NCBI GenBank assembly: GCA_013176395.1
Contig: JABMLP010000016.1
Location: 372,001-436,000, forward strand
Direction of reading: 5' to 3'
DNA length: 64,000 bases
Source: Venturia oleaginea
Taxonomy: Eukaryota > Ascomycota > Dothideomycetes > Venturiales > Venturiaceae
The translations under genes and the position numbers were made by a program. The notes beneath the pieces were generated by a model. The model was not told the DNA's origin. It saw only the letters and a list, made by a program, of their open reading frames with translations, and ran no database searches. Positions 1 to 64,000 of the stretch are shown here, in pieces. Positions within the stretch are counted from its first letter, which is position 1. Every line of letters begins with the position of its first letter.

Positions 1-1092
1 TATATGCATGTTTCGCACGAGCACGATGTCGCCTTCCACTACTTGTGTATTGACGAAAGAGTCATGTGGCGGCCACAACGAAATCTGGATCGTCATCTTG
101 CCATAAGGACCTTTCCAGCCTCTCTTCTGCACATTGGAGAGGTACCCATAATTGTCTCCGTCCTGGCCTTCGGCTTGACCATCGTCAGGTTTGTAGTCAA
201 AGAATAAGCTGTTCGTAGTGTAGTCAGTCAGGTACATCTGCGTTCCATGCGTGTTACCCCATAATTTCCTGACCTCTCCAACCAGACTGACAAATGTTCT
301 GTTTTGAACGTCTTTCAGAAGAGAGAACTTCCTATCTTGATATCTCGAAATAATGTTGTTGGCGGACGGCTGCGGAGGCGGAGGTCGGCTGGGCAGACCT
401 GGCGGCAGTGGTGGTCGATTAGGCAAGCCAGTCATGGTGAAGGGACTTTTTGGAGCGTTGGCTGGAGCCATGGGATTACCCATGATGGCATTCCCAAATG
501 ATGGAGCCCCCATTTGACCATTGGATATGTTGTTAGGACCTCGGGACGGTTGATTGGTCGTGGCTTTTGCTGGTTGCTGAGCCGAAGTCTTAGGTAGTTC
601 TCGGATGCCAGATGCCCAATGTCGAAGTGCAATCACATAATAGTTTTCTTCAGGAGAGGATTTGGCTCCGACTGGATGCTTCGTATGCGGCGGAGCCTGT
701 CCATCACCGAACGCATGCTTGAATATGGGATCCGATATTTTAGATGCCGGGAAACACATCATTTCGTAGTTTCGTTGATTGATAAGAAAAGGGGTGCCGT
801 GGTAGTTCATGCGCTTGAACGATCGGATCAGAACGATATCGCCCAGGCCTTCGATTTTCGGAAAATTTGTCTCGCTCCCAAAGATCCTGACATTGATTCC
901 GACATTTGGCTGGCTTTCGTTGAAGTAACAGTGGTCCGTAAGCTTGAATGTCATCATATGTTCATTTCGTCTCGTCAAAGCCGGCGGCTGGTAATCGACC
1001 ACAACCCCAATAGCGCCTTCGATAGTCCCGTATTCTGAGACGGACTCGGCACTGCCCACATGGACGAACCCTTGAGGGAGTCTCAAGTCCAT
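1..1092 (-). CDS. POT1: Protection of telomeres protein Pot1 (5' part, runs off the left edge)
   Basis: The first 364 codons are open with no stop, so the C-terminus lies outside the window. Pot1 binds the single-stranded telomeric G-rich overhang with OB folds and protects chromosome ends as part of the shelterin complex in the nucleus. Residues about 10-155 fit the N-terminal telomere-binding OB fold: an early YGTIEGAIGVV strand, FKLTDHCYF, then GDIVLIRSFKRMNYHGTPFL. A Pro/Gly/Asn-rich linker follows at about 170-245. From about residue 262 a second OB fold begins, with the fungal Pot1 signatures LVGEVRKLWG, YLTDYTTNS, KGPYGKMTIQISLWPPH and EGDIVLVRNMH. The ATG at 1092 is followed immediately by coding that matches the family N-terminus, and no intron is needed. 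Family assignment comes from remembered motifs. Confidence 0.9.
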   Translation of the reverse strand, partial: MDLRLPQGFVHVGSAESVSEYGTIEGAIGVVVDYQPPALTRRNEHMMTFKLTDHCYFNESQPNVGINVRIFGSETNFPKIEGLGDIVLIRSFKRMNYHGTPFLINQRNYEMMCFPASKISDPIFKHAFGDGQAPPHTKHPVGAKSSPEENYYVIALRHWASGIRELPKTSAQQPAKATTNQPSRGPNNISNGQMGAPSFGNAIMGNPMAPANAPKSPFTMTGLPNRPPLPPGLPSRPPPPQPSANNIISRYQDRKFSLLKDVQNRTFVSLVGEVRKLWGNTHGTQMYLTDYTTNSLFFDYKPDDGQAEGQDGDNYGYLSNVQKRGWKGPYGKMTIQISLWPPHDSFVNTQVVEGDIVLVRNMHI

Positions 1093-1804
1093 TGTCGGAA
1101 GAGAGTGTCCAGGGTGGAGCCTGCGCAGGCTCTGTTAGCAATGGAGGTCATCAAATTTCGTATATGAGCGCTAGATTCCTGGCAATTGAGACCGTAATGA
1201 TTGCCGGGAATTTTAACCGTCCTTTTGCCATGTCTCGACACGAGTTGAAAGCAGCCTAAATGGGCATACCTGAGTAGATTCAAAATCGCTGGCTTTTGAA
1301 AGACCGAATTGAGCGTACTCAAATTTTAAATGTGGTAGGCGAATTGAGCAATATAGGCCGCTTTCCTTCACTGATAGACTGAGACTAGCTGTCATACCTT
1401 CTTCAGTCGAACAGGTGGTTGGTTGGTGTTTGGTGTTTGGAGGAGGTTCTTGACGCGATGGAAGTGACTTTTGGGGCAGAAGTGACCCCAGTGACCCGGC
1501 AATCAATAGCAACGCGTCTAACGTGTTATCCGGACGCGTAGCTCACATGATATCACTATTTATTTGAGTGTTGACGAGGTGAAGTTTTGGTTGCCAGATG
1601 ACTATATAAAATCTGGCCGCTTTGGGCCTAGTCCAAGCAATAGAAGATTGCCGTCCCTCATCTTCACACTTCTTTCTCGAATTTGCATTCTACAAACCCA
1701 AACACCACCCAACATAAGAGACTTAACCAAAGAATAGTCCTCTCCCAGCTGCTACTCCCAACTCCTCTACTACCGTTTGCCACCAAGTTTGTCTGTCCCT
1801 CACC
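1093..1804. other. Divergent intergenic region between POT1 and importin alpha
   Basis: No convincing gene. It must hold the promoters of both flanking genes. The importin-proximal part has a TATA-like box at 1603-1611 and a C/T-rich 5' leader from about 1640 to 1804. Short open frames here have no recognisable content. Confidence 0.6.
1603..1611 (+). promoter_or_regulatory. TATA-like box of the importin alpha gene
   Basis: TATATAAAA about 195 bp upstream of the importin alpha ATG, followed by a pyrimidine-rich leader typical of strongly expressed fungal genes. Its role is inferred from position and sequence only. Confidence 0.4.
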
Positions 1805-3603
1805 ATGGCTGAACGATACATCCCCGAACATCGCCGTACCGCCTTCAAGGCAAAGGGCGCCTTCAAGCCGGACGAGCTTCGCCGTCGCCGCGAAGAACAG
1901 CAGGTCGAGATTCGAAAGGCCAAGCGCGAAGAAAACCTCGCCAAGCGTCGTGGTATCGGCAGCGGTCGTGATGCCCCCGGTGCCTCTCTTGGAGCTGCCC
2001 CAGATAGCGATGATGAAGGAACCAACATCGAGAGCCAGGTATGTCAGACTGCTGTATAGGAACTTGACAGCTCCATAAAGCTAATCCGCCTCCAAAAACA
2101 CAAGCTAACCTCTTCCCGCAGCTGAACGAGGAACTCCCTCTAATGGTGAAGGGTGTCTTCTCCGATCAGATTGACGAACAGATTCAAGCGACCACGAAGT
2201 TCCGCAAGCTGCTATCAAAGGAGCGCAACCCCCCAATTGAGCGAGTTATTGCGACCGGTGTCGTCAGCAGATTTGTCGAATTCCTACGATCCCCACACAC
2301 TCTCGTCCAGTTTGAGGCTGCATGGGCCTTGACCAACATTGCTTCCGGTTCAGCTCAGCAGACACAGGTCGTAATCGAAGCCGGCGCCGTCCCCATTTTT
2401 GTCGAGCTTCTCAGCAGCCATGAGCCAGATGTCCGGGAACAGGCTGTTTGGGCCCTTGGTAACATTGCGGGTGACAGCCCGACCTGCCGCGACTACGTCC
2501 TTGCTCAAGGCGCTCTCCGACCGCTTCTTGCGCTTTTGGGAGACAGCCGTAAGCTGAGCATGCTGCGAAATGCGACCTGGACCTTGTCCAACTTTTGCCG
2601 TGGCAAGACCCCTCAGCCAGATTGGCAGACAGTAAGAAATATACCCCGCTATAGCAATCTACATTCCAATGCTAACACGGCAAAGATCGCTCCAGCGCTT
2701 CCAGTGCTAGCCAAGCTTGTCTACTCCCTCGACGATGAAGTCCTCATCGATGCCTGCTGGGCCATCTCTTACCTCTCCGACGGTTCAAACGACAAAATCC
2801 AAGCTGTCATCGAAGCTGGTATCCCCCGCCGCCTAGTAGAGCTCTTAATGCATGCCTCCACGTCCGTTCAAACCCCCGCCCTTCGATCTGTCGGTAACAT
2901 CGTCACCGGTGATGACGTTCAAACTCAGGTTATAATCAACTGCGGTGCTCTTCCCGCACTTCTGTCTCTCTTGAGCTCCACCAAGGATGGCATTCGCAAG
3001 GAAGCTTGCTGGACAATTTCCAATATCACTGCTGGTAATTCCACTCAAATTCAGTCGGTCGTTGACGCCAACATCATTCCGCCACTCATCCATCTCCTCC
3101 AAAACGGCGACTTCAAGACTCGGAAGGAAGCTTGCTGGGCTATCTCCAACGCCACTTCCGGTGGTCTTCAGAAGCCAGACCAGATCCGCTACCTTGTCCA
3201 ATGCGGATGCATCAAGCCATTGTGTGATCTTCTCGCTTGCCCGGACAACAAGATCATCCAGGTTGCCCTTGATGGTCTCGAGAACATTCTCAAGGTTGGC
3301 GAGATGGACAAAGAGGCTAATGAGTCGACTGGCGAGCCAATCAACCAATACGCGTTATTCATCGAGGAGGTCGGCGGCATGGAGAAGATCCACGACTGCC
3401 AGAACAATGCCAACGAGGAGATTTACATGAAGGCATACAACATCATCGAGAAGTACTTCTCTGATGAAGACGAAGAGGCTGGACAAGAAATCGGAGCTCT
3501 TGGTCCTCAAGTTGGACAGGATGGCACATTCGGCTTCGGTCAGCCTGCCGCACAACAGAATTTCAACTTTGGCGGTAGCAACACGGAGTCAATGGATATG
3601 TGA
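1805..3603 (+). CDS. SRP1: Importin subunit alpha (karyopherin alpha)
   Basis: Exons 1805-2038, 2122-2631 and 2686-3603 give 553 aa, the usual length. The protein is the adaptor that binds classical nuclear localisation signals and links cargo to importin beta. Residues about 1-60 are the basic importin-beta-binding region ([31 protein letters not shown]). Then come about ten armadillo repeats with the diagnostic W..N ladder, for example [44 protein letters not shown] and [11 protein letters not shown]. An acidic stretch (DEDEEAG) lies near the C-terminus. Intron 1 (2039-2121) has a GTATGT donor and a GCTAAC branch. Intron 2 (2632-2685, GTAAGA..AAAG, GCTAAC branch) is 54 nt, divisible by three and free of stops, so an unspliced message would still be open with 18 extra residues inside an armadillo repeat. 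Confidence 0.95.
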
Positions 3604-5383
3604 GCATTGCATGCTGAACATATCTGAACTCTTAGACACGAACTTTGGCGGTATTTCCCACCCTTTTTAGCCCTGTATATGAGCTTTGCTACGACTCGAA
3701 TGAGACGGTCGTGATACCGGGTCTAATATTGGACGGTGAACATTTGGCCCGGACTGAACGACCATGCGATAACGAAAATAAATTCGACCTCGCCATCACT
3801 TTTGCTTGCAAGGAAACCTCATCTTTTGGCGCCCGCACAATTCCCCGCTTCGCTCCAATTCCAGCACCTCGCCTCTCAACACCAAACCTATACCCTCTGG
3901 AGCGAATTGTCCCTTTCGCCACGACCGCCATGAAAGCACGAAAATATGTCCGATCATGTTCAATGGAAGCATGATCTATGTCAACCCTATTCTTCCATCA
4001 CACGTTGCTGCATCATATCCCCGGCGTTCAAAGTGCTTATCGGATCGGCCTGGCCTGGGTGTTCTTGGAGGTATTCAAACCTCATTTTTCACTTGTGCGG
4101 TGATGGCGGTCGTGAATGGGATGAATGGAAGGTCGGTGGCGTAGTTCTTCCCAGTCAGTTGATAGATTTTTAGTTAGCAAAATTAAGGTGTTGTTTGCCT
4201 TGTTCATTATCCTCGATTTCGTGACTACGCTGGTCTTTTCCTATTCATGTTCTTTGCTGATCCATACTGCCAATACTGCTTGAGCTGTGTTCTACATGCA
4301 TAACTTAAGATCGATGTTGGTCGATTGTAGGCAAAATCAACGTAGCAGACATTGTATACAAGTGGACGGCGGGGAATGGGATAGCTCTTTTTTGGAGACG
4401 TGATTTTGATCTCTGCCCGAGGGTAGAAAGAGGCGTCCGTCAAGGCGTCTCATTGTGATGGGAAGAATGCATCGGGTCTCTCTGTTGAATTCGGATCACA
4501 TGTAAATCTGTCCCATTTGTAGATTGACATGGAAGGATCGTCTGAGCATGTGTTTTTGCATTGTTAAGAGGTGGGGAAGTGGGGAAGTGGTCCATGTTGG
4601 TTTTTGGAATCGGGAAAGTTGTCAGGGGGTGAAGTGAAGTGAATGAATCAATTAAGGCTGACGTGAGGTTCGCAGATGGATTGATTGAAGCTAGATGGGC
4701 ATTGTTTTGTGGGGGTTTGGTGAGAACCGATGGGGATGGAAGATATACACAGGATTTAACGAGAGTTTTTTGGGGAGCTTTTGGTGGATTATTATCATTT
4801 CTGTTGGTTACATTTTAGGTGAGAGACTGTGGAATTGAGGGGATATTTGGGTACGTTGGGTACTTCGTGGTTCTCAAGGTATCATACTAAATTGAAACTA
4901 CGGCGTGGAGTTTGTTGATCTTTGTTGTGTTTATACGTTAAACTACGGTAAGATAACTAGTAATACTACATGCCTTGTGGAACTACTATGGACATATCCA
5001 AATATGTTTTGTCGGTGGTGAACGTGGAAAGTGGGGTTCCCAAGTCTATTCGAGATTGATCCGAAGGACCATTTATTGGAGATGGCAACGGAGTCTGTCT
5101 GGATGGTTTTCCTTTACTTCTATTCCATGACTGCTCGATGATAATCGAGCGGGCAATGAGGTTGAGGTTGGTATGTTGCAAAAGAGGGTACGTGAGATGT
5201 TATATTTCAGGCTTTGTGCTTGATACGAGGCAGTGATGTAAGATAGCTTTTGTTGTTGTTGGGTGAAGATATGGAGAATGATAGTATCGTATAATTTCCA
5301 ACCTCTTGGTTTAACAAGAATGAATTTGCAGACTCCGGGTGGCCGTCATAGTTATCATGTTTCTCATGGAGCGAGCTCATATA
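3604..5383. other. Intergenic region downstream of importin alpha
   Basis: Contains the importin alpha 3' UTR. From about 4550 the plus strand becomes G/T-rich with poly-T and poly-G runs. Open frames of 65-112 codons overlap each other in several frames and show no domain, signal peptide or splice structure. I see no gene here. Confidence 0.5.
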
Positions 5384-5433
5384 ACGTGTTTCACCATTCA
5401 CTTGGCCACCCCACTCACTTGGCCACCCAACCA
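5384..5433 (+). repeat. Left terminal inverted repeat of the 5.4-kb transposon
   Basis: Begins ACGTGTTTCACC and holds two tandem 17-bp units. The first unit has one substitution and the second one indel relative to the right end. Confidence 0.9.
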
Positions 5434-5508
5434 AAAAGTCCAATCCCTTCGTACAATTATCGCGATAATGTCAACACCAACCCCCGGATCGGCTTGCAAA
5501 GAGGCTAG

Positions 5509-6987
5509 ATTACTTCTTGCGAAGCAGAGCTTTCAAACGAATCCAAATTAAGTCAACGTCAAATCTCAGCGTCGTACGATATTCCTCGATCTACACTTCA
5601 GTCTCGTCTTCAAGGTGGTAAACCACGAAGCGAATCTAACCACCAAAAGAGAAAGTTACAAATACATGAAGAGCAGGCTCTGGTTCGGTGGATCCTAGAC
5701 CTTGATCGACGAGGATTTCCGCCCCAAATTATCGACGTACGACGAATGGCAAACGCTTTACTCGAAAAACGCAGTACGAATCCTCCACCGTCATTAGTCG
5801 GGAAGAACTGGGTATCCCGCTTCATCAACGCTCAGCCGGAGCTTTGTACGAAGTGGAATCGTAAATTCCATTCACAGCGTGCAAAATGCGAAGATCCAGC
5901 GACAATCAACGCGTGGTTTCAGCGTGTTGAAGAGACGCGTCTGTCGTACGGCATCCTTACGGAGGATATATACAATTTTGACGAGACTGGCTTTATGATG
6001 GGGGTTATCGCGACCTCAAAGGTGGTTACAAGCGCAGATACAGTCGGACGAGCAACTCTTGTACAGCCAGGGAATCGTGAATGGATAACAGCGATTGAGG
6101 GAATCAACGCGTCAGGCTGGGCAATTCCGCCGTTTATTATTGAGTGGATCAAGCACTTCAATACTCATACCGAAGCTCGTACGAAGGGTACCCACCGCCT
6201 TCTTATCCTCGATGGCCACAGCAGTCACGCAACACCAGACTTTGACGAACATTGCCGTACGAATAACATCATCACACTCTGTATGCCGCCACACACATCT
6301 CATCTTCTTCAGCCGCTTGATGTAAGCTGTTTTTCGCCTTTGAAACGCTCTTACGGCCAAGCAGTTCAAGAGCTTGTTCGTCAGGGAACCCACCATATTG
6401 ATAAAGAGGACTTTCTATCAATCTATGCAAGCATCCGACCTACTATCTTCTCTGAGCAGAATATTAAGAGCGGTTTTCAAGCGACAGGAATTATTCCGTA
6501 CGACCCGCAGCGCGTTCTTTCGTCGCTTACAGTTACCAAAACGCCCTCACCACCAGGTACACCCCATGGAGTAGCGCCACAGTGGACGTCAGAAACTCCT
6601 CGTACGATAGCTCAGCTTGAGCAGCAGGCTCAGCTCGTCCGAAATCTTCTTCATCGCCAATCTCAGAGCCCAAGTAGTCAAGCAATTGGTCAACTCATCA
6701 AAGGATGTCAAGTCGCAATGAATTCAGCAGTAATACTTGCAGAAGAGAATAGGAAGCTTCGTGCAGAGAACCAACGACAAAAACAGAAGCAGCAGTATCG
6801 TAGACGATATATTGCATATGGAGGCGTTTTACAAGCTCAACAGGGTCAGTTCTTGGTCGATGGATGCGAAAATAGCTCTAGAGATAGTGTTCAAGATCAG
6901 GAAGTCGTCGTACGACAGCGAGCATTACCAACATGTAGTGGCTGCGGTATTCAAGGTCATAAGATTAATCGAAGCCCAAATACGTAA
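5509..6987 (+). pseudogene. Pogo/Fot1-like transposase, degenerate
   Basis: The frame stays open from just after a TAG at 5506-5508; the first ATG (5746) lies inside the DNA-binding region, so the native start appears lost. The N-terminal part (YDIPRSTLQSRL, HEEQALVRWILDLDRRGFPP) fits the paired helix-turn-helix/CENP-B type region. The catalytic core keeps all three acidic residues: NFDETGFMMG, LILDGHSSH and LQPLDVSCFSPLKR. Against the intact relative at 40268-41953, about 36 residues between the first and second Asp are missing (PPFII joins directly to EWIKHF), a 108-bp in-frame deletion. The C-terminal zinc knuckle CSGCGIQGHKINRS has Ser where the last Cys is expected. These changes argue for an inactive enzyme. 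Confidence 0.85.
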
Positions 6988-7062
6988 AGAATGTATTGTT
7001 AGAATTATTTTAATAAAAGCTGTATTGGTGGGAGGTTTATCGCACGATGACTTGAGATTTAG

Positions 7063-7113
7063 TGGTTGGGGTGGCCAAGTGAGTGGGGTGGCCAAGTGAG
7101 TGGTGAAACACGT
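7063..7113 (-). repeat. Right terminal inverted repeat of the 5.4-kb transposon
   Basis: Reverse complement of the left terminus, with two intact 17-bp units ACTCACTTGGCCACCCC. Followed by the TA duplication at 7114-7115. Confidence 0.9.
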
Positions 7114-7115
7114 TA

Positions 7116-10100
7116 AAGGGCAGCGTTGCTGACTAATTAGTAGATCGCTACTTGAAAGGCGAGGTAGTTTCCATAGATCTGCCGGAATACCTCGTCGGAG
7201 TCCGCGGAGTAATCCCTGGCAACCCCACGAGTTTGTAAGATAACGGTAGGTCTCTGGACAGAAGATTTCCTTCATGTTGATTGAGGTTTTGGTTGGACGC
7301 AAATCCGAAGAAAGGCGAGCGTTCTTTCTATTAGGCTGAGTTTTCACGAAAATTATGTACCTCTTCTTTTTTGGCTAAGGTTTCCCAAGCTATGATAGAT
7401 TGCGAGAAGATTTCAGCTTGCGGTTTCACCAAATCATGCAACTATATATGTGTTGGTTTCCGAATGCGTTGGATACAGATATCGTATTGATTTGTCAGCT
7501 GGCTAGTGCCTCGTAGTCACGGCGTCCGGGATAACGAGCGCGAACCAGATGCTCCGGAAACATCAATTGATCCGAAGCTTCGCATGAATTATCTTAGTCA
7601 TCTAGGTCTGATTCGCTTATTATCCCTGTATACCTTACTAATATGCAAATACGAAGCTTCTCTAAGTGCGACGGTACTTGATAGGCGTAAAAGCTTCGAA
7701 AGTACCGGCAAGATTTCAGCCGCGAAAAACATGCGAGACGAAGTGTTAGTACAGCATTGCAAGGGAGAGATTTGATACAAATGAATGAGCATCTCGAAGT
7801 AGGGAACCAATAAGATCTATAGCGAATGATCGTGTCTGGGGAAGCAGTGGATTACAGGTTTGCCGTTTGATAGCCAAGTAGTGGATAATCTCTCGGAAGC
7901 GGATGCTATGCCGCGAGTAGATCGGCCAGCCTGAGCCTTGCCGAGCTGGCAAGCTGATTTCCTGGACGTCAAGCCCTGCGCGCTAGATTCAATACGGAAG
8001 CAAGTATGCATTCATTTCACCGGAAAGATCCATAAATCGTTCCCACGTTACCTACCATATCGCAGCAGTGAGTCGAACCGATCGTACCTTGAGCCGAATC
8101 GTCTATCTCGGTCGATCTCATAGGGTTACGCTATCGCTCCTCGCTCATGCAAATAATGCTCTTGGCCTTACCAGCACAGTCCATGCAGATGAGGCTCACC
8201 CAAGCCGGGAACAAAGACTCCAACCAGCTGACTATGCTCAAACGGGGTTGAAAAACGAGGCCGCGTCTTTCATCTGATGCCAATAAATCTAGATTTCCTA
8301 GCTAACTTTTCTAACAATCCAGTTCTGGGAAAGCTTAATTACCACCATCAAATAAACTCTTCATCAAAGATATGTACCGGCCCAGTTCATCCAGATGAGG
8401 CCTATCTTCTTGGATACTAACGCCCAATTTGAGCCAATCAGAGTCCAAACGTAAGATACAAAAGTGCGAGGGTGTGTGGGGACCTTTCGAGCTCTCGAAT
8501 TTGTGTGGAGGTGGAGGGTAAACAACCGATCTGACACTTGACAGCCTTGGACCCTACTTTTGTTGTCGACGTCTGACTCTGGGCGGGTGTTTTGACTACT
8601 GCGGATCATCTGTTTCACGAACCTGATTTGTGGTTATTGTTCGATGAGGTGCGACTCACGATCCTGAGAGACGCTGCACAGCTTTGGTGCGTTAAACTTA
8701 TTGATTGAGTGCCTTTCTGCAAATAGAATATGGCTTAAGAGCACACATATGCATGAAGATCTTCATATGAGGTTGTCGAAAATATCTTCTTGTCGGTTAT
8801 AGGTGGACTCTGTTTTTGGTAACGGGTGCGTATAGATCCCTTGATGGGCTGGCGTTGAGCGTCTATTGAAAATAAACTTACCGTGCTGTGAAGAATAGTT
8901 AGACTCCTTCTCCATTGATTAAGGTTCAAGATGAAGTTCTCGCGATTTCCCCGACTTAACACGGTAACGACAACTGCACTCGACCCTGGACGATCCCCCG
9001 GCTTTTGGGGCTCGCTTGATGGGCAGCAAGCATGTCAGTAGTTCGAGCACAAGACAATCAAATCGCCATCCTATGAAGTCTTACTTCCGCCCAACATTGT
9101 GCTCCTTATGCATCCAGAAGTCTCGGCTGGAAGCGCATGATCAAGTTGTTCGATATCGGAAAGTTCTCCATGGAACTTTATCTCCATAGCCCTTAAAAAA
9201 GGGCTACAGTATATCGCTAACACCATGTTGTGTATGTCCGTCCTGCCAACTGTCAATCATCACAGGTTGTTTCGTCGACAACGTGTCTGCGCTTGAGGTC
9301 TAGCGGCCGCATCAGATGGGACATACTAGATAATGAAGCATCTTAATTCGAAAGATATACGTTACTTTTTCCACATGTGGAAATGGACGCCTTGATACGT
9401 GGATGTTTTCGCCGCGCGGGAAGCCGCTGGCGATATGGTTCTGAATCTCACTGACGCCGGCCTGTACTTCCTCTCACTGGACATTTCTTTGGACACGGCG
9501 GCCAAAAGCAATGTGGTGGTAATGTTGTGAGACTCTGGACGCGTCCGTAGCTTCCATAGTCGATTTTAGTGGCTACCCATGAGATCTGAAGGGCATTATC
9601 GACTCCTGAAGTTATGCATGCTGCATCTCCAAACAATCTGGCAATGCGAGGGATGCGTGATTCTCCACAATGTTGCCGGATCAGAGAACTGAAACTGGAC
9701 GGGTTCAACCAGTGGAGAAGAGTGGCTCATGAATACCCTCGACAGCGGATAGGACAGCCCAACTGGCCGAAAAAGCGATCCAAGGAAGAAATTGAGGAGA
9801 CTTTCCCTTGCTACACAATAAAGCCATGGTCTAGGCAGGCAGATTGGCTGAACAAAAAGTGAGATATCAATGCAGCCACAGCCATAAGCCAATAAGAGCC
9901 CTGTCTCGTGTTTCTGGCCATGCGATAGCCCCCGTCGCTACCAAGACCCTCTCTAGCAATATATTTCACTTCATTTACCTACGCTCTTCGCCCCTCTTTG
10001 GTTTGCGGCACACTCTTAACATATATCCATGTTTGTGAAGGCAAAGTAGACAGAGCCCTTGTGATAACTTTCCCGACTTCCCGCCTTGCTTCTCCTCAAA

Positions 10101-10369
10101 GCCCATTCCTAATTACAGGCACGCCTCTCTTGTGCAGATACTACTACCGCGCTCCCATCGGTATGCGTTGCCCATTCTTGTGATATCCGTCCCGTCTCTG
10201 CCAATCTACCTTCGCTTCTGTCCTCAACGCCCGATCCTCTATCCTAGCTGTGTACCAGCCGCTGCGACCCCAGCGAGTCAGTCGGGCACCGGCTTTGCCA
10301 GTCCATGAGAGCGACATCGAGGCTCGCAATCCACCCATCTAATACCGCGATCCTGCTAAAGTCCTGGAC
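7116..10369. other. Long gene-poor stretch before the RasGEF gene
   Basis: More than 3 kb with no open frame above 100 codons and no recognised domain. It holds GCGGCCGC at about 9303, scattered AT-rich patches and, towards 9900-10369, a C/T-rich leader that probably belongs to the RasGEF gene. No tRNA-like or repeat array was seen. Confidence 0.45.
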
Positions 10370-13300
10370 ATGAGTGGATATGCTGGATCCGCTGTTCCCC
10401 CTGGAGGCATGTATGTGCGCGCATTGTACGACTACGACGCCGACGACCGAACGAGTTTGAGCTTCCAGCAAGGAGACATTATACAGGTTATCACCCAGCT
10501 GGAAAGCGGATGGTGGGATGGTGTTATCAATGGAGTGCGCGGATGGTTCCCGAGCAATTACTGTCAATTGGTGACGGGGCCTATTGATGAAGGCGACGAT
10601 GACAGTCGAAATGGGCACGATTCAGATGGCAATGCAGATCAAGGAGAAGAAATCCAGGACGAGTTTGGCGACGACTATGAATCTTCGGCGGCCTCGGAAG
10701 GAACCAGAAGCGATATCAGTCGACGCTATACGGGGCGCTCTGAAGAGCGAGAGCAGGAGGAGGCCGCATTTTGGATACCACAGGCTACTCCAGATGGCCG
10801 GCTATACTACTTCAATACCTTGACAGGTGTGAGCACAATGGAGCTACCACTTGAAACCCCAACATCCATGACGGAAACTGGCCCTCGCGACAGGACCAAC
10901 GTTTTCGTTCCGGAATCGACAAGACCGCCACCGGAATTGATGGCTGGTGGGAAATGGGAACGTGAAGACGACACGGATTACAGTTCTGCTTCTGACGCTG
11001 AAGGAGGCAGATCAGCGCTTGAAGATTCTATTGGCTCTCTGGTGAGTTCTTCACGATCACTGTTATAAACATTGGAGCTAATATATGCAACACCAGCCAT
11101 TTAAGCGAAGAACAAATGGTTCTAATGGTGTTTCACCCGCCCCATCGCATGACTCTATCAGAAGAAGCACGTCCCGAAGCTTGGTCGATCCAAACATGTC
11201 TATGGTGCAAGCCACGATGCCTCCTCTCGGAACAACCATGACCTCTTTCTCGAACAGTCCCATTACCGGCGCTCACCAGCCTGCGATATCCCGGCATCAT
11301 TTCGACGACATCAATGCCGTACCTCTATCATGGAACAAGCTGGTTGATGATATGCGAAGAGCAGTGGAACGCTTCAGACAGGCAATAGACACTGGCAACA
11401 GATCAGAGTTCGTGAGGAGGGCGGACGATATCTCAGATCACCTACGTTTGCTTCTCGCGGCCGGGTCTGGTACCACAGACAATCACTCCGGAAACCCTTC
11501 CATCATCAGCACGAACAAGGCCCTGTACCCTCACTTCCGCGAGACTATGTCAAGGTTCTCGAAACTGGTCCTCTCATCGCACATTGCTGCAGCCGACTTT
11601 CCACCTCCAGACTCATTTGCGAAGTGCCTCAAAGAAGCAGAAGGTGTGCTGAACGGCGTGTACGGATTCGTTGAAGTGGCTCGGCAGCAAAGAGGAGAGG
11701 ATATCCCACGGTTGATTCCAGGCTTCGTCAGTAATAGTTATACAGGAGGGAACTGGAAGAACAACGGCCTAGTTTCGTCATCATCCGTCCCGGCACCACG
11801 CTTTGCGGACCACGATGATTACGAAAATGGCACCGAGCCCTCAACACGCCTGGACTACATGGCTCTCGAAAGGCTAAGCGAAATCAAGGGCATGATCGAA
11901 CCCAGCCTTCGAAATTGGATGAGCAACTCATACTTCAGGACAAGATTGTGACGCCACTCCGGCATCGAGTACTCGGTGACAGCATTTGTAAAGCAGGTGG
12001 TAAGGTTCTTGAAATCTACAGGCCATTCAATGCTACAATAGAGTCGCTTAACTTGACACCTCTTGGACCAGATGTCAACCACCCAAGTCTGATGGACTTT
12101 AACAATCAGAAGCAGCGCCTTTACGACGCTATCTCCGAGTTGGTCATCGTCTGCCAAGCTGTTGCGTCGCCCCTTCCCGACGAGTGGGCGGAAGTCCGTG
12201 GAGACTCATTGGCCGACCGATTACGAAACGTGGGGAACATCTCGAGAGGTCTGAGGGAAATCACATCTCGAATATACACTTCGTTGCAGCTGTTGTCGGA
12301 GATCATGCCAATGGAGTCACCGCCACCACCGATGACAAAAGACAAGCCCATCGAACAGTTTCCAAGGAAGATTGACAGTGGCATCTCGCCTTCACAAGCG
12401 TCACAAGAGCACATTGCACGCCTACGGTCTGGGTCAAGCTCTTCACAGCGAGCGCCATCGTCGGAGATCCTCGAACGGTCGCTCACGAACGGGTCCACAG
12501 CCACCTTCAATACTGGAAGCAAAAAGGTCGAGAAATTCTTCGGTGAAGTCCCTGCCCCTCTCGTACAGCAGCAAGCAAATGAGGACCTGCCTGATTTCCT
12601 CCGCCTAGACCATGAAGGTGAGATCATGTACGACACGAAAAACAACCCACCGATGCTCCGAGGTGGTACCATCGACGCTCTCGTTGAGCAGCTCACCAGA
12701 CACGATCGACTGGACTCTGGTTTTAATGGGACTTTCCTGCTCACGTACAGATCATTCACAAGTGCCAACGAACTATTCGAGATGCTTGTCAAAAGATGGT
12801 CGATTCAGCCACCTCATGGTATTTCTCAGGAAGACTGCCAGATGTGGGTGGATAAGAAGCAAAAACCTATTCAGTTCAGAGTGGTCAATATTATGAAGTC
12901 ATGGCTTGATACGTATTTCATGGAGGAGCCCGGTGAGGAGTCCACGGCACTCATCATGCGCATGCTCGGTTTCGCCAAGGACTTCGTCGCAACGACCAAC
13001 ACACCTGGCGCAGCGCCACTGATCTCAACGATAGAGAAAAGAATGAAGGGCATTGAGGCTCCAGCCAAGACCCTGGTTCTCACACTTAATCAGGCTACGC
13101 CGCCACCCATTCTGCCCAAGAACATGAGAAAGCTCAAGTTCTTGGATATTGACTCGACCGAGTTCGCCAGACAACTGACCGTTATCGAGTCAAGATTATA
13201 TGGCAAGATCAAGCTTGTCGAATGTTTGAACAAGACCTGGCAAAGAAAGCTCCAACCTGGCGAGCCAGACCCAGCTGCCAACATCAAAGCTCTGATTCTG

Positions 13301-13973
13301 CACTCCAACCAGCTCACAAACTGGGTTGCGCAAATGATTCTCAATCAAGCTGACGTCAAAAGACGAGTGATCGTTATCAAGCACTTTGTCTCTGTGGCGG
13401 ACAAGTGCCGGCAACTCAGCAATTTCTCAACCCTCACCTCGATCATATCGGCGCTAGGAACGGCGCCAATCCACAGATTGTCGCGTACTTGGCAACAAGT
13501 CAACGGCAAAACGAAAGACACCTTGGAGTCGATGAGAAAATTGATGGGCAGCACGAAAAATTTCGCCGAGTACCGAGACACCTTGCACAAGGCCAACCCT
13601 CCTTGTGTGCCGTTCCTTGGTGTTTACTTAACGGATTTGACGTTCATCGAGGATGGTATTCCTTCGATCATCAAGAAGACAACGCTCATCAATTTCGCCA
13701 AGCGAGCGAAGACTGCCGAGGTCATTCGTGACATTCAGCAGTACCAAAATGTTCCATACCCACTCCAACCAGTTCCAGAGCTTGCAGAGTATATCCTCAG
13801 CAACATGAGGACAGCTGGTGATGTACATGAGATGTACGAAATGAGTTTGCAAGTAGAGCCACGTGAGCGCGAAGACGAAAAAATTGCTAGGTAGGACCTT
13901 ATTACCACGCCAACGGGAGAGATACGAGAGCTAACGACCCTGTAGATTGTTATCCGAATCCGGATTCTTATAA
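10370..13973 (+). CDS. CDC25: Cdc25/Ste6-type Ras guanine nucleotide exchange factor with SH3 domain (probable one-base frameshift)
   Basis: Exchanges GDP for GTP on Ras at the membrane, upstream of cAMP/PKA or MAPK signalling. Exon 1 (10370-11041) encodes an SH3 domain at residues about 14-70 (YVRALYDYDADD, GWWDGVINGVRGWFPSNYC), an acidic linker and a WW-like stretch (WIPQATPDGRLYYFNTLTG). Intron 11042-11096. The second exon holds a helical middle region, the RasGEF N-module (GGTIDALVEQLTRHD, FLLTYRSFTS) and the catalytic RasGEF domain (DIDSTEFARQLT, FLGVYLTDLTFIEDG). A last intron (13891-13945) leads to a tail ending LLSESGFL, stop at 13973. At about 11911-11916 the frame must change: EPSLRN in one frame is followed at once by LDEQLILQDKIV in the next, as if one T were missing. 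Without that change the product would end at 11951. About 1165 aa if read through. Confidence 0.85.
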
Positions 13974-16108
13974 CGAATGATACCCTTCTTCTTCGACGAT
14001 CTCACCGACCAACACTTGTATTCCATGATAGCTATGTTTTTGGCACGTCCTTTTGTTTGTATTAGCTCCCGGGTCGCTTGCTGTTCTTTTCTAGGGTTAG
14101 TTCGGACTGGCGCATGGTGCGCATGGAGTTCGAGAGACAGGCCTGTCGTCTCTTATTCTTGGGGTGTGAACAATTGAAAAATCTTATCTATAGGCTGAAC
14201 ATAAGGTATGGGCGTTTGAATTATTTTTCTATTTTCTCTGCCGTTATGCGGAATGGACATCAGCCTATCTATCATTGAATCTATGAGCAGGGAAAATAGA
14301 GTTAGGTATGATGTTTTTGGCGTGCATGGAAACTCGGTCATGATTTGAGTTGTCTGCAGATAGGAGGAACATTTACACTAGGTGTGCAATCGTTTCTTCA
14401 ATGAGAGCATGACTGTCTATTTCGCGTGCACTTTGCTTTGCTTTGTTGTCGCGTCTGCGCACTAACCACATTTCTAGCGCTCCTGTGATAGATTGAGAAC
14501 ACCATGATCCTGAATCGTAACCTCCGAATTCGTCGACACGCGGCCACGCGCGATGATCTTGTACTGTCTCATGTCTTTCCAGGCTTTTCGATTCCCCCAA
14601 GCACTAGTCGCCTTTTTGAAGATCATGATAGGTGAGGTGCCCAAATCAAGAATGATAGTTCATAGGAGCTAATCGAGTCATTTGGAAACAACGAGTTGTA
14701 GATTGCACTTTCATATGTGTTGTGGACCCTACCTTGTACGCCTGTCTTTTTGGATCGCTGGCTGGGATGGGGTTTTCGCGTTGTGGGGTCTCTGATTGAT
14801 TCCGGGGACTGAATTGTGCTTGTGATGGATGTGTTTTGGTTTGAACGCCTGAGTCGTGCTGGGTGTGCGGCCGGAGAAGGGCCGTGGTGATACCCCACTT
14901 GGCATCTTTCACATGAGGTGCGGGTGTCACTCAGGCTTGCGCATTCATTTTACTCATCGTGTCGTATTTTGCTGCGCTCGCTCATTTATATCACTACGCT
15001 CGCTTGCCAACACATTTACGCGGAGGTTTGGCAATAATACTCTCGACGTTATTCTTTTACGACCTTCATGGGGAGATCTTAATTGGTAATGCTTATTCGA
15101 TTTTCGGGTTTTACGGTTGTTTTGGATCTCTTGTGCAGACGCCTATGCTACACAAGTTGGGACTGGAGAGGGGAATTAAAGGTATGGTTCGTTGGGCATC
15201 CTTGAACGAACACGAAAGCGATCTCGTGGCTTCAGAGTCCCATTCCTGGGATTCTGGAAACCTGATTGGAAACCTTGCCGTCGATGGCGATCTGGTTTTA
15301 TTGGATACTTGCTAATATGAGTAATGTGTAATCTACTCACTCTAACTTATTGCTTACCACATAATCAACACTTCATCGAGTAGAGGATTTCTGCAATCAT
15401 CTCCGACGACGGGGATTCAACATCGCTTTCAGATTACACAGGTATGTTCATGCGGACGCATCAAGGAATAGCTGTTTGTCTGTCAATCGTGTGTCCGCGA
15501 CGTGAGCTGAGAAGATAGCAAGTGTTCACCTTCATCGTAACACTGTTCTGCCCATTGGCCCGAATTGGTCGAGCTTCGATTCTGGCGGCCTTGTCTGGTT
15601 ACGGGAGTTGACGAGGGTCGATTAAAATTCCTCAAGCTCCGACCTCGACAACATCCATCTTACCTTCAACAGCAGCCTTCTCTTAAATCTTAAGATCTAA
15701 TTTTACTGATTGGTGAAATAACTCTACCAGACACCTGTTGTCATTCGTTGTTGAAATCGACCTGGTAGTAACGTCCTGAGATTGGCGTGGACTGTGCTGA
15801 AAATCAGACGTCGGAATACCGAAAAGAGAAATCCTATAAGCGCCGCTAGAGATAACGCTGTCCATGCTTTCATTGCGGCGGAAATCGCCGGACGGATGTC
15901 ACCACTCACATGAAACGCTTTAATATTTGTCACCCGCTTGGCACCTGACCGTAGCACCTTAGCCTACTTCATAAACCACGTTACCCACTAACCCAAGGCC
16001 CCAACCTTCCCTCATATACCTGCTCATCAAACGGTATCGTCCTTGGCAATATCTAATATTCAGGTACTGTTCGACAAGTCAGTTCATCTTCAAAACCTCA
16101 AAGCTTAG
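13974..16108. other. Intergenic region downstream of the RasGEF gene
   Basis: Includes the RasGEF 3' UTR. The longest open frame is 118 codons (14959-15315, plus); it has several hydrophobic residues but no family match I can name and no supporting splice sites. I see no reliable gene. Confidence 0.45.
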
Positions 16109-16945
16109 CATGAAGGAACAGGAAGTCTGGCTATCAACAACACCACCATTCGCCGCATCTATACTCTTGTTGCGCTGAAAACTACGGCTCGTTTGTTCAA
16201 GTCCAAAGCCAAGGGGAGCTGCATTCCAATATCTAAACACCTTATCGTCAAAACCGGATCCAAGGTTCATCTATCAGAAGCTGCAGCGATGAGGTTCGTG
16301 GCGGATCACACGTCACTACCTGTTCCAAAAGTTTATTGTTCATTCCTCCACAAGGACCGCGCTTACATCGTCATGGAAAGGATCCAAGGCGATATCATTG
16401 CAAGAGCCTAGAAACTGCCCGAGGAATCACAAGAGAAAATATTCAGTCAATTGAAAGCAATGTTCCGAGAGCTTCGAGCGCTGAAACTGTCGGATGGGGC
16501 AAGGGTTGAGAATTGCGTTGGCGGCTCAGTTCGTGAGGCTCGCATTGCCCGACCTATTCCGCGTATGGGACCTTTCAACACTATCCAGGAGTTTTATCTC
16601 TTTCTTAGAGAAAATTTGCAGCCCGAAGAAGTAAAAGGCAAGAGAAAGGACGAGGAGTGGCAGCCTGTTGCTGAAATGTGTAGGAAACAAGATGGGCCGT
16701 GGCCGGACACAGTTCTCACTCATGGCGATCTTAATGCATTTAATATCCTAATTCGTGGAGAGGAGGTGACTGCTATCACAGACTGGGAGTGTGCAGATTG
16801 GTTTCCAAATTACTTCGAGTACAGTTCAGCATGGTTTGGGAATATAGTGAGACCAGACTGGCAGTAAATTCTAGACAAATTCTTGGATACCTTTCCTGCG
16901 GAGTTCGAGATGGAAAAGGTACGCAACCAATGGTGGGGATTGTAG
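16109..16945 (+). pseudogene. Aminoglycoside-phosphotransferase-like (APH/choline kinase fold) protein, broken by stops
   Basis: The reading frame matches a large fungal family of APH-fold phosphotransferases: CIPISKHLIVKTG, EAAAMRFVADHTSLPVPKVY, AYIVMERIQGD, then the catalytic loop LTHGDLNAFNILI and the metal-binding ITDWECADWFP. Two stops interrupt it. TAG at 16409-16411 stands where homologues usually carry Trp after IIARA, which a single G-to-A change would explain. TAA about 150 codons later stands in RPDWQ*ILDKFLDTFP. The frame then continues to WWGL and a natural-looking stop at 16945. No in-frame ATG exists upstream (in-frame TAG at 16106-16108), so the start is also lost. Substrate of the family members is unknown. 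I call it a recent pseudogene. Confidence 0.75.
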
Positions 16946-17920
16946 AAGTGGCTCCGGTGTAGCGATGGTGGGGAGAATGGTAACAACTTCTCTGGTAAAG
17001 GGATGTTTTATACTCATCATATCTTATTCTTCGCTCCATCCCAGAGTATCTAAGCGCGGGTTATGTTTATATATTTGGCGTAGCTTTAAAATAATTATTT
17101 AGTAAAATCTTCCTATACAAAAATCCATAATTATTGTAAACCTATCTATGATTATCACAGTCCATACTCAGATGCTCTGCCGCAGAGAGAAATGGGGCCG
17201 TGCGCAACCGAGCCACCATCATACGGCAACAAAGAGCATCTAACTTATGAGAGATCACCAGATAAGGTATACAGTCAAAGCGTCTAGTTATCTCGTTCGA
17301 GAAAGGAAGTTTACACCCGAAAGTCAATTTAACTAACCCGGCTAGAGTCTCCAGCTGCACATTATCGCATGTCTACCATGCAGTATGCATGTTCTAGTAT
17401 GTAAAATCGGGTTATATATAGCCGAGACCTCGACAACGTATAATCGTGTAGATCAATACAGAGGGAACTATATTCTAGCCATAGATTAGGATTTCTATAG
17501 ATGGTGGCCGCTAAAACTGGGCTGACCGTATTTGAATAATGTACAAAGTCAAACTACACGGCAATCGAGCGTAGAGGGTGATGTTGTATAGTTACAATAG
17601 GAGGGACTTCGAAGTTCTCGCGGCGCGGCCGCAAGGCGTCCGGAAGAATACAGGTTATATCTGAGTATATGCAGTAGCAGGGCGTGGTCGAGTCAAGTCA
17701 ATACATGGCGCAGTACATTCTCAATGCATGTGCAGCCGGAGACTTTCATCCTCGAATTGCATTACAACACGCCACTACATATGCATATGCGAGCGAGACT
17801 GTAGCGCAACTGACGTATAAATGGTTGAAATGTCCAAGCAACAAAACCATTCATCTTGACCTAACCCTCATCTCATCCATGTACCAGCCGCAATTCCTTC
17901 GTTTCCAGTCTCCCTTAGAT
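16946..17920. other. AT-rich spacer with no gene
   Basis: Moderately AT-rich with several TATATA motifs and a GCGGCCGC at about 17625. It lies between two pseudogenes and shows no supported coding region. It may be repeat-derived, but no ends could be defined. Confidence 0.4.
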
Positions 17921-18786
17921 ATGTGTACCAATAAGGACAGCTTATACGTCGCTCTCTATCCTAGTGGAGATCAGAAAAATGAAGAGAGGAAGTCAGGAGC
18001 ACTGTCAAGCCCACGCCAGTCTTCTGAGCACGCTAACAATCAAAGCAGAGATCTGTTAGATGATACAGCCGCATACGGCCATTGTGAGATGATACAGCTG
18101 TATACGGCCGTTAGAGTCACGTACCCTCGTTTTGAAGCTGCATACGGCTGTCAGAGGCATATCCCCTCGTTTTGATTTCAGACCACTCGAATCTGTATAA
18201 CTATCGCTCGATCACCGGTTCATTTTGAACCTCATGCAATCCTAAATCTTGATCTTTTCACTGTGTATCATTCGAGAATAATCACTGGGCGTTTCCCATT
18301 GGCCCCAGAACAGAAAAGGGCTCAAACTTGCCCGGTATAAAATACCACGCCATAAATAAGTCATCGAAGGATGGTGATATGAAGAGAGAAAAAGTGACAG
18401 ACGTACGGAATACGACTATGCTTCTTGCGAGGATCGTGATTGCAAAGGTGGAAGATATGGAGCGCCTTGTCGGAATCTTTCGCCGTGTACCCGTTGTGCA
18501 GAATGATCCAAATCGGAGATGCCGTTCGTGGATGGCAAGCGCCCTGGAGTTGATAATCGAGGATGGGAAGGCGGTTGGCACATCGCAGCTAGATTGGGAC
18601 AAGATCCAGGCGACAGGGAAGCAGTATGTGGGCTCCAAGAAGGCTGGTGGTCGGTACGAAGTTCTAAAGGACTTGACAGGGACACGGCCGACATACAGTC
18701 TGTTCAGGGGTGCCGAGATTACACCGTGTCTGATATTCCAATATATCAGTTTGCAATCGCTTTTGCACCCGTGTCAGGCAACTTAA
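17921..18786 (+). pseudogene. Uncharacterised fungal family protein (DUF6914-like), split and probably decayed
   Basis: An N-terminal fragment at 17921-17990 (MCTNKDSLYVALYPSG) and a second block from about 18270 (HWAFPIGPRTEKG, KYHAINKSS, MLLARIVIAKVEDMERL, VPVVQNDPNRRCRSWMASALE) fit, in order, a fungal family I remember as DUF6914; the number is from memory. No function is known. In that family the Tyr-His-Trp block follows the YPSG segment closely, whereas here about 280 bp intervene, with no clear canonical donor, and this spacer contains degenerate repeats (GATGATACAG.., CATACGGC.., CCCTCGTTTTGA). The C-terminal PTYSLFRGAEI segment is one arm of an inverted repeat and runs on into unrelated codons. 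It could be a gene with an unusually long intron, but a disrupted copy is more likely. Confidence 0.5.
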
Positions 18787-18838
18787 GTTACGGTATAATC
18801 TCGGCACCCGTGAGCAGACTTTATGTCGGCCGTGGCCC
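18679..18838. repeat. Inverted repeat, two 48-bp arms separated by 64 bp
   Basis: Arms at 18679-18726 and 18791-18838 match in reverse complement at about 43 of 48 positions (shared core CGGCCGACATA and GGGTGCCGAGATTA). The left arm overlaps the last codons of the DUF6914-like frame, so the right arm is an inverted copy of that coding end. It could fold into a strong hairpin. Confidence 0.8.
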
Positions 18839-19122
18839 TATTAATTCGTTTAGAACTTGCTTCCGTAAATAGAAAGGGCGTGATCGTAAATCTTGTGTCA
18901 CAGTCGATGGCAAACTCTCATTGCCTGAGAACTACTTAACTCATTACCACAAATTTGACCCAATATCACCCCCACCGCCAGAAGTTTTGAAGGAAACAAT
19001 TTCCCACTGTCGTGCAAGGTCAAAGGTAGAGACGAAAAGTGATGCCATCCGTTCATACTCTGACCAACTCCTGTTTCGTCCCGACCAGTCCGTGAGAATC
19101 ATGGTGTGCGTAGATTGCGCTC
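18839..19122. other. Spacer between inverted repeat and secreted-protein gene
   Basis: Just under 300 bp. Open frames here overlap the 3' end of the next gene antisense and show no independent content. Confidence 0.4.
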
Positions 19123-19417
19123 TTATGGGAAGGGAGACAAAAGAACGGCAGCGCAGGCTGCCTATCAGCACGTCAGCTTTTCGGTCGTTCATTGCAGACC
19201 TGAGATTTCATACCTGGCAAGTGCCGTAAGCGGTATTGCATGCGACGATTGTAGCAGGAGCGCTAGCACCGAGCGTGGCGCCCCAGGTTGCTCCTCCAGC
19301 GGCATAACAGGCCATGACCACAGACGCGCAGCCAGCTTGACATATACCGTAGCCAAGAGGGCCGGCACTGGCGGTGACGGTGAGTGCGGCGGCGACGAAG
19401 AGGATCGATGAGCGCAT
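19123..19417 (-). CDS. Small secreted cysteine-containing protein, 80 aa
   Basis: Exon 1 (19417-19214, 68 codons) and exon 2 (19161-19123), joined across a 52-nt intron (19213-19162; GTATGA donor, GCTGAC branch, ATAG acceptor). An N-terminal hydrophobic signal peptide (MRSSILFVAAALTVTASA) is followed by a Gly/Ala-rich mature chain with regularly placed cysteines: YGICQAGCASVV, MACYAAGG, VACNTAYGTC, QAACAAVLL. The C-X3-C spacing and repeated ACYAAG/ACNTAYG turns fit a class of very short secreted proteins common in fungi and of unknown role. Without splicing the frame ends two codons after TCQ; splicing adds a matching QAACAAV element, which supports the intron. Expression and function cannot be judged from sequence. 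Confidence 0.7.
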
Positions 19418-20578
19418 TGTGTTGGCTAGTAGAAATTAGAAGGCGTGATCCTGATCAGTGAAGTGAGTGCGTACCTTTGTTGATGAGATGTTGGCACGCA
19501 AAGGGAGTATTGTTGGAGTTTGATCGTCGAACGAACTGAAGCTATTTTTTCTATCAATACCAAGTGCTCAAGAGAGGATACTGGGACTTACATCTCGTTG
19601 AAAGAAGAAGGTTGTGGCTGTCTTGTGTTGGCCTCAAGCACAGAGAAGTTTTACATCTGCTAAGCTCAGTCGTGTGACCTATACCATGTGAGCAAGATTT
19701 AGCAATAAACGAAACTGCTCGTCTCTACTCCAGGGCCTTACAAACGATCCAAGATCCCTTACAACAACTCTACCATCCCACTTCCCCCAATCAACAAACC
19801 TGTTGTAAGAATGTAGATCATGTATCAGACATGTGATGTGGATTGTTGAGACACCGGATTGCTGCATTCCTGCTGCAATCAGTCATTCTTTGTTATTTGC
19901 ACTGTAGAATGGCCTACATAATCTGATTGAACTGCCCTTATGGCGAGAACATGGAACTCTATGTCTATTCAACTCAACAACTGTGTATTTCGCTCGATCT
20001 CATACCTGTCCACCAAACCCACCAATAACCCCAATCCCTAACTCAAGCATCATGAAGCTCAGGCGCAGTTAGCGTGGCAGAGTCTGTAGGTGAGGGGCCC
20101 GGCTGTGACGACGGTTGTGAGGGTGAGACGTTTTTCTTTTTTTAGCATGGGAGATTAGTTGGGGTTTTGGATGGGGGTGAGTGGGTATATACCTTTGGGT
20201 TTGTTCTTTTTGCGAAGATAAATTGAGTATTGTTTTAAGGATGTGGGTCGTATTGATCAAAGTCAGCCTTTGTAGGTGTAGAAGGCATAGTAGAGGAACA
20301 TGTTAAGAAATGTGGAGGGTGTGTTCCTGCTTTGTTCAACTGTAGGTTTCCATTTCATCGCCATTGTCGGCTTCAACATGAGTGAGTGTGGTTACAGCAG
20401 CTGTGAGAGGCTTTCCATTATTAACATTAAAATGACCGACTACCATCAATAGGACCAGTTTCAGTCCGGTCTTCCCAAAGCCACCCACTGATTTTCGAAA
20501 TGGAGATTCAATCTCTGGATATCACCGCCCATGATCACCAAGCACCACTAAGTTTCCTAGAGTTTGAGCCACCGATCC
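19418..20578. other. Intergenic region
   Basis: Upstream of the small secreted protein gene and downstream of the transporter. It contains short G/T-rich and poly-A stretches (about 20130-20240). No supported gene. Confidence 0.45.
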
Positions 20579-23084
20579 TCACACCTTCTTGGCCTCAGGG
20601 TGGTTGGCCAAGCCTTCAACGTTACGTGGCTCATCGTCGTCGAAATGATAAAGCTTTGGCTCGGTCAATCCTTTCTTACGCAAAATGTTCTTCTTAACGA
20701 AGTGTGGTCCGACGGCCGTCTGTTGGTATTTCATATGGGTACGTGTGGGGACAGCGAACACGTAATCCAACTCCTCAAGAGTCCTCTGTTTGGTCTCAGG
20801 CAACCACCAGAAGATCATCCAGAAAGCAATGAAATTGAGACCAGCGTAGAAGCCAAAGGTTCCCTGGGGCTTGAATGCACGGAGCATACGAGGGAGTGAA
20901 ATAGACAGAACCGAGGCCCAAAAGTTGTTGGTAGCCACGGCAAAAGACTGCCCAACCTCACGATGGGAGAGCGGGAAGACCTCTGCGCTGTAGGTAAAAG
21001 GAACGGGTCCCTCGCCAGGGCTGTAGAAGATGTCGAAGAGGTAGATGAAGAAGGCAATCAGACCCAGATGCGCAGAAGAGCTAGTAGGAATCCAGAAGCA
21101 GAAACCTGCAGCTAAAAGAGTCCAGCACATGTTCGGGAATGTAAAGAGAAGAAGTTGACGGCGTCCGAAAGTGTCGATTGTCCATACAGCAGGCCAAGCG
21201 AAGATGAAATTGATTAGACCGAAACCCCAGGAAGCTAGGAGCGCTTCGGTGACGGTGGCGCCGGCATTCTGGAAAATCGTTGAGCTATAGAACGCAATGA
21301 TATTGACTGTGTGAATATGTTAGGATGTCTGCCAATTCAAGTGGAAGGATGAACATACTTCCACACATTTGTTGGCCGATATGGACGATACCAGCGGCTT
21401 GCGTCGCTCTTCTTACCCGGGGGATCGTAAACAGCTCTATGCAGCGAGTGAAAAAGTTTCCATTCTGAGAGACGCCAGATTGACTGATAATGAGTTCCTC
21501 CTGCCGAAGGAGAGCAAATGCGTAGTACAAGTCTCTAGCGGCTTGAATGGGCGAAGTACGGAGACGTCTAAAGGATCTAAACTAGCTGTTAGGGTTAAGA
21601 ATAAAGCAAGGTCTTAAACGAACTGACTTATATGCATCTCCATATCGCTTCTTCTTCATGAGCCATCTTGGTGATTCGGGACAAAAGTAAATTCCTATCA
21701 GAAGCGGAATAGCAGGGATGAATGCACTTCCCAATTGAAGGCGCCAGGAGATAGCGCCAGTATCTTTGACAGCAAGATTTGCGCAAGTCCCAAGGAAAAT
21801 GCCAAATGCAGTCCTATGAAGTCAGAATCAGCTGATTAACCTGAGAAGCCCGAGAAGACTTACCAGATTTGCCAAGTCATGACCAGCCCGCCACGAATAT
21901 TTGCAGGAGCGACTTCGGCTGAGAAGACAGGGACAGTGACCTCCTTCAAGCCCATACTAGTACATCATTAGGCCGTGTTCTCGGCAAATTGAAGATCAGC
22001 TTACCCAATACCCAGCAGCACACGGCAAGCCACTAGTTGCCCCCAGTGCTGTGTGACCGCTGAACCGAGAGGCGCAAAGAACGAGAAGATAGCCCCAAGG
22101 AAAATGGTCGTTCGACGCCCCAGCCACTCATTAAGTGGATCGGAAAGCCAGCCAGCACTACCGATTTGTCAGCGTGTACAAAGAAAAAGTGAGTAATTAA
22201 ACGCACAAAAAAGCAATGGAGATGTAAGGGACGGAGTTAATGAATCCAACAATCCAAGAGTTCTTGTCACAAAGAGCAGCAGCAGCGGCTGATTCCGCAC
22301 ATTGAGGTCCTGAATCCAAAATGCCAAATCGTGCCGGAAAAGACAGATTGGCACCATTAGAGCCTAAAAAACATTAGTCCAAGTTTCGTCAAATAGAAGT
22401 TACAAGCTCGAAGGAAAGAAGGACGATTCGCAAGTTTAAAACCGGATCTTCGCTTTGAGGCTATGATTGAAGCTGCAAAGCTGCCGAAATTTGCGCGCGA
22501 TTGATCTCCGCCTCTCAGGTTGTCTTATTCTCGTATGGACATAAACTCAACCCATACATGGCTTCGTCCTTCATATAACAAGAACACAGCTTACCAGTCT
22601 GATCCCATCCTTGGATTGCAGCAGCAATACTGTTCAGGATGATAGTGAAGTACAAAGTCTTCGGATGTCGCCACCGATGCGTAACCTCCATCAAAATATC
22701 GGCGCGTTCACTATCTTCGAGATCATCGATTTTGTCCAGATCGCGTGGGTTCTGGGCTAGCAAAGCGCCTTTCTTGAGCAGTGGAAGAATATCCATCAGG
22801 TTGTTGTCTGTCGCGAACTGTTCGACATCGGCGAGAAGTTGGGCTTTCGGAACTCCAACAAGGGGATTGCGGATTCTGTCTTTCTTCAGTAACGCAATAC
22901 CATGGGATATATAGCAGTACTCACTCTCCAGACCCATTGCTGGTCAATTCGTGAACGGACTGACGGCGGCGAGCGTCGTCATTGAAGACAGAGTGTTTAT
23001 GCTCAGCTTCACCAGCTTTCTCGCTGTATCATTGTCAGCATCAACCCGATTATATGGAACAATTTCCGGAGCCCACCCTGCCAT
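20579..23084 (-). CDS. MFS sugar transporter (sugar porter family)
   Basis: Proton-coupled sugar uptake at the plasma membrane is the expected role. Downstream exons, in transcript order, are 22937-22595, 22363-22207, 22157-22005, 21956-21864, 21813-21628, 21576-21359 and 21306-20579; they form one frame of 625 codons. Family marks: [18 protein letters not shown] in the first membrane segment, [63 protein letters not shown] and [16 protein letters not shown] better N-terminus lies further upstream: an 8-nt first exon (23084-23077, ATGGCAGG), a 53-nt intron (23076-23024), then [26 protein letters not shown]. That frame meets TGA at 22923 while [19 protein letters not shown] continues in the next frame, so one extra base near 22925-22938, or an unrecognised splice, separates them. 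The internal ATG at 22937 is the fallback start. Confidence 0.85.
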
Positions 23085-24350
23085 AAAATCTGTGTTTTCT
23101 TGGACCATTCTTACGGTAGCAAGCCGACGAGAGAGGTCAAGTTGGTGTTGATTTTATTTTGAGGAAGCGAGAAGCCGGGGCTCAAATCATTTATTACAGC
23201 TTACGATCCGGGTTACTCGAAAGCCCGGGGACGGAAGGCGGGGTCACGACAGCTTGTTGTGCCATCATCAAGTACTCTTCAAGCTCAGTGGTTACGTCCA
23301 AGTCTGCTTACCGGGATCACACGACTTTCAGAGGGAGCCTTCTAGTCGGCCTGTGCGACCTTGATCGCTGATGGGCAGCAAGAAAACGCGAAGGAGTATG
23401 ATTTCACGTAGCACGATTGGTGCAGCGAGGGCAGGGCAAATGCAAGCCATATGCACGTACCCCAGATTCTTGCTGGTTGAAGAGAAAGCGGCCATGACAA
23501 GCAAACACAAGCATGAGCGCTAATCACAGATAGTCTCTCACCGTCGCGCCTGCTAATGGGTAGTCGAAGACATCAGCCTCGCGCGAGCACCAAAGCCTCT
23601 GCATTGAGGTATATCCAAGCTCCTTCGGAGGCGACCTCTTTCATCACCACCAGGATCTTGGCTCAAGTACAAGCAAGCTGAAGCTTTGCATCCCGTCTTC
23701 CCCGCATTCGATTGCTCAAGACTCGAGCCACCAACAGTTGACTCTACTAGCAGCGCGGAATCTTCTCGCTGGCGGCTACACTTGACCGGTGTGAAGGAAG
23801 GAACGCTGCGGGATAAGAGTCATGGGAGAGTCAGCCTGGATGCGCCTGAGTCGCGTCGAAGGATCTTGAACCAACTGAAGGGTCAGTACTCAGTAGTACT
23901 CAGTAGTTCTCAGCACACCTGCGTGAGAACGAGTCCAGACTAATTGCAAACCGTTCCCTCCTCACACCGCTGCTGGAAGAAGAAACTCGCGCCGACGACT
24001 TGCCTCTGGTGCTCTCGAAACCCTTGAGGTCGAAGTTTGGAGGCGGGAAATGTCAGGCGCCGTTCGCGATTCGTCGACTACGCTATGGCGAGCAAACTTC
24101 AGCTGGGTGTATGCCCATTGCGAAGGCACTAGCAGTAATCTTCCCTCTGAGTCCGGCACCATTACGCGATGGTCGTTGGGTCGATGCCTTGATGGACGTC
24201 GTGATGGAGTTTTACGGGGGAGACCGACTTTTGACCACTGTCCACGGGTCCGCCATATTGTTGGGGGGTGCTCCACTGTTTGCTTCGTGCTTCCCGTCTC
24301 CTCTTGCCGATCGACTAGAATATTTCTAAGCAACAGCGCGTCGCGTCTCT
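23085..24350. other. Intergenic region upstream of the transporter
   Basis: No supported gene. Open frames up to 123 codons occur on both strands at 23960-24330 but overlap each other and carry no recognisable motif. Confidence 0.4.
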
Positions 24351-24530
24351 ATCTCCATCCATCTCCATCCATCTCCATCCATCTCCATCATCTCCATCAT
24401 CTCCATCATCTCCATCATCTCCATCATCTCCATCATCTCCATCATCTCCATCATCTCCATCCATCTCCATCCATCTCATTCATCTCATTCATCTCATTCA
24501 TCTCATTCATCTATTCATCTCCATTCATCT
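24351..24530 (+). repeat. Microsatellite of ATCTCCATC/ATCTCATTC type
   Basis: About 180 bp of tandem ATCTCCATCC, ATCTCCATC and ATCTCATTC units with shifting unit length (10, 9 and 10 bp). It opens spurious frames rich in Ser-Ile-His. Confidence 0.95.
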
Positions 24531-24593
24531 TTCTTCCACTGCCTCCGTTGGAGAATCATTAGGATCCGCCAATCAAGAATTCAAAAGCCTTCA

Positions 24594-25067
24594 TCACGTC
24601 GACACCAAGGACCACTGCTGTCTCGCTTCACGACCATTCTGCAGCACCGAGACTTGCATGTCGCGAAAATAACACCCTGCCTTGGCACTTTTGGCCACCA
24701 AGCGGGCATTTCGATTGACTACAGTGTGGTGAAACTGACCGCGAAACCCAGATCGGCCAGGCATCTTTTTCCTCCGCGCCACAACCAAAGATTCTGTAAC
24801 GACATGGGTTAGTTTTACATCGCCGTCAATAGTCAATACCTCGATTGCATCTTCTGCTGCGTTCATCTCATCGATGCGCTTGAAGAGACGGAAACACACC
24901 CTACGACGGTTAGGTTGCCAAGACTTCCATTTGTTCCAAAATAATTCTAGGCTTTTTTTAGAACCATTCTCTAGATGAATGGCTTCCCAGCCTCTTAGTT
25001 GTTCAGATATATCATCCCCCTCCTCTATTTCTTGCTTAATGTTTACAAACACAAATCCTTTTCTCAT
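24594..25067 (-). CDS. Hypothetical 157-aa open frame
   Basis: An ATG-to-stop frame on the minus strand. Charged N-terminal half (EIEEGDDISEQL, GSKKSLELFWNKWKSW, RRRVCFRLFKRIDEM) and basic middle (ARRKKMPGRSGFRG). I recognise no family, signal peptide or membrane segment. Composition is less biased than random frames nearby, which is the only reason for listing it. It could be a remnant exon. Confidence 0.22.
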   Translation of the reverse strand: MRKGFVFVNIKQEIEEGDDISEQLRGWEAIHLENGSKKSLELFWNKWKSWQPNRRRVCFRLFKRIDEMNAAEDAIEVLTIDGDVKLTHVVTESLVVARRKKMPGRSGFRGQFHHTVVNRNARLVAKSAKAGCYFRDMQVSVLQNGREARQQWSLVST

Positions 25068-25748
25068 TTCAAGTTCAAAGGCGCGCTTCGAAAGCCTACT
25101 GGAACTATGGGGGCCATCTTGAACATAGGCAGAACTTCGATGTTATCCGCAATTCGGCTTGGAGCCCTGACTGGGCACCTCTGCCTTGCTTTGTTCGACG
25201 GATGAGGAGCCAAACATGAGCTAGATATTCAACTACTCATGTCAAGTTTGGTAGACTTTCTCCGCTGTCTGTTACCAAAATATATATTTGGAAACATCTT
25301 TGTGTGCCTGTCTGGAATCCCAAACTGCCCACCAATCTATGCGAACTGTGTATCCGCTTGGGTTAATGAACTGACAGCTACCTCTGTGGAAACAGTTTGA
25401 CAACCTGGCAGCTGTTACCTGATTGAAGACCTCGGTGCAAAAACATTTTGATTAAAAATGACTTTTATGTCTGTGCTTGCGTAAGAGAAGGAAATACGTC
25501 CTAAGCTGGATGATTCCTAGGAGGCAGTAGAGAATTGGCGGTGAAAGAATGCCTGTATAAGATGTAGTCCATGCAGCATTGTTCACAGCACCATCACCAT
25601 CATTACAGTGCGATCTCGATCGATCCGCTGTAACAATCTTTAACTACTTCTTTCCATAAGCAATTTCACTATCACGATCACGCCGTATCTTACTAATAGC
25701 CTCACTCAACATCATTCAGTCATCGACATAGACTGCGCGTAAGATAGG
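25068..25748. other. Promoter region of the peroxidase gene
   Basis: No gene seen. It contains a TATA-like TGTATAAGA near 25555 and a C/A-rich leader with repeated CACCATCA/ATCACGATCACG words before the peroxidase ATG. Confidence 0.4.
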
Positions 25749-27491
25749 ATGAAGTGCGTCAACATTTTTCTCAGCTCGGCTCTGGCTACAACAATCCTCG
25801 CATATCCTGGTGCTGGAAAATGGAAGCAAACTCTCGCTGAGCTTCAACGTCGAGCGGCAACACCAGTCGACTCTCCAGAGGATTCCAACGAGCTCCTTGG
25901 CGATTTGCTTTTTCCTGGTCCTTCAACTCCAGTTGGAAAGGTTTGCACCCAACACTTTCTTCAATCTGGAGATACTAACATCGCTCAGCTTGTTTCAGAT
26001 CTGCTCGTAGGCAATGCAGATGCAATCTCGAGCGAGATCATCACTGCTGCGCCTGCGCCACTTGGTAGCGATGATTGCAAGAAAGACACGTGCTGTACTT
26101 GGAAGTACGTTGCAGATGAGATGCTCGCCAACTTCAAGGGACAATCTTCCAGATGCAACAATTTTGCTCGCGTAAGCCAATCCAGCACCATTACAGACAC
26201 CCGCTAATCGTATGGATTGAAGGGTGCTATTCGTCTAGGGTTTCACGATGCCGCTGGCTGGCAGAAGGGAGCAGCTTATGGCGGTGCAGACGGATCCATA
26301 CTTTTAACTGATGAGCTGAGCCGCCCAGCCAATAGAGGTCTTGAAGAGATCGCAGTCATGACCAAGCAAATGTTCGTATCCATTCCTCTGGTCATGATTT
26401 GTCTCATCTGCTGATACTCCCTTGAGATATGCCAAGTATCAGCCATATGGCGTTTCAATGGCCGACGTGATTCAGATGGGTGCTACAGTCGCCACTGTCG
26501 CTTGTCCGTTGGGACCTCGCATCAGATCTTTGTAAGTCTACATTTCTTCAATTCTCCCTGTATCTACGCTTGCATTAACAGATCTTTTAGCGTCGGTCGT
26601 GTAGATAACCCCACCGCCTCTGTTGATAATCTTCTACCAGATGTAAACGCCGATGCAGACAGCCTTATCAAGCTGTTCGAAGACAAGACGATCAAACCTC
26701 ATGGACTAGTTGCGCTCGTCGGTGCTCACACCACTAGCCAGCAGCGATTCTTGAGCCCTGAACGCGCTCTTGATCCACAGGATTCCACGCCTGGCGTCTG
26801 GGATGTCGCTGTCTACCCACAAACTCTGGACACAAATGCGCCGAAACGAGTTCTCAAATTTCCGTCTGATGTCAAGATCGCTGCCCATCCACGCATGGCC
26901 AGCGAGTGGAAAGCTTTCGCTGATCCAAAAACTGGTCAAGCACACTGGAACGACGACTATGCCAAAGAGTACATTCGCCTGTCCATGCTTGGCGTAAACA
27001 ACATCAATGCCTTGACCGAATGCTCAAAGGTCCTCCCTCCAGCCATCGAGGACTTCCAACCACCCGACAAGAGCAACGTCGATATCTGGGCAAACGGTGG
27101 ATACCAAAATCTCGGCTCCAAATTCGGTCAACTCATGGCTGGTGCAATGTTGACTACGAACCAAACTCTTCCTCAACTCGGTGTCGATCCTATGCAAGCT
27201 TGGTCTGGATTTGGCAGACCACCAGCTGGTCCTCCATCGGGTCAGCCAGGCGGTTTCCCAGGTCAAGGGCAGCAAGGCCCACCATCGGGTCCTCCATCGG
27301 GTCAGCCAGGCGGTTTCCCAGGTCAAGGACAGCAAGGCCCTCCATCGGGTCCTCCATCGGGCCGGCCAGGCGGTTTCCCAGGTCGAGGTCAGCAAGGCCC
27401 ACCACCTGCAAGGCCTAATGGTCGTCCCTCGCCAGCGAGGGCTAATGCGCTTGCGGCTTTTCGTAAGTGGAGGTTGGGAAGAGATTCCTGA
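25749..27491 (+). CDS. Secreted class II haem peroxidase (ligninase-like, ascomycete type) with Gly/Pro repeat tail
   Basis: Exons 25749-26171, 26223-26371, 26427-26531 and 26591-27491 give 525 aa. Class II peroxidases use H2O2 to oxidise phenolic or other substrates outside the cell. A signal peptide (MKCVNIFLSSALATTILAYP) is followed by a Cys-containing domain. The distal haem pocket is R145 and H149 in IRLGFHDAA; GADGSILL is a calcium-site region; the proximal histidine is H272 in LVALVGAHTTS. The body ends near YQNLGSKFGQLMAGAML. Residues about 438-498 are three nearly identical 20-residue Gly/Pro/Gln units (GGFPGQGQQGPPSG), then a basic tail (RPSPARANALAAFRKWRLG). Intron 2 (26372-26426) uses an unusual GTTCGT donor, chosen because it alone restores IYAKYQPYGVSMADVIQMG. 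I do not see the full Mn-binding or long-range Trp features, so substrate type is open. Confidence 0.88.
27228..27407 (+). repeat. Three 60-bp tandem repeats coding the peroxidase tail
   Basis: Units at 27228-27287, 27288-27347 and 27348-27407 differ at a handful of positions. The length is a multiple of three, so copy-number change keeps the frame. Confidence 0.95.
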
Positions 27492-28581
27492 GTATTGAAC
27501 TTGCTCCAGTCCTTCCACCATCCTTCTATTCTTTTCTTTTCTTTGTGTACTTCTCCTGTCAAGAGCGGTGTAGGATAGGGTGGCAGGCTGGTGTCGTCTC
27601 TCTTTCAAGCGCCAACTTCACCCAGCTGGCTTTGTTGAAGATTGATTTTGGTAGGGGGTGCTGTAATATTAATAATTTATCATCAAGTGGTTGAAATGAG
27701 ATTTGTGTATTCATATGACACCGCTGCTGTATAGTTAGTACCTACTAATTTGTTCTTGAAAATGGATTTGTATACATCTTTTGCAAAACCTCATCAAAGT
27801 TTCCAACGCCAGGGCTAGAGCTGCATCTCGCCATTGCGATGATGCCACGACATTGCAAGATACGACGTGCTTGTTTTGAGTGCTAATCTCATCGTTTATG
27901 TCTCTTACTATACGTTGCATTATTTCCTTAGGAATAGCTGCCCCACACGTGATTGCAGCTGTTTCCACGTATCGCGATTCGCGACAACGCGGAGACGATG
28001 CGACGACGTCGAGCGATAGAAACGAAGTGGTTTGGACTCAAATCAAATAGCTTTTTACATTCGGCGGCCGCTCAGCGGCCAACTACTTTTTAGGGGTTGT
28101 TTTAAAGTGGACTTTTCGATTTAGAACTAGAATAGTTAAGAGATTAAAGAAGAGGTTAAAGAAGAGTAAATTCCTCCTTTCTTAAAAAGAATTCTAAAAA
28201 CAGTAGATTTCTTAGTAGGTATGGTATATATTTCACGCGGGACCGATTACTTGAGGGGCCGCTACAACTTGAAGGCTTCTCGAGCTCTATTCAAGTATAA
28301 CATTTACCAACATCAGAACTGCCAGACAAGTCGAATCGTACCAAATCGGCTGACAGCTACGTTGAACCCATATCTGTCCGCCGTTGCACAATTGCGCCAT
28401 TCCCTCCTCTATGAACTACCTTTTTCCAACCACGGCTCACAACACAGTACGAGAAGGTTCTACACTTAACTTTCGCACAGGCACCACTTCCTACTCTATA
28501 GGTCATGAATACTCATCTACTGGCGAAGGATAACCATCAATAACCTAGATCTTTAGGAGACAACTCAACACCACAGCCATC
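27492..28581. other. Intergenic, partly repeat-like
   Basis: 27492 onward is the peroxidase 3' UTR. Around 28060-28080 the palindromic GCGGCCGCTCAGCGGCC adjoins an A-rich tract with direct repeats (GATTAAAGAAGAGGTTAAAGAAGAG, about 28140-28170). This may be a relic of a transposable element, but no paired terminus was found. Confidence 0.35.
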
Positions 28582-29777
28582 ATGCCCTCATTCATCGATA
28601 TACCACAGAAGATTCGCGATAGCATCATCGAGCTCGCCATCGATACCAGAACGGCTGCCCCCGAGAACGCGGAGACTGCAACAGCGGGTGATTACAGAGA
28701 ACTGCATGATATACAGTACCGCTCCTGGATCAAAAGAAAGCACGTCATGTATCCTTCGACTCCATGTACATCGACGTGCCAGTCTCTTCTTCTGGTCAAC
28801 AAGAGTCTGAACTTGCAGACCCGCGCAGCACTTGGTCGGCTCAGTCAAGAATTCAAGTTGGACGTCATGCTCGTCCAAGAATACCAGCTGTGGGCGACGT
28901 GGACTTCTTATGTGCCTGTCTTTGTACCCAATGTTGGTAGAGTCAATGTTTCTTTCCGGATCCTCCCAACAACTCAACTCGGGCCAGGTGGCTACACGGG
29001 TTTTCGAGCAGGCTGTGGAGGACCTCCAGGTAGGTTTACCCATTTTCTTTGTCTCGATTGCAACTCTATTTGGAACTCAGCGCTCGACTTCACTCCAATA
29101 TCGATATCCTGGCGATTTAGTTATTCCAGATTGCCAGAAATTTGTCAATATCAATCTTGTGTTGAGGCTCACCAAAACGAATGGCGCAGTTGAAGGTTTC
29201 AAGTTTAGAAAAGGCACAAAATGAACTAATCTGTATGTCTCTAGCTATTTACTGGCAGTTGTACGCCTTGTTGGAACGCTCGCTGAGATGTGGCCCCACA
29301 ACCACGCACACTAAGCAAGAAAAAGGATTCCGAGCAATTCAGATTCTCGATCTGGACGTCATCACTCCAACCGGCATCACTGAAGAACAATACGAATTCC
29401 GAATGCCTCTCCTAATCGCCCAGGAACCACCTCAAAAAGAGCAAAAGATCCTTCATGTCCAGCATCCACAGAACTGGTTCGAAGAAATCGAGTCAGGCAT
29501 GAGCATTCTATTGTGCTTGTACCGTGATGCCTTGCCCTTGGGCTGTATCTTGTACGAAAGAGTGGGAACGATCCGATTCAAGCTCGATGGCGATGTGCGA
29601 GGGGAACTTAATCTGGCTAAATGTCTTTCAAAAAGGAGTTATTCCACTCAAGCGGACGACAGATATCCAAAATCGCGAGAGCGATGGTGTAAGATGATCA
29701 GCGAAGTTTATAAGAAGAGACAGGCGGCAGATTTGCCATGCATACCGATTGCCGAGCTTACGAAGGAGGACGAATAG
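28582..29777 (+). CDS. Uncharacterised fungal protein with F-box-like N-terminus, 326 aa
   Basis: Exons 28582-29029 and 29245-29777; the phase-1 join restores GGPP|AIYWQLYALLERSLRCGP. The protein resembles a large, uncharacterised Leotiomycete family with the order: short Leu/Ile-rich F-box-like start (FIDIPQKIRDSIIELAID), a QSLLLVNKSLNLQTRAAL segment, a FKLDVMLVQEYQLWATWTS strand, WxxLYxLLER helix and a C-terminal GxxLYERVGTIRFKLDG segment. If the F-box is real it would link to SCF ubiquitin ligases, which is inference. The intron is 215 nt, four times the usual size here, and contains a 34-bp segment related to the inverted repeat at 53524-53604. This suggests that a repeat inserted into the intron. 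Confidence 0.65.
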
Positions 29778-30408
29778 TCTTGGGGATAACTCCGGTTTTC
29801 CTAGGTAGGCTGATGACCTTCGGGGTAGGGGAAAATATGGGCGAGCATTGTTCTCCTCGGCAAATTCAATCAAGAATCAAGATTAAGCCCGCTAGTTCAA
29901 AAATTCTTGCAGACTACACTTCTGTATGACAACGACGATTTGAAGAAAGCATGCTTTATCCCTACCGCGATGCTATGGTCCAACAGCGAGGCCACTAATT
30001 CATGCCATTTCTACCGTGCACTGTTGGACTACCAATTCCCTGCCTGTCGAGACGATCTGGAATTTAGTAAGCTGGAAGAGGCAATGGTCTGGAAGTCCGG
30101 CGAGCGTGCTTCGGTTTCTCGAGTAAGACTGAGATAGGTCACGTGTCGCGAATTGAAACAAATCGAATCCCATCACGAGTCACGAAATCCATGCTTTACC
30201 TGATAACCTGAGTTTCAATTTACAAAGGGCACTTAAGTGCGAGGGAATAACCTCAAGCAAGCGACACGTGCATATTGAGGCGCAGCAGTCGGCCCTTTTT
30301 TCCATCCCTGATCATCCTCCAGCTCATCCCAAGGAAATCATCATATCTTCCAACATCTCTCTCAAGTCAATTCAATCTTACTCAAAGTCTCCAGTCTCGT
30401 CCAAACAC
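29778..30408. other. Promoter region of the phospholipase C gene
   Basis: No supported gene. It contains two CACGTG motifs (about 30138 and 30264) and a C/T-rich leader before the ATG at 30409. Confidence 0.4.
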
Positions 30409-32187
30409 ATGGCCGACGCCAATGATACGTCGCTTTCCAAGCGTTTGTCCGGACTCAATCCGTTTTCCAAAACACGCCGCCAAGCCGATGACGACGACCT
30501 TGGAGAGCAATTGAGCTCTGCCAGTGTAGCGGGAGGCGGACACACTGTTCGAGAGACAGATATCACGAAGAATCAACTTCGTGTTAGCCCAGCTTTAAAA
30601 TACTTTCTGGCAGACAAAGGCACTCTATCACGAGAGAGCTCTGGTAAATACTCCGACGAATCGGCCGCTGCTTTGCAGAGACTCCTTGATGCCCCGCACA
30701 TTCGAGTACCAGCACATCTGACGGATAGATCACATCCACTACCTGAGTATTTTATCAGCTCAAGCCACAATACCTACTTGATGGCTCATCAGTTGTACGG
30801 TGTTTCAGAAGCAGTTGCGTACGAAAAGGCCTTGACAACTGGCTCTCGCTGTGTAGAAATCGATGCCTGGGATGACGAAGAAAACCCGGAAGAGCCAAAA
30901 GTAACGCACGGATATACTCTAGTTTCCCATATTTCCTTTCGAGCCGTTTGCGAAGTCATTCGCGATGTGGTGGACAAAGAGGCCAAGGAAGAGATCGATC
31001 AACAAGGATATCGATCTGCGCCAATTTTTTTGTCACTCGAGAACCATTGCGGTGCTCAGGGTCAGTTGCGGCTGGTCCAGATTATGGAAGAGGTTTGGGG
31101 AGATCGAATGTTGAGTAGATCTGTTGTGCGGAAAGGTCACGAAGAGCAGGACGGCGGAGAGCATGTCTCCCTCGATGATCTTGGTTCAAAAATCGTGGTC
31201 ATTGTCGAGTTTCATTTGCCAGAGACTGAAAGCAGTCCGGATCTCGACGACGGAAGTTCAAGCGACGATGAGGATGAGAAAGAGAAACAAGAACGGCTTG
31301 CCTACAACGAACAGAAAAAGGCTGCACCATCCATCATTGTTCCAGAGCTGGCCGCCATTGGCGTTTACGCACAGTCTGTGAAGCCACGCAACAACTCGTG
31401 GTTCGAACAAGTCAAGCTGGAGGACGCCCCTCATCACCATCTCATCAACGTTTCAGAGGTAGGATTGGGAGCCCACTTACCAACTTCGAGCCAGAAGATT
31501 GCTCGGCACAACGCTCACCATCTCATGCGTGTCTTCCCCAAGGGCACTCGTATTTCATCTAAGAACCTTCAGCCAGTTCCTTTCTGGGGAATTGGTGCAC
31601 AGATCTGTGCCTTGAACTGGCAAACGTTTGGCGCAAGCATGCAGCTCAACGAGGCTTTGTTCAACGGATCCGATGGTTATGTCCTCAAGCCCGCCGCTCT
31701 CCGGGCCGGCGGCGATGGCAAACTAACTACAGGAAGGAAGAAGAAACTGCGACTCCACGTTGCGGGTGCCTCAGATGTGCCCGTCCCTACTGGCCGCGAA
31801 GCAGACGATCTCAGGCCATATGTTACCTGTTCGCTCATTCATCCGGATGACCTGAAGGATGCTCCTCCAAAGCGAAAGACAGCAGCCTACAAGCACCACA
31901 AGTTCGACTTGCTACGTAAAGGCGATATTAAGAACTCGGCCGCTATAGACCCGGTCTGGGATGAATTGTTGGAATGGGAGTACGAAGACAACGAGTTGGT
32001 ATTCTTGAGGATACTGATCAAAAGTGACGACAAGTTTGCGGCGAATCCCAAGCTCGCGGTCACTGCAGTAAGAGTTCTGTACGCGGTGAAAGGCTGGACT
32101 TTCATCCGCATGCTTGATTTGAGCGGACAGGAAACTACTTGTACACTTCTGGTGAAGTTTGAAATTGAGGACGCACGATTGCGATGA
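30409..32187 (+). CDS. PLC1: Phosphoinositide-specific phospholipase C
   Basis: Cleaves PI(4,5)P2 to IP3 and diacylglycerol. The frame is open further upstream (ATG at 30268), but the ATG at 30409 sits in a better context and starts a typical N-terminus; 592 aa from there, single exon. The X box begins near residue 110 (LPEYFISSSHNTYL, catalytic H120; SRCVEIDAWDD; H167 in VTHGYTLVS; SLENHCGAQGQL). An acidic linker (SSSDDEDEKEKQE) separates it from the Y box (NNSWFEQVK, LMRVFPKGTRISSKNLQP, GSDGYVLKP). A C-terminal C2 domain follows (RLHVAGASDVP, DPVWDELLEWEYED). No PH domain and no clear EF hands precede the X box, so it is shorter than the classical delta-type enzyme. A second His (VSHISF) sits where many relatives have Lys. 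Confidence 0.92.
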   Translation: MADANDTSLSKRLSGLNPFSKTRRQADDDDLGEQLSSASVAGGGHTVRETDITKNQLRVSPALKYFLADKGTLSRESSGKYSDESAAALQRLLDAPHIRVPAHLTDRSHPLPEYFISSSHNTYLMAHQLYGVSEAVAYEKALTTGSRCVEIDAWDDEENPEEPKVTHGYTLVSHISFRAVCEVIRDVVDKEAKEEIDQQGYRSAPIFLSLENHCGAQGQLRLVQIMEEVWGDRMLSRSVVRKGHEEQDGGEHVSLDDLGSKIVVIVEFHLPETESSPDLDDGSSSDDEDEKEKQERLAYNEQKKAAPSIIVPELAAIGVYAQSVKPRNNSWFEQVKLEDAPHHHLINVSEVGLGAHLPTSSQKIARHNAHHLMRVFPKGTRISSKNLQPVPFWGIGAQICALNWQTFGASMQLNEALFNGSDGYVLKPAALRAGGDGKLTTGRKKKLRLHVAGASDVPVPTGREADDLRPYVTCSLIHPDDLKDAPPKRKTAAYKHHKFDLLRKGDIKNSAAIDPVWDELLEWEYEDNELVFLRILIKSDDKFAANPKLAVTAVRVLYAVKGWTFIRMLDLSGQETTCTLLVKFEIEDARLR

Positions 32188-32518
32188 GCAGCTTCAATAG
32201 TCGAATACACCAATACTTCAGAGCCGGATGTGGGATAATTCCGGGTTACGGTGTATTCCGTGATATATGCAGCTCAGCAGTGACTCCTGAGCTTTCATAA
32301 TGCCCGAACGTTCAAAGTACTGATAAGCCAAATTTACCCATCCAGTCACGCCACAGACAACAATATCAGGAGCCTCGCGAGCGGGCATGATAACAAGGGC
32401 ATCAATTTTTTCCATCGCGAACCCGCATAGTTCCAAGACCGGGCCGTTTCACTGCCACTTCGCTGTCAAACACCCACCCGATCAGCATCCACGACCCACC
32501 ACAATCAGATTCCCAAGT

Positions 32519-32994
32519 ATGGCGAAACTAATCGGCCATATTGACGGAGAGCCAGTACACGGCCCCCCTCGTCCGCCTATTGTCCCGGAGCTTTTACCAC
32601 CACTGCATCCAGATTTTATTCAATTCAGCTCTTACACCACTTGGCCACCTCTTCTTCATTACACATGTCCTGCATCGCATAATGAGTGGACGTGATTCAA
32701 CGACTAATTATCATCGTAAGTCAAGAGCACTGTCTGGTCTGGTGAGAACGATTGCGGATACTTCGACAGACTTCCGCGCGAGCTAGGCGACAAGATTTGT
32801 GCAGAGGTTTAGGGTTTACGGTTCTTTGAGGCGACGAAACGTTCCGCGGCTGAAAGTGTAATATTTCTCTGAAGATCCTGAGGGATCGTCAAGAGAAGGC
32901 GGCAGCGGACAGAAAGGCGTACCTGGGCAGTGAGGAGCTTCGTTTGGTTTTGAAGGCGAAGTATCTGAAGACGAGAGGCGAGGAGGAGGCATGA
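32519..32994 (+). pseudogene. Fragmentary F-box-like small gene
   Basis: The plus strand shows an N-terminal piece from an ATG at 32519 (MAKLIGHIDGEPVHGPP, PELLPPLHPDF, CPASHNEW) that stops early. An F-box-like piece in another frame follows (CGYFDRLPRELGDKICAEV, then TAG), and a C-terminal piece in a third frame (KILRDRQEKAAADRKAYLG, LVLKAKYLKTRGEEEA, stop at 32992-32994). The last piece looks genuinely coding. The pieces cannot be joined by obvious introns, so I read this as a decayed gene. A multi-exon gene is the alternative. Confidence 0.35.
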
Positions 32995-35119
32995 GGCAAT
33001 TGTGCTGAATGGCATTGCTCACGATTGCGAGGATCTGTGCAAATCTCGAATAAGCTGAATAGATGCTACTTCGGGATCCTCGGATAGGCAAAAGGGAGGA
33101 TGATGCAGGTGAAAACAAGAGTAAGGATCAATGATACACTTTAGAGGTATCATCTTTCTACGTATTGGACCATCCAGATACCTCCCAATCAGAGAAGGAA
33201 AACGCCAGGCTGCGTAGAGCCGAGTCCAATCGTCTCGTGATATCATTTGCCTTCCATTCTCTGCAGCAAAGGTGCAGCAGAGAAAGGATCTAAGCCACGG
33301 TAGGATGGCTCCGTCCTTACAGATAATGAATCTACAGTTGGAAGCTAGGGAGAAAGGTTAGAGTCGAAATCGAGGTTATGAGGAGTTGTCCCGAGCTAAG
33401 CCGAAATAGGTCGGTATATAATTTTTAAGCCTGCGCAAAACAACAGCTACCGTAATAATTGCCCAAATTCGCTAGTGTCTCGGATTCGTGCAGGCCTCGC
33501 AATCGTATATCACTATCAAAAAACGTTGCCTCGTAACCGCACCTAGATATATATCAGATCACGTAACCTAAATTTCAACGATAATTCTACTACTAAGCTT
33601 AATGCCAACAGGAAGCTTAGGAGGAGGGGATTATTTTTTCGAATAATCTTCTATTAAATAATAATAATAATCAGATTTAACGCGGTATGTAATGGCTGCT
33701 GTGCCGTGTGCCCACAATCTCTATCTACAATCGCAAAAACCCAACTCTCTGGGATGAAAAAGCCTCTCGGATCTATCCTGAGCGGAATCCATACGGTGCG
33801 TAAGGGGGCCATCAACGGTCCGGTCCCTTCGCTATCTTGACATCTCTCGACTTGGCCGTACACCTACTCTTACTATGCCCCCTACTTTACTACCCGAGTC
33901 ATCTATCCTACTCCCGCCAGTACAGCTCCTTTACGGCTCCTAAGCCGTGTCCTCTGCCTTAAATCTGCTGCCGTTTCACATGAGAACCGTCATGTACGGA
34001 TATTTTCTATCCCCCGTATATACCATGCCTTAACCTGCCGTGATCCGTTGTCCCCCCAACTCACATCACCAGAATACTCTCAAACCCTTAACATGCCCTT
34101 TTTCTCCCTATCACCCCTGCCCTTTGTCCCTGTACCGGGGGTGGTCCTCCTCCTCCCCGCTCACTTTTTGATGTTACCCTGCCCTTTTTCCTTCTCCTCC
34201 TGCCCTTTACCTTCTCTATTCCTCTCACTTTTCGATGTTGCCCTGCCCTTTATCCTCCAGCTCCTGTTGCGGCCCCTTTGGACTCTCGCGCCATCGTTGG
34301 TGGTAGGTGAGGTGATGTCTCTTCAGACTTTTGCGTAGTAGGTAAGGTAGGTAAGGTGGAGTCTCTTCAGACTCTTACGGAGGAGGTATCGGTACACGTC
34401 CGGTACGGGGTAGATGAGGTGGTGTAGGAAGTAGTTAAGGTAGTAGTTGTAGTTAAGAATTTTGGACTCTTTGTGCGGCCTTGGCGGGACTTGAACTCCT
34501 CCGACTCGGTGCCCAGCGTGGTACTTCCAGTATACGTTGCTCTTTGTGTAATCGCTGTATTGCCATCTCTTACTACGTACTGAGTTTTCCTTGTGTCCAG
34601 GAGCATCGCTCGTGGTGTGGTAGAGTCCGCTCTACCAGGCAAACCACCACGACGTGCCGTCCGATGCCCGTGGAGGGTGAGTCCACGGATAGCGATTCCC
34701 ATCGGCTGTCCCATCATCGTCGAGACGATATGGAAGGTTCGTAGCCTCCGCCTCGTAAAGGCTGGAAATTCGACTCTGGAGGCCTAATCTTCTATTCGAT
34801 TGAATGTAAGATAATACGATTACGACGCATATACGAGTCCGAGGCACTAGCGAGTTTGGGCACTAACTACGGTATCATGGAAGTGACACTCTGACCTCCA
34901 TGACACTCCAGAAGAGCTCCACGAACCTTCGAAAGAAGACCGTGTCCGTTGCGAGTATAGACCCCCGTCCACCGTCTACGCGGTATTATAATTGTGCTTA
35001 GGAATTGCCTCGGCATGTGAGGTCGAATTATCAACAGCTACTCCCCGCAAACAACTGGCCTTTTCGTATCTACTCACCTAGCCAGTTTGTGCATCATCAA
35101 CCAAGCCCAAGATTCCACC
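32995..35119. other. Gene-poor stretch with degenerate repeats
   Basis: No supported gene. 33400-33670 is AT-rich (TAATAATAATAAT near 33657). 34090-34260 has degenerate C/T-rich repeats (CTCACTTTT.GATGTT.CCCTGCCC twice, about 75 bp apart). 34300-34390 has a direct repeat (GTCTCTTCAGACT twice). A 116-codon minus frame at 34367-34717 is low complexity. It could be an old retroelement, but no LTR or reverse transcriptase motif was found. Confidence 0.4.
34300..34390. repeat. Direct repeat around GTCTCTTCAGACT
   Basis: Two copies of a roughly 30-bp segment, TCTCTTCAGACT followed by TT.CG.AG.AGGTA, about 45 bp apart with GGTAAGGTAGGTAAGGT between them. Confidence 0.5.
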
Positions 35120-36082
35120 ATGTCTTCCTCAGCCTCTCTGAACAACTTCGCCCGCTCCTCGTACCCAACCACCACTCCTACAGCCCCCTTCTCTCCAGTC
35201 GCCGAATCCGCTGATCCCTTCTCTCCCTCCGCGCCAGCACCTTCCTCCCTCCCAAAACCAAACTCCAGCGCCATTGCAACGCTCCTGCGAAATGGTGATC
35301 GAACATTCGGCAGACTGAGCAAAATCCTGTCCACACCGAGTGGGACCGACAGGTTACTAGCGACAACATGCTACACCCTCACCCTCCTATCCGCAACTAT
35401 CAATAACACCCTCACAAATAACATTGAGAAAATTGCCGAACAGTTCGCTGAAAAGGCTTCTTTAGCCTTGGAGCCGGGGGAAAGCGTTATAGCCTCCTTC
35501 CCCGTTCCACCGTTCGCACAACACCTCGCCTCCATCTCGACATCAAGTCAAAAGCTCGCGAGCTTGATCTCAGACTACAGGATATTCACAAGGCTGTGGG
35601 GATTGCTGAGCCTTTATGCTTGGGGGAAGAGCACATATCTTAGTCCTCCTTCCGATCCTTTCTTGAAGAAGATAGCATTTGCCCAGGTTGCAGTGAATGT
35701 CTGTTTTCAATCGCTCGAGAATTTGGCGTATCTCGCCTCCAAGGAGATAATCACACGCGAACCGGCTAAACAAGGTCGAGACTGGAAATGGAGTTCAAGG
35801 TTTTGGATGTCGCATGTTTGTCTCGATTTTGTAAGACTGTACAGGACGAGAGCGTTGAGAAACGCGAAGTTGGATAAACTTGGGGAGGAAGATGAGGAAG
35901 CGAAGGCGCTGAGGAAAGAGGCTGAGGCAACGTGGTGGAGAGAACTCATCGTGAACGCATGTTACTTACCCATGACTATCCATTGGAGTACGGATGGTGT
36001 GCTCAGTCCAACGCAAGTTGGAATATTGGGAACTGTGGCTGGCGGAACGAGTTTGAGACATCTCTGGAAGGGCACTGCTTAA
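35120..36082 (+). CDS. PEX11C: Pex11C-like peroxisomal membrane protein
   Basis: A single-exon 320-aa protein. The Pex11 family elongates and divides peroxisomes by acting on their membrane. The start at 35120 (ACCATGTC context) is preferred to the in-frame ATG at 35087. The order is a Ser/Pro-rich N-terminus, an amphipathic-helix region (IATLLRNGDRTFGRLSKIL, TDRLLATTCYTLTLLSATI), a middle SDYRIFTRLWGLLSLYAWGKS motif, then FAQVAVNVCFQSLENLAYLAS and WKWSSRFWMSHVCLDFVRLYR. The C-terminal segment is HWSTDGVLSPTQVGILGTVAG, a typical end for this subfamily. The GTAGGTSL tail is also family-like. Assignment to the C branch of the Pex11 family rests on memory of filamentous-fungal homologues. Confidence 0.8.
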   Translation: MSSSASLNNFARSSYPTTTPTAPFSPVAESADPFSPSAPAPSSLPKPNSSAIATLLRNGDRTFGRLSKILSTPSGTDRLLATTCYTLTLLSATINNTLTNNIEKIAEQFAEKASLALEPGESVIASFPVPPFAQHLASISTSSQKLASLISDYRIFTRLWGLLSLYAWGKSTYLSPPSDPFLKKIAFAQVAVNVCFQSLENLAYLASKEIITREPAKQGRDWKWSSRFWMSHVCLDFVRLYRTRALRNAKLDKLGEEDEEAKALRKEAEATWWRELIVNACYLPMTIHWSTDGVLSPTQVGILGTVAGGTSLRHLWKGTA

Positions 36083-36769
36083 TGGATTGCAGAACATAGT
36101 GTGTTGACATGTAAAACAAAAATTCCAGATGCGTCATAGACACTGCATGTAGATTCAAAAGGGAAACAAATCAACAATTCTCCGTAGGTCCTCGAGAGTC
36201 TACAAGGAATTGACTGAACAATTCTGTTTAGGCTTCACGATCATTGCTAGTGTTATTAGGAGAATGAAGGCAATTTCGTAGACAGTTTCGAGCGATGATA
36301 TTGTCATCCAAACAAGAGCTTGGATACACACCGATGGGTTTGCGTTGCGAACGAAGTCCGATGACGACTTTGAATGGAGAACTGAACTATCAGAATGATT
36401 GACGAGGACCTAGAGACTGGGTTTCTTTCACAGAGCGCGTGTGAATCAACATTACAATATAGCGCGTCGAATTCGCGTACAGTTGGAGTAACAGATCTGA
36501 CTTGCGCACCTCACGCTTTCGAATCCAGTTCGATGCTGATGAATTCCAGCCCTCGACGCGATTTGTCCATCTGAATTCAAAGAAAAGTCCCATTCTCAGT
36601 TTGACACCTCTTTAAGATGGCAAGTACTGTCCACAGGGCAGATACTGGTGTCCAGGTCTCTCCTTCCTGCTCTCTCGTAGTACCTACTTACTACTAGAAT
36701 ATATCTTAGATAACACGCCTCTCAGGAACTCTCACTATCATCACCGTTATCTTGATTAGAACAGATACC
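36083..36769. other. Intergenic region
   Basis: Downstream of the Pex11C-like gene. A 67-codon minus-strand frame (36390-36593) has no recognisable content. No gene seen. Confidence 0.45.
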
Positions 36770-37290
36770 ATGTACCCAGAAAGTTCACAAGGAAAGGTAA
36801 ATCCTTTTCCCTCATCCATCCGCTACAGAAGTCATATCTCACCCACCCGCAGAAAAGGAAGTGCTCAGGGCCAATAGACACGACACGAAGCACAAAGCAC
36901 CCTAATCAAATCCCCCCTCAAACACACCCAAAGCCCAGCCTCGACCAGCATCCAACCATCCTCAGTTTAGAGAGAACCATCGAGCGACCAACATCCTTCC
37001 TCTCCTTACCCGCCGAGCTTCGCCAAACGATTCTCATGCACACATATCACCCCATCGAAGCACAAAACGTGGGCGATGACATCAAGAAACTCGACTTGGT
37101 CCACGAAGGTATGCGTGCTTGGACGTCTTTGTTGAAGGAGGTGCATCCAAAAATCTTGCGTGATATGGAATTTGTGCATGAGAAATGGCAGGATGAGGAG
37201 TCCTCGGCTTTGAAGACGCTAGCTAAGACTTTGTATGAAGAGTTGGAGGTTTTGGATGAGAGGAGGTGGTATAGACATTGGCAGTACTAG
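36770..37290 (+). CDS. Small F-box-like protein, 154 aa
   Basis: Exon 1 (36770-36796, nine codons MYPESSQGK), a 56-nt intron (GTAAAT donor, CGCAG acceptor) and exon 2 (36853-37290) join in phase 0 to give KKRKCSGPIDTTRST, a Pro-rich linker, then the F-box-like PTSFLSLPAELRQTILMHTY. The C-terminal helix-rich tail is LDLVHEGMRAWTSLLKEVHP, DMEFVHEKWQDEESS, ending HWQY. The family is common in Leotiomycetes and has no known function. The downstream fragment at 37866-38311 has the same layout (short exon, basic KRRR/KRKC start of exon 2, SLPLELRQNILLQL), so these are tandem paralogues. An adaptor role in ubiquitination is inference from the F-box-like motif. Confidence 0.6.
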
Positions 37291-37865
37291 GATTTTGGGA
37301 GTTGGGGTGTTCTTTCTAGGATGGAGTGTTGATATTTGTTGTAATGGTTATCCATTTCTTCGTTGGACATGGCTGGTATGAGTTATCACGTTTAACACTG
37401 GGGAATTTTATCCCGGAATCCAGCTCTTGGTCCAGTCTGAGATGAGGACTCACAATTTATTTGCTATACGTGATCCAGCCTAGGAAGACTAAAACGTGGT
37501 GAGCGACGCGCGTGTTGCTGAAATAAATAAGAGATTATAAAAGCTCAGAGAGACTCTATAGGACATTGGTCAACTTGGTTGTTGAGCTATGATAAAATGG
37601 AGCTTAACTGTGGGACGAAGAAGTGCTTCTTTGGTTGAGAAAATGAATGAGATTGGGAGGGAATTCAGGAGATAAATCTGTGAGGTAAGATGCTGTTGAA
37701 GAAAACCTCTGGAGATTCCAAGAATATACAAGCTGGAAGGAAGTTGGAGTTCATCGAGTGCTGACACTATAGTATATCAGTGTGATCAGAAAGTGAGCTC
37801 CAGAGCTTCAATAGACGAATGACCCAGTGATCCTCTACTCAATCGACTTGTTCCAGGTCACCACC
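37291..37865. other. Intergenic region between the two F-box-like paralogues
   Basis: Nothing recognisable on either strand. Presumably the 3' UTR of the first paralogue and the promoter of the second. Confidence 0.4.
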
Positions 37866-38311
37866 ATGAGTCAGAACCAGTCCTACAACCATTTTTCTTT
37901 TTCTCAACTCCACCAACCAACCCACTTCCTTCTCACGCACGATAAAGTCCAAAACCCCATCCAATATGGTAAGCTATTTTCCCAGCGACAGCAAAAACTA
38001 GACTCACACATAGTATAGAAGCGCAGGCGCCCCATCACCACGACTGAAGGACGAAGCAGAAAACAAGTGAAGCGAACCAAACCACGAACCTCTTACTTCT
38101 CCCTCCCACTTGAACTCCGCCAGAACATCCTACTCCAGCTCATCGAGATCCCAGCCCAAAAAATCTCGGCATTTCAACCCTCCATCTCATCGAAAAGACG
38201 ACCTCTCGACTTGGCAAAGTTCACCCACAAGTGGCAGCCAGCATGGAATACGTAGAGAGGATGTGGTTGTGGGAATTTATTGCCATTCATAATAGACTTT
38301 GGCTTCGATAG
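37866..38311 (+). pseudogene. Decayed paralogue of the small F-box-like gene
   Basis: Exon 1-like frame from the ATG at 37866 (MSQNQSYNHFSFSQLHQ) reaches a good donor (GGTAAGC at about 37967). After the acceptor TATAG, the coding-looking frame is KRRRPITTTEGRSRKQ, TSYFSLPLELRQNILLQLIE, KFTHKWQPAWNT, then TAG. The phases of the two parts do not match across this intron (phase 1 into phase 0), and after WNT the coding resemblance continues in another frame (VERMWLWEFIAIHNRLWLR, stop at 38309-38311). At least two frame changes are therefore needed. Compared with the intact paralogue at 36770-37290, the tail is also shorter. Confidence 0.45.
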
Positions 38312-38985
38312 GTACATTGAAAAGTGCGGCACCGCAAGAATGGTGGACATGGCCAAATGCTGAATCTCTCCCAAGTGTACCGATTTCAATCTTGTGTTGT
38401 GCAAAAATTGCCGCTTTAGAAACAATCAATGGCGGTTACGTATGCTCTTCGATGAGTTGAGCCACCACTCGAGGCCACCTAGGGTCTTTCTATTGAAGCT
38501 CATCATCATCGTTGATCCCTTCTGCGTCATTTTCTTTTGGTGCCATGGTGAATCGAACGTTGTGTCACGAAAATGATCGTTTCTTGTTCGGCGTCTTCTC
38601 GGTAACATTTTCTACAAACCACCAGTAAGTGTGAGCAAAGGCGAAGGGGAAAGTGAGTTACTCACAGACAAATTATATATATCACAACCATGCTCTCGTC
38701 ATGAACTACCCTTCGAGTCTTGGGGTAAGGAGGTGTGGTTATCCTTTTCAATCGTATGCACATGGGCTTCCTTTTCGAATTCGAAGACTTGGCCGCAACC
38801 TCTTTCATATGTCGCACAGATGAAGTGGGAAAAGACACATCCATTGATTTCAGGACAAGAAAATCCTCTTGCAGGACGACAGAGGCAGTGCATGAATGTG
38901 ATGGGATCACGACAAGCCAATCTGGTAACGAACAATACCACCTGACCCTTCCCTGAACAGCGACAGGCCAAACCAATCAATCAGG
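38312..38985. other. Region with an unresolved minus-strand Cys/His-rich frame
   Basis: The minus strand at 38980-38699 reads CRCSGKGQVVLFVTRLACRD, then FMHCLCRPARGFSCPE, FICATYERGCGQVF before a stop. The many Cys and His residues hint at a downstream exon of the gene at 38986-39435, but no clean splice sites link them. The rest is without visible features. Confidence 0.25.
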
Positions 38986-39435
38986 CTATTTTGGTCTGGC
39001 TCTCTCTCTCTCTCTCTCATTTGATTTCCTCCCCTCATCTTCAGTAAGTCCAGAATATGTTCCGTCGTAGTTGTGGGTATGACCAACATCCCCTTGGACT
39101 TGTTGTTGCTGTTCAAAAATGCCGAATGATTTTCTCCTTGATCGCTTTCTCCGTTCTGCTTCTTCGACCCTCTCCGGCGAGTTTAAAGAGTTCAACGGAT
39201 GCCCTACGCGATTGTTTAGGGTGTTCGGCTTGAATTCCTTTCCCTTGACGACTACCGAGTGGGGCACAATATTGTCTTTGACTTCACTGTCTGCCTCGAA
39301 GTGCGAGTCGCTTGATCTAGCCATGCAACCCCGACTCTTTGATACTCTGGACAGAGAGTTGTCTGGATATTCCTCGGTCTCAAAGCCCTTAGGCCGTGAC
39401 CTTGTCGACAACATCTTCTTTGTTGATGATCTCAT
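38986..39435 (-). CDS. Hypothetical low-complexity, charged open frame with a transposon just upstream
   Basis: From the ATG at 39435 (MRSSTKKMLSTRSRPKGFE) the frame is rich in Ser, Lys, Arg and Glu: VEEAERRKRSRRKSFGIFEQ, then GRKSNERERERARPK, the last part coded by a (CT)9 tract. I recognise no family. Upstream of this ATG the frame runs without a stop into the transposon whose end lies only 65 bp away at 39500, so the native 5' end or promoter may have been separated from it. It could be an exon of a longer, now interrupted gene. Confidence 0.3.
   Translation of the reverse strand: MRSSTKKMLSTRSRPKGFETEEYPDNSLSRVSKSRGCMARSSDSHFEADSEVKDNIVPHSVVVKGKEFKPNTLNNRVGHPLNSLNSPERVEEAERRKRSRRKSFGIFEQQQQVQGDVGHTHNYDGTYSGLTEDEGRKSNERERERARPK
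39000..39018 (+). repeat. (CT)9 microsatellite
   Basis: Uninterrupted CT dinucleotides, read on the minus strand as alternating Arg-Glu codons near the end of the hypothetical frame. Confidence 0.95.
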
Positions 39436-39499
39436 TGCTGGCGGAAGAGAAGAGAGGTCAGACCATTGTGCTGGCTTATATATATATACATAAATTATA

Positions 39500-40168
39500 A
39501 CGTATTCGATCACCCAACCGGTCAAAATTTCTTGGCACGACCATCTTATATTACGACTCTTCAATTTCATCGCTATTAACAATAGATTGTAAGTCCGTCG
39601 TGCTGCTATCTGATTCAGAAGATATCTCGATATCTTTTTTACAAGTTCGCGCATTATGCCCAGTTGCGCCGCAGTTCCCACAGCGCCGTTGAGTTGGTCG
39701 GGCTGTTTCTTGATCACCACTACCACGAGCCTTCTTCGATCCCTGAGGCGCTACAGACGCCTCTGCAGCTACCTGCGCTGCTGCAGTCCCATACTCTATA
39801 GTACATATCTGCCACCTCACACAGCCGGGGCGCAAATCCTCGCGAATCGAGGTCGAGGATATATCGGACAAGCGTTTGCTCTTCGATAAGGGTAAGTTTC
39901 CGACCGTTTGGTGGTCTTTCGAGGATAAATGGGACTCCTCTGACGCGATCGGAGAGGGTTTGTTGTTTAACGTTGAAGGCGCTCGCAGCAGCCCGTTGGC
40001 TTCGGAGTTGGCCGGTATTCAAAGCTTGGATTGCAAGCTGAATTCTCCCTTCGTGTTGGAGTAGTAACTCATTACGTTGTTGAGACATAGTAGAATAAGA
40101 AGAGTAGTTGGGGTCTTGGCAAATTTTGACCGGTCGGGTGATCTGACGGGTTGGGTGATCGAATACGT
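39500..40168 (-). mobile_element. Non-autonomous pogo-like element, 669 bp, internal-deletion derivative
   Basis: Ends ACGTATTCGATCACCC at both termini with TA on each side (39498-39499 and 40169-40170). It keeps the first about 100 codons and the last about 80 codons of the same transposase type found in the neighbour at 40185-42033 but lacks the whole catalytic core. The junction near 39805 joins CATACTCTATAGTAC to ATATCTGCCACC. The right terminus has two 17-bp units (GATCACCCAACCCGTCA, GATCACCCGACCGGTCA); the left has one hybrid unit. It could have been mobilised by a related transposase. Confidence 0.9.
39551..40088 (-). pseudogene. Transposase remnant with catalytic core deleted
   Basis: An N-terminal frame from the ATG at 40088 (MSQQRNELLLQHEGRIQLAI, RGFAPRLCEVADM) runs out of frame at the deletion. 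A C-terminal frame resumes with YGTAAAQVAAEASVAPQGS and a perfect zinc knuckle CGNCGATGHNARTC, ending at 39551. All three catalytic Asp residues are absent. The knuckle is more canonical than in the full-length neighbour (Gly-His rather than Arg-His), so this is not simply a deleted copy of that element. Confidence 0.85.
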
Positions 40169-40184
40169 TATATATATATATATA
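40169..40184. repeat. (TA)8 tract between two transposons
   Basis: Sixteen bases of pure TA repeat, supplying the TA target sites on the inner side of both flanking elements. Similar TA runs flank the outer ends (about 39478-39487 and 42034-42043). Confidence 0.95.
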
Positions 40185-40226
40185 ACGTATTCCACCATCG
40201 AGCGGGTCAACCCATCGAGCGGGTCA
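40185..40226 (+). repeat. Left terminal inverted repeat of the full-length transposon
   Basis: Forty-two bases with two tandem 17-bp units. One mismatch to the right terminus, at position 19. Confidence 0.9.
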
Positions 40227-40267
40227 AAAAGGCTTGGCACGACCAACTTATGTTACGACTCTTCAAT

Positions 40268-41953
40268 TTAATCGCTATCAACAATAGATTCTAAGTTCGT
40301 CGTGCTGCTATCTGATTCAGAAGATATCTTGATATCTTTTTTACAAGTTCGCGCATTATGCCTAGCTGCGCCGCAGTTCCTACAGCGCCGTTGAATTGGT
40401 CGGGCTGTTTCTTGACCACCACTACCACGAGCCTTCTTTGATCCCTGAGGCGCTATAGACGCCTCTGCAGCTACCTGCGCTGCTGCAGTCCCATACTCAA
40501 TAGTACCACCTTGCTGGATCCACTTCCTTTTGCGCGATTTTCGGTTCGTTGTTACTGCTAATTGCTCTTCAAGCTCGCGGTTACGCGCAACAAGCAGAGC
40601 GTTTTGGTGTAGCATCAATCCAGCGTCCTTAACAAGCTGGGAAAAGCCTGCCTGCGCAGTAACTGGTGACCGAGTAAAAGACTCGCTTACGAGCTTGGAT
40701 TGGGATCCAAATTCATAAGCATTACTTGGAGTCTTGGACTGCCACGGCGTTTCTGGGAGATGGGTTTCTGGCGGGGTTCGTAGCCGTACTTCAAGGCGAT
40801 CCAACACCACCTGCGCGTCGATAGGGACTAGCCCTACTGCCTCAAAAGCCTTTTGACAGTTCTCTTTCGTAAACACGTCGAAAAACGCGTCTTTGAAGGC
40901 AGAGAGAAAGCCTTCCTTATTGATATGGTACACGCGTCGGCGTGCCAAATCCCGGACGCGTTGGGAGTACTTGCGCTTCAACGGCGAGAAGCAGACCACG
41001 TCAAGGGGCTGGAGTATATGCGACGAGTGCGATGGCATGCAGAGGGTTATAATCTTGTTTTCGAGGCAGTAGTCCTTGAAATCCTGGCTGAGATGGCTCT
41101 CATGGCCGTCCAAAATAAGCAGCCTGTATACCCCCACCTGCCGCGCCTTTGTATACGCGTTAAAGTGCTTCAACCACTCAAGACCAAGCGCATTATTTGT
41201 CCAGCCGTTCTCAGAGACCGAGAGCTTCCAATTCCGTGGTATATCTGCCTCCTCATACCACGCAGAGATATGAACGCGTCCTTTGTAGATAATGAATGGT
41301 GGGGTCGCATACCCGGCGGCGCAGATGCTCTGGATAACTGTAACCCACTCGCGATCGCCTAGCTGGATTAAATTAGGCCGTGTACGTCTTTCAGAAGCTG
41401 TGACGACCTTCATTGACCCAATAACGCCCATCTGGAAGCCAATCTCGTCAAAGTTGTGCGTATCCTCGTCGTGGATACCGTACTTTGCCTTGGTGTCTGT
41501 AACGAGCTTAAACCACGCGCCAATAATCTCTGGATCTTCCTGTAGTATCCTCTGCCTATCCTTAGCTCGATTGAAGGCCATCTTGAGTTCATCTGAGCGC
41601 GTTATGAACCTCTCAGCCCAGTTTTTCCCTACTGGCTCTCCACCGCGTACACCCAGTAGTTTATCCGCCATATCTGCTACCTCACACAGCCGGGGCGCGA
41701 ATCCTCGCGAATTGAGGTCGAGGATGTATTGGACAATTGTCTGCTCTTCAGTCGTAGTGAGCTTGTGTCGGGCGTTGCGAGTATCTAGGCGATACGTAAT
41801 TCCGTTATATCGCCTAGTTAATAGTGAAGGAGGTATATCAAACGCCTCAGCAGCGCGCCGGAGGCTTCGGAATTGGTGGGTATTGTAGGCAGAAAGAGCA
41901 AGCTGGATTCTGCCGTCTCTGTTAGATGATTGCGCGTTTTGTTGTTGAGACAT
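40268..41953 (-). CDS. Pogo/Fot1-type transposase, intact
   Basis: 561 aa from the ATG at 41953, chosen because the related element at 40088 starts with the same MSQQ; an upstream in-frame ATG at 42016 lies inside the terminal repeat. Residues about 1-150 are the DNA-binding half, with two helix-turn-helix units (FRSLRRAAEAFDIPPSLL; QTIVQYILDLNSRGFAPRL, VGKNWAERFITRS). The catalytic core carries the three acidic residues in HNFDEIGFQMGV, LLILDGHESH and HILQPLDVVCFSPLKR. A leucine/charged helix (ARNRELEEQLAV) precedes a CCHC zinc knuckle (CRNCGAARHNARTC) and an acidic Ser-rich tail. The core and knuckle are complete, so activity is plausible. The closest relatives in this window are the remnants at 39551-40088 and 5509-6987. 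Confidence 0.93.
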   Translation of the reverse strand: MSQQQNAQSSNRDGRIQLALSAYNTHQFRSLRRAAEAFDIPPSLLTRRYNGITYRLDTRNARHKLTTTEEQTIVQYILDLNSRGFAPRLCEVADMADKLLGVRGGEPVGKNWAERFITRSDELKMAFNRAKDRQRILQEDPEIIGAWFKLVTDTKAKYGIHDEDTHNFDEIGFQMGVIGSMKVVTASERRTRPNLIQLGDREWVTVIQSICAAGYATPPFIIYKGRVHISAWYEEADIPRNWKLSVSENGWTNNALGLEWLKHFNAYTKARQVGVYRLLILDGHESHLSQDFKDYCLENKIITLCMPSHSSHILQPLDVVCFSPLKRKYSQRVRDLARRRVYHINKEGFLSAFKDAFFDVFTKENCQKAFEAVGLVPIDAQVVLDRLEVRLRTPPETHLPETPWQSKTPSNAYEFGSQSKLVSESFTRSPVTAQAGFSQLVKDAGLMLHQNALLVARNRELEEQLAVTTNRKSRKRKWIQQGGTIEYGTAAAQVAAEASIAPQGSKKARGSGGQETARPIQRRCRNCGAARHNARTCKKDIKISSESDSSTTNLESIVDSD

Positions 41954-41991
41954 ATTGTGTTGATAAGGGAGCAGCTGGTCTTGGCATAAAC

Positions 41992-42033
41992 TGACCCGCT
42001 CGATGGGTTGACCCACTCGATGGTGGAATACGT
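41992..42033 (-). repeat. Right terminal inverted repeat of the full-length transposon
   Basis: Reverse complement of the left terminus apart from one C/T difference in the first 17-bp unit. Confidence 0.9.
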
Positions 42034-42377
42034 TATATATATATGAGAATGCGCTGCCAGTGGGAGGATAATATAGAAAGCAAAGGAGACTGCGATAATG
42101 CTGATGACGAGAGACTGGAATGGAGGAATGAAGGAATACATATATCTCTACCTAAAAGTTGTCATACATTCTCTACCCGTAAACCTGACCAAAGAAAACT
42201 TTTGTCTAATCATAACTTCGTTGTCGAACTTCGAAAAAATATCTCAGAGATGAAAGAAAGAGCCGCACAAACCTTTGGCAATCCACGCTCCGCTTTGTCT
42301 CTAAACTTAGCAGTCTCCCGGCTTGCACGGAATTTTTTCGCTCTTTTCGGCCCGTTCCTAAAAGAGCAAATCCAAAG
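42034..42377. other. Spacer between transposon and helicase 3' end
   Basis: Presumably the 3' UTR of the helicase (transcribed leftward). It begins with a TA run next to the transposon. No gene seen. Confidence 0.5.
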
Positions 42378-45300
42378 CTATCGATCCAACCCATCCAACT
42401 CGACCAATCTTTGGACAACCCTCACAACCTCTTCGCCCACGATCCCAGTGCTAGCACCAGGGCTCTCAACCTTCTTTGCCAAAATATCATCCAACATACC
42501 TCTTAACCGACTGACCAAAACACCGATCCTCGCCCATCCTTTCAAGCGGATCCAACCATCAACAAGCAGACCCCTACCGAGTGTATCGACCTCAATAGGA
42601 CCGCCGAACATCATCATAGCATATGCATTGACCGGAGTAACATTCCTTAAGAAAACCTTGCTTGTCGCAATCTTCTCGAAGTAAGAGAGGAAGACTGTGC
42701 CAGATGGGAACGTTTGAGCACCGAAGAGGGTGGAAGAGGGGTGCATGAAGACGCGGTCATTTCGTGTGGACTCGGCTGTGTCGTTGGATTCAGTGAAGTA
42801 TTTTATGGTTCGTGCTTCCGGATCGAGTTCCATCGCTCCTGTGGACGTGGCGGCAAATTTCTTGTCGGGAAATTCGATACGGGCTATTTGAGGGTTGAAG
42901 GATCCTGCTGCCAGAGCCCGGAGAAGTGGGTCGTTGTCATTGTTTTCGTTCAGAGTGTTTGTCGAAGAGTAGTTGTTATCGTAGTCAAGAGGCAAAAAGC
43001 CGATCTCCTTGAGTGACGAGAGATATTGCGAGCGATTTGAGGTGATGTCTTCGAGTGTTCTGTTCGAGAGGAAATTGTCCTCGCACCAGCCTCGCAATTC
43101 TCGGAAGGAGACTTTAGAGCGGAAGTTCGAGTATTGTTCATAAGCTCGAAGATCAGCGATGAGGTCACCTTGGCCTGTACCAAAACCTGATCGGGCTGCT
43201 TTCGAATCGTCGCGTTTAGCTGGAGGCGAGTTGAATGGACTTCGGACTGTGAGAATCGAAGCCATCGTGAGACAAGCTTCAAGACATCCAAAGATAGCGC
43301 CATAAACTAAGAGCTTGCCACATCGCAGATCGGCTGGAATCATAGACAAATGCCTGCCCAGAGCCGAAAGCTCGTTGCCATCAAGAGCACCGATTCTTCG
43401 GAGCAAGTGAATTGCCCCTTGCACAGCTCGAGTGTCCGGGGGTGTTAGAGCGCCTGCCAGAAATCGTGGCACGTCTGGAATGCCCATAGCCTTTACGGAC
43501 AAGCAAAGTTGCTCCAAAGGTACTCGCCGTATCTCCGGCTCAGGACGTTCAAGCATCTTAGACTCGGCGTTGCGGGTGAAAAGCTTGTAGCAATTACCGG
43601 CACGAACACGGCCGGCACGACCACGTCGCTGCTTACAAGCCGCTCGTGACGCCCAGACTTCTTCGAGCTTAACCATTTTACTCTGTGGATCGAATGTGGT
43701 CTCCTTGACTCGACCAGTGTCAATAACAGCAACGACGTCTTCGATGGTGATGGAAGTCTCAGCGACATTGGTGCTAGCAATAACCTTCCGCATACCCCTT
43801 GGCGGTGGTTGGAAGACACGCTTTTGTTCCGCTGGCATCAACGAAGCGTGAAGTGGCAGAGCGTGTATTCCAAGAATGTTTCTGAGGGCTTGTATGGTAC
43901 GATCAATCTCCATGGTTCCGGGTAGGAAAATCAGTATCCCGCCAGCGATGCTTCCCAGCTCCGAGTCAAGATGCGCGACAGTCTGCGCAATGAAGTCGTA
44001 GTTGATCTTCATGCCGATGCCACGCAGTGTCTCCGAAAGTTGCTTCTGGGCTTCTTCGCCATCCGCTTCCTCTTCCTCGTAGTGACCGTTGTAGCCAGTG
44101 ATACGAACGACGTCGTCAAGATAGAAATCCTGAACTGGGTGCGTCCTGCCTTGGATTTCGATCTTCGCGACTGGACCAACACTCCTGAAGTATGCCTCGA
44201 ATACGGCTGCGTCAAGAGTGGCACTCATCAAAATGACTTTCAGATCTTTACGTTGCTGGCAGACATCTCTGAGAAGAATGAGTAGGAAGTCTGTGTCCAA
44301 ACTGCGCTCGTGGACTTCATCAACCAAGACGTGCGAAACGTCCGCCAGAGCATCAACTACATCTTGAGCTTTACCACCAGAAGTCTGCAGTCTGCGCAGC
44401 AAGACACCAGTGGTGACAAAGGTGATTTTTGTAGTGCCCTCTCTAAATTTTGACTCGCCTCGAATAATGTAGCCAACCTCATCGCCAACCTTTGAACATC
44501 GCTCATCGGCAACACGATCTGCCAGTCCAAGAGCAGAGATTCGTCTTGGTTGGGTACAAATGATGTTGACACCTTGACCCATCTCTCTACTGATTAAGTC
44601 GTCAAGTATGAATTGAACAGACTGTGTTGATTTTCCGGAACCAGTCTCACCCGAAATGATGATGATCTGGTGCGAGTTGACGGCATCCACAATCTGGTCC
44701 TGAAGCATCCAAGCTGGTAGATTCTGCCTGACTGCGAGCATGCGCTGTTGTGCTGGAGTGACCTGCTTCTCCCTCCATTGCTGTAGCATGTTTCGACTCA
44801 CGGACTGCCCAATACCCCAGTCCACGGGTCTCCGCACGCGCTTCCGTTGAGACCGGTTCTCACTTCGCTGGGGAGTGGAAGCCTTACCAGCAGCAGTCGC
44901 AAATGATACCTCGCTCAGTCGGCCAGGATTGGCAATAGAATCTGCAATATTGTGCTCCAGCCAATCAACAATGTTGAAGACCATTTGCTCTCCAAGCAGG
45001 TTGCCTTTCGCGTATGACAAAACTTGTTTTAGTATCGCTAGTCGAATGTACGCTGGTAAAGCTGCTTGTATTGCGAGAATTGGTAAGTTTGCAGGATATC
45101 TGCCCAGAGGTTTTCGTGCTAGCAACGTAATCTCGACCGCCTTCACACGTTCTGGTTGCAGTAAGATTGTGCAAACGTCTGGTGAGATCGATGTAAAGCG
45201 TTCGTCGTAGATAGAAGCGAGAACCTGTTGCTCGTCCCACCAGACATCTCCGTCTTCATCAGGAGGTGACCAATTGCCGTCCAGCTCAGCAGACTTCATG

Positions 45301-46595
45301 CTATTCGTGATTCCATCGACATCATCCTGGAGCAGTCTGCTTTGCAACGAAGCTGCTGCTTTTCCTTCGTTTGCACCACACATTTCCCAGGCTTCCTCGC
45401 AAAGATCCAGGGCGTACCCTGTGGCTTGGAGTCTCTTGATAGCAGCTTCACGCTTCAAATTACCGCTAGCAAGGCTGACGCCAGCAGTGTAGTTCTCGGG
45501 CAAACTCCACTTTGGCAAGTCGTCTTCAGGCACATGAATGAGTAACCATTCAATTGTCTCCTCGCGATCCTTGCAAATCTCGATTGCCTCCTCAACATGG
45601 CTCTGCCGAAATCCTAATTTGACCAGTCCGTCAATGACAGCGGTTTTGTCTCGTGGGTCCAGATGTATGCCGTGTGTGTTCCATATCGAATTTTGCCGTA
45701 TCAGGCGCTCGACTTCGCGACGTGTCCGTACGCTCATGTCCACTTTCGGTGCCCGTAGCCAGGCTTTATTGCGACTATCTGATCCAAGCAGACCGCGTCC
45801 CGGTCCTCCAGCTTGCGATTGCTCCTTCAAGCGCTGCTTCTCTGCCTCCTCTCGTCTCTTGACAATCGCCGCAGCAGCCTCTTCTCGATCCTTGGCAGTC
45901 TGGAATGGATCCGCAGCATACATCCAGCCCTTGCCGTGATTCTCGTCCTCTTTCTTAAGCTCCTGAAATTTTCCTTTCCACAACTCTTTGTACTTAGGAG
46001 GCATCATCATGTGTAAGTTCTTCATACTGGAGACTCGGAACAGGGCATAGGTAGCAGCGAAATGACGAGCTTCGAGAGCTGTAGGTTCGGCAATCTCGTC
46101 TTGCTCGGATTTGGGAAACCTGAAGGGAGGCAATGTTCGTGATTCTTTGGTCTTCTGATTCACTGCTCTGAGCACAACCGATGCTACGAATCCTTCTGAT
46201 GTCTTGCTCATATTGTACTCTGGTCGCTCCCATTTCTGCTTTTGGCAATGCTCGGAAAGTAGATTTACAGGAAGCTTTCCAGTCCAACTTGCTCCTCCAA
46301 TCAAGGTACGAGTATCGGGTTTCTTTGGCGCATCTTCGGCCGCTGGTTCTCCCGTAGTTTTCACTTTTCCTGTAGAGCTCTCTGCAGCTGGCCTGGGAGG
46401 ATCCGGTCTCTTCTTCTTCGGATCTCCTTTGGCATTCGAGAAGACGATATCGAGGCCATCATCGGGGGGAGGCGCTGGTTTCTTTCCACCATTGGCGCCT
46501 GGTTTCTTTGAGCCACCTCTGGGCGGATGGGCGTTCTTGGCCATGCTGGCCTCTTGTTGTTTGTTGTTGAGGTCGCCATGTTGAGAATTGGCCAA
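42378..46595 (-). CDS. DExH-box ATP-dependent RNA helicase, DHX57/Ucp12-like, with UBA and RWD regions
   Basis: A single-exon frame of 1405 codons; an in-frame ATG at 46544 (MAKNAHPP) may be the true start. The N-terminus is basic and Pro-rich. Residues about 315-355 resemble a UBA domain (AVIDGLVKLGFRQSHVEEAI), with a second UBA-like helix set near 385-420. An RWD-type domain lies around 450-575 (EQQVLASIYDERF, ILLQPERVKAVEITLL). The helicase core follows: motif I SGETGSGKST near 648, motif II DEVH near 755 (VDEVHERSLDTDFLL), motif III LMSATLDAAVF, motif VI QRRGRAGRVRAGN near 993, then HA2 and OB-fold regions (NPQIARIEFPDKKF, RNVTPVNAYAMMMFGG). Relatives unwind RNA or act in RNA surveillance; the precise role here is unknown. 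It shares a short divergent promoter with HNT3. Confidence 0.92.
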   Translation of the reverse strand: MANSQHGDLNNKQQEASMAKNAHPPRGGSKKPGANGGKKPAPPPDDGLDIVFSNAKGDPKKKRPDPPRPAAESSTGKVKTTGEPAAEDAPKKPDTRTLIGGASWTGKLPVNLLSEHCQKQKWERPEYNMSKTSEGFVASVVLRAVNQKTKESRTLPPFRFPKSEQDEIAEPTALEARHFAATYALFRVSSMKNLHMMMPPKYKELWKGKFQELKKEDENHGKGWMYAADPFQTAKDREEAAAAIVKRREEAEKQRLKEQSQAGGPGRGLLGSDSRNKAWLRAPKVDMSVRTRREVERLIRQNSIWNTHGIHLDPRDKTAVIDGLVKLGFRQSHVEEAIEICKDREETIEWLLIHVPEDDLPKWSLPENYTAGVSLASGNLKREAAIKRLQATGYALDLCEEAWEMCGANEGKAAASLQSRLLQDDVDGITNSMKSAELDGNWSPPDEDGDVWWDEQQVLASIYDERFTSISPDVCTILLQPERVKAVEITLLARKPLGRYPANLPILAIQAALPAYIRLAILKQVLSYAKGNLLGEQMVFNIVDWLEHNIADSIANPGRLSEVSFATAAGKASTPQRSENRSQRKRVRRPVDWGIGQSVSRNMLQQWREKQVTPAQQRMLAVRQNLPAWMLQDQIVDAVNSHQIIIISGETGSGKSTQSVQFILDDLISREMGQGVNIICTQPRRISALGLADRVADERCSKVGDEVGYIIRGESKFREGTTKITFVTTGVLLRRLQTSGGKAQDVVDALADVSHVLVDEVHERSLDTDFLLILLRDVCQQRKDLKVILMSATLDAAVFEAYFRSVGPVAKIEIQGRTHPVQDFYLDDVVRITGYNGHYEEEEADGEEAQKQLSETLRGIGMKINYDFIAQTVAHLDSELGSIAGGILIFLPGTMEIDRTIQALRNILGIHALPLHASLMPAEQKRVFQPPPRGMRKVIASTNVAETSITIEDVVAVIDTGRVKETTFDPQSKMVKLEEVWASRAACKQRRGRAGRVRAGNCYKLFTRNAESKMLERPEPEIRRVPLEQLCLSVKAMGIPDVPRFLAGALTPPDTRAVQGAIHLLRRIGALDGNELSALGRHLSMIPADLRCGKLLVYGAIFGCLEACLTMASILTVRSPFNSPPAKRDDSKAARSGFGTGQGDLIADLRAYEQYSNFRSKVSFRELRGWCEDNFLSNRTLEDITSNRSQYLSSLKEIGFLPLDYDNNYSSTNTLNENNDNDPLLRALAAGSFNPQIARIEFPDKKFAATSTGAMELDPEARTIKYFTESNDTAESTRNDRVFMHPSSTLFGAQTFPSGTVFLSYFEKIATSKVFLRNVTPVNAYAMMMFGGPIEVDTLGRGLLVDGWIRLKGWARIGVLVSRLRGMLDDILAKKVESPGASTGIVGEEVVRVVQRLVELDGLDR

Positions 46596-46739
46596 ACTTG
46601 GGCGTCCAAAAATCGAGGGCGCGGTGTTGACCCTTGGTCACCGCGACCGCTGTTCAATGCTTCTTCCTCGGTTTAGGACTGATCCACAACCAAACATATA
46701 CGCGTGAACAGAGATTAATACACCTCTGATGAATTTGTG
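46596..46739. promoter_or_regulatory. Shared divergent promoter of the helicase and HNT3 genes
   Basis: Only 144 bp separate the two start codons (195 bp if the helicase starts at 46544). The segment must hold both core promoters and 5' UTRs. No TATA box is evident, which would suit constitutive housekeeping expression. Confidence 0.5.
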
Positions 46740-47640
46740 ATGGCCAAACGACCGGAAGATGCTCACACAAAGGCCAACAATGACACTTCTCACGAAGACG
46801 CGGTGGATGAACCACCACGTAAGAAATCAAAGAATGCATGTATGTATCGACGGTGAGGAAGGAACAGCAACTGCAAATCTCACATCTAACACAGTCTCAG
46901 AGCTAATGTCCAAGAAATCTCCCGCTTCGAAATCTGACCCTCCTCCCACCTTGAAATCTAAGCCACGAACAATGGGCACCGTCATGTCCGGCCGAGATGG
47001 ACTACTCCCTTACATCAAGAACCCTCAAAGCTTTACTTCCTCGAGCGTAATAACGTACGACGACAATTGGGTCCTGATACACGATCTCTATCCGAAATCT
47101 TCAGTGCATCTCCTCCTTCTACCACGAACCCCGAAGTTCTACAATGCCCAACCATACGTAGCTTGCAACGATGCAGCCTTCCTCGCCTCGGCCAAGGTCC
47201 AGATAGCAAAAACACGGGAGTTAGTAGCTTCGGAACTCCGACGTCTCTTTGGCAAAGACTCGGTCTCTGAACACGCTCGGCGAGAGGCCATGGAGTCAGA
47301 AGATCCTCCTGAAGTGCTACCAGAAGGACGAGATTGGAGCAAAGAAGTCATGATAGGCGTACACGCGAATCCATCAATGAATCACCTGCACTTCCACATC
47401 CTCTCCAAGGACCGGCATTCTCCGTCTCTGAAGCACCGGAAACATTACAATAGCTTTAACACACGCTTCTTCGTGCCGGTGGATGATCTACCTCTGGATG
47501 AAGATGACGAGAGACAACATGCTGGAAAATTTCTCTCAGATGATATGACGTGTTGGCGATGTGGTCAGAATTACAAGAACCAATTCGCGAAGTTGAAATT
47601 ACATCTGGAAGAGGAATTCCAGGCGTGGAAGAAAGAATGA
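46740..47640 (+). CDS. HNT3: Aprataxin-like DNA 5'-adenylate hydrolase (Hnt3)
   Basis: Exons 46740-46839 and 46895-47640 give 281 aa. The 55-nt intron (GTATGT donor, TCTAAC branch, ACAG acceptor) is required: splicing creates the family-typical basic segment PPRKKSKNAFSELMS. Aprataxins reverse abortive DNA ligation by removing AMP from 5' ends. The HIT fold runs from about residue 60 (DGLLPYIKNP, WVLIHDLYPKSSVHLLLLPR) to the histidine-triad motif NPSMNHLHFHILSKD near residue 197. The C-terminal zinc-finger region is CWRCGQNY followed by KLKLHLEEEF (C2H-type ligands), also typical of Hnt3. Nuclear localisation is expected from the N-terminal Lys/Arg cluster. Confidence 0.92.
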
Positions 47641-49567
47641 CAAAATGACAGGCAAAAGTGGTGGAATGGGAATGGATTCAATTGTCCTCTAAATGAATGC
47701 AGGCCAGCTAGTCTCAATCCAATCCCTCCTTCCAAATTACCTGGGTGTTTGGACGACGAGGACTACTTCCAAGCTTACTTTTTGGACTAGTGGTCGTAGC
47801 ATACTCGGTTATCTTAGCATAGTTGATAGCTAACAGATATGGTCTTTGATGGGATCAAGCTCTTTCAATCGAAGCTTCCAGAAATCTGACCAACAACTTC
47901 ACGAGTTGAAGGCTTTCGTTTATAGTTCAGAAATGTCAACAGTGCATGACTTGAACATCAAGCGTGGAAGAATCGCTCAACTCAATCTTCCTTTAGACTC
48001 TTGTCGGCCGCTTCCAGCGACAGAACGTGTCCAGAGAACTCTAGACCGGTATGGCGACATTTGAATGTTTTAGCCTTGGTTCTGCATGTCATCATATATC
48101 CTGGCCACGAGGGATTTTAGATGCAGAATCAGATGGTTGAGCTGAGATTATGCAGAATCTAGGGAAGACCGTGGCTATCCGTAGAGGTGAACTTGCGTTA
48201 GCTGCAGCTCTGGAACGTACTTGCGTTTGTCACGAGCAGGAGCTCAGGTATTTTTGGAGTCGAATTTGACGTGATTCTCGGGGGCTTGCCATCACGTTCA
48301 CGCTCGCCAGAAGGTTTGATTTAATAATTAGATATGCAAATCTTACAGCAGGACAGGAAAGCATTTCCAGGCCAACAGGTGCGATCGAACCTTCAAATGA
48401 CTTTTCGGGAATCTGCAATCGGGCTATACAATAACAACTCTCCTGGGTCCAAATGATCTCTATCATAAATAAGTGGATTCTAATAAGCAAAGTGATGGCA
48501 AATTCTTACTATCCTCATCATAAGATACATTGCCGTTGCATCGGCCAAGGCAAGTTGAGCAAATAATTCAAAGCAAGCTTACGGCAATAAACGGATATAG
48601 CAACGAAACACAATGGTGGTAACCAAGTTTCTATCATTCACGATATGTGTCCAGTTTTCAAGTTGAATTTCGTTTCCAAGGTTGTCTGAATCAATCTCAA
48701 TCTTAATGCAAACACCTGGAATTGGGCATGATGATATCAGAGGCTCATTAGGTTAAGTACCTTACGTACCCGTGGGCGCGCCGGACGCCGCAGCAAGGCA
48801 AAAGACGGGTAATTAGAGGCTATGGCATCAAATTCTTATGGCGTCAAAGGAGAGTAAACTTGTATCCAGTCTGTAGCACATGGCACAATCCGTGCTCTTA
48901 CTTGCTTCTAATATAGCCTGGTTGTATCTGGATGGCAGGACGCAATACAGAATCGTGTGCACGCCATACTAGATGCTGATTAGAATTAGGGTCATGCTGA
49001 GGAAGGGCATGTCAATGGCCCTACCTCCTAGGGTCAGGTAGCATTGCATAGAGTCTGAACATCCAGACCTAATGCGGCCTTCAGCTGCAAGAAAGAGATT
49101 GAGCTACGAGAGAATGACGTTGTTTTTGTTGTTGGTTGACTAGGCGATGTCGCGATTGATAGAATCACATGAACGAAACATGGGGGCTATGAGAAGTGGA
49201 TGTTGAGAGAGGGGATCTGCCCCTCCCATGACGTTAGTGGCTGATTATTGCTTTCCAGGCCGACCAATTGAGAGGCTCCATTTGACCCAGCACGTGAACT
49301 GTGGCTGTTGAGGGCGATGTTAAGCGAAAGCTCTTTGTGGCGTTAGTGGAGTCTCAACCACGAGGCTGTACCAATTTGCAAACACTGCTACGTCACACTC
49401 ATTCGTTCCTTCCACACTGTAGGCGGCAGCCGTTCCAAGAGGGGTACTTAAGACCACTTCTCCCACTTATCTTCTCTTTCACACCAACAACAACTTTCAA
49501 ATCTCAATCCTCAATCAACTCACTCTCACACTCAACAACCAAAACCAACCTTCAAACAACATCCACA
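47641..49567. other. Long intergenic region upstream of grg1
   Basis: No supported gene in 1.9 kb. The grg1-proximal part has a CACGTG at about 49291, an inverted AGGGG..CCCCT pair at about 49214-49229 (stress-element-like) and a C/T/A-rich leader (about 49470-49567). A long regulatory region would suit a strongly regulated gene. Confidence 0.45.
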
Positions 49568-49834
49568 ATGTCTGCACCAAACGTTGACAAGCCCAACGAG
49601 GGCATCGTCGGCCAGATCTCCAACTCGGTCACCAACGCTGCCAAGTACGTCTCCGAGACTGTCCAGGGCAACGCGTCTGAGGCCTCTAAGGAAGCCAACA
49701 AGGAACAAGCCAAGGGTAATGTCGGCGACACCTCATTGACTGGCCGTGCCTCCGCCGCTCTCGATGCCGGCTCCGACAAGCTTGACCAGCACAAGCACGA
49801 GGCTTCCGCAAAGGCAAACAAGGAGGGCGTCTAA
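49568..49834 (+). CDS. grg1: Glucose-repressible protein Grg1/Ccg-1 family
   Basis: An 88-aa intronless, hydrophilic protein. Family marks are the central NAAKYVSETVQGNASEASKE, the KEQAKGNVGDTSLTGRASAA segment and a C-terminal DAGSDKLDQHKHEASAKANK. Members are abundant small proteins induced on glucose starvation and under circadian or stress control in Neurospora and other fungi; biochemical role unknown. The start at 49568 is preferred over an upstream in-frame ATG at 49301, because the upstream codons cover a typical 5' leader and lack family content. The long C/A-rich leader and CCCCT/CACGTG motifs upstream fit strong regulated expression; that link is inference. Confidence 0.9.
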   Translation: MSAPNVDKPNEGIVGQISNSVTNAAKYVSETVQGNASEASKEANKEQAKGNVGDTSLTGRASAALDAGSDKLDQHKHEASAKANKEGV

Positions 49835-50894
49835 ATGTTTAGCTCGTGTCTAGCATTGCGGACGGAAGAGCTCGTGCCTCTTCAATGCGTGGATGAGATC
49901 TCTTCCTGATGGGATGTCAATAGTACGATTATCATGACCTAGAGTCACAGCATGGGAGGTGTTTTGTGACTTGCGATTAATTCAATCAATTCAAATTATC
50001 TCCATTCTATTGTGCATGGCCCTTTCCCCAACAGTGAGAAATCAGAAACTGTGACTAGTTTGCGTCGATTTTTGCTCTTGAGTAATGCTCACTGCTGCTG
50101 CTTACCGCGTGTTCAATGTGACCCATCATTATGATCTTTGATACTAATTTCCGGGTCCCTTGGAAATATCTTTCTTTTCAGTTCCGCCTTCATTGAGTAA
50201 TACGCCATTCTCCCCAGGTCACTTCGAACATGTCTTTCACCTACATCTTCATTATGTGTCAACACACAATTCTCATACTTTTCCTGCGGCCATATCCACC
50301 AAGCTAATCTGCCACCTGGGCAACTCAACGTGTCACATCCATGGATCATTGAGTTGACCAGCTTGACAAATTTCGTCGGAAGAGGTGATGAAAACTCCAT
50401 TACGAGTAGCATGTCTCCCCTATAAATCAGAGATGAGCATGACAAAGCTGGGTCACTCACCTATGTCTGACAAGTGGCCACCAATGTAACAACGCCACCT
50501 TCATCTTTAGTATTCTTCCTGAAGACATGTCGTCCAACTCACCCCAGCGCCATCCACCCATACTCGCAGAACCTCCCGTCATCTTCAGTGGACATGCCCT
50601 GACGATCGATAGATCCCAAGATCGCATGGCAGAATGCAGGGAGAAGACGAAGAATGAATAGCTCACACTACCAGGAATGCATCGTCATCGTCATCGATAT
50701 CCAGAGGGTGGAAACAAGCTTGGAAGGAAGGATATCTTTTACGTACCCAACTGCATAATCGCAATGCCTATTCGACCACCTAGGCGCTGCGTCCACAGGG
50801 AAACCGCGATTCGCCCATTCCTTTGCTGCGAAACCAATAGAAGGGGACACGCTCAGTCCACTCACAGTATACAAATATCCCCATTGCCAGTCAC
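49835..50894. other. Intergenic region between grg1 and EBP2
   Basis: Convergent 3' ends. Several 65-115-codon frames on the minus strand (50113-50898) lack any domain or consistent splice signals. No gene is supported. Confidence 0.4.
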
Positions 50895-52343
50895 TCAAGC
50901 CCGTCCCTTAGCCCTCTTATCCCCCGCCTTCATCTTCTTCACCGAGAACCCCCTCATATCAGCACTACTCTCCGCATCCCCACTCTTGCCAAATCTCTTC
51001 TTGCCTCCAAATCCATACTTCTCATCCTTCTTCCTTCGCTTTGTGTTGCCTGCGTCGCGGCCGCCGGCACCGGGTTTGCCATCGCGTTTTCGGGCTTCGC
51101 GGTCTTTCTTTTCGGTCACGGCGGAGTCTTCGAGTTCTACGTCGAAGAGATCGGGTTCGTGGGTTGAGGTTGGGAGTTCGTCGCCGCGTTCTGGGAAGTT
51201 ACTGTTAGTATCGTTTTGAGGGGTAGGAAGCTCGCTCGCTCGTTTGTAAGACTGGTGTAACAATGTTGAAGCGACATCGATGCTGCAAAAATTGCTGACG
51301 ATTTCAAATGAAAAAATTGGCCAGAAATTATATAGGGTGTATGTGAGTGAATTGGCTCTCCGCAGCTCTGATATGGGGACATGAACATAGGGTGGGAAAT
51401 GACATACTTCTCTTCAAGACCTTAATCTTCTCCAAAGTTTCTCTCTTGGCCTTGTCACGCTCTTGACCCTTTGCTACTTGTACTTGTTTGCCGAATTTCT
51501 TGAGATCACGCTGTTTCCTTGCTTCGGCTGCTGCTTTCTTGCCTGCTGCTTCGTCGACTAGTTTTGCCTTAACTCTGCCCATATGCTCATCTGATTTGAC
51601 CATTTCCGCAAAGTAATCCACTGGTCTTGTGAATGCGTTTCCTTCGGCCTTTAGGAGTGTCCGTGCCTCTTTGACCGCCGATAGTGATTGTGAATAGAAT
51701 GCCAACTCTCGGTTGAGGTCATCGTCAATGTCCTCGATTACGACGGGTTCGGCAGTGGTGACAGACTGGTGTGTGGAAAAGGCTAGTTTCGGTATGTCGA
51801 GTGCAATTCGCTTGTGTGCTGCTTGTAGGGCGGATGTATTGTTGATCGTGAGACGCTGGAACGGCACTACGTCTTCTCTGTCTTCCTCGTCGAGCGATTC
51901 GATATCTGACAGAGGAATGTCCTCCGCATCTGAGCCCTGCTCGCTATCTTCGTCCTCGTTCGTGGCAGCACTTGATTTAAGAGCCTCTTCTTCGCGAGCG
52001 CGTTGATATTTGCTCTTTCCATGTACTGGCTTTGTCTTTTGTATCGTCGGTAGCTTGGCTTCTGTGAGATCGTCTTCGCCGTCGCTGGAGCTGTCGGTGT
52101 CGTCTATGCGTTCCAAATCGAACTGAGAAATGTGATTAGACACTGTCTTCGATTATCATGTCTTAAACCTACCTGTACACCACCGTCTTCCTCGTCCGAC
52201 TCTTCTTCTTCGCTGTCCTCTGCCTCAATTTGTGCGCGCTTCTTCTTCTCGGCAGCCTTTCGCAACTTCTTCTGCTTATCAAGATAGTGGTCCACGCCCT
52301 TTACTCGCTCAAGAGCTTGGTTTAGCTTGCCCTTCGAAGGCAT
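50895..52343 (-). CDS. EBP2: rRNA-processing protein Ebp2 (EBNA1-binding protein 2 homologue)
   Basis: Exons 52343-52173, 52122-51408 and 51190-50895 give 393 aa. Ebp2 is a nucleolar factor needed for 27S pre-rRNA processing and 60S subunit assembly. The N-terminus is lysine-rich with an acidic run (QKKLRKAAEKKKRAQIE, DSEEEESDEEDGG). The conserved core includes LAFYSQSLSAVKEARTLLKA, FTRPVDYFAEMVKSDEHM and GRVKAKLVDEAAGKKAAAEA. Intron 2 splices KVLKR to KRGDELPTSTHE, which gives the family's basic junction. The C-terminal tail is lysine/glycine-rich: KRRKKDEKYGFGGKKRFGKS, DMRGFSVKKMK. Intron 1 is 50 nt; intron 2 is 217 nt, unusually long here, with a clean ACTAAC branch near its end. I looked for an intronic snoRNA and found no convincing boxes. 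Confidence 0.92.
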
Positions 52344-52916
52344 TTTCGCAGGTGGCTGGTGTATGACAGGAGGAGTAATGTGGCTGGATATCTGATCATA
52401 CCTTTGTCGCAAAAAATCTAGAAACTATCTTTTTTTCGCGCTTCCGATATCTTGGCAGCCACCCACACGCGCGTCAAAGCTTCGGGCTTGTAGCCTGCGT
52501 GAACGAGTCGGATTAATTAAAATAAAGAGAATATACCCAAAAATCCCATCTTGGTTAATCTCAGCGCGGCTATTCGAATCTAGCCAACAAGAAGTGTAGA
52601 TTGGCGATTCAGTCTAACCATTTGAGCCCAGCCAGAAATCGTCATTTTGATCTTGGTTGGTTGGCCGCCATCCGCCACGTATTTAAACGCCAGAAAACTA
52701 ATAAGATCTTACATAAAAAAATCCAGCCAATCCGGGGCGTCCGAGAACTCGTACACGCCCTTGGTACGTACTACGATAGTGAGGCCTCCTGCAACACCAC
52801 ACGCGTCTGTATACAATCTAATCACCGAAAGACAAAGAATCAACGTTGTTTGAAATTTCTCCTACACAAGTAAACTTGACCTGGCGAGCACCTCACACCC
52901 ACTCGATCGTCCAACC
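52344..52916. other. Divergent region between EBP2 and HSBP1
   Basis: Holds both promoters. No gene is supported; the 60-90-codon frames here are out of register with any splice signal. Confidence 0.45.
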
Positions 52917-53324
52917 ATGTCCGCCAGTTCCTCACCAAAAGATCAACAAACAGAAGCAGCATCAAGCAACCGCTCATCAACAACGACGAGCGCCCGCCCA
53001 GAATCGGTAAGCTCAAGGCATCTCTCTTTTTTCATCCCTGGCTTGATCCCGCATAAACGTCTCTCCACACTAACCATGAGCGGGGTAACAGGAAACAACC
53101 GATAAAGCGACCGCAGAGCTCTCCATCGTAGTCGACGAACTCCTGAATCAACTCTCTGCCAAATTCGCTGGTATAAGTGAAGAGCTGATCTCTAAAAGTA
53201 TGCCTATTTCTTAACCTCACTTCTCTCTCCTCGCTAATGCGAACGGTCAGTGGACGACATGTCGAAACGCCTAGACAATCTTGAGAGTTCCATCCAAGCC
53301 GGCAAAGCTGCGCCGGAGAAATGA
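52917..53324 (+). CDS. HSBP1: Heat shock factor-binding protein 1 homologue
   Basis: Exons 52917-53006, 53092-53197 and 53251-53324 give 89 aa. HSBP1 is a small coiled-coil protein that binds the trimerisation region of heat shock factor and dampens its activity. The N-terminus is Ser/Thr-rich and disordered. The coiled-coil core is ELSIVVDELLNQLSAKFAGI, SEELISKMDDMSKRLDNLES, SIQAG, with heptad hydrophobics throughout. Both joins are in frame: intron 1 (GTAAGC, 85 nt) and intron 2 (GTATGC, 53 nt); the second splits the Met codon of SKMDDM. No single exon exceeds 35 codons, so simple open-frame scans would miss this gene. Confidence 0.9.
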
Positions 53325-53726
53325 GATCTTGCTGAAATACTGAAGGAGCCTTGGGCTTGCTTATTTTTATCTTGAGCGATTTGGCGCCTGGGGATTATTG
53401 GTTTATTGCGACTATCATGATAGCAGTGCAGAAGGCAATGCAAATTATGCCATACTCGATCTGGCTACAAAGCGACAGATGTCCGGAAAAAACCATTGTG
53501 GAGCTGCCTAATAGCAGTTTCCTAACTCGGGATCGATAACGACAAATTTCTGGCAATCTGGTGCTGGAAGCTCGCCAGAAATTTATTGATATCGATCTCG
53601 AGTTGAGCAATACAGAATGTTTTAGATATCTAGTCTTGTCATCAAGTATGTACGTATCGTGTTACTCTATCTCGTAGCTATGCCTCAAAATTACATTACA
53701 CAATTCATCAATGCCGCCGAAATCGC
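53325..53726. other. Spacer with an inverted repeat
   Basis: Downstream of HSBP1 and of the convergent GH16 gene. The only structure seen is the inverted repeat at 53524-53604. Confidence 0.5.
53524..53604. repeat. Inverted repeat, 31-bp arms, 19-bp loop, possible MITE fragment
   Basis: Arms at 53524-53554 and 53574-53604 (AACTCG.GATCGATA, then AAATTTCTGGC against its complement) match at about 26 of 31 positions. A related 34-bp segment lies in the intron of the gene at 28582-29777 (29133-29166), and 21 bases beginning CCAGATTGCCAGAAATTTGT are shared exactly between the two loci. Confidence 0.65.
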
Positions 53727-54912
53727 TCATGCCTCTTGTAACGGGTGCTTGTCTGACGGTGACGCCACTCGACGGAACCCGAACGTATGAAGTTTGCGCC
53801 TCCAAGTGTCCCAATGTCTCACAGTCATCATAGCCAAGACAAACAATATGATCGCCACAGCAACAGAGACACCTGCGATGAGGTAGTTCTTGCCGACACT
53901 CTTCGGTACATCTGGAACTGGTTTGGACCCAGGGCCGTCCCACGGAGCAACGAACGAGTTGCCAGTCGTCGATACTGGAGGCATGAGCGCGACTTGGTCA
54001 TCGTGGATCTTGCAAACTTTAGCCGTATCGTATTCGGGACAAGCGATGGCAAAGCGCTTCATCTCTCTCGACTCCGATGAGTTGAAGTAGAGATGCGTGT
54101 ACTGGATCGTGATTGCTGTGTCCTGGACTGGTGGTCCAGCTGACCAGCCTGCATCGCCATTGCTCCAATGGTTTAAGACCATGTGGCCCGGACTGTTGGG
54201 TATATCATGCGTAAACACCTTGAGTAGGACGCCGTCGGCGTAGTATGAGATCGAACCTGGAATCCAGTCGAAGCGGTACTCGTGGAAGTCACCGTCGGGG
54301 CGGAAGGGAAGCTTTTGTACGTCGTAGCCAGGTGTGTATGCTGCGTTGAAGCCAGCGGCTTGAGAATCGGGTGACTGGTTGACAAGATTGACGATGCCGC
54401 CGTTCTCGTACTGCTTAGAGAGAAACTCCATATCAATCTCTTGTGTGTTGTTGCGGAACTGTGGTCATCAGTAGCCATTCGAAGCGGCTAAAATGGTTTG
54501 TAGAGCTCACCCAAAAGAACGCTCCACAAGTGCCATTGATGCCTGTCATCTTGGCTTTGACTCGAAAACTGCCGTACAGCATATCCGATCGTTGCGTCGA
54601 AATTTCGGCCATTGGGATGGAGTCGCCGGACGATTTTTTGACCCATAATTGTAGTCCTTGCTTCGAAGGAACGACGTTCTTTATGGATGCGATCTTTCCA
54701 TAGGGCCCTCGTGCTATCGGCTTGGGAACACTGTAATTCTGAGGTATCCAGCCACCAAGAATGGCTTGTGTAAAGTCTGTTTCGACAAATTCGGTGAAGA
54801 CCTGGTGCGAAGGGGAGTCTGTAGAGTTGACAGAAAAGCCACACTCACAGGTTGCGGCTGTGAGTGTAGACAACAGGGCAAAAGAAGTGACAATGGGTAG
54901 AAAAGAGATCAT
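53727..54912 (-). CDS. Glycoside hydrolase family 16 protein with C-terminal membrane anchor
   Basis: Exons 54912-54511 and 54458-53727 give 377 aa. Signal peptide MISFLPIVTSFALLSTLTAA is followed by CECGFSVNS. The beta-jelly-roll fold shows IASIKNVVPSKQGLQLWVKK, ISTQRSDMLYGSFRVKAKM and GTCGAFFW; across the 52-nt intron it reads FRNNTQEIDMEFLSKQY. The catalytic motif is E141-I-D143-M-E145. Substrate-side strands include FHEYRFDWIPGSISYYADG and HMVLNHWSNGDAGWSAGPP. A single transmembrane helix at residues 326-347 (YLIAGVSVAVAIILFVLAMM) and a basic cytosolic tail follow. GH16 enzymes of fungi cut or transfer beta-1,3(4)-glucan; a wall-remodelling role at the plasma membrane is inferred. The anchor is a true helix with a long tail, not a GPI signal. 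Confidence 0.88.
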
Positions 54913-55513
54913 TTTGAATGCGTATACCTGGAAATTGAAACTGCGTCTGTAGAGAAAGTCTGAATGGAAGTCCTTGGTGTTGTTGTTTGATTGGAAATGG
55001 GAGAGAGAAGGTCGCATGATTTTGTACTGGATGTTATGGCAGGAGCGCATTGAGCGTCGTGGCTGCCGTTCTGGTCAACGCGGCCGCTGCGAAGCAGTAC
55101 GAAATACTGATGCTATACTAAGAGACACACGATAAGTGAGAGCCCTGTTAGTCGGAAATGGCCAGAAACGATCAAGGTCCTGCCAGTTCGAAAGGCCTGT
55201 ACAGGCATTGAATAGCTTCTAGACAGCGGTTGTGGTCTGGTGCGCATCAAGACGAGAAATGGACGTACCTTCAGAGTCTCATTCTCGTGCCCAATACATC
55301 CAAGTATACAATTTCACTGAAAGACCTGAGAGGACGATCCCAGCCACGAAGGCGCGCGTGCACCATTCGTGTGTGATATCAAGATCACCGACTTCACGAC
55401 TTCACAGTGTGACTAGCGTCGGTATCAATTCTCTGTACGGCATTTGAATCAGCTGAAGCTCTCTGGTAGTAGTTCAAATAATGTACCATGGTAATATTTC
55501 TATAGACAATACA
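54913..55513. other. Spacer between GH16 and ABC transporter genes
   Basis: Includes the GH16 promoter and the ABC transporter 3' UTR (both genes are on the minus strand). Contains GCGGCCGC at about 55081. No gene seen. Confidence 0.45.
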
Positions 55514-58500
55514 TCACCTATCCAAAGCCTGCGACTGACACATCTCATGGTAAACCCCTTTCTTAGCCAATAACTCCCTGTGCGTCCCCCTTTCCAACAC
55601 CCGCCCAGTCCCAAGCACAAAGATAACATCCGCATTCTGAATCGTAGCAAGCCGATGCGCAACAGCAATGATCGTTCTCCTCCCTCCCTTCGCCGCCTTT
55701 TCAATAGCCTGCTGAACCTGCCTTTCACTCTCCGAGTCCAAATTACTGGTCGATTCGTCTAGTAAGAGAAGTTGTGGTTGGCGGAGGAGTGCACGTGCAA
55801 GAGCAAGACGTTGGCGTTGACCGCCTGAGAGGGCGATTCCTTTGGATCCGATTTGGGTGGCGTAACCTTCTGGAAGGGAAGTGATGAATGTGTGGATCTG
55901 GGCGGAGGTGCAGGCTGCTTCTATTGCTGCGTCTGTGGCTTCAGATTCGGATACGGAGAGGGCGATGTTTTCTCGGATCGTGCCTAGACAACTGTAAGCT
56001 CTCCACTTTTCAAGAAGGGGTTGATTTGTACGAACCTTGATAGAGTGTGGACTCCTGGGCGACGATGGAGAGATTTTTGCGGTAGGATGCGGCGTCTACT
56101 TCGGCGATGTTTTCGCCGTCGAACAGGATCTTACCAGATGTTGGTTCGTAGAAGCTGTTAAGATGAGTTATTGGCCAGACTGAGTGATGACTGAACGGGT
56201 ACATACCGTTCAAGGAGCGAGATCATGGTCGACTTGCCACTTCCTGAGGCACCTACAAAAGCGGCGAACTGTCCAGGCTCAATTTTCAGATTGATTTTGT
56301 CGAGGACTGTGATGTCACGGCCTGTATAGCTGAAGGACACGTCTTTGAATTCAATACTTGCAGGCCCATCGTTTGTGAGCATTTTTTGAGCTGACTGTCG
56401 TTGTTCTGATGGCGACGGTCTGCAGCTCAAAATCCTGTTTGCTGCCGCTGTTGCCTCCACGATGTTGGGTGAAAATGAGAACCACATGCCCGCAGCTAGT
56501 GTGCTTTGCGTCACGGCCATATATATGACGAAGAAATTCACGGCGCTGTACTCCCGGTTTGCGAGAAGCTGACCACCGTACCTGGGTTTATTAGCGGCGA
56601 CCAATTTGAGATCTTACATGCTTACCAGAAGACTAAGGCTTGACACAGTAGATCTGCACTGTCCGAAAAGGCAAATACAAGTGTCGCCCATTTCGCCTTT
56701 TTCAAAGCCTTCTGAGCATGCTCCGACAGCAGCTCCTCGAATCTGTTCTCGATATGCTCCTCCATTGTCAGAGCAGTGACCGTCCTGAAGCCAGCGATGG
56801 CTTCAGCTCCGAATTGACTGGTCTCGGCAAAGACAACAGCATTGAGCTTCTCATTGGAAGACTCGAGAGAAACGCGCCAGTATCCTGCTGCAAGGATGAT
56901 AGGCATGACAATACCAATTCCAACAAGGGATAGTTTCCAGCCGAAAACGAAAGAAATGATGACACTGCCAACGATACTCAGGACACCAACAAGAGACATG
57001 CCCATCTCTGTCCCAAGTAGCTGCTGTAGATGTGATGAATCAGTCGAAAGTCGTGCAGCCAGAGCTCCAGGCGAATTCTCCTCCTTGTCAAAGTAGGGGA
57101 TTCGTTTCCGCACCATGTTCTCGAGACACTCTTGTCGATAGAAAGTGGACACCACTGTAGACACCAGTGAGGCGGCCCATCCCAAACACAAGAATGCGAG
57201 TCCGACAACAACAGCTTGAACACCAAACATCATCGCCCAGAAGTTTCCACGGCTGACCAATTGCGCTCTTGCCATTGTGAAAACTTCAACCACCTTGGCG
57301 AAGAAATATGCTTGAACTGGGTATGTTGCACCGCCGCCCAAGACTCCAATCAGAGTGAGCAGGTAGAGCCACCAGTTCGTCCGTTGCTCGTAGACTAGAA
57401 CACCCAGACTTTTCATGAATCCTTTGCTCGTGCCTTCCTTCTCTGCTTTCTGCAGGAACTCAGCGGACGTACTCGAAAGAAGTCCTGGGTTTCCTTTTGG
57501 CACCTGTGCTTGCTCTTCGATAGTGATTTCGTCCTCGTCAATATCTTGGTCATCGTTACTCCCCATCTCCACGGATTGGGCACGCACGAAGCCGCTATAA
57601 ATGCCCTCCTGGTTGAAAAGTAGCTGTTCGTGAGTACCCTGTTCAACAAGCTGACCAGCCCTCAGGACCACAATCTTATCCGCTTTCTTAATCGTTGATA
57701 ACCGATGCGCAATTGTGATGGTCGTCCTGAATTTTGATACCCGATCCAGAGCTTTCTGCACAATCTTCTCTGTTCTCACATCAATTGCAGACGTCGCCTC
57801 ATCTAGAATGAGAATCTGGGGTTCCTTGACGATGGCGCGCGCAATTGCGATACGCTGTCGCTGGCCGCCACTCATCTTCATCCCACTCTTTCCGACCGTC
57901 GTATCATACCCCAAAGGAAGTTTTTGAATGAACTCGTCCGCGTAGGCTTCTCTACAAGCCCATTGCACCATAAGCAATTTCATATCATGCGGAGAGTCCT
58001 GCCATTTTGTTCCCGAAAGTCCATTGGCCACGTTATTAAAAATGGTGTCGTTGAAAAGGAACGGCTCCTGTTGCACAAGTCCGACATTACTCCGCCACCA
58101 TTTGACATCAATGTCACTCAGATTGGTGTCCCCGATGAAAATTCCGGATGGTTTTGATGACGGAAGGGGACCGGCACCAGGCGTTACCTTTTCAATTCTG
58201 TCGGGAAGATCCAAATCTTCGACTTCGAGATCCATCCAGCTGTACGAGGAGTTGTCGTCCCTGGAGGAAGGGGGAGCAGGATCGTACCATCTCTCCAGTA
58301 AGCCAACTACCGTGCTCTTTCCAGACCCGGAAGGGCCAACGATTGCGGTCGTCTTGCCAGCCTCAAAACGAACGCTTATTCCGTCCAGAATGGTTGCGTC
58401 GGGTCGAGATGGATATGAGAATGAAACGTTCTTGAAAACGATGTCTTCAGCAACAGAAACATCGGGGTCCTTAAAGCCGGTAATATCTGGCAATTTGGCA

Positions 58501-59922
58501 TCCAAGACGTGGAAGATCTCCGCTGAGGCCGCAGCGGCACGGATGATCTGGGTGATCGGACTGGACAACCGGTAGAGCGTCATTACCGCCCATAGTACAG
58601 AAAAGAGGACCCTAGAGAATCAGTACAAAACGGTAACGGTCAAAGGTTGGTAATAGGAGCATACACTATGGAAATGAATTAGCTAGCTAGTCTGACAGGT
58701 TGATGCGTCCGGGCCTTACCTATAATCGTGGCAATTCCCTCGATACGGCCATTAATATATTGTTTGATCCCGAACCAAAAGGAGAGAGCAAACGTCGCAT
58801 AAACTGCGAGGAACATAGGCGCCATGAGTAGTCCCATCAACGGAGCTTGCTTGCGGTCAAACTTTTGTGCTCTCTCGAGGATTGAATGGTGCTTGGCGCC
58901 GAGACGTTCTTCTGCACCGAATGCTACCACAATGCGAATCGATTCGAACATTTCGAAGGCTAGCGTGGATGCCTCATCTTTGACGATTTCTCCTTGGTGG
59001 TAGTATTTGTTGAGAAGTGGAAGTGCAATCACATAAGCGATGAGGGCTATTGGCAATGAAGCACTAGCGACCAGAGTGAGCAGAAAGCTCTTTGCGAAAG
59101 AGACGATGTACAATCCGAGCGTGAAAGAGATGGCCTGGAGAGCGAACGAGAATTGCTGGGAGATACCATTTTCGATCGTATTGCAATTACTGGTCAGCCG
59201 GCTGGCGATAACACCTGGAGACGTCTCGTCGATTGTGTCTACAGATTGTAAAAACAAGGCTTTAAGGTAAGCAAGCCGTACTCTAGCAGATATTCGCAAG
59301 CCACTTATCCGGATTAACAGCTATATCAAATATGTTAGTGCTGAAATAATCTCTCAAGAGGCAGCTCGTACAAAGGCAATGTACGACAATGCGAATCTTG
59401 CTAGGCCCAGATAAGTCATGTACAGACTGTCACAAAGAGTCAGTATAAGAACCTGGGAGATCTTAAAAGGAGGACTCACGCGTTCTGGTTCACCGACGCC
59501 TTGAATTGTGCTTTCGTGATGACTTCTGGTTTGAAAGTGAAAGTCCCGATCGTGATCGGTGGTGTCGTATTAAAGTATGCTGTGAAGTCGCCCACCATCT
59601 TTCCGAAAACAAGAAACATCAGAGGCATGGCGATCCCAGATGCAAGCGCACTGAAGAAACATAGCCCGATCATTAGCCAGTCAAACTTGGTCCCGAATTT
59701 GAGAACGCGCTGTGATCAATAAGCTTGATGAAAGCGAGTTCATCACACTTGCATACTCACGAAGAAATCGCTCATTTTAGCTGGCGGAGCCTTTTCCTTT
59801 TTCCCAGCATCCATTTTGTCGCCATGGTCTGAAGTGGTATGCACCGAGCCAGCTCTCTCAGATCCAAGCTCTTCCAGGAGTATAGACTCGGTCGTCACCT
59901 TCATGAAATCCTCTTTGCCCAT
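55514..59922 (-). CDS. Full-size ABC transporter, ABCB/MDR type, with a one-nucleotide exon
   Basis: Exons in order: 59922-59761, 59709-59480, 59426-59372, 59320-58720, 58665 (one base), 58611-56626, 56581-56207, 56154-56036, 55983-55514; total 1332 codons plus stop with every phase consistent. The layout is TMD-NBD-TMD-NBD with about 12 helices. NBD1 has GPSGSGKST, MSGGQRQRIAIARA, ILILDEATSAID and AHRLST. NBD2 has GASGSGKST, LSGGQRQRLALARA, LLLLDESTSNLD and AHRLAT. This is a P-glycoprotein/Pmd1-like exporter; drug, lipid or secondary-metabolite efflux is possible, substrate unknown. Between exon 4 (GIATII) and the frame starting VLFSVLWAVM, two well-formed introns (58719-58666, 54 nt; 58664-58612, 53 nt) flank a single T. 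Using one long intron instead would bring a stop within about ten codons. Confidence 0.92.
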
Positions 59923-62224
59923 TGTTAATTTTTCGATGCATCACATTCCAAGAATTCAGCTTACAGCGGGAAGTCAGACCAGGACGTGTAAACTGGGGGG
60001 GAGTTTATTACCAAGATAGCAATAGTATACGCGCATCACTATCAATTAATATGCAACTAAATGTCAGTGAATCTTTAGCGCATTCTCCAATAAATAATTT
60101 AATGCGTTTCGGCCGTGGAGCAGAAACGCGAGTGATGCCGGGATTTGCGGCTGGCAGAACCTCGACTTTTTTTATTTTCCGATACAATGTTCCATCATAC
60201 GCCCATCATGAAGTCTCACAGACTTCGGCAATAGGTACGATTTACGCACGCGGATGCGTATTGTCTCATGGATGTAGATTGATCCACGAATTCAGCAATA
60301 TGGCACAAGACCACAACGTGGCGTGGACTAACCATATTTGCGAAATAAGTTCTAGAACATCCTTGGGCTTCGACAAAATTAGGCGTAGTAAACGATTCGT
60401 ACGCTGTGAGTACGGTGGCGCCGTCGGAATCTGAGGGCAAGGCCAATTGAGGTTCGGGCTGAAAAGATGAAGATGCCTGATTATTCGCTGCGGAGGGCAA
60501 TGACCCGAACTGTTGTCGGTGGCAGCAATGACTTGTTGTCGAAGAAAGTCAAAGCCAGCCAGCTGTACTCATGAATGTTGGCCAGGGCATGGCAAGACAA
60601 ATGGTTTGGGTGATATCGGAAGTGGAGAATAGGGTTTGCAGCTTTGCATGTGGGGTGGCTGCGAGACTCGTGCGCTCTCCTTTCACGACGAGCTAGCCAA
60701 GAGGGCATGAAACACCCTTGCGACGATCAACCACGCCCTTCATGGTTGTACTGACCCCTAGAGATGAGCACAAAGTCATGATTGTAAAAATCAATTTGGC
60801 ATTTTCTCGCCTTCATTTCAGGACCCCGAGAGACATTCCACGCGTGCGCAGAGTCGTCGCTGCTAAGTTCAAACATTTTGTCTTGCCACATCCAGGTCCT
60901 CACTGGTTGGAAGAAGCTACGACACGTAAGCTTTGCTACTACTCACAGGGTTAATTTCCATGGGCATCATGGAGGTTTCTTGCAGCAGATGTAATTTACG
61001 TACCTGATTTATTTTCGCCGAAAACAGATTACAGGCCTAGCCGTGAGTAAGTAACGTCGCAGTCCGTGCACACTTAATGGTAGATCATACAATGGCATGT
61101 CTACTTAGTACTTGCCTTGATAGCACTCGGACGCTGTTCCTTGACGATTGCCAATTTTCTTTGAGCCAGCAGTTGACAGAACAGGCCGAGATTTCATGTG
61201 CAGTCGCCGTGGCAAGCAGTAAGCCTTAGCTACCCAAGACCATTGTACCGAGTCGTGTCTTTGCATGATCAACACCTCTACTCTTCCACTCTTACGCTTT
61301 GCATATTGTGTCCAGCGGCCTCTCTTGTAACCCAAATCGAGAGTATAGTGTAAGACAAGCTAGATGGTCATGCACTTGCTGCTCGTTCCAAAAGTGTTGC
61401 CATCCGACGCCAGCCATTGAAAAGGGACGTCTCGAGAGGGCTTCGTGATACGACGGTGGGTGAGGGTAGAGTAAGCTATTCTGCTCTTAGATTCCGTATG
61501 CGAAAGGAGTTAGTCTTGACATGAAGAAATTGGAGTTCTAGTACTTAGGAGTACGGAGTCCTAAGTCCGTCTGTTGTCAAATACTCAAACAATTCGGTCA
61601 AGAGGCTGGGCTGGGCTGGCAATAGGCAGGGAATTGTTGAGGCGGTCTGTAGGTAACAGTGACCTACTTGGATTTATGAAAGATAGCAGTACGAGGCGGA
61701 ATAGCTGACGAGGAAGACATCGACGCCGGAGGACCAACGTAATTGTTGTTAGTGTTGGTTGCTTGCGAGCGCAAAAGTTCAGTCTCGCGACGCGATCATG
61801 ACCACAGCCGAATTAGTTTAGGCTCAAATTCGCGTCTCCATACTCAAATCTTCGGCTCCTCCATTCGATCCAACGTATCAGCTGATCCAACGTATCAACT
61901 TATCCAACGTACCAACTTATCCAACGTATCAACTTATCCAGCATATCAAATCGGGAGAGAGTGTACGCAATGCAACGTTAGTGCTACTCGAGCAAGCAAA
62001 TTGTCAGCCACACTTCGCGTTCGTATTCACGAATCCAATCTATCACGTACAATTCTCATCAATCATGAATCCCCCAAAGAATCAAACATATTCGGTCAAT
62101 AACTCTACTTATCATATAGGTACCTCACAAGAAAACCGTCACAAACCAAGAAAAAACTAAAATAAAGGAAGGATACCATCTCTTTCTCACAATACTACTC
62201 CCAAGCATTTGCGTTGTTGAAACT
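59923..62224. other. Long intergenic region upstream of the ABC transporter
   Basis: No supported gene over 2.3 kb. It contains the transporter promoter, a 17-bp minisatellite at 61867-61951 and several short frames without family content. Confidence 0.45.
61867..61951 (+). repeat. Minisatellite, five 17-bp units
   Basis: Units of TATCCAACGTATCAACT type at 61867, 61884, 61901, 61918 and 61935. The middle units differ by one or two bases and the last is the most diverged. Confidence 0.92.
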
Positions 62225-63086
62225 TTATTTAACTAGCAGATAACTCAATAATACAAATTTTAAAGTAAAGTAAGCAAAGCAATCACCCCCATCAAACCCA
62301 ATCAAAGCAACAAACCCCTCTCTATCTTCGCGAAAAACCAACATCAAACCATCGCAGCGAGTAACAAATACAATCACATCCTCCCTTGCACAAATATTCT
62401 GTAACCCCCATTCCCATACAAATCCCCAGATCCAAGAACCGGTCTCCATCGAGTTGACGTTGACGTTGGGGTTGGGGTTGGAGTGGTAGGTGGTAGGGCC
62501 AGACTCGATGGAGCTGGGGCTGGGAGTGTACTTGTTTTTTTTAAGCTTGTCATACTTGAGAGGACTGTTGATATTGCCGGTGCCGGACTCGATGGAGTAG
62601 TAGGGGCTGGGGCTGGGAGTATACTTTTTTTTTTAAGCTTATCGTACTCGAGAGGACTGTTGATATTGCCGGTGCCGGACTCGATGGAGTAGTAGGGGCT
62701 GGGGCTGGGAGTGTACTTGTTTTTTTTAAGCTTGTCATACTTGAGAGGACTGTTGATATTGCTGGTGCCGGACTCGATGGAGTAGTAGGGGCTGGGGCTG
62801 GGAGTGTACTTAGTTTTTTTAAGCCTGTCGTATTCGAGAGGATTGTTGATGTGCTCTCATTCCTGTTCGCATCATCCGATTTAGATGCATCCTGACTCTT
62901 GGGCGGTGCCGGATCAGACTTCGGCGCATCCGGTTTAGGATGCTGTTTCCTCCACTTTTCCACATCCTTCTTGTACTCTTGGAGTCGTTCTGCCTCTGTG
63001 AGACCCTGAAGCAATCGGAACCCAGGCCCAAAGATGAGGTCAATGTGGCCGAAATGATCGGGGTGAAGCCCTATGCCTGCTTCCGT
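62225..63086 (-). pseudogene. Downstream half of the Ala-rich gene, broken in frame
   Basis: After the TGA that ends the upstream frame (63089-63087) the same frame stays open: GIGLHPDHFGHIDLIFGPGF, LLQGLTEAERLQEYKKDVEK, a Pro/Lys linker, then 31-residue repeats (ISTVLSSMTSLKKTSTLP). In the third repeat a missing base in the poly-A tract shifts the frame, which ends at 62550. A further frame at 62449-62225 (METGSWIWGFVWEWGLQ) may be the old C-terminus. Either the gene is decaying or the two breaks are assembly errors at a homopolymer. A short intron spanning the TGA was considered, but its phase does not fit. Confidence 0.4.
62513..62830 (-). repeat. Tandem repeat of about 93 bp, 3.4 copies, each with a poly-A tract
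   Basis: On the coding (minus) strand each unit contains ACTCCCAGCCCCAGCCCC, ACTCGAGTCCGG-like and TTAAAAAAAA segments. One unit (poly-A near 62625-62635) is one base shorter, with ten uninterrupted A where the others have A8 plus a C. In the open frame the unit codes PAPAPTTPSSPAPAISTVLS. Confidence 0.9.
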
Positions 63087-63983
63087 TCACTCTTCACTGA
63101 AACGAGAAATACCACTACGCAAGCTGGTATAGATCACGGCGTCATAAACCAGGTCAATAGCATCTTTACTCAGGTCCCTTGACTGACTAACCAGCCAGTC
63201 AAATAACGGAGTAACTCCAACGGAAAAACCCGCCAGAGCACTTTCCGTGATTTCTCTGGCCAGTGCAAGATCTCTCCCAACCTCGTTAACCGCCATTTTA
63301 GCGACTTGGACGGCAATTGAACTTGCTTCTTCAGCGGTGTGGTAAGAACAGAGGGTCACTTCACCGGTGTGGTAAGAGAAGGTCTCCGCAGAAGCCGCCC
63401 CCTCGTGAATAGTAGACAGCTCACTCCCAAAGCGGTGGATCTGATTCATTTGCGCCAAGTGTTCGGCCACTCTCATTGCCTTCGCTGCTTCCTTGGCTGC
63501 TATCAATCGGTCAACATAGCTTTCGTGTTCTGCTAGTTCAGCCGCAGCTTGTTCAGCCGCAGCTACTTCACCCGCAGCATTAAACGCCTCTGCATCTGCT
63601 GCTACTTGTTCTGCTAGTTCACCCGCAGCATGATATGCCTCTGCCTCTGCTAGTGCTTTTACTGCTAGTTCTTCCGCAACCTGAAATGCCTTTCCCTTTG
63701 CTATCATTTCCCTTGCGTATAGCGAGAACTCAATATTCCTCCAGATTTTTCTGGTAATTGAGACTGAAATAGGCAAGGCAAATGGAAGCGTGGTGGTCAG
63801 TCCTATGGCTAGTTTATGTCTGCGAGCCTTGTCGTCCTTCTCCTTCTGTTCTTGTTTAATTCCTTGAGTCCAAAAATAAACATCCTGGTCAGAATTTACC
63901 AGGGGAGAAAGGAGAGCGTTCATCAGCTCAAAATATCTCTTATCGCTGTCCTCAAGTGGCTTCTTCTGTTGTTCCTGGTACAT
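63087..63983 (-). CDS. Ala-rich coiled-coil protein of unknown function (may extend beyond the right edge)
   Basis: 298 codons from the ATG at 63983; codons upstream (EHING) stay open to the window end, so the true start may be further out. The N-terminal part is YFELMNALLSPLVNSDQDVY, FWTQGIKQEQKEKDDKARRH, and a hydrophobic LAIGLTTTLPFALPISVSI. Residues about 95-185 form a long Ala/Glu-rich helix with internal repeats (LAEAEAYHAAGELAEQVAAD, AEAFNAAGEVAAAEQAAAEL), a likely coiled coil. A histidine-containing segment (YHTGEVTLCSYHTAEEAS) and a second helical region follow (MAVNEVGRDLALAREITESA). I recognise no family. It ends ISRFSEE at TGA 63087-63089; sequence beyond still looks coding. Confidence 0.45.
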   Translation of the reverse strand: MYQEQQKKPLEDSDKRYFELMNALLSPLVNSDQDVYFWTQGIKQEQKEKDDKARRHKLAIGLTTTLPFALPISVSITRKIWRNIEFSLYAREMIAKGKAFQVAEELAVKALAEAEAYHAAGELAEQVAADAEAFNAAGEVAAAEQAAAELAEHESYVDRLIAAKEAAKAMRVAEHLAQMNQIHRFGSELSTIHEGAASAETFSYHTGEVTLCSYHTAEEASSIAVQVAKMAVNEVGRDLALAREITESALAGFSVGVTPLFDWLVSQSRDLSKDAIDLVYDAVIYTSLRSGISRFSEE

Positions 63984-64000
63984 CCCATTGATGTGCTCGA

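Follow-up and report, generated by a model that had tools for sequence, protein, structure and literature searches.

In the open-licence papers covered by our literature search, nuclear exons of a single nucleotide are reported in two genes, Arabidopsis APC11 (Guo and Liu 2015, PMC4674806) and Fusarium CYP621A (Nelson and Syed 2026, PMC12940212), the latter being, by its authors' count, the second case and the first fungal one. Further nuclear one-base exons may be catalogued among plant microexons, since the catalogues reach down to 1 nt (PMC12409088), and exons of one base are also on record in mitochondria (PMC5436844, PMC12308204). In the stwintrons, a splice element of the external intron is interrupted by an internal one that must leave first (PMC9024468), and it has been proposed that they originate when a new intron arises inside the terminal splice site of an older one (PMC9024468, PMC5639578). 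Exons of one base probe the lower limit of the capacity of the spliceosome. A one-nucleotide intron shift, in which intron positions lie one base apart, was reportedly described by Fekete et al. in NAR in 2017, with a mechanism that runs via stwintrons.

Here, we analysed a window, by which we mean the whole stretch of 64,000 nucleotides from Venturia oleaginea to which all coordinates below refer, where an original prediction made from the letters alone had placed a one-base exon in an ABC transporter gene. The gene occupies 55514..59922 on the minus strand, a strand that the prediction did not give, and contains eight introns including the pair studied here. With the pair and the six further introns removed, the reading frame runs from the ATG at 59922 to the stop ending at 55514 and holds its phase over 1332 codons before the stop, just as had been claimed. 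Pfam matches to PF00664 and PF00005 were found in the open reading frame pieces of the transporter, and solved homologues, for example 7qkr_A and ABCB1 chains, match two stretches that cover both transporter halves. Judged by its sequence, the gene product is an ABCB/MDR-type full transporter, whose single chain combines two transmembrane domains with two ATP-binding cassettes and whose relatives include P-glycoprotein and the fungal a-factor exporter.

The exon upstream of the pair (58720..59320, minus strand), which carries an ABC_membrane Pfam match, ends in ...ATT ATA G, that is, in phase 1. Intron 1 (58666..58719, minus strand; 54 nt, phase 1) reads GTAAGG...CATAG, with GCTAATTCATTTCCATAG at its 3′ end, and is followed by the single T at 58665..58665 and by intron 2 (58612..58664, minus strand; 53 nt, phase 2), which reads GTATGC...CTCTAG with TACTGATTCTCTAG at its 3′ end. 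Branch-point motifs were assigned by consensus in both introns, CTAAT at 58678..58682 in intron 1 and CTGAT at 58619..58623 in intron 2, and the predicted arrangement of two complete, adjacent GT-AG introns around one T was thereby recovered. The downstream exon (56626..58611, minus strand) begins with G GTC CTC TTT TCT in phase 2. The T would be the middle base of the Val350 codon, G-T-G, and the peptide predicted over the junction that contains it is ...GIATIIVVLFSV...; Val350 lies in the transmembrane domain, just ahead of the first ATP-binding cassette. The remaining six introns of the gene, all on the same strand, measure 44-53 nt each and lie at 59710..59760 (51 nt, phase 0), 59427..59479 (53 nt, phase 2), 59321..59371 (51 nt, phase 0), 56582..56625 (44 nt, phase 2), 56155..56206 (52 nt, phase 2) and 55984..56035 (52 nt, phase 1).

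We enumerated splice solutions between 58540 and 58800 that preserve the downstream frame, allowing one intron, two introns or nested introns and setting the minimum intron length at 35 nt. Among GT-AG solutions in this range, the combination of 54 nt, T and 53 nt was the only one that retained the whole conserved stretch to ATII, and none of the nested ones retained the conserved residues. When GC donors were added, two more solutions, with one and with two introns, kept the stretch, with 3-4 inserted residues and poor GC donors. Skipping the T, with the 108 nt out as one intron, gave ATIIGSSFLYYGR and then a stop; keeping intron 1 gave ATIIGKARTHQPVRLAS and a stop, and keeping intron 2 gave ATIIVYAPITNL and a stop. 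The stop thus falls at most 14 codons past ATII in each of these three cases, in agreement with the original prediction, which had expected a stop from removal of the stretch as one intron or retention of either part. As candidates in the enumeration, a single 108-nt intron was rejected for the frameshift, longer introns for the conserved residues that they lose, and the GC-donor solutions for their extra residues. Because the 1332-codon frame is open with the T kept and stops early when the T is skipped or either intron stays, because no other GT-AG solution retains the whole conserved stretch, and because the homologue residues, the Venturia gene models, the paralogue, the protein fragments, the shuffles and the intron sizes presented below agree with it, we consider it very probable that the T at 58665 is an exon of one nucleotide between two separately removed introns of 54 and 53 nt.

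The closest counterpart is found in CYP621A, as described in PMC12940212: both are fungal nuclear genes in which the exon, with a phase-1 boundary on one side and a phase-2 boundary on the other, supplies the middle base of a codon in a conserved motif, and in both the doubled intron exceeds twice the usual size and gene models fail. The two cases differ in the gene, the fungal class and the base, which is a G in AGGGT in Fusarium and a T in AGTGT here. They probably also differ in origin, since the authors of the CYP621A paper propose a base loss rescued by a cryptic exon, whereas the paralogue described below points to intron gain; and the CYP621A exon is backed by RNA reads (PMC12940212), whereas the present one is predicted from DNA sequence. 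The exon of APC11 is likewise constitutive, flanked by AG and GT and essential for the frame, but belongs to a plant and was shown by cDNA and reporter constructs (PMC4674806). With these two precedents (PMC4674806, PMC12940212), single-base exons remain very rare, as the original prediction had stated, but are not without precedent. Two U2 introns at one site are a feature shared with stwintrons (PMC9024468, PMC5639578); in those, however, a splice element is interrupted and the order is forced, whereas the introns of the present pair are complete and leave one base as an exon. Unlike the one-nucleotide intron shift, the present gene has both positions occupied simultaneously. The locus could reveal how intron positions shift by one base, which is an old question.

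Splice-site strength and chance bear on the first of the rival explanations, a single 108-nt intron accompanied by a one-base assembly error or a genuine frameshift allele, with AG-T-GT present by chance. A single-base error would yield exactly such a phase mismatch, and the acceptor of intron 2 is weak and its donor middling. In a comparison with 71 introns inferred de novo, whose selection partly by donor and branch motif makes the percentiles rough, intron 1 was ordinary (donor at the 65th, acceptor at the 38th percentile) and intron 2 weaker (31st and 10th); 53% of all minus-strand AG dinucleotides in the window score as high as the intron 2 acceptor, while 12% of all GT equal its donor. 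We shuffled the interior of the 108 nt 20,000 times with dinucleotides preserved and the first 6 and last 20 bases fixed, counting a shuffle when an internal AG-N-GT divided it into parts of no less than 42 nt, with a branch motif ahead of the AG and a donor at least as good as that of intron 2. An equally good split with a one-nucleotide exon arose in 3 of the 20,000 shuffles under these cut-offs, which were chosen after the locus was seen, in 16 with a looser donor cut, and in 95 when an exon of any size from 0 to 30 nt was permitted. The same donor and branch filters were applied to GT..AG stretches of 96-120 nt in 261,606 sampled bases of the genome (GC, 48.9%), the window among them; 233 stretches passed, and a one-base-exon split was possible in one of these, the present locus. 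A tally of intron lengths over 42-140 nt, too noisy to carry weight, placed 26 of 42 candidates below 70 nt, the others being thinly spread. Besides the shuffle and genome counts, the remainder of the 1332-codon frame is open, two further Venturia gene models break at the same junction and, in a paralogue, the place of intron 2 is taken by an intron of 52 nt, all of which argues against the single 108-nt intron and makes it improbable.

We aligned 120 listed homologues of 3278 scored matches. Residues 343-357 are free of indels in 111 of the 120, the other nine rows being P0001, P0002, P0005, P0019, P0063, P0090, P0094, P0096 and P0113. In column 350, the 120 listed homologues carry V (81), I (31), T (3), N (2), L (2) and one gap, and two of the 81 V come from the defective models of V. 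nashicola and V. inaequalis. Since the codons for V, I and L all have T as their middle base, the identity of the one-base exon fits 114 of the 120 listed homologues. These two Venturia species, of the order Venturiales, are the closest annotated relatives among the matches listed (V. nashicola, P0001, 88%; V. inaequalis, P0002, 85%), and their models pass from ...MAPMFLA straight to V-VLFSVLWAV with the same 28 residues gone, a stretch that is present in 117 of the 120 listed homologues. Failure of both models at this point would be expected where a phase-1 donor faces a phase-2 acceptor, and not at a normal intron; the two sequences suggest that gene prediction turned to a phase-2 donor farther upstream instead, and the shared loss of 28 residues is likely an annotation error. 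P0002 also lacks 6 residues at a different intron, so this model is not otherwise error-free. A one-base exon would account for an annotation error that recurs in two deposited Venturia pump models, and genes with an unexplained phase mismatch and a doubled intron would be worth searching for such exons.

The same two models, which omit much the same stretch, are what favours a longer single intron, of 164 nt (donor GTTCGG) or 182 nt (donor GTTTGC), with its donor in the upstream exon; both versions leave the frame open and would give a protein without 19 or 25 residues before VLFSV, the stretch at issue being GIKQYINGRIEGIATII. That stretch is retained in 117 of the 120 listed homologues, and it is open and conserved to ATII both in the window and in three Venturia-like fragments. 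Such an intron would have roughly three times the length of the others of the gene and would leave two well-formed introns unexplained, and we consider it quite improbable. The alignment also weighs on a GC-AG solution, with either one 95-nt intron (GCATCA following GAC) or two 49-nt introns around a 5-nt exon, whose products, ATII-GKART-VLFSV or ATII-GKCM-VLFSV, preserve the frame and all conserved residues. It inserts 3-4 residues where 111 of the 120 listed homologues have no indel, it ignores the well-formed donors GTAAGG and GTATGC, and its own donors (GCATCA, GCCCGG and GCTCCT) bear little resemblance to GCAAG, the usual form of a GC donor; we regard it as very improbable. A strict stwintron, in which the order of removal would be imposed by an internal intron lying within a splice element of the external intron, earns the same low credit: a filamentous ascomycete with two standard-size introns side by side at one position would suit it, but both introns are complete ahead of any splicing, the T would stay in the mRNA and nested GT-AG solutions lose conserved residues, so the stwintron mechanism that the original prediction had found attractive was not sustained.

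For the one-base exon itself, an ordinary course of splicing may be proposed. In filamentous fungi, short introns are spliced by intron definition. The pair would consist of two ordinary U2-type introns, each recognised as a unit and excised separately. With a single base between the AG of intron 1 and the GT of intron 2, both could hardly be occupied simultaneously; on these steric grounds, removal is most likely sequential and could proceed in either order. If the first donor were joined directly to the last acceptor, the T would be lost and the frame would end early. The ordered removal envisaged by the original prediction thus stands as far as sequential removal is likely, for steric reasons only, and falls where it would have the order forced by the sequence. 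The prediction had further suggested that the first splice would create a G-T just upstream of the second donor; but ATAG terminates the upstream exon as well as intron 1, so that ATAGT precedes donor 2 whether or not intron 1 has been removed, and the first splice supplies nothing to the second. At about 54 nt, the flanking introns would fit into a reporter, and a natural comparison exists within the genome, in a paralogue that lacks the upstream intron.

This nearest paralogue found (contig C2 of the same genome) shares 55% identity with the upstream exon over 179 residues. It has a single 52-nt phase-2 intron at the same codon, where ATT ACA GT is followed by the donor GTTGGT... and the intron ends in GCTAACCCTATACTAG before C GTT CTG; in the range tested, this was the only GT-AG solution. 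Because the paralogue has the downstream phase-2 intron only, intron 2 sits at the usual position and the additional intron is intron 1. The simplest history suggested by the two sequences is that intron 1 was gained one base upstream of an old donor: the downstream phase-2 intron would be the older, and the exon would have been born when a second intron inserted one base upstream. The ATAG shared by the ends of the upstream exon and intron 1 is compatible with insertion between short repeats, but is too short to be evidence for it. No similarity was detected between introns 1 and 2 (local score of 12, reached in 921 of 2000 shuffles), nor between either of them and the intron of the paralogue (scores reached in 85% and 95% of 1000 shuffles, respectively); because these three introns are dissimilar, duplication of one intron is not demonstrable.

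Protein fragments in the database were used to follow the junction beyond annotated genes. Many of the unnamed ones look like open reading frames called without introns, whose tails would then read into the intron. The tails of 99 fragments were classed by eye, a phase-1 tail being one that continues with G or S and then K, Q, E, T, W or N, and a phase-2 tail one that ends in V, M or T or continues with Y. There were 15 phase-1 tails (P0122, P0123, P0124, P0129, P0132, P0133, P0134, P0154, P0156, P0167, P0168, P0169, P0179, P0181 and P0188), 41 phase-2 tails, 36 that run on into VLFSV, some of which are annotated models from which an intron may have been removed, 5 that end earlier and 2 that are ambiguous (P0153, and P0219, a distant protein of 27% identity that ends in V). 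All three Venturia-like fragments, P0122, P0123 and P0124 (88-89% identity), are of phase 1: IATII is followed by G-K or G-Q, which on the donor side, the only side that these tails cover, fits a phase-1 donor of G followed by GTAAR or GTCAR. P0188, which is 73% identical to one Microthyrium protein, has the tail G-K-S. The tail of P0153 was decoded by eye as ...SIT-VSVFLG..., with an apparent shifted frame of VLF later on; this suggests a GTGAGT donor two bases too early for a phase-2 acceptor, and the oddity may stem from an error, from a gene that is broken or from a donor other than GT.

On the acceptor side, 120 listed of 1730 downstream matches were inspected, and seven unnamed fragments among these 120 start inside the intron (P0251, P0260, P0281, P0286, P0314, P0319 and P0322). 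All seven have a phase-2 acceptor, seen as an R or S that precedes VLF or the corresponding residues; P0281 lies closest to Microthyrium, and none of the seven is Venturia-like. P0314, which was matched with P0177, a fragment with a phase-2 donor, probably represents an ordinary single intron. This tally excludes five oddly starting proteins that are named and annotated (P0265, P0283, P0284, P0292 and P0295) and the fragments that begin at residue 351 (P0241, P0248, P0261 and P0270). The seven closest downstream fragments, P0220-P0226, all begin at the residue aligned to 360, past the junction. Donor and acceptor were found together in none of the phase-1 relatives, as judged by eye among the 120 listed of 1730 downstream matches, and pattern searches for the DNA of a relative gave 10 matches in viral_contigs and 50 in genome_contigs, of which none was confirmed.

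Two Microthyrium microscopicum proteins (P0005 and P0019; Microthyriales) have one extra residue at the junction, I-V/I-G-N-VLFSV, in which G-N replaces V. Their sequences suggest that GGTAA of a GTAAGT donor was kept, as if a move by 4 bases had restored the frame with the phase-2 acceptor, and a like phase mismatch may thus exist in Microthyrium. The original prediction had proposed a comparison of the same position in related fungi, and there the homologues, the two Venturia gene models and the three Venturia-like fragments fit the one-base exon. A Tothia protein, from the same order as Venturia, is normal at the junction, and P0131, the fragment nearest to Tothia (86.5%), is of phase 2; the arrangement is therefore not uniform within the order. 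Given that 15 of the 99 tails are of phase 1 and 41 of phase 2, together with the Microthyrium G-N and the seven phase-2 acceptors, we put forward, tentatively and as somewhat doubtful, that the one-base exon is old or recurrent in this transporter family across Venturiales and Microthyriales, and that the twin introns represent an intermediate of a one-nucleotide intron slide. In that case, an ancestral phase-2 intron would have been joined by a phase-1 intron acquired one base ahead of it, with some lineages retaining both introns and the one-base exon between them, and others later keeping just one.

Two further features were observed in the window outside the transporter gene. A 213-aa open frame on the minus strand at 54433-55074 has a hydrophobic, signal-like stretch followed by TCECGFSVN; it gave no Pfam match at an E value of 0.001, and we take it to resemble the start of secreted glycoside hydrolases. 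A tandem array at 62513-62850 consists of 3.6 copies of a 93-base unit with 92% matches, and its minus-strand frames contain repeats such as KYTPSPSPYYSIESGTGNINSPL.
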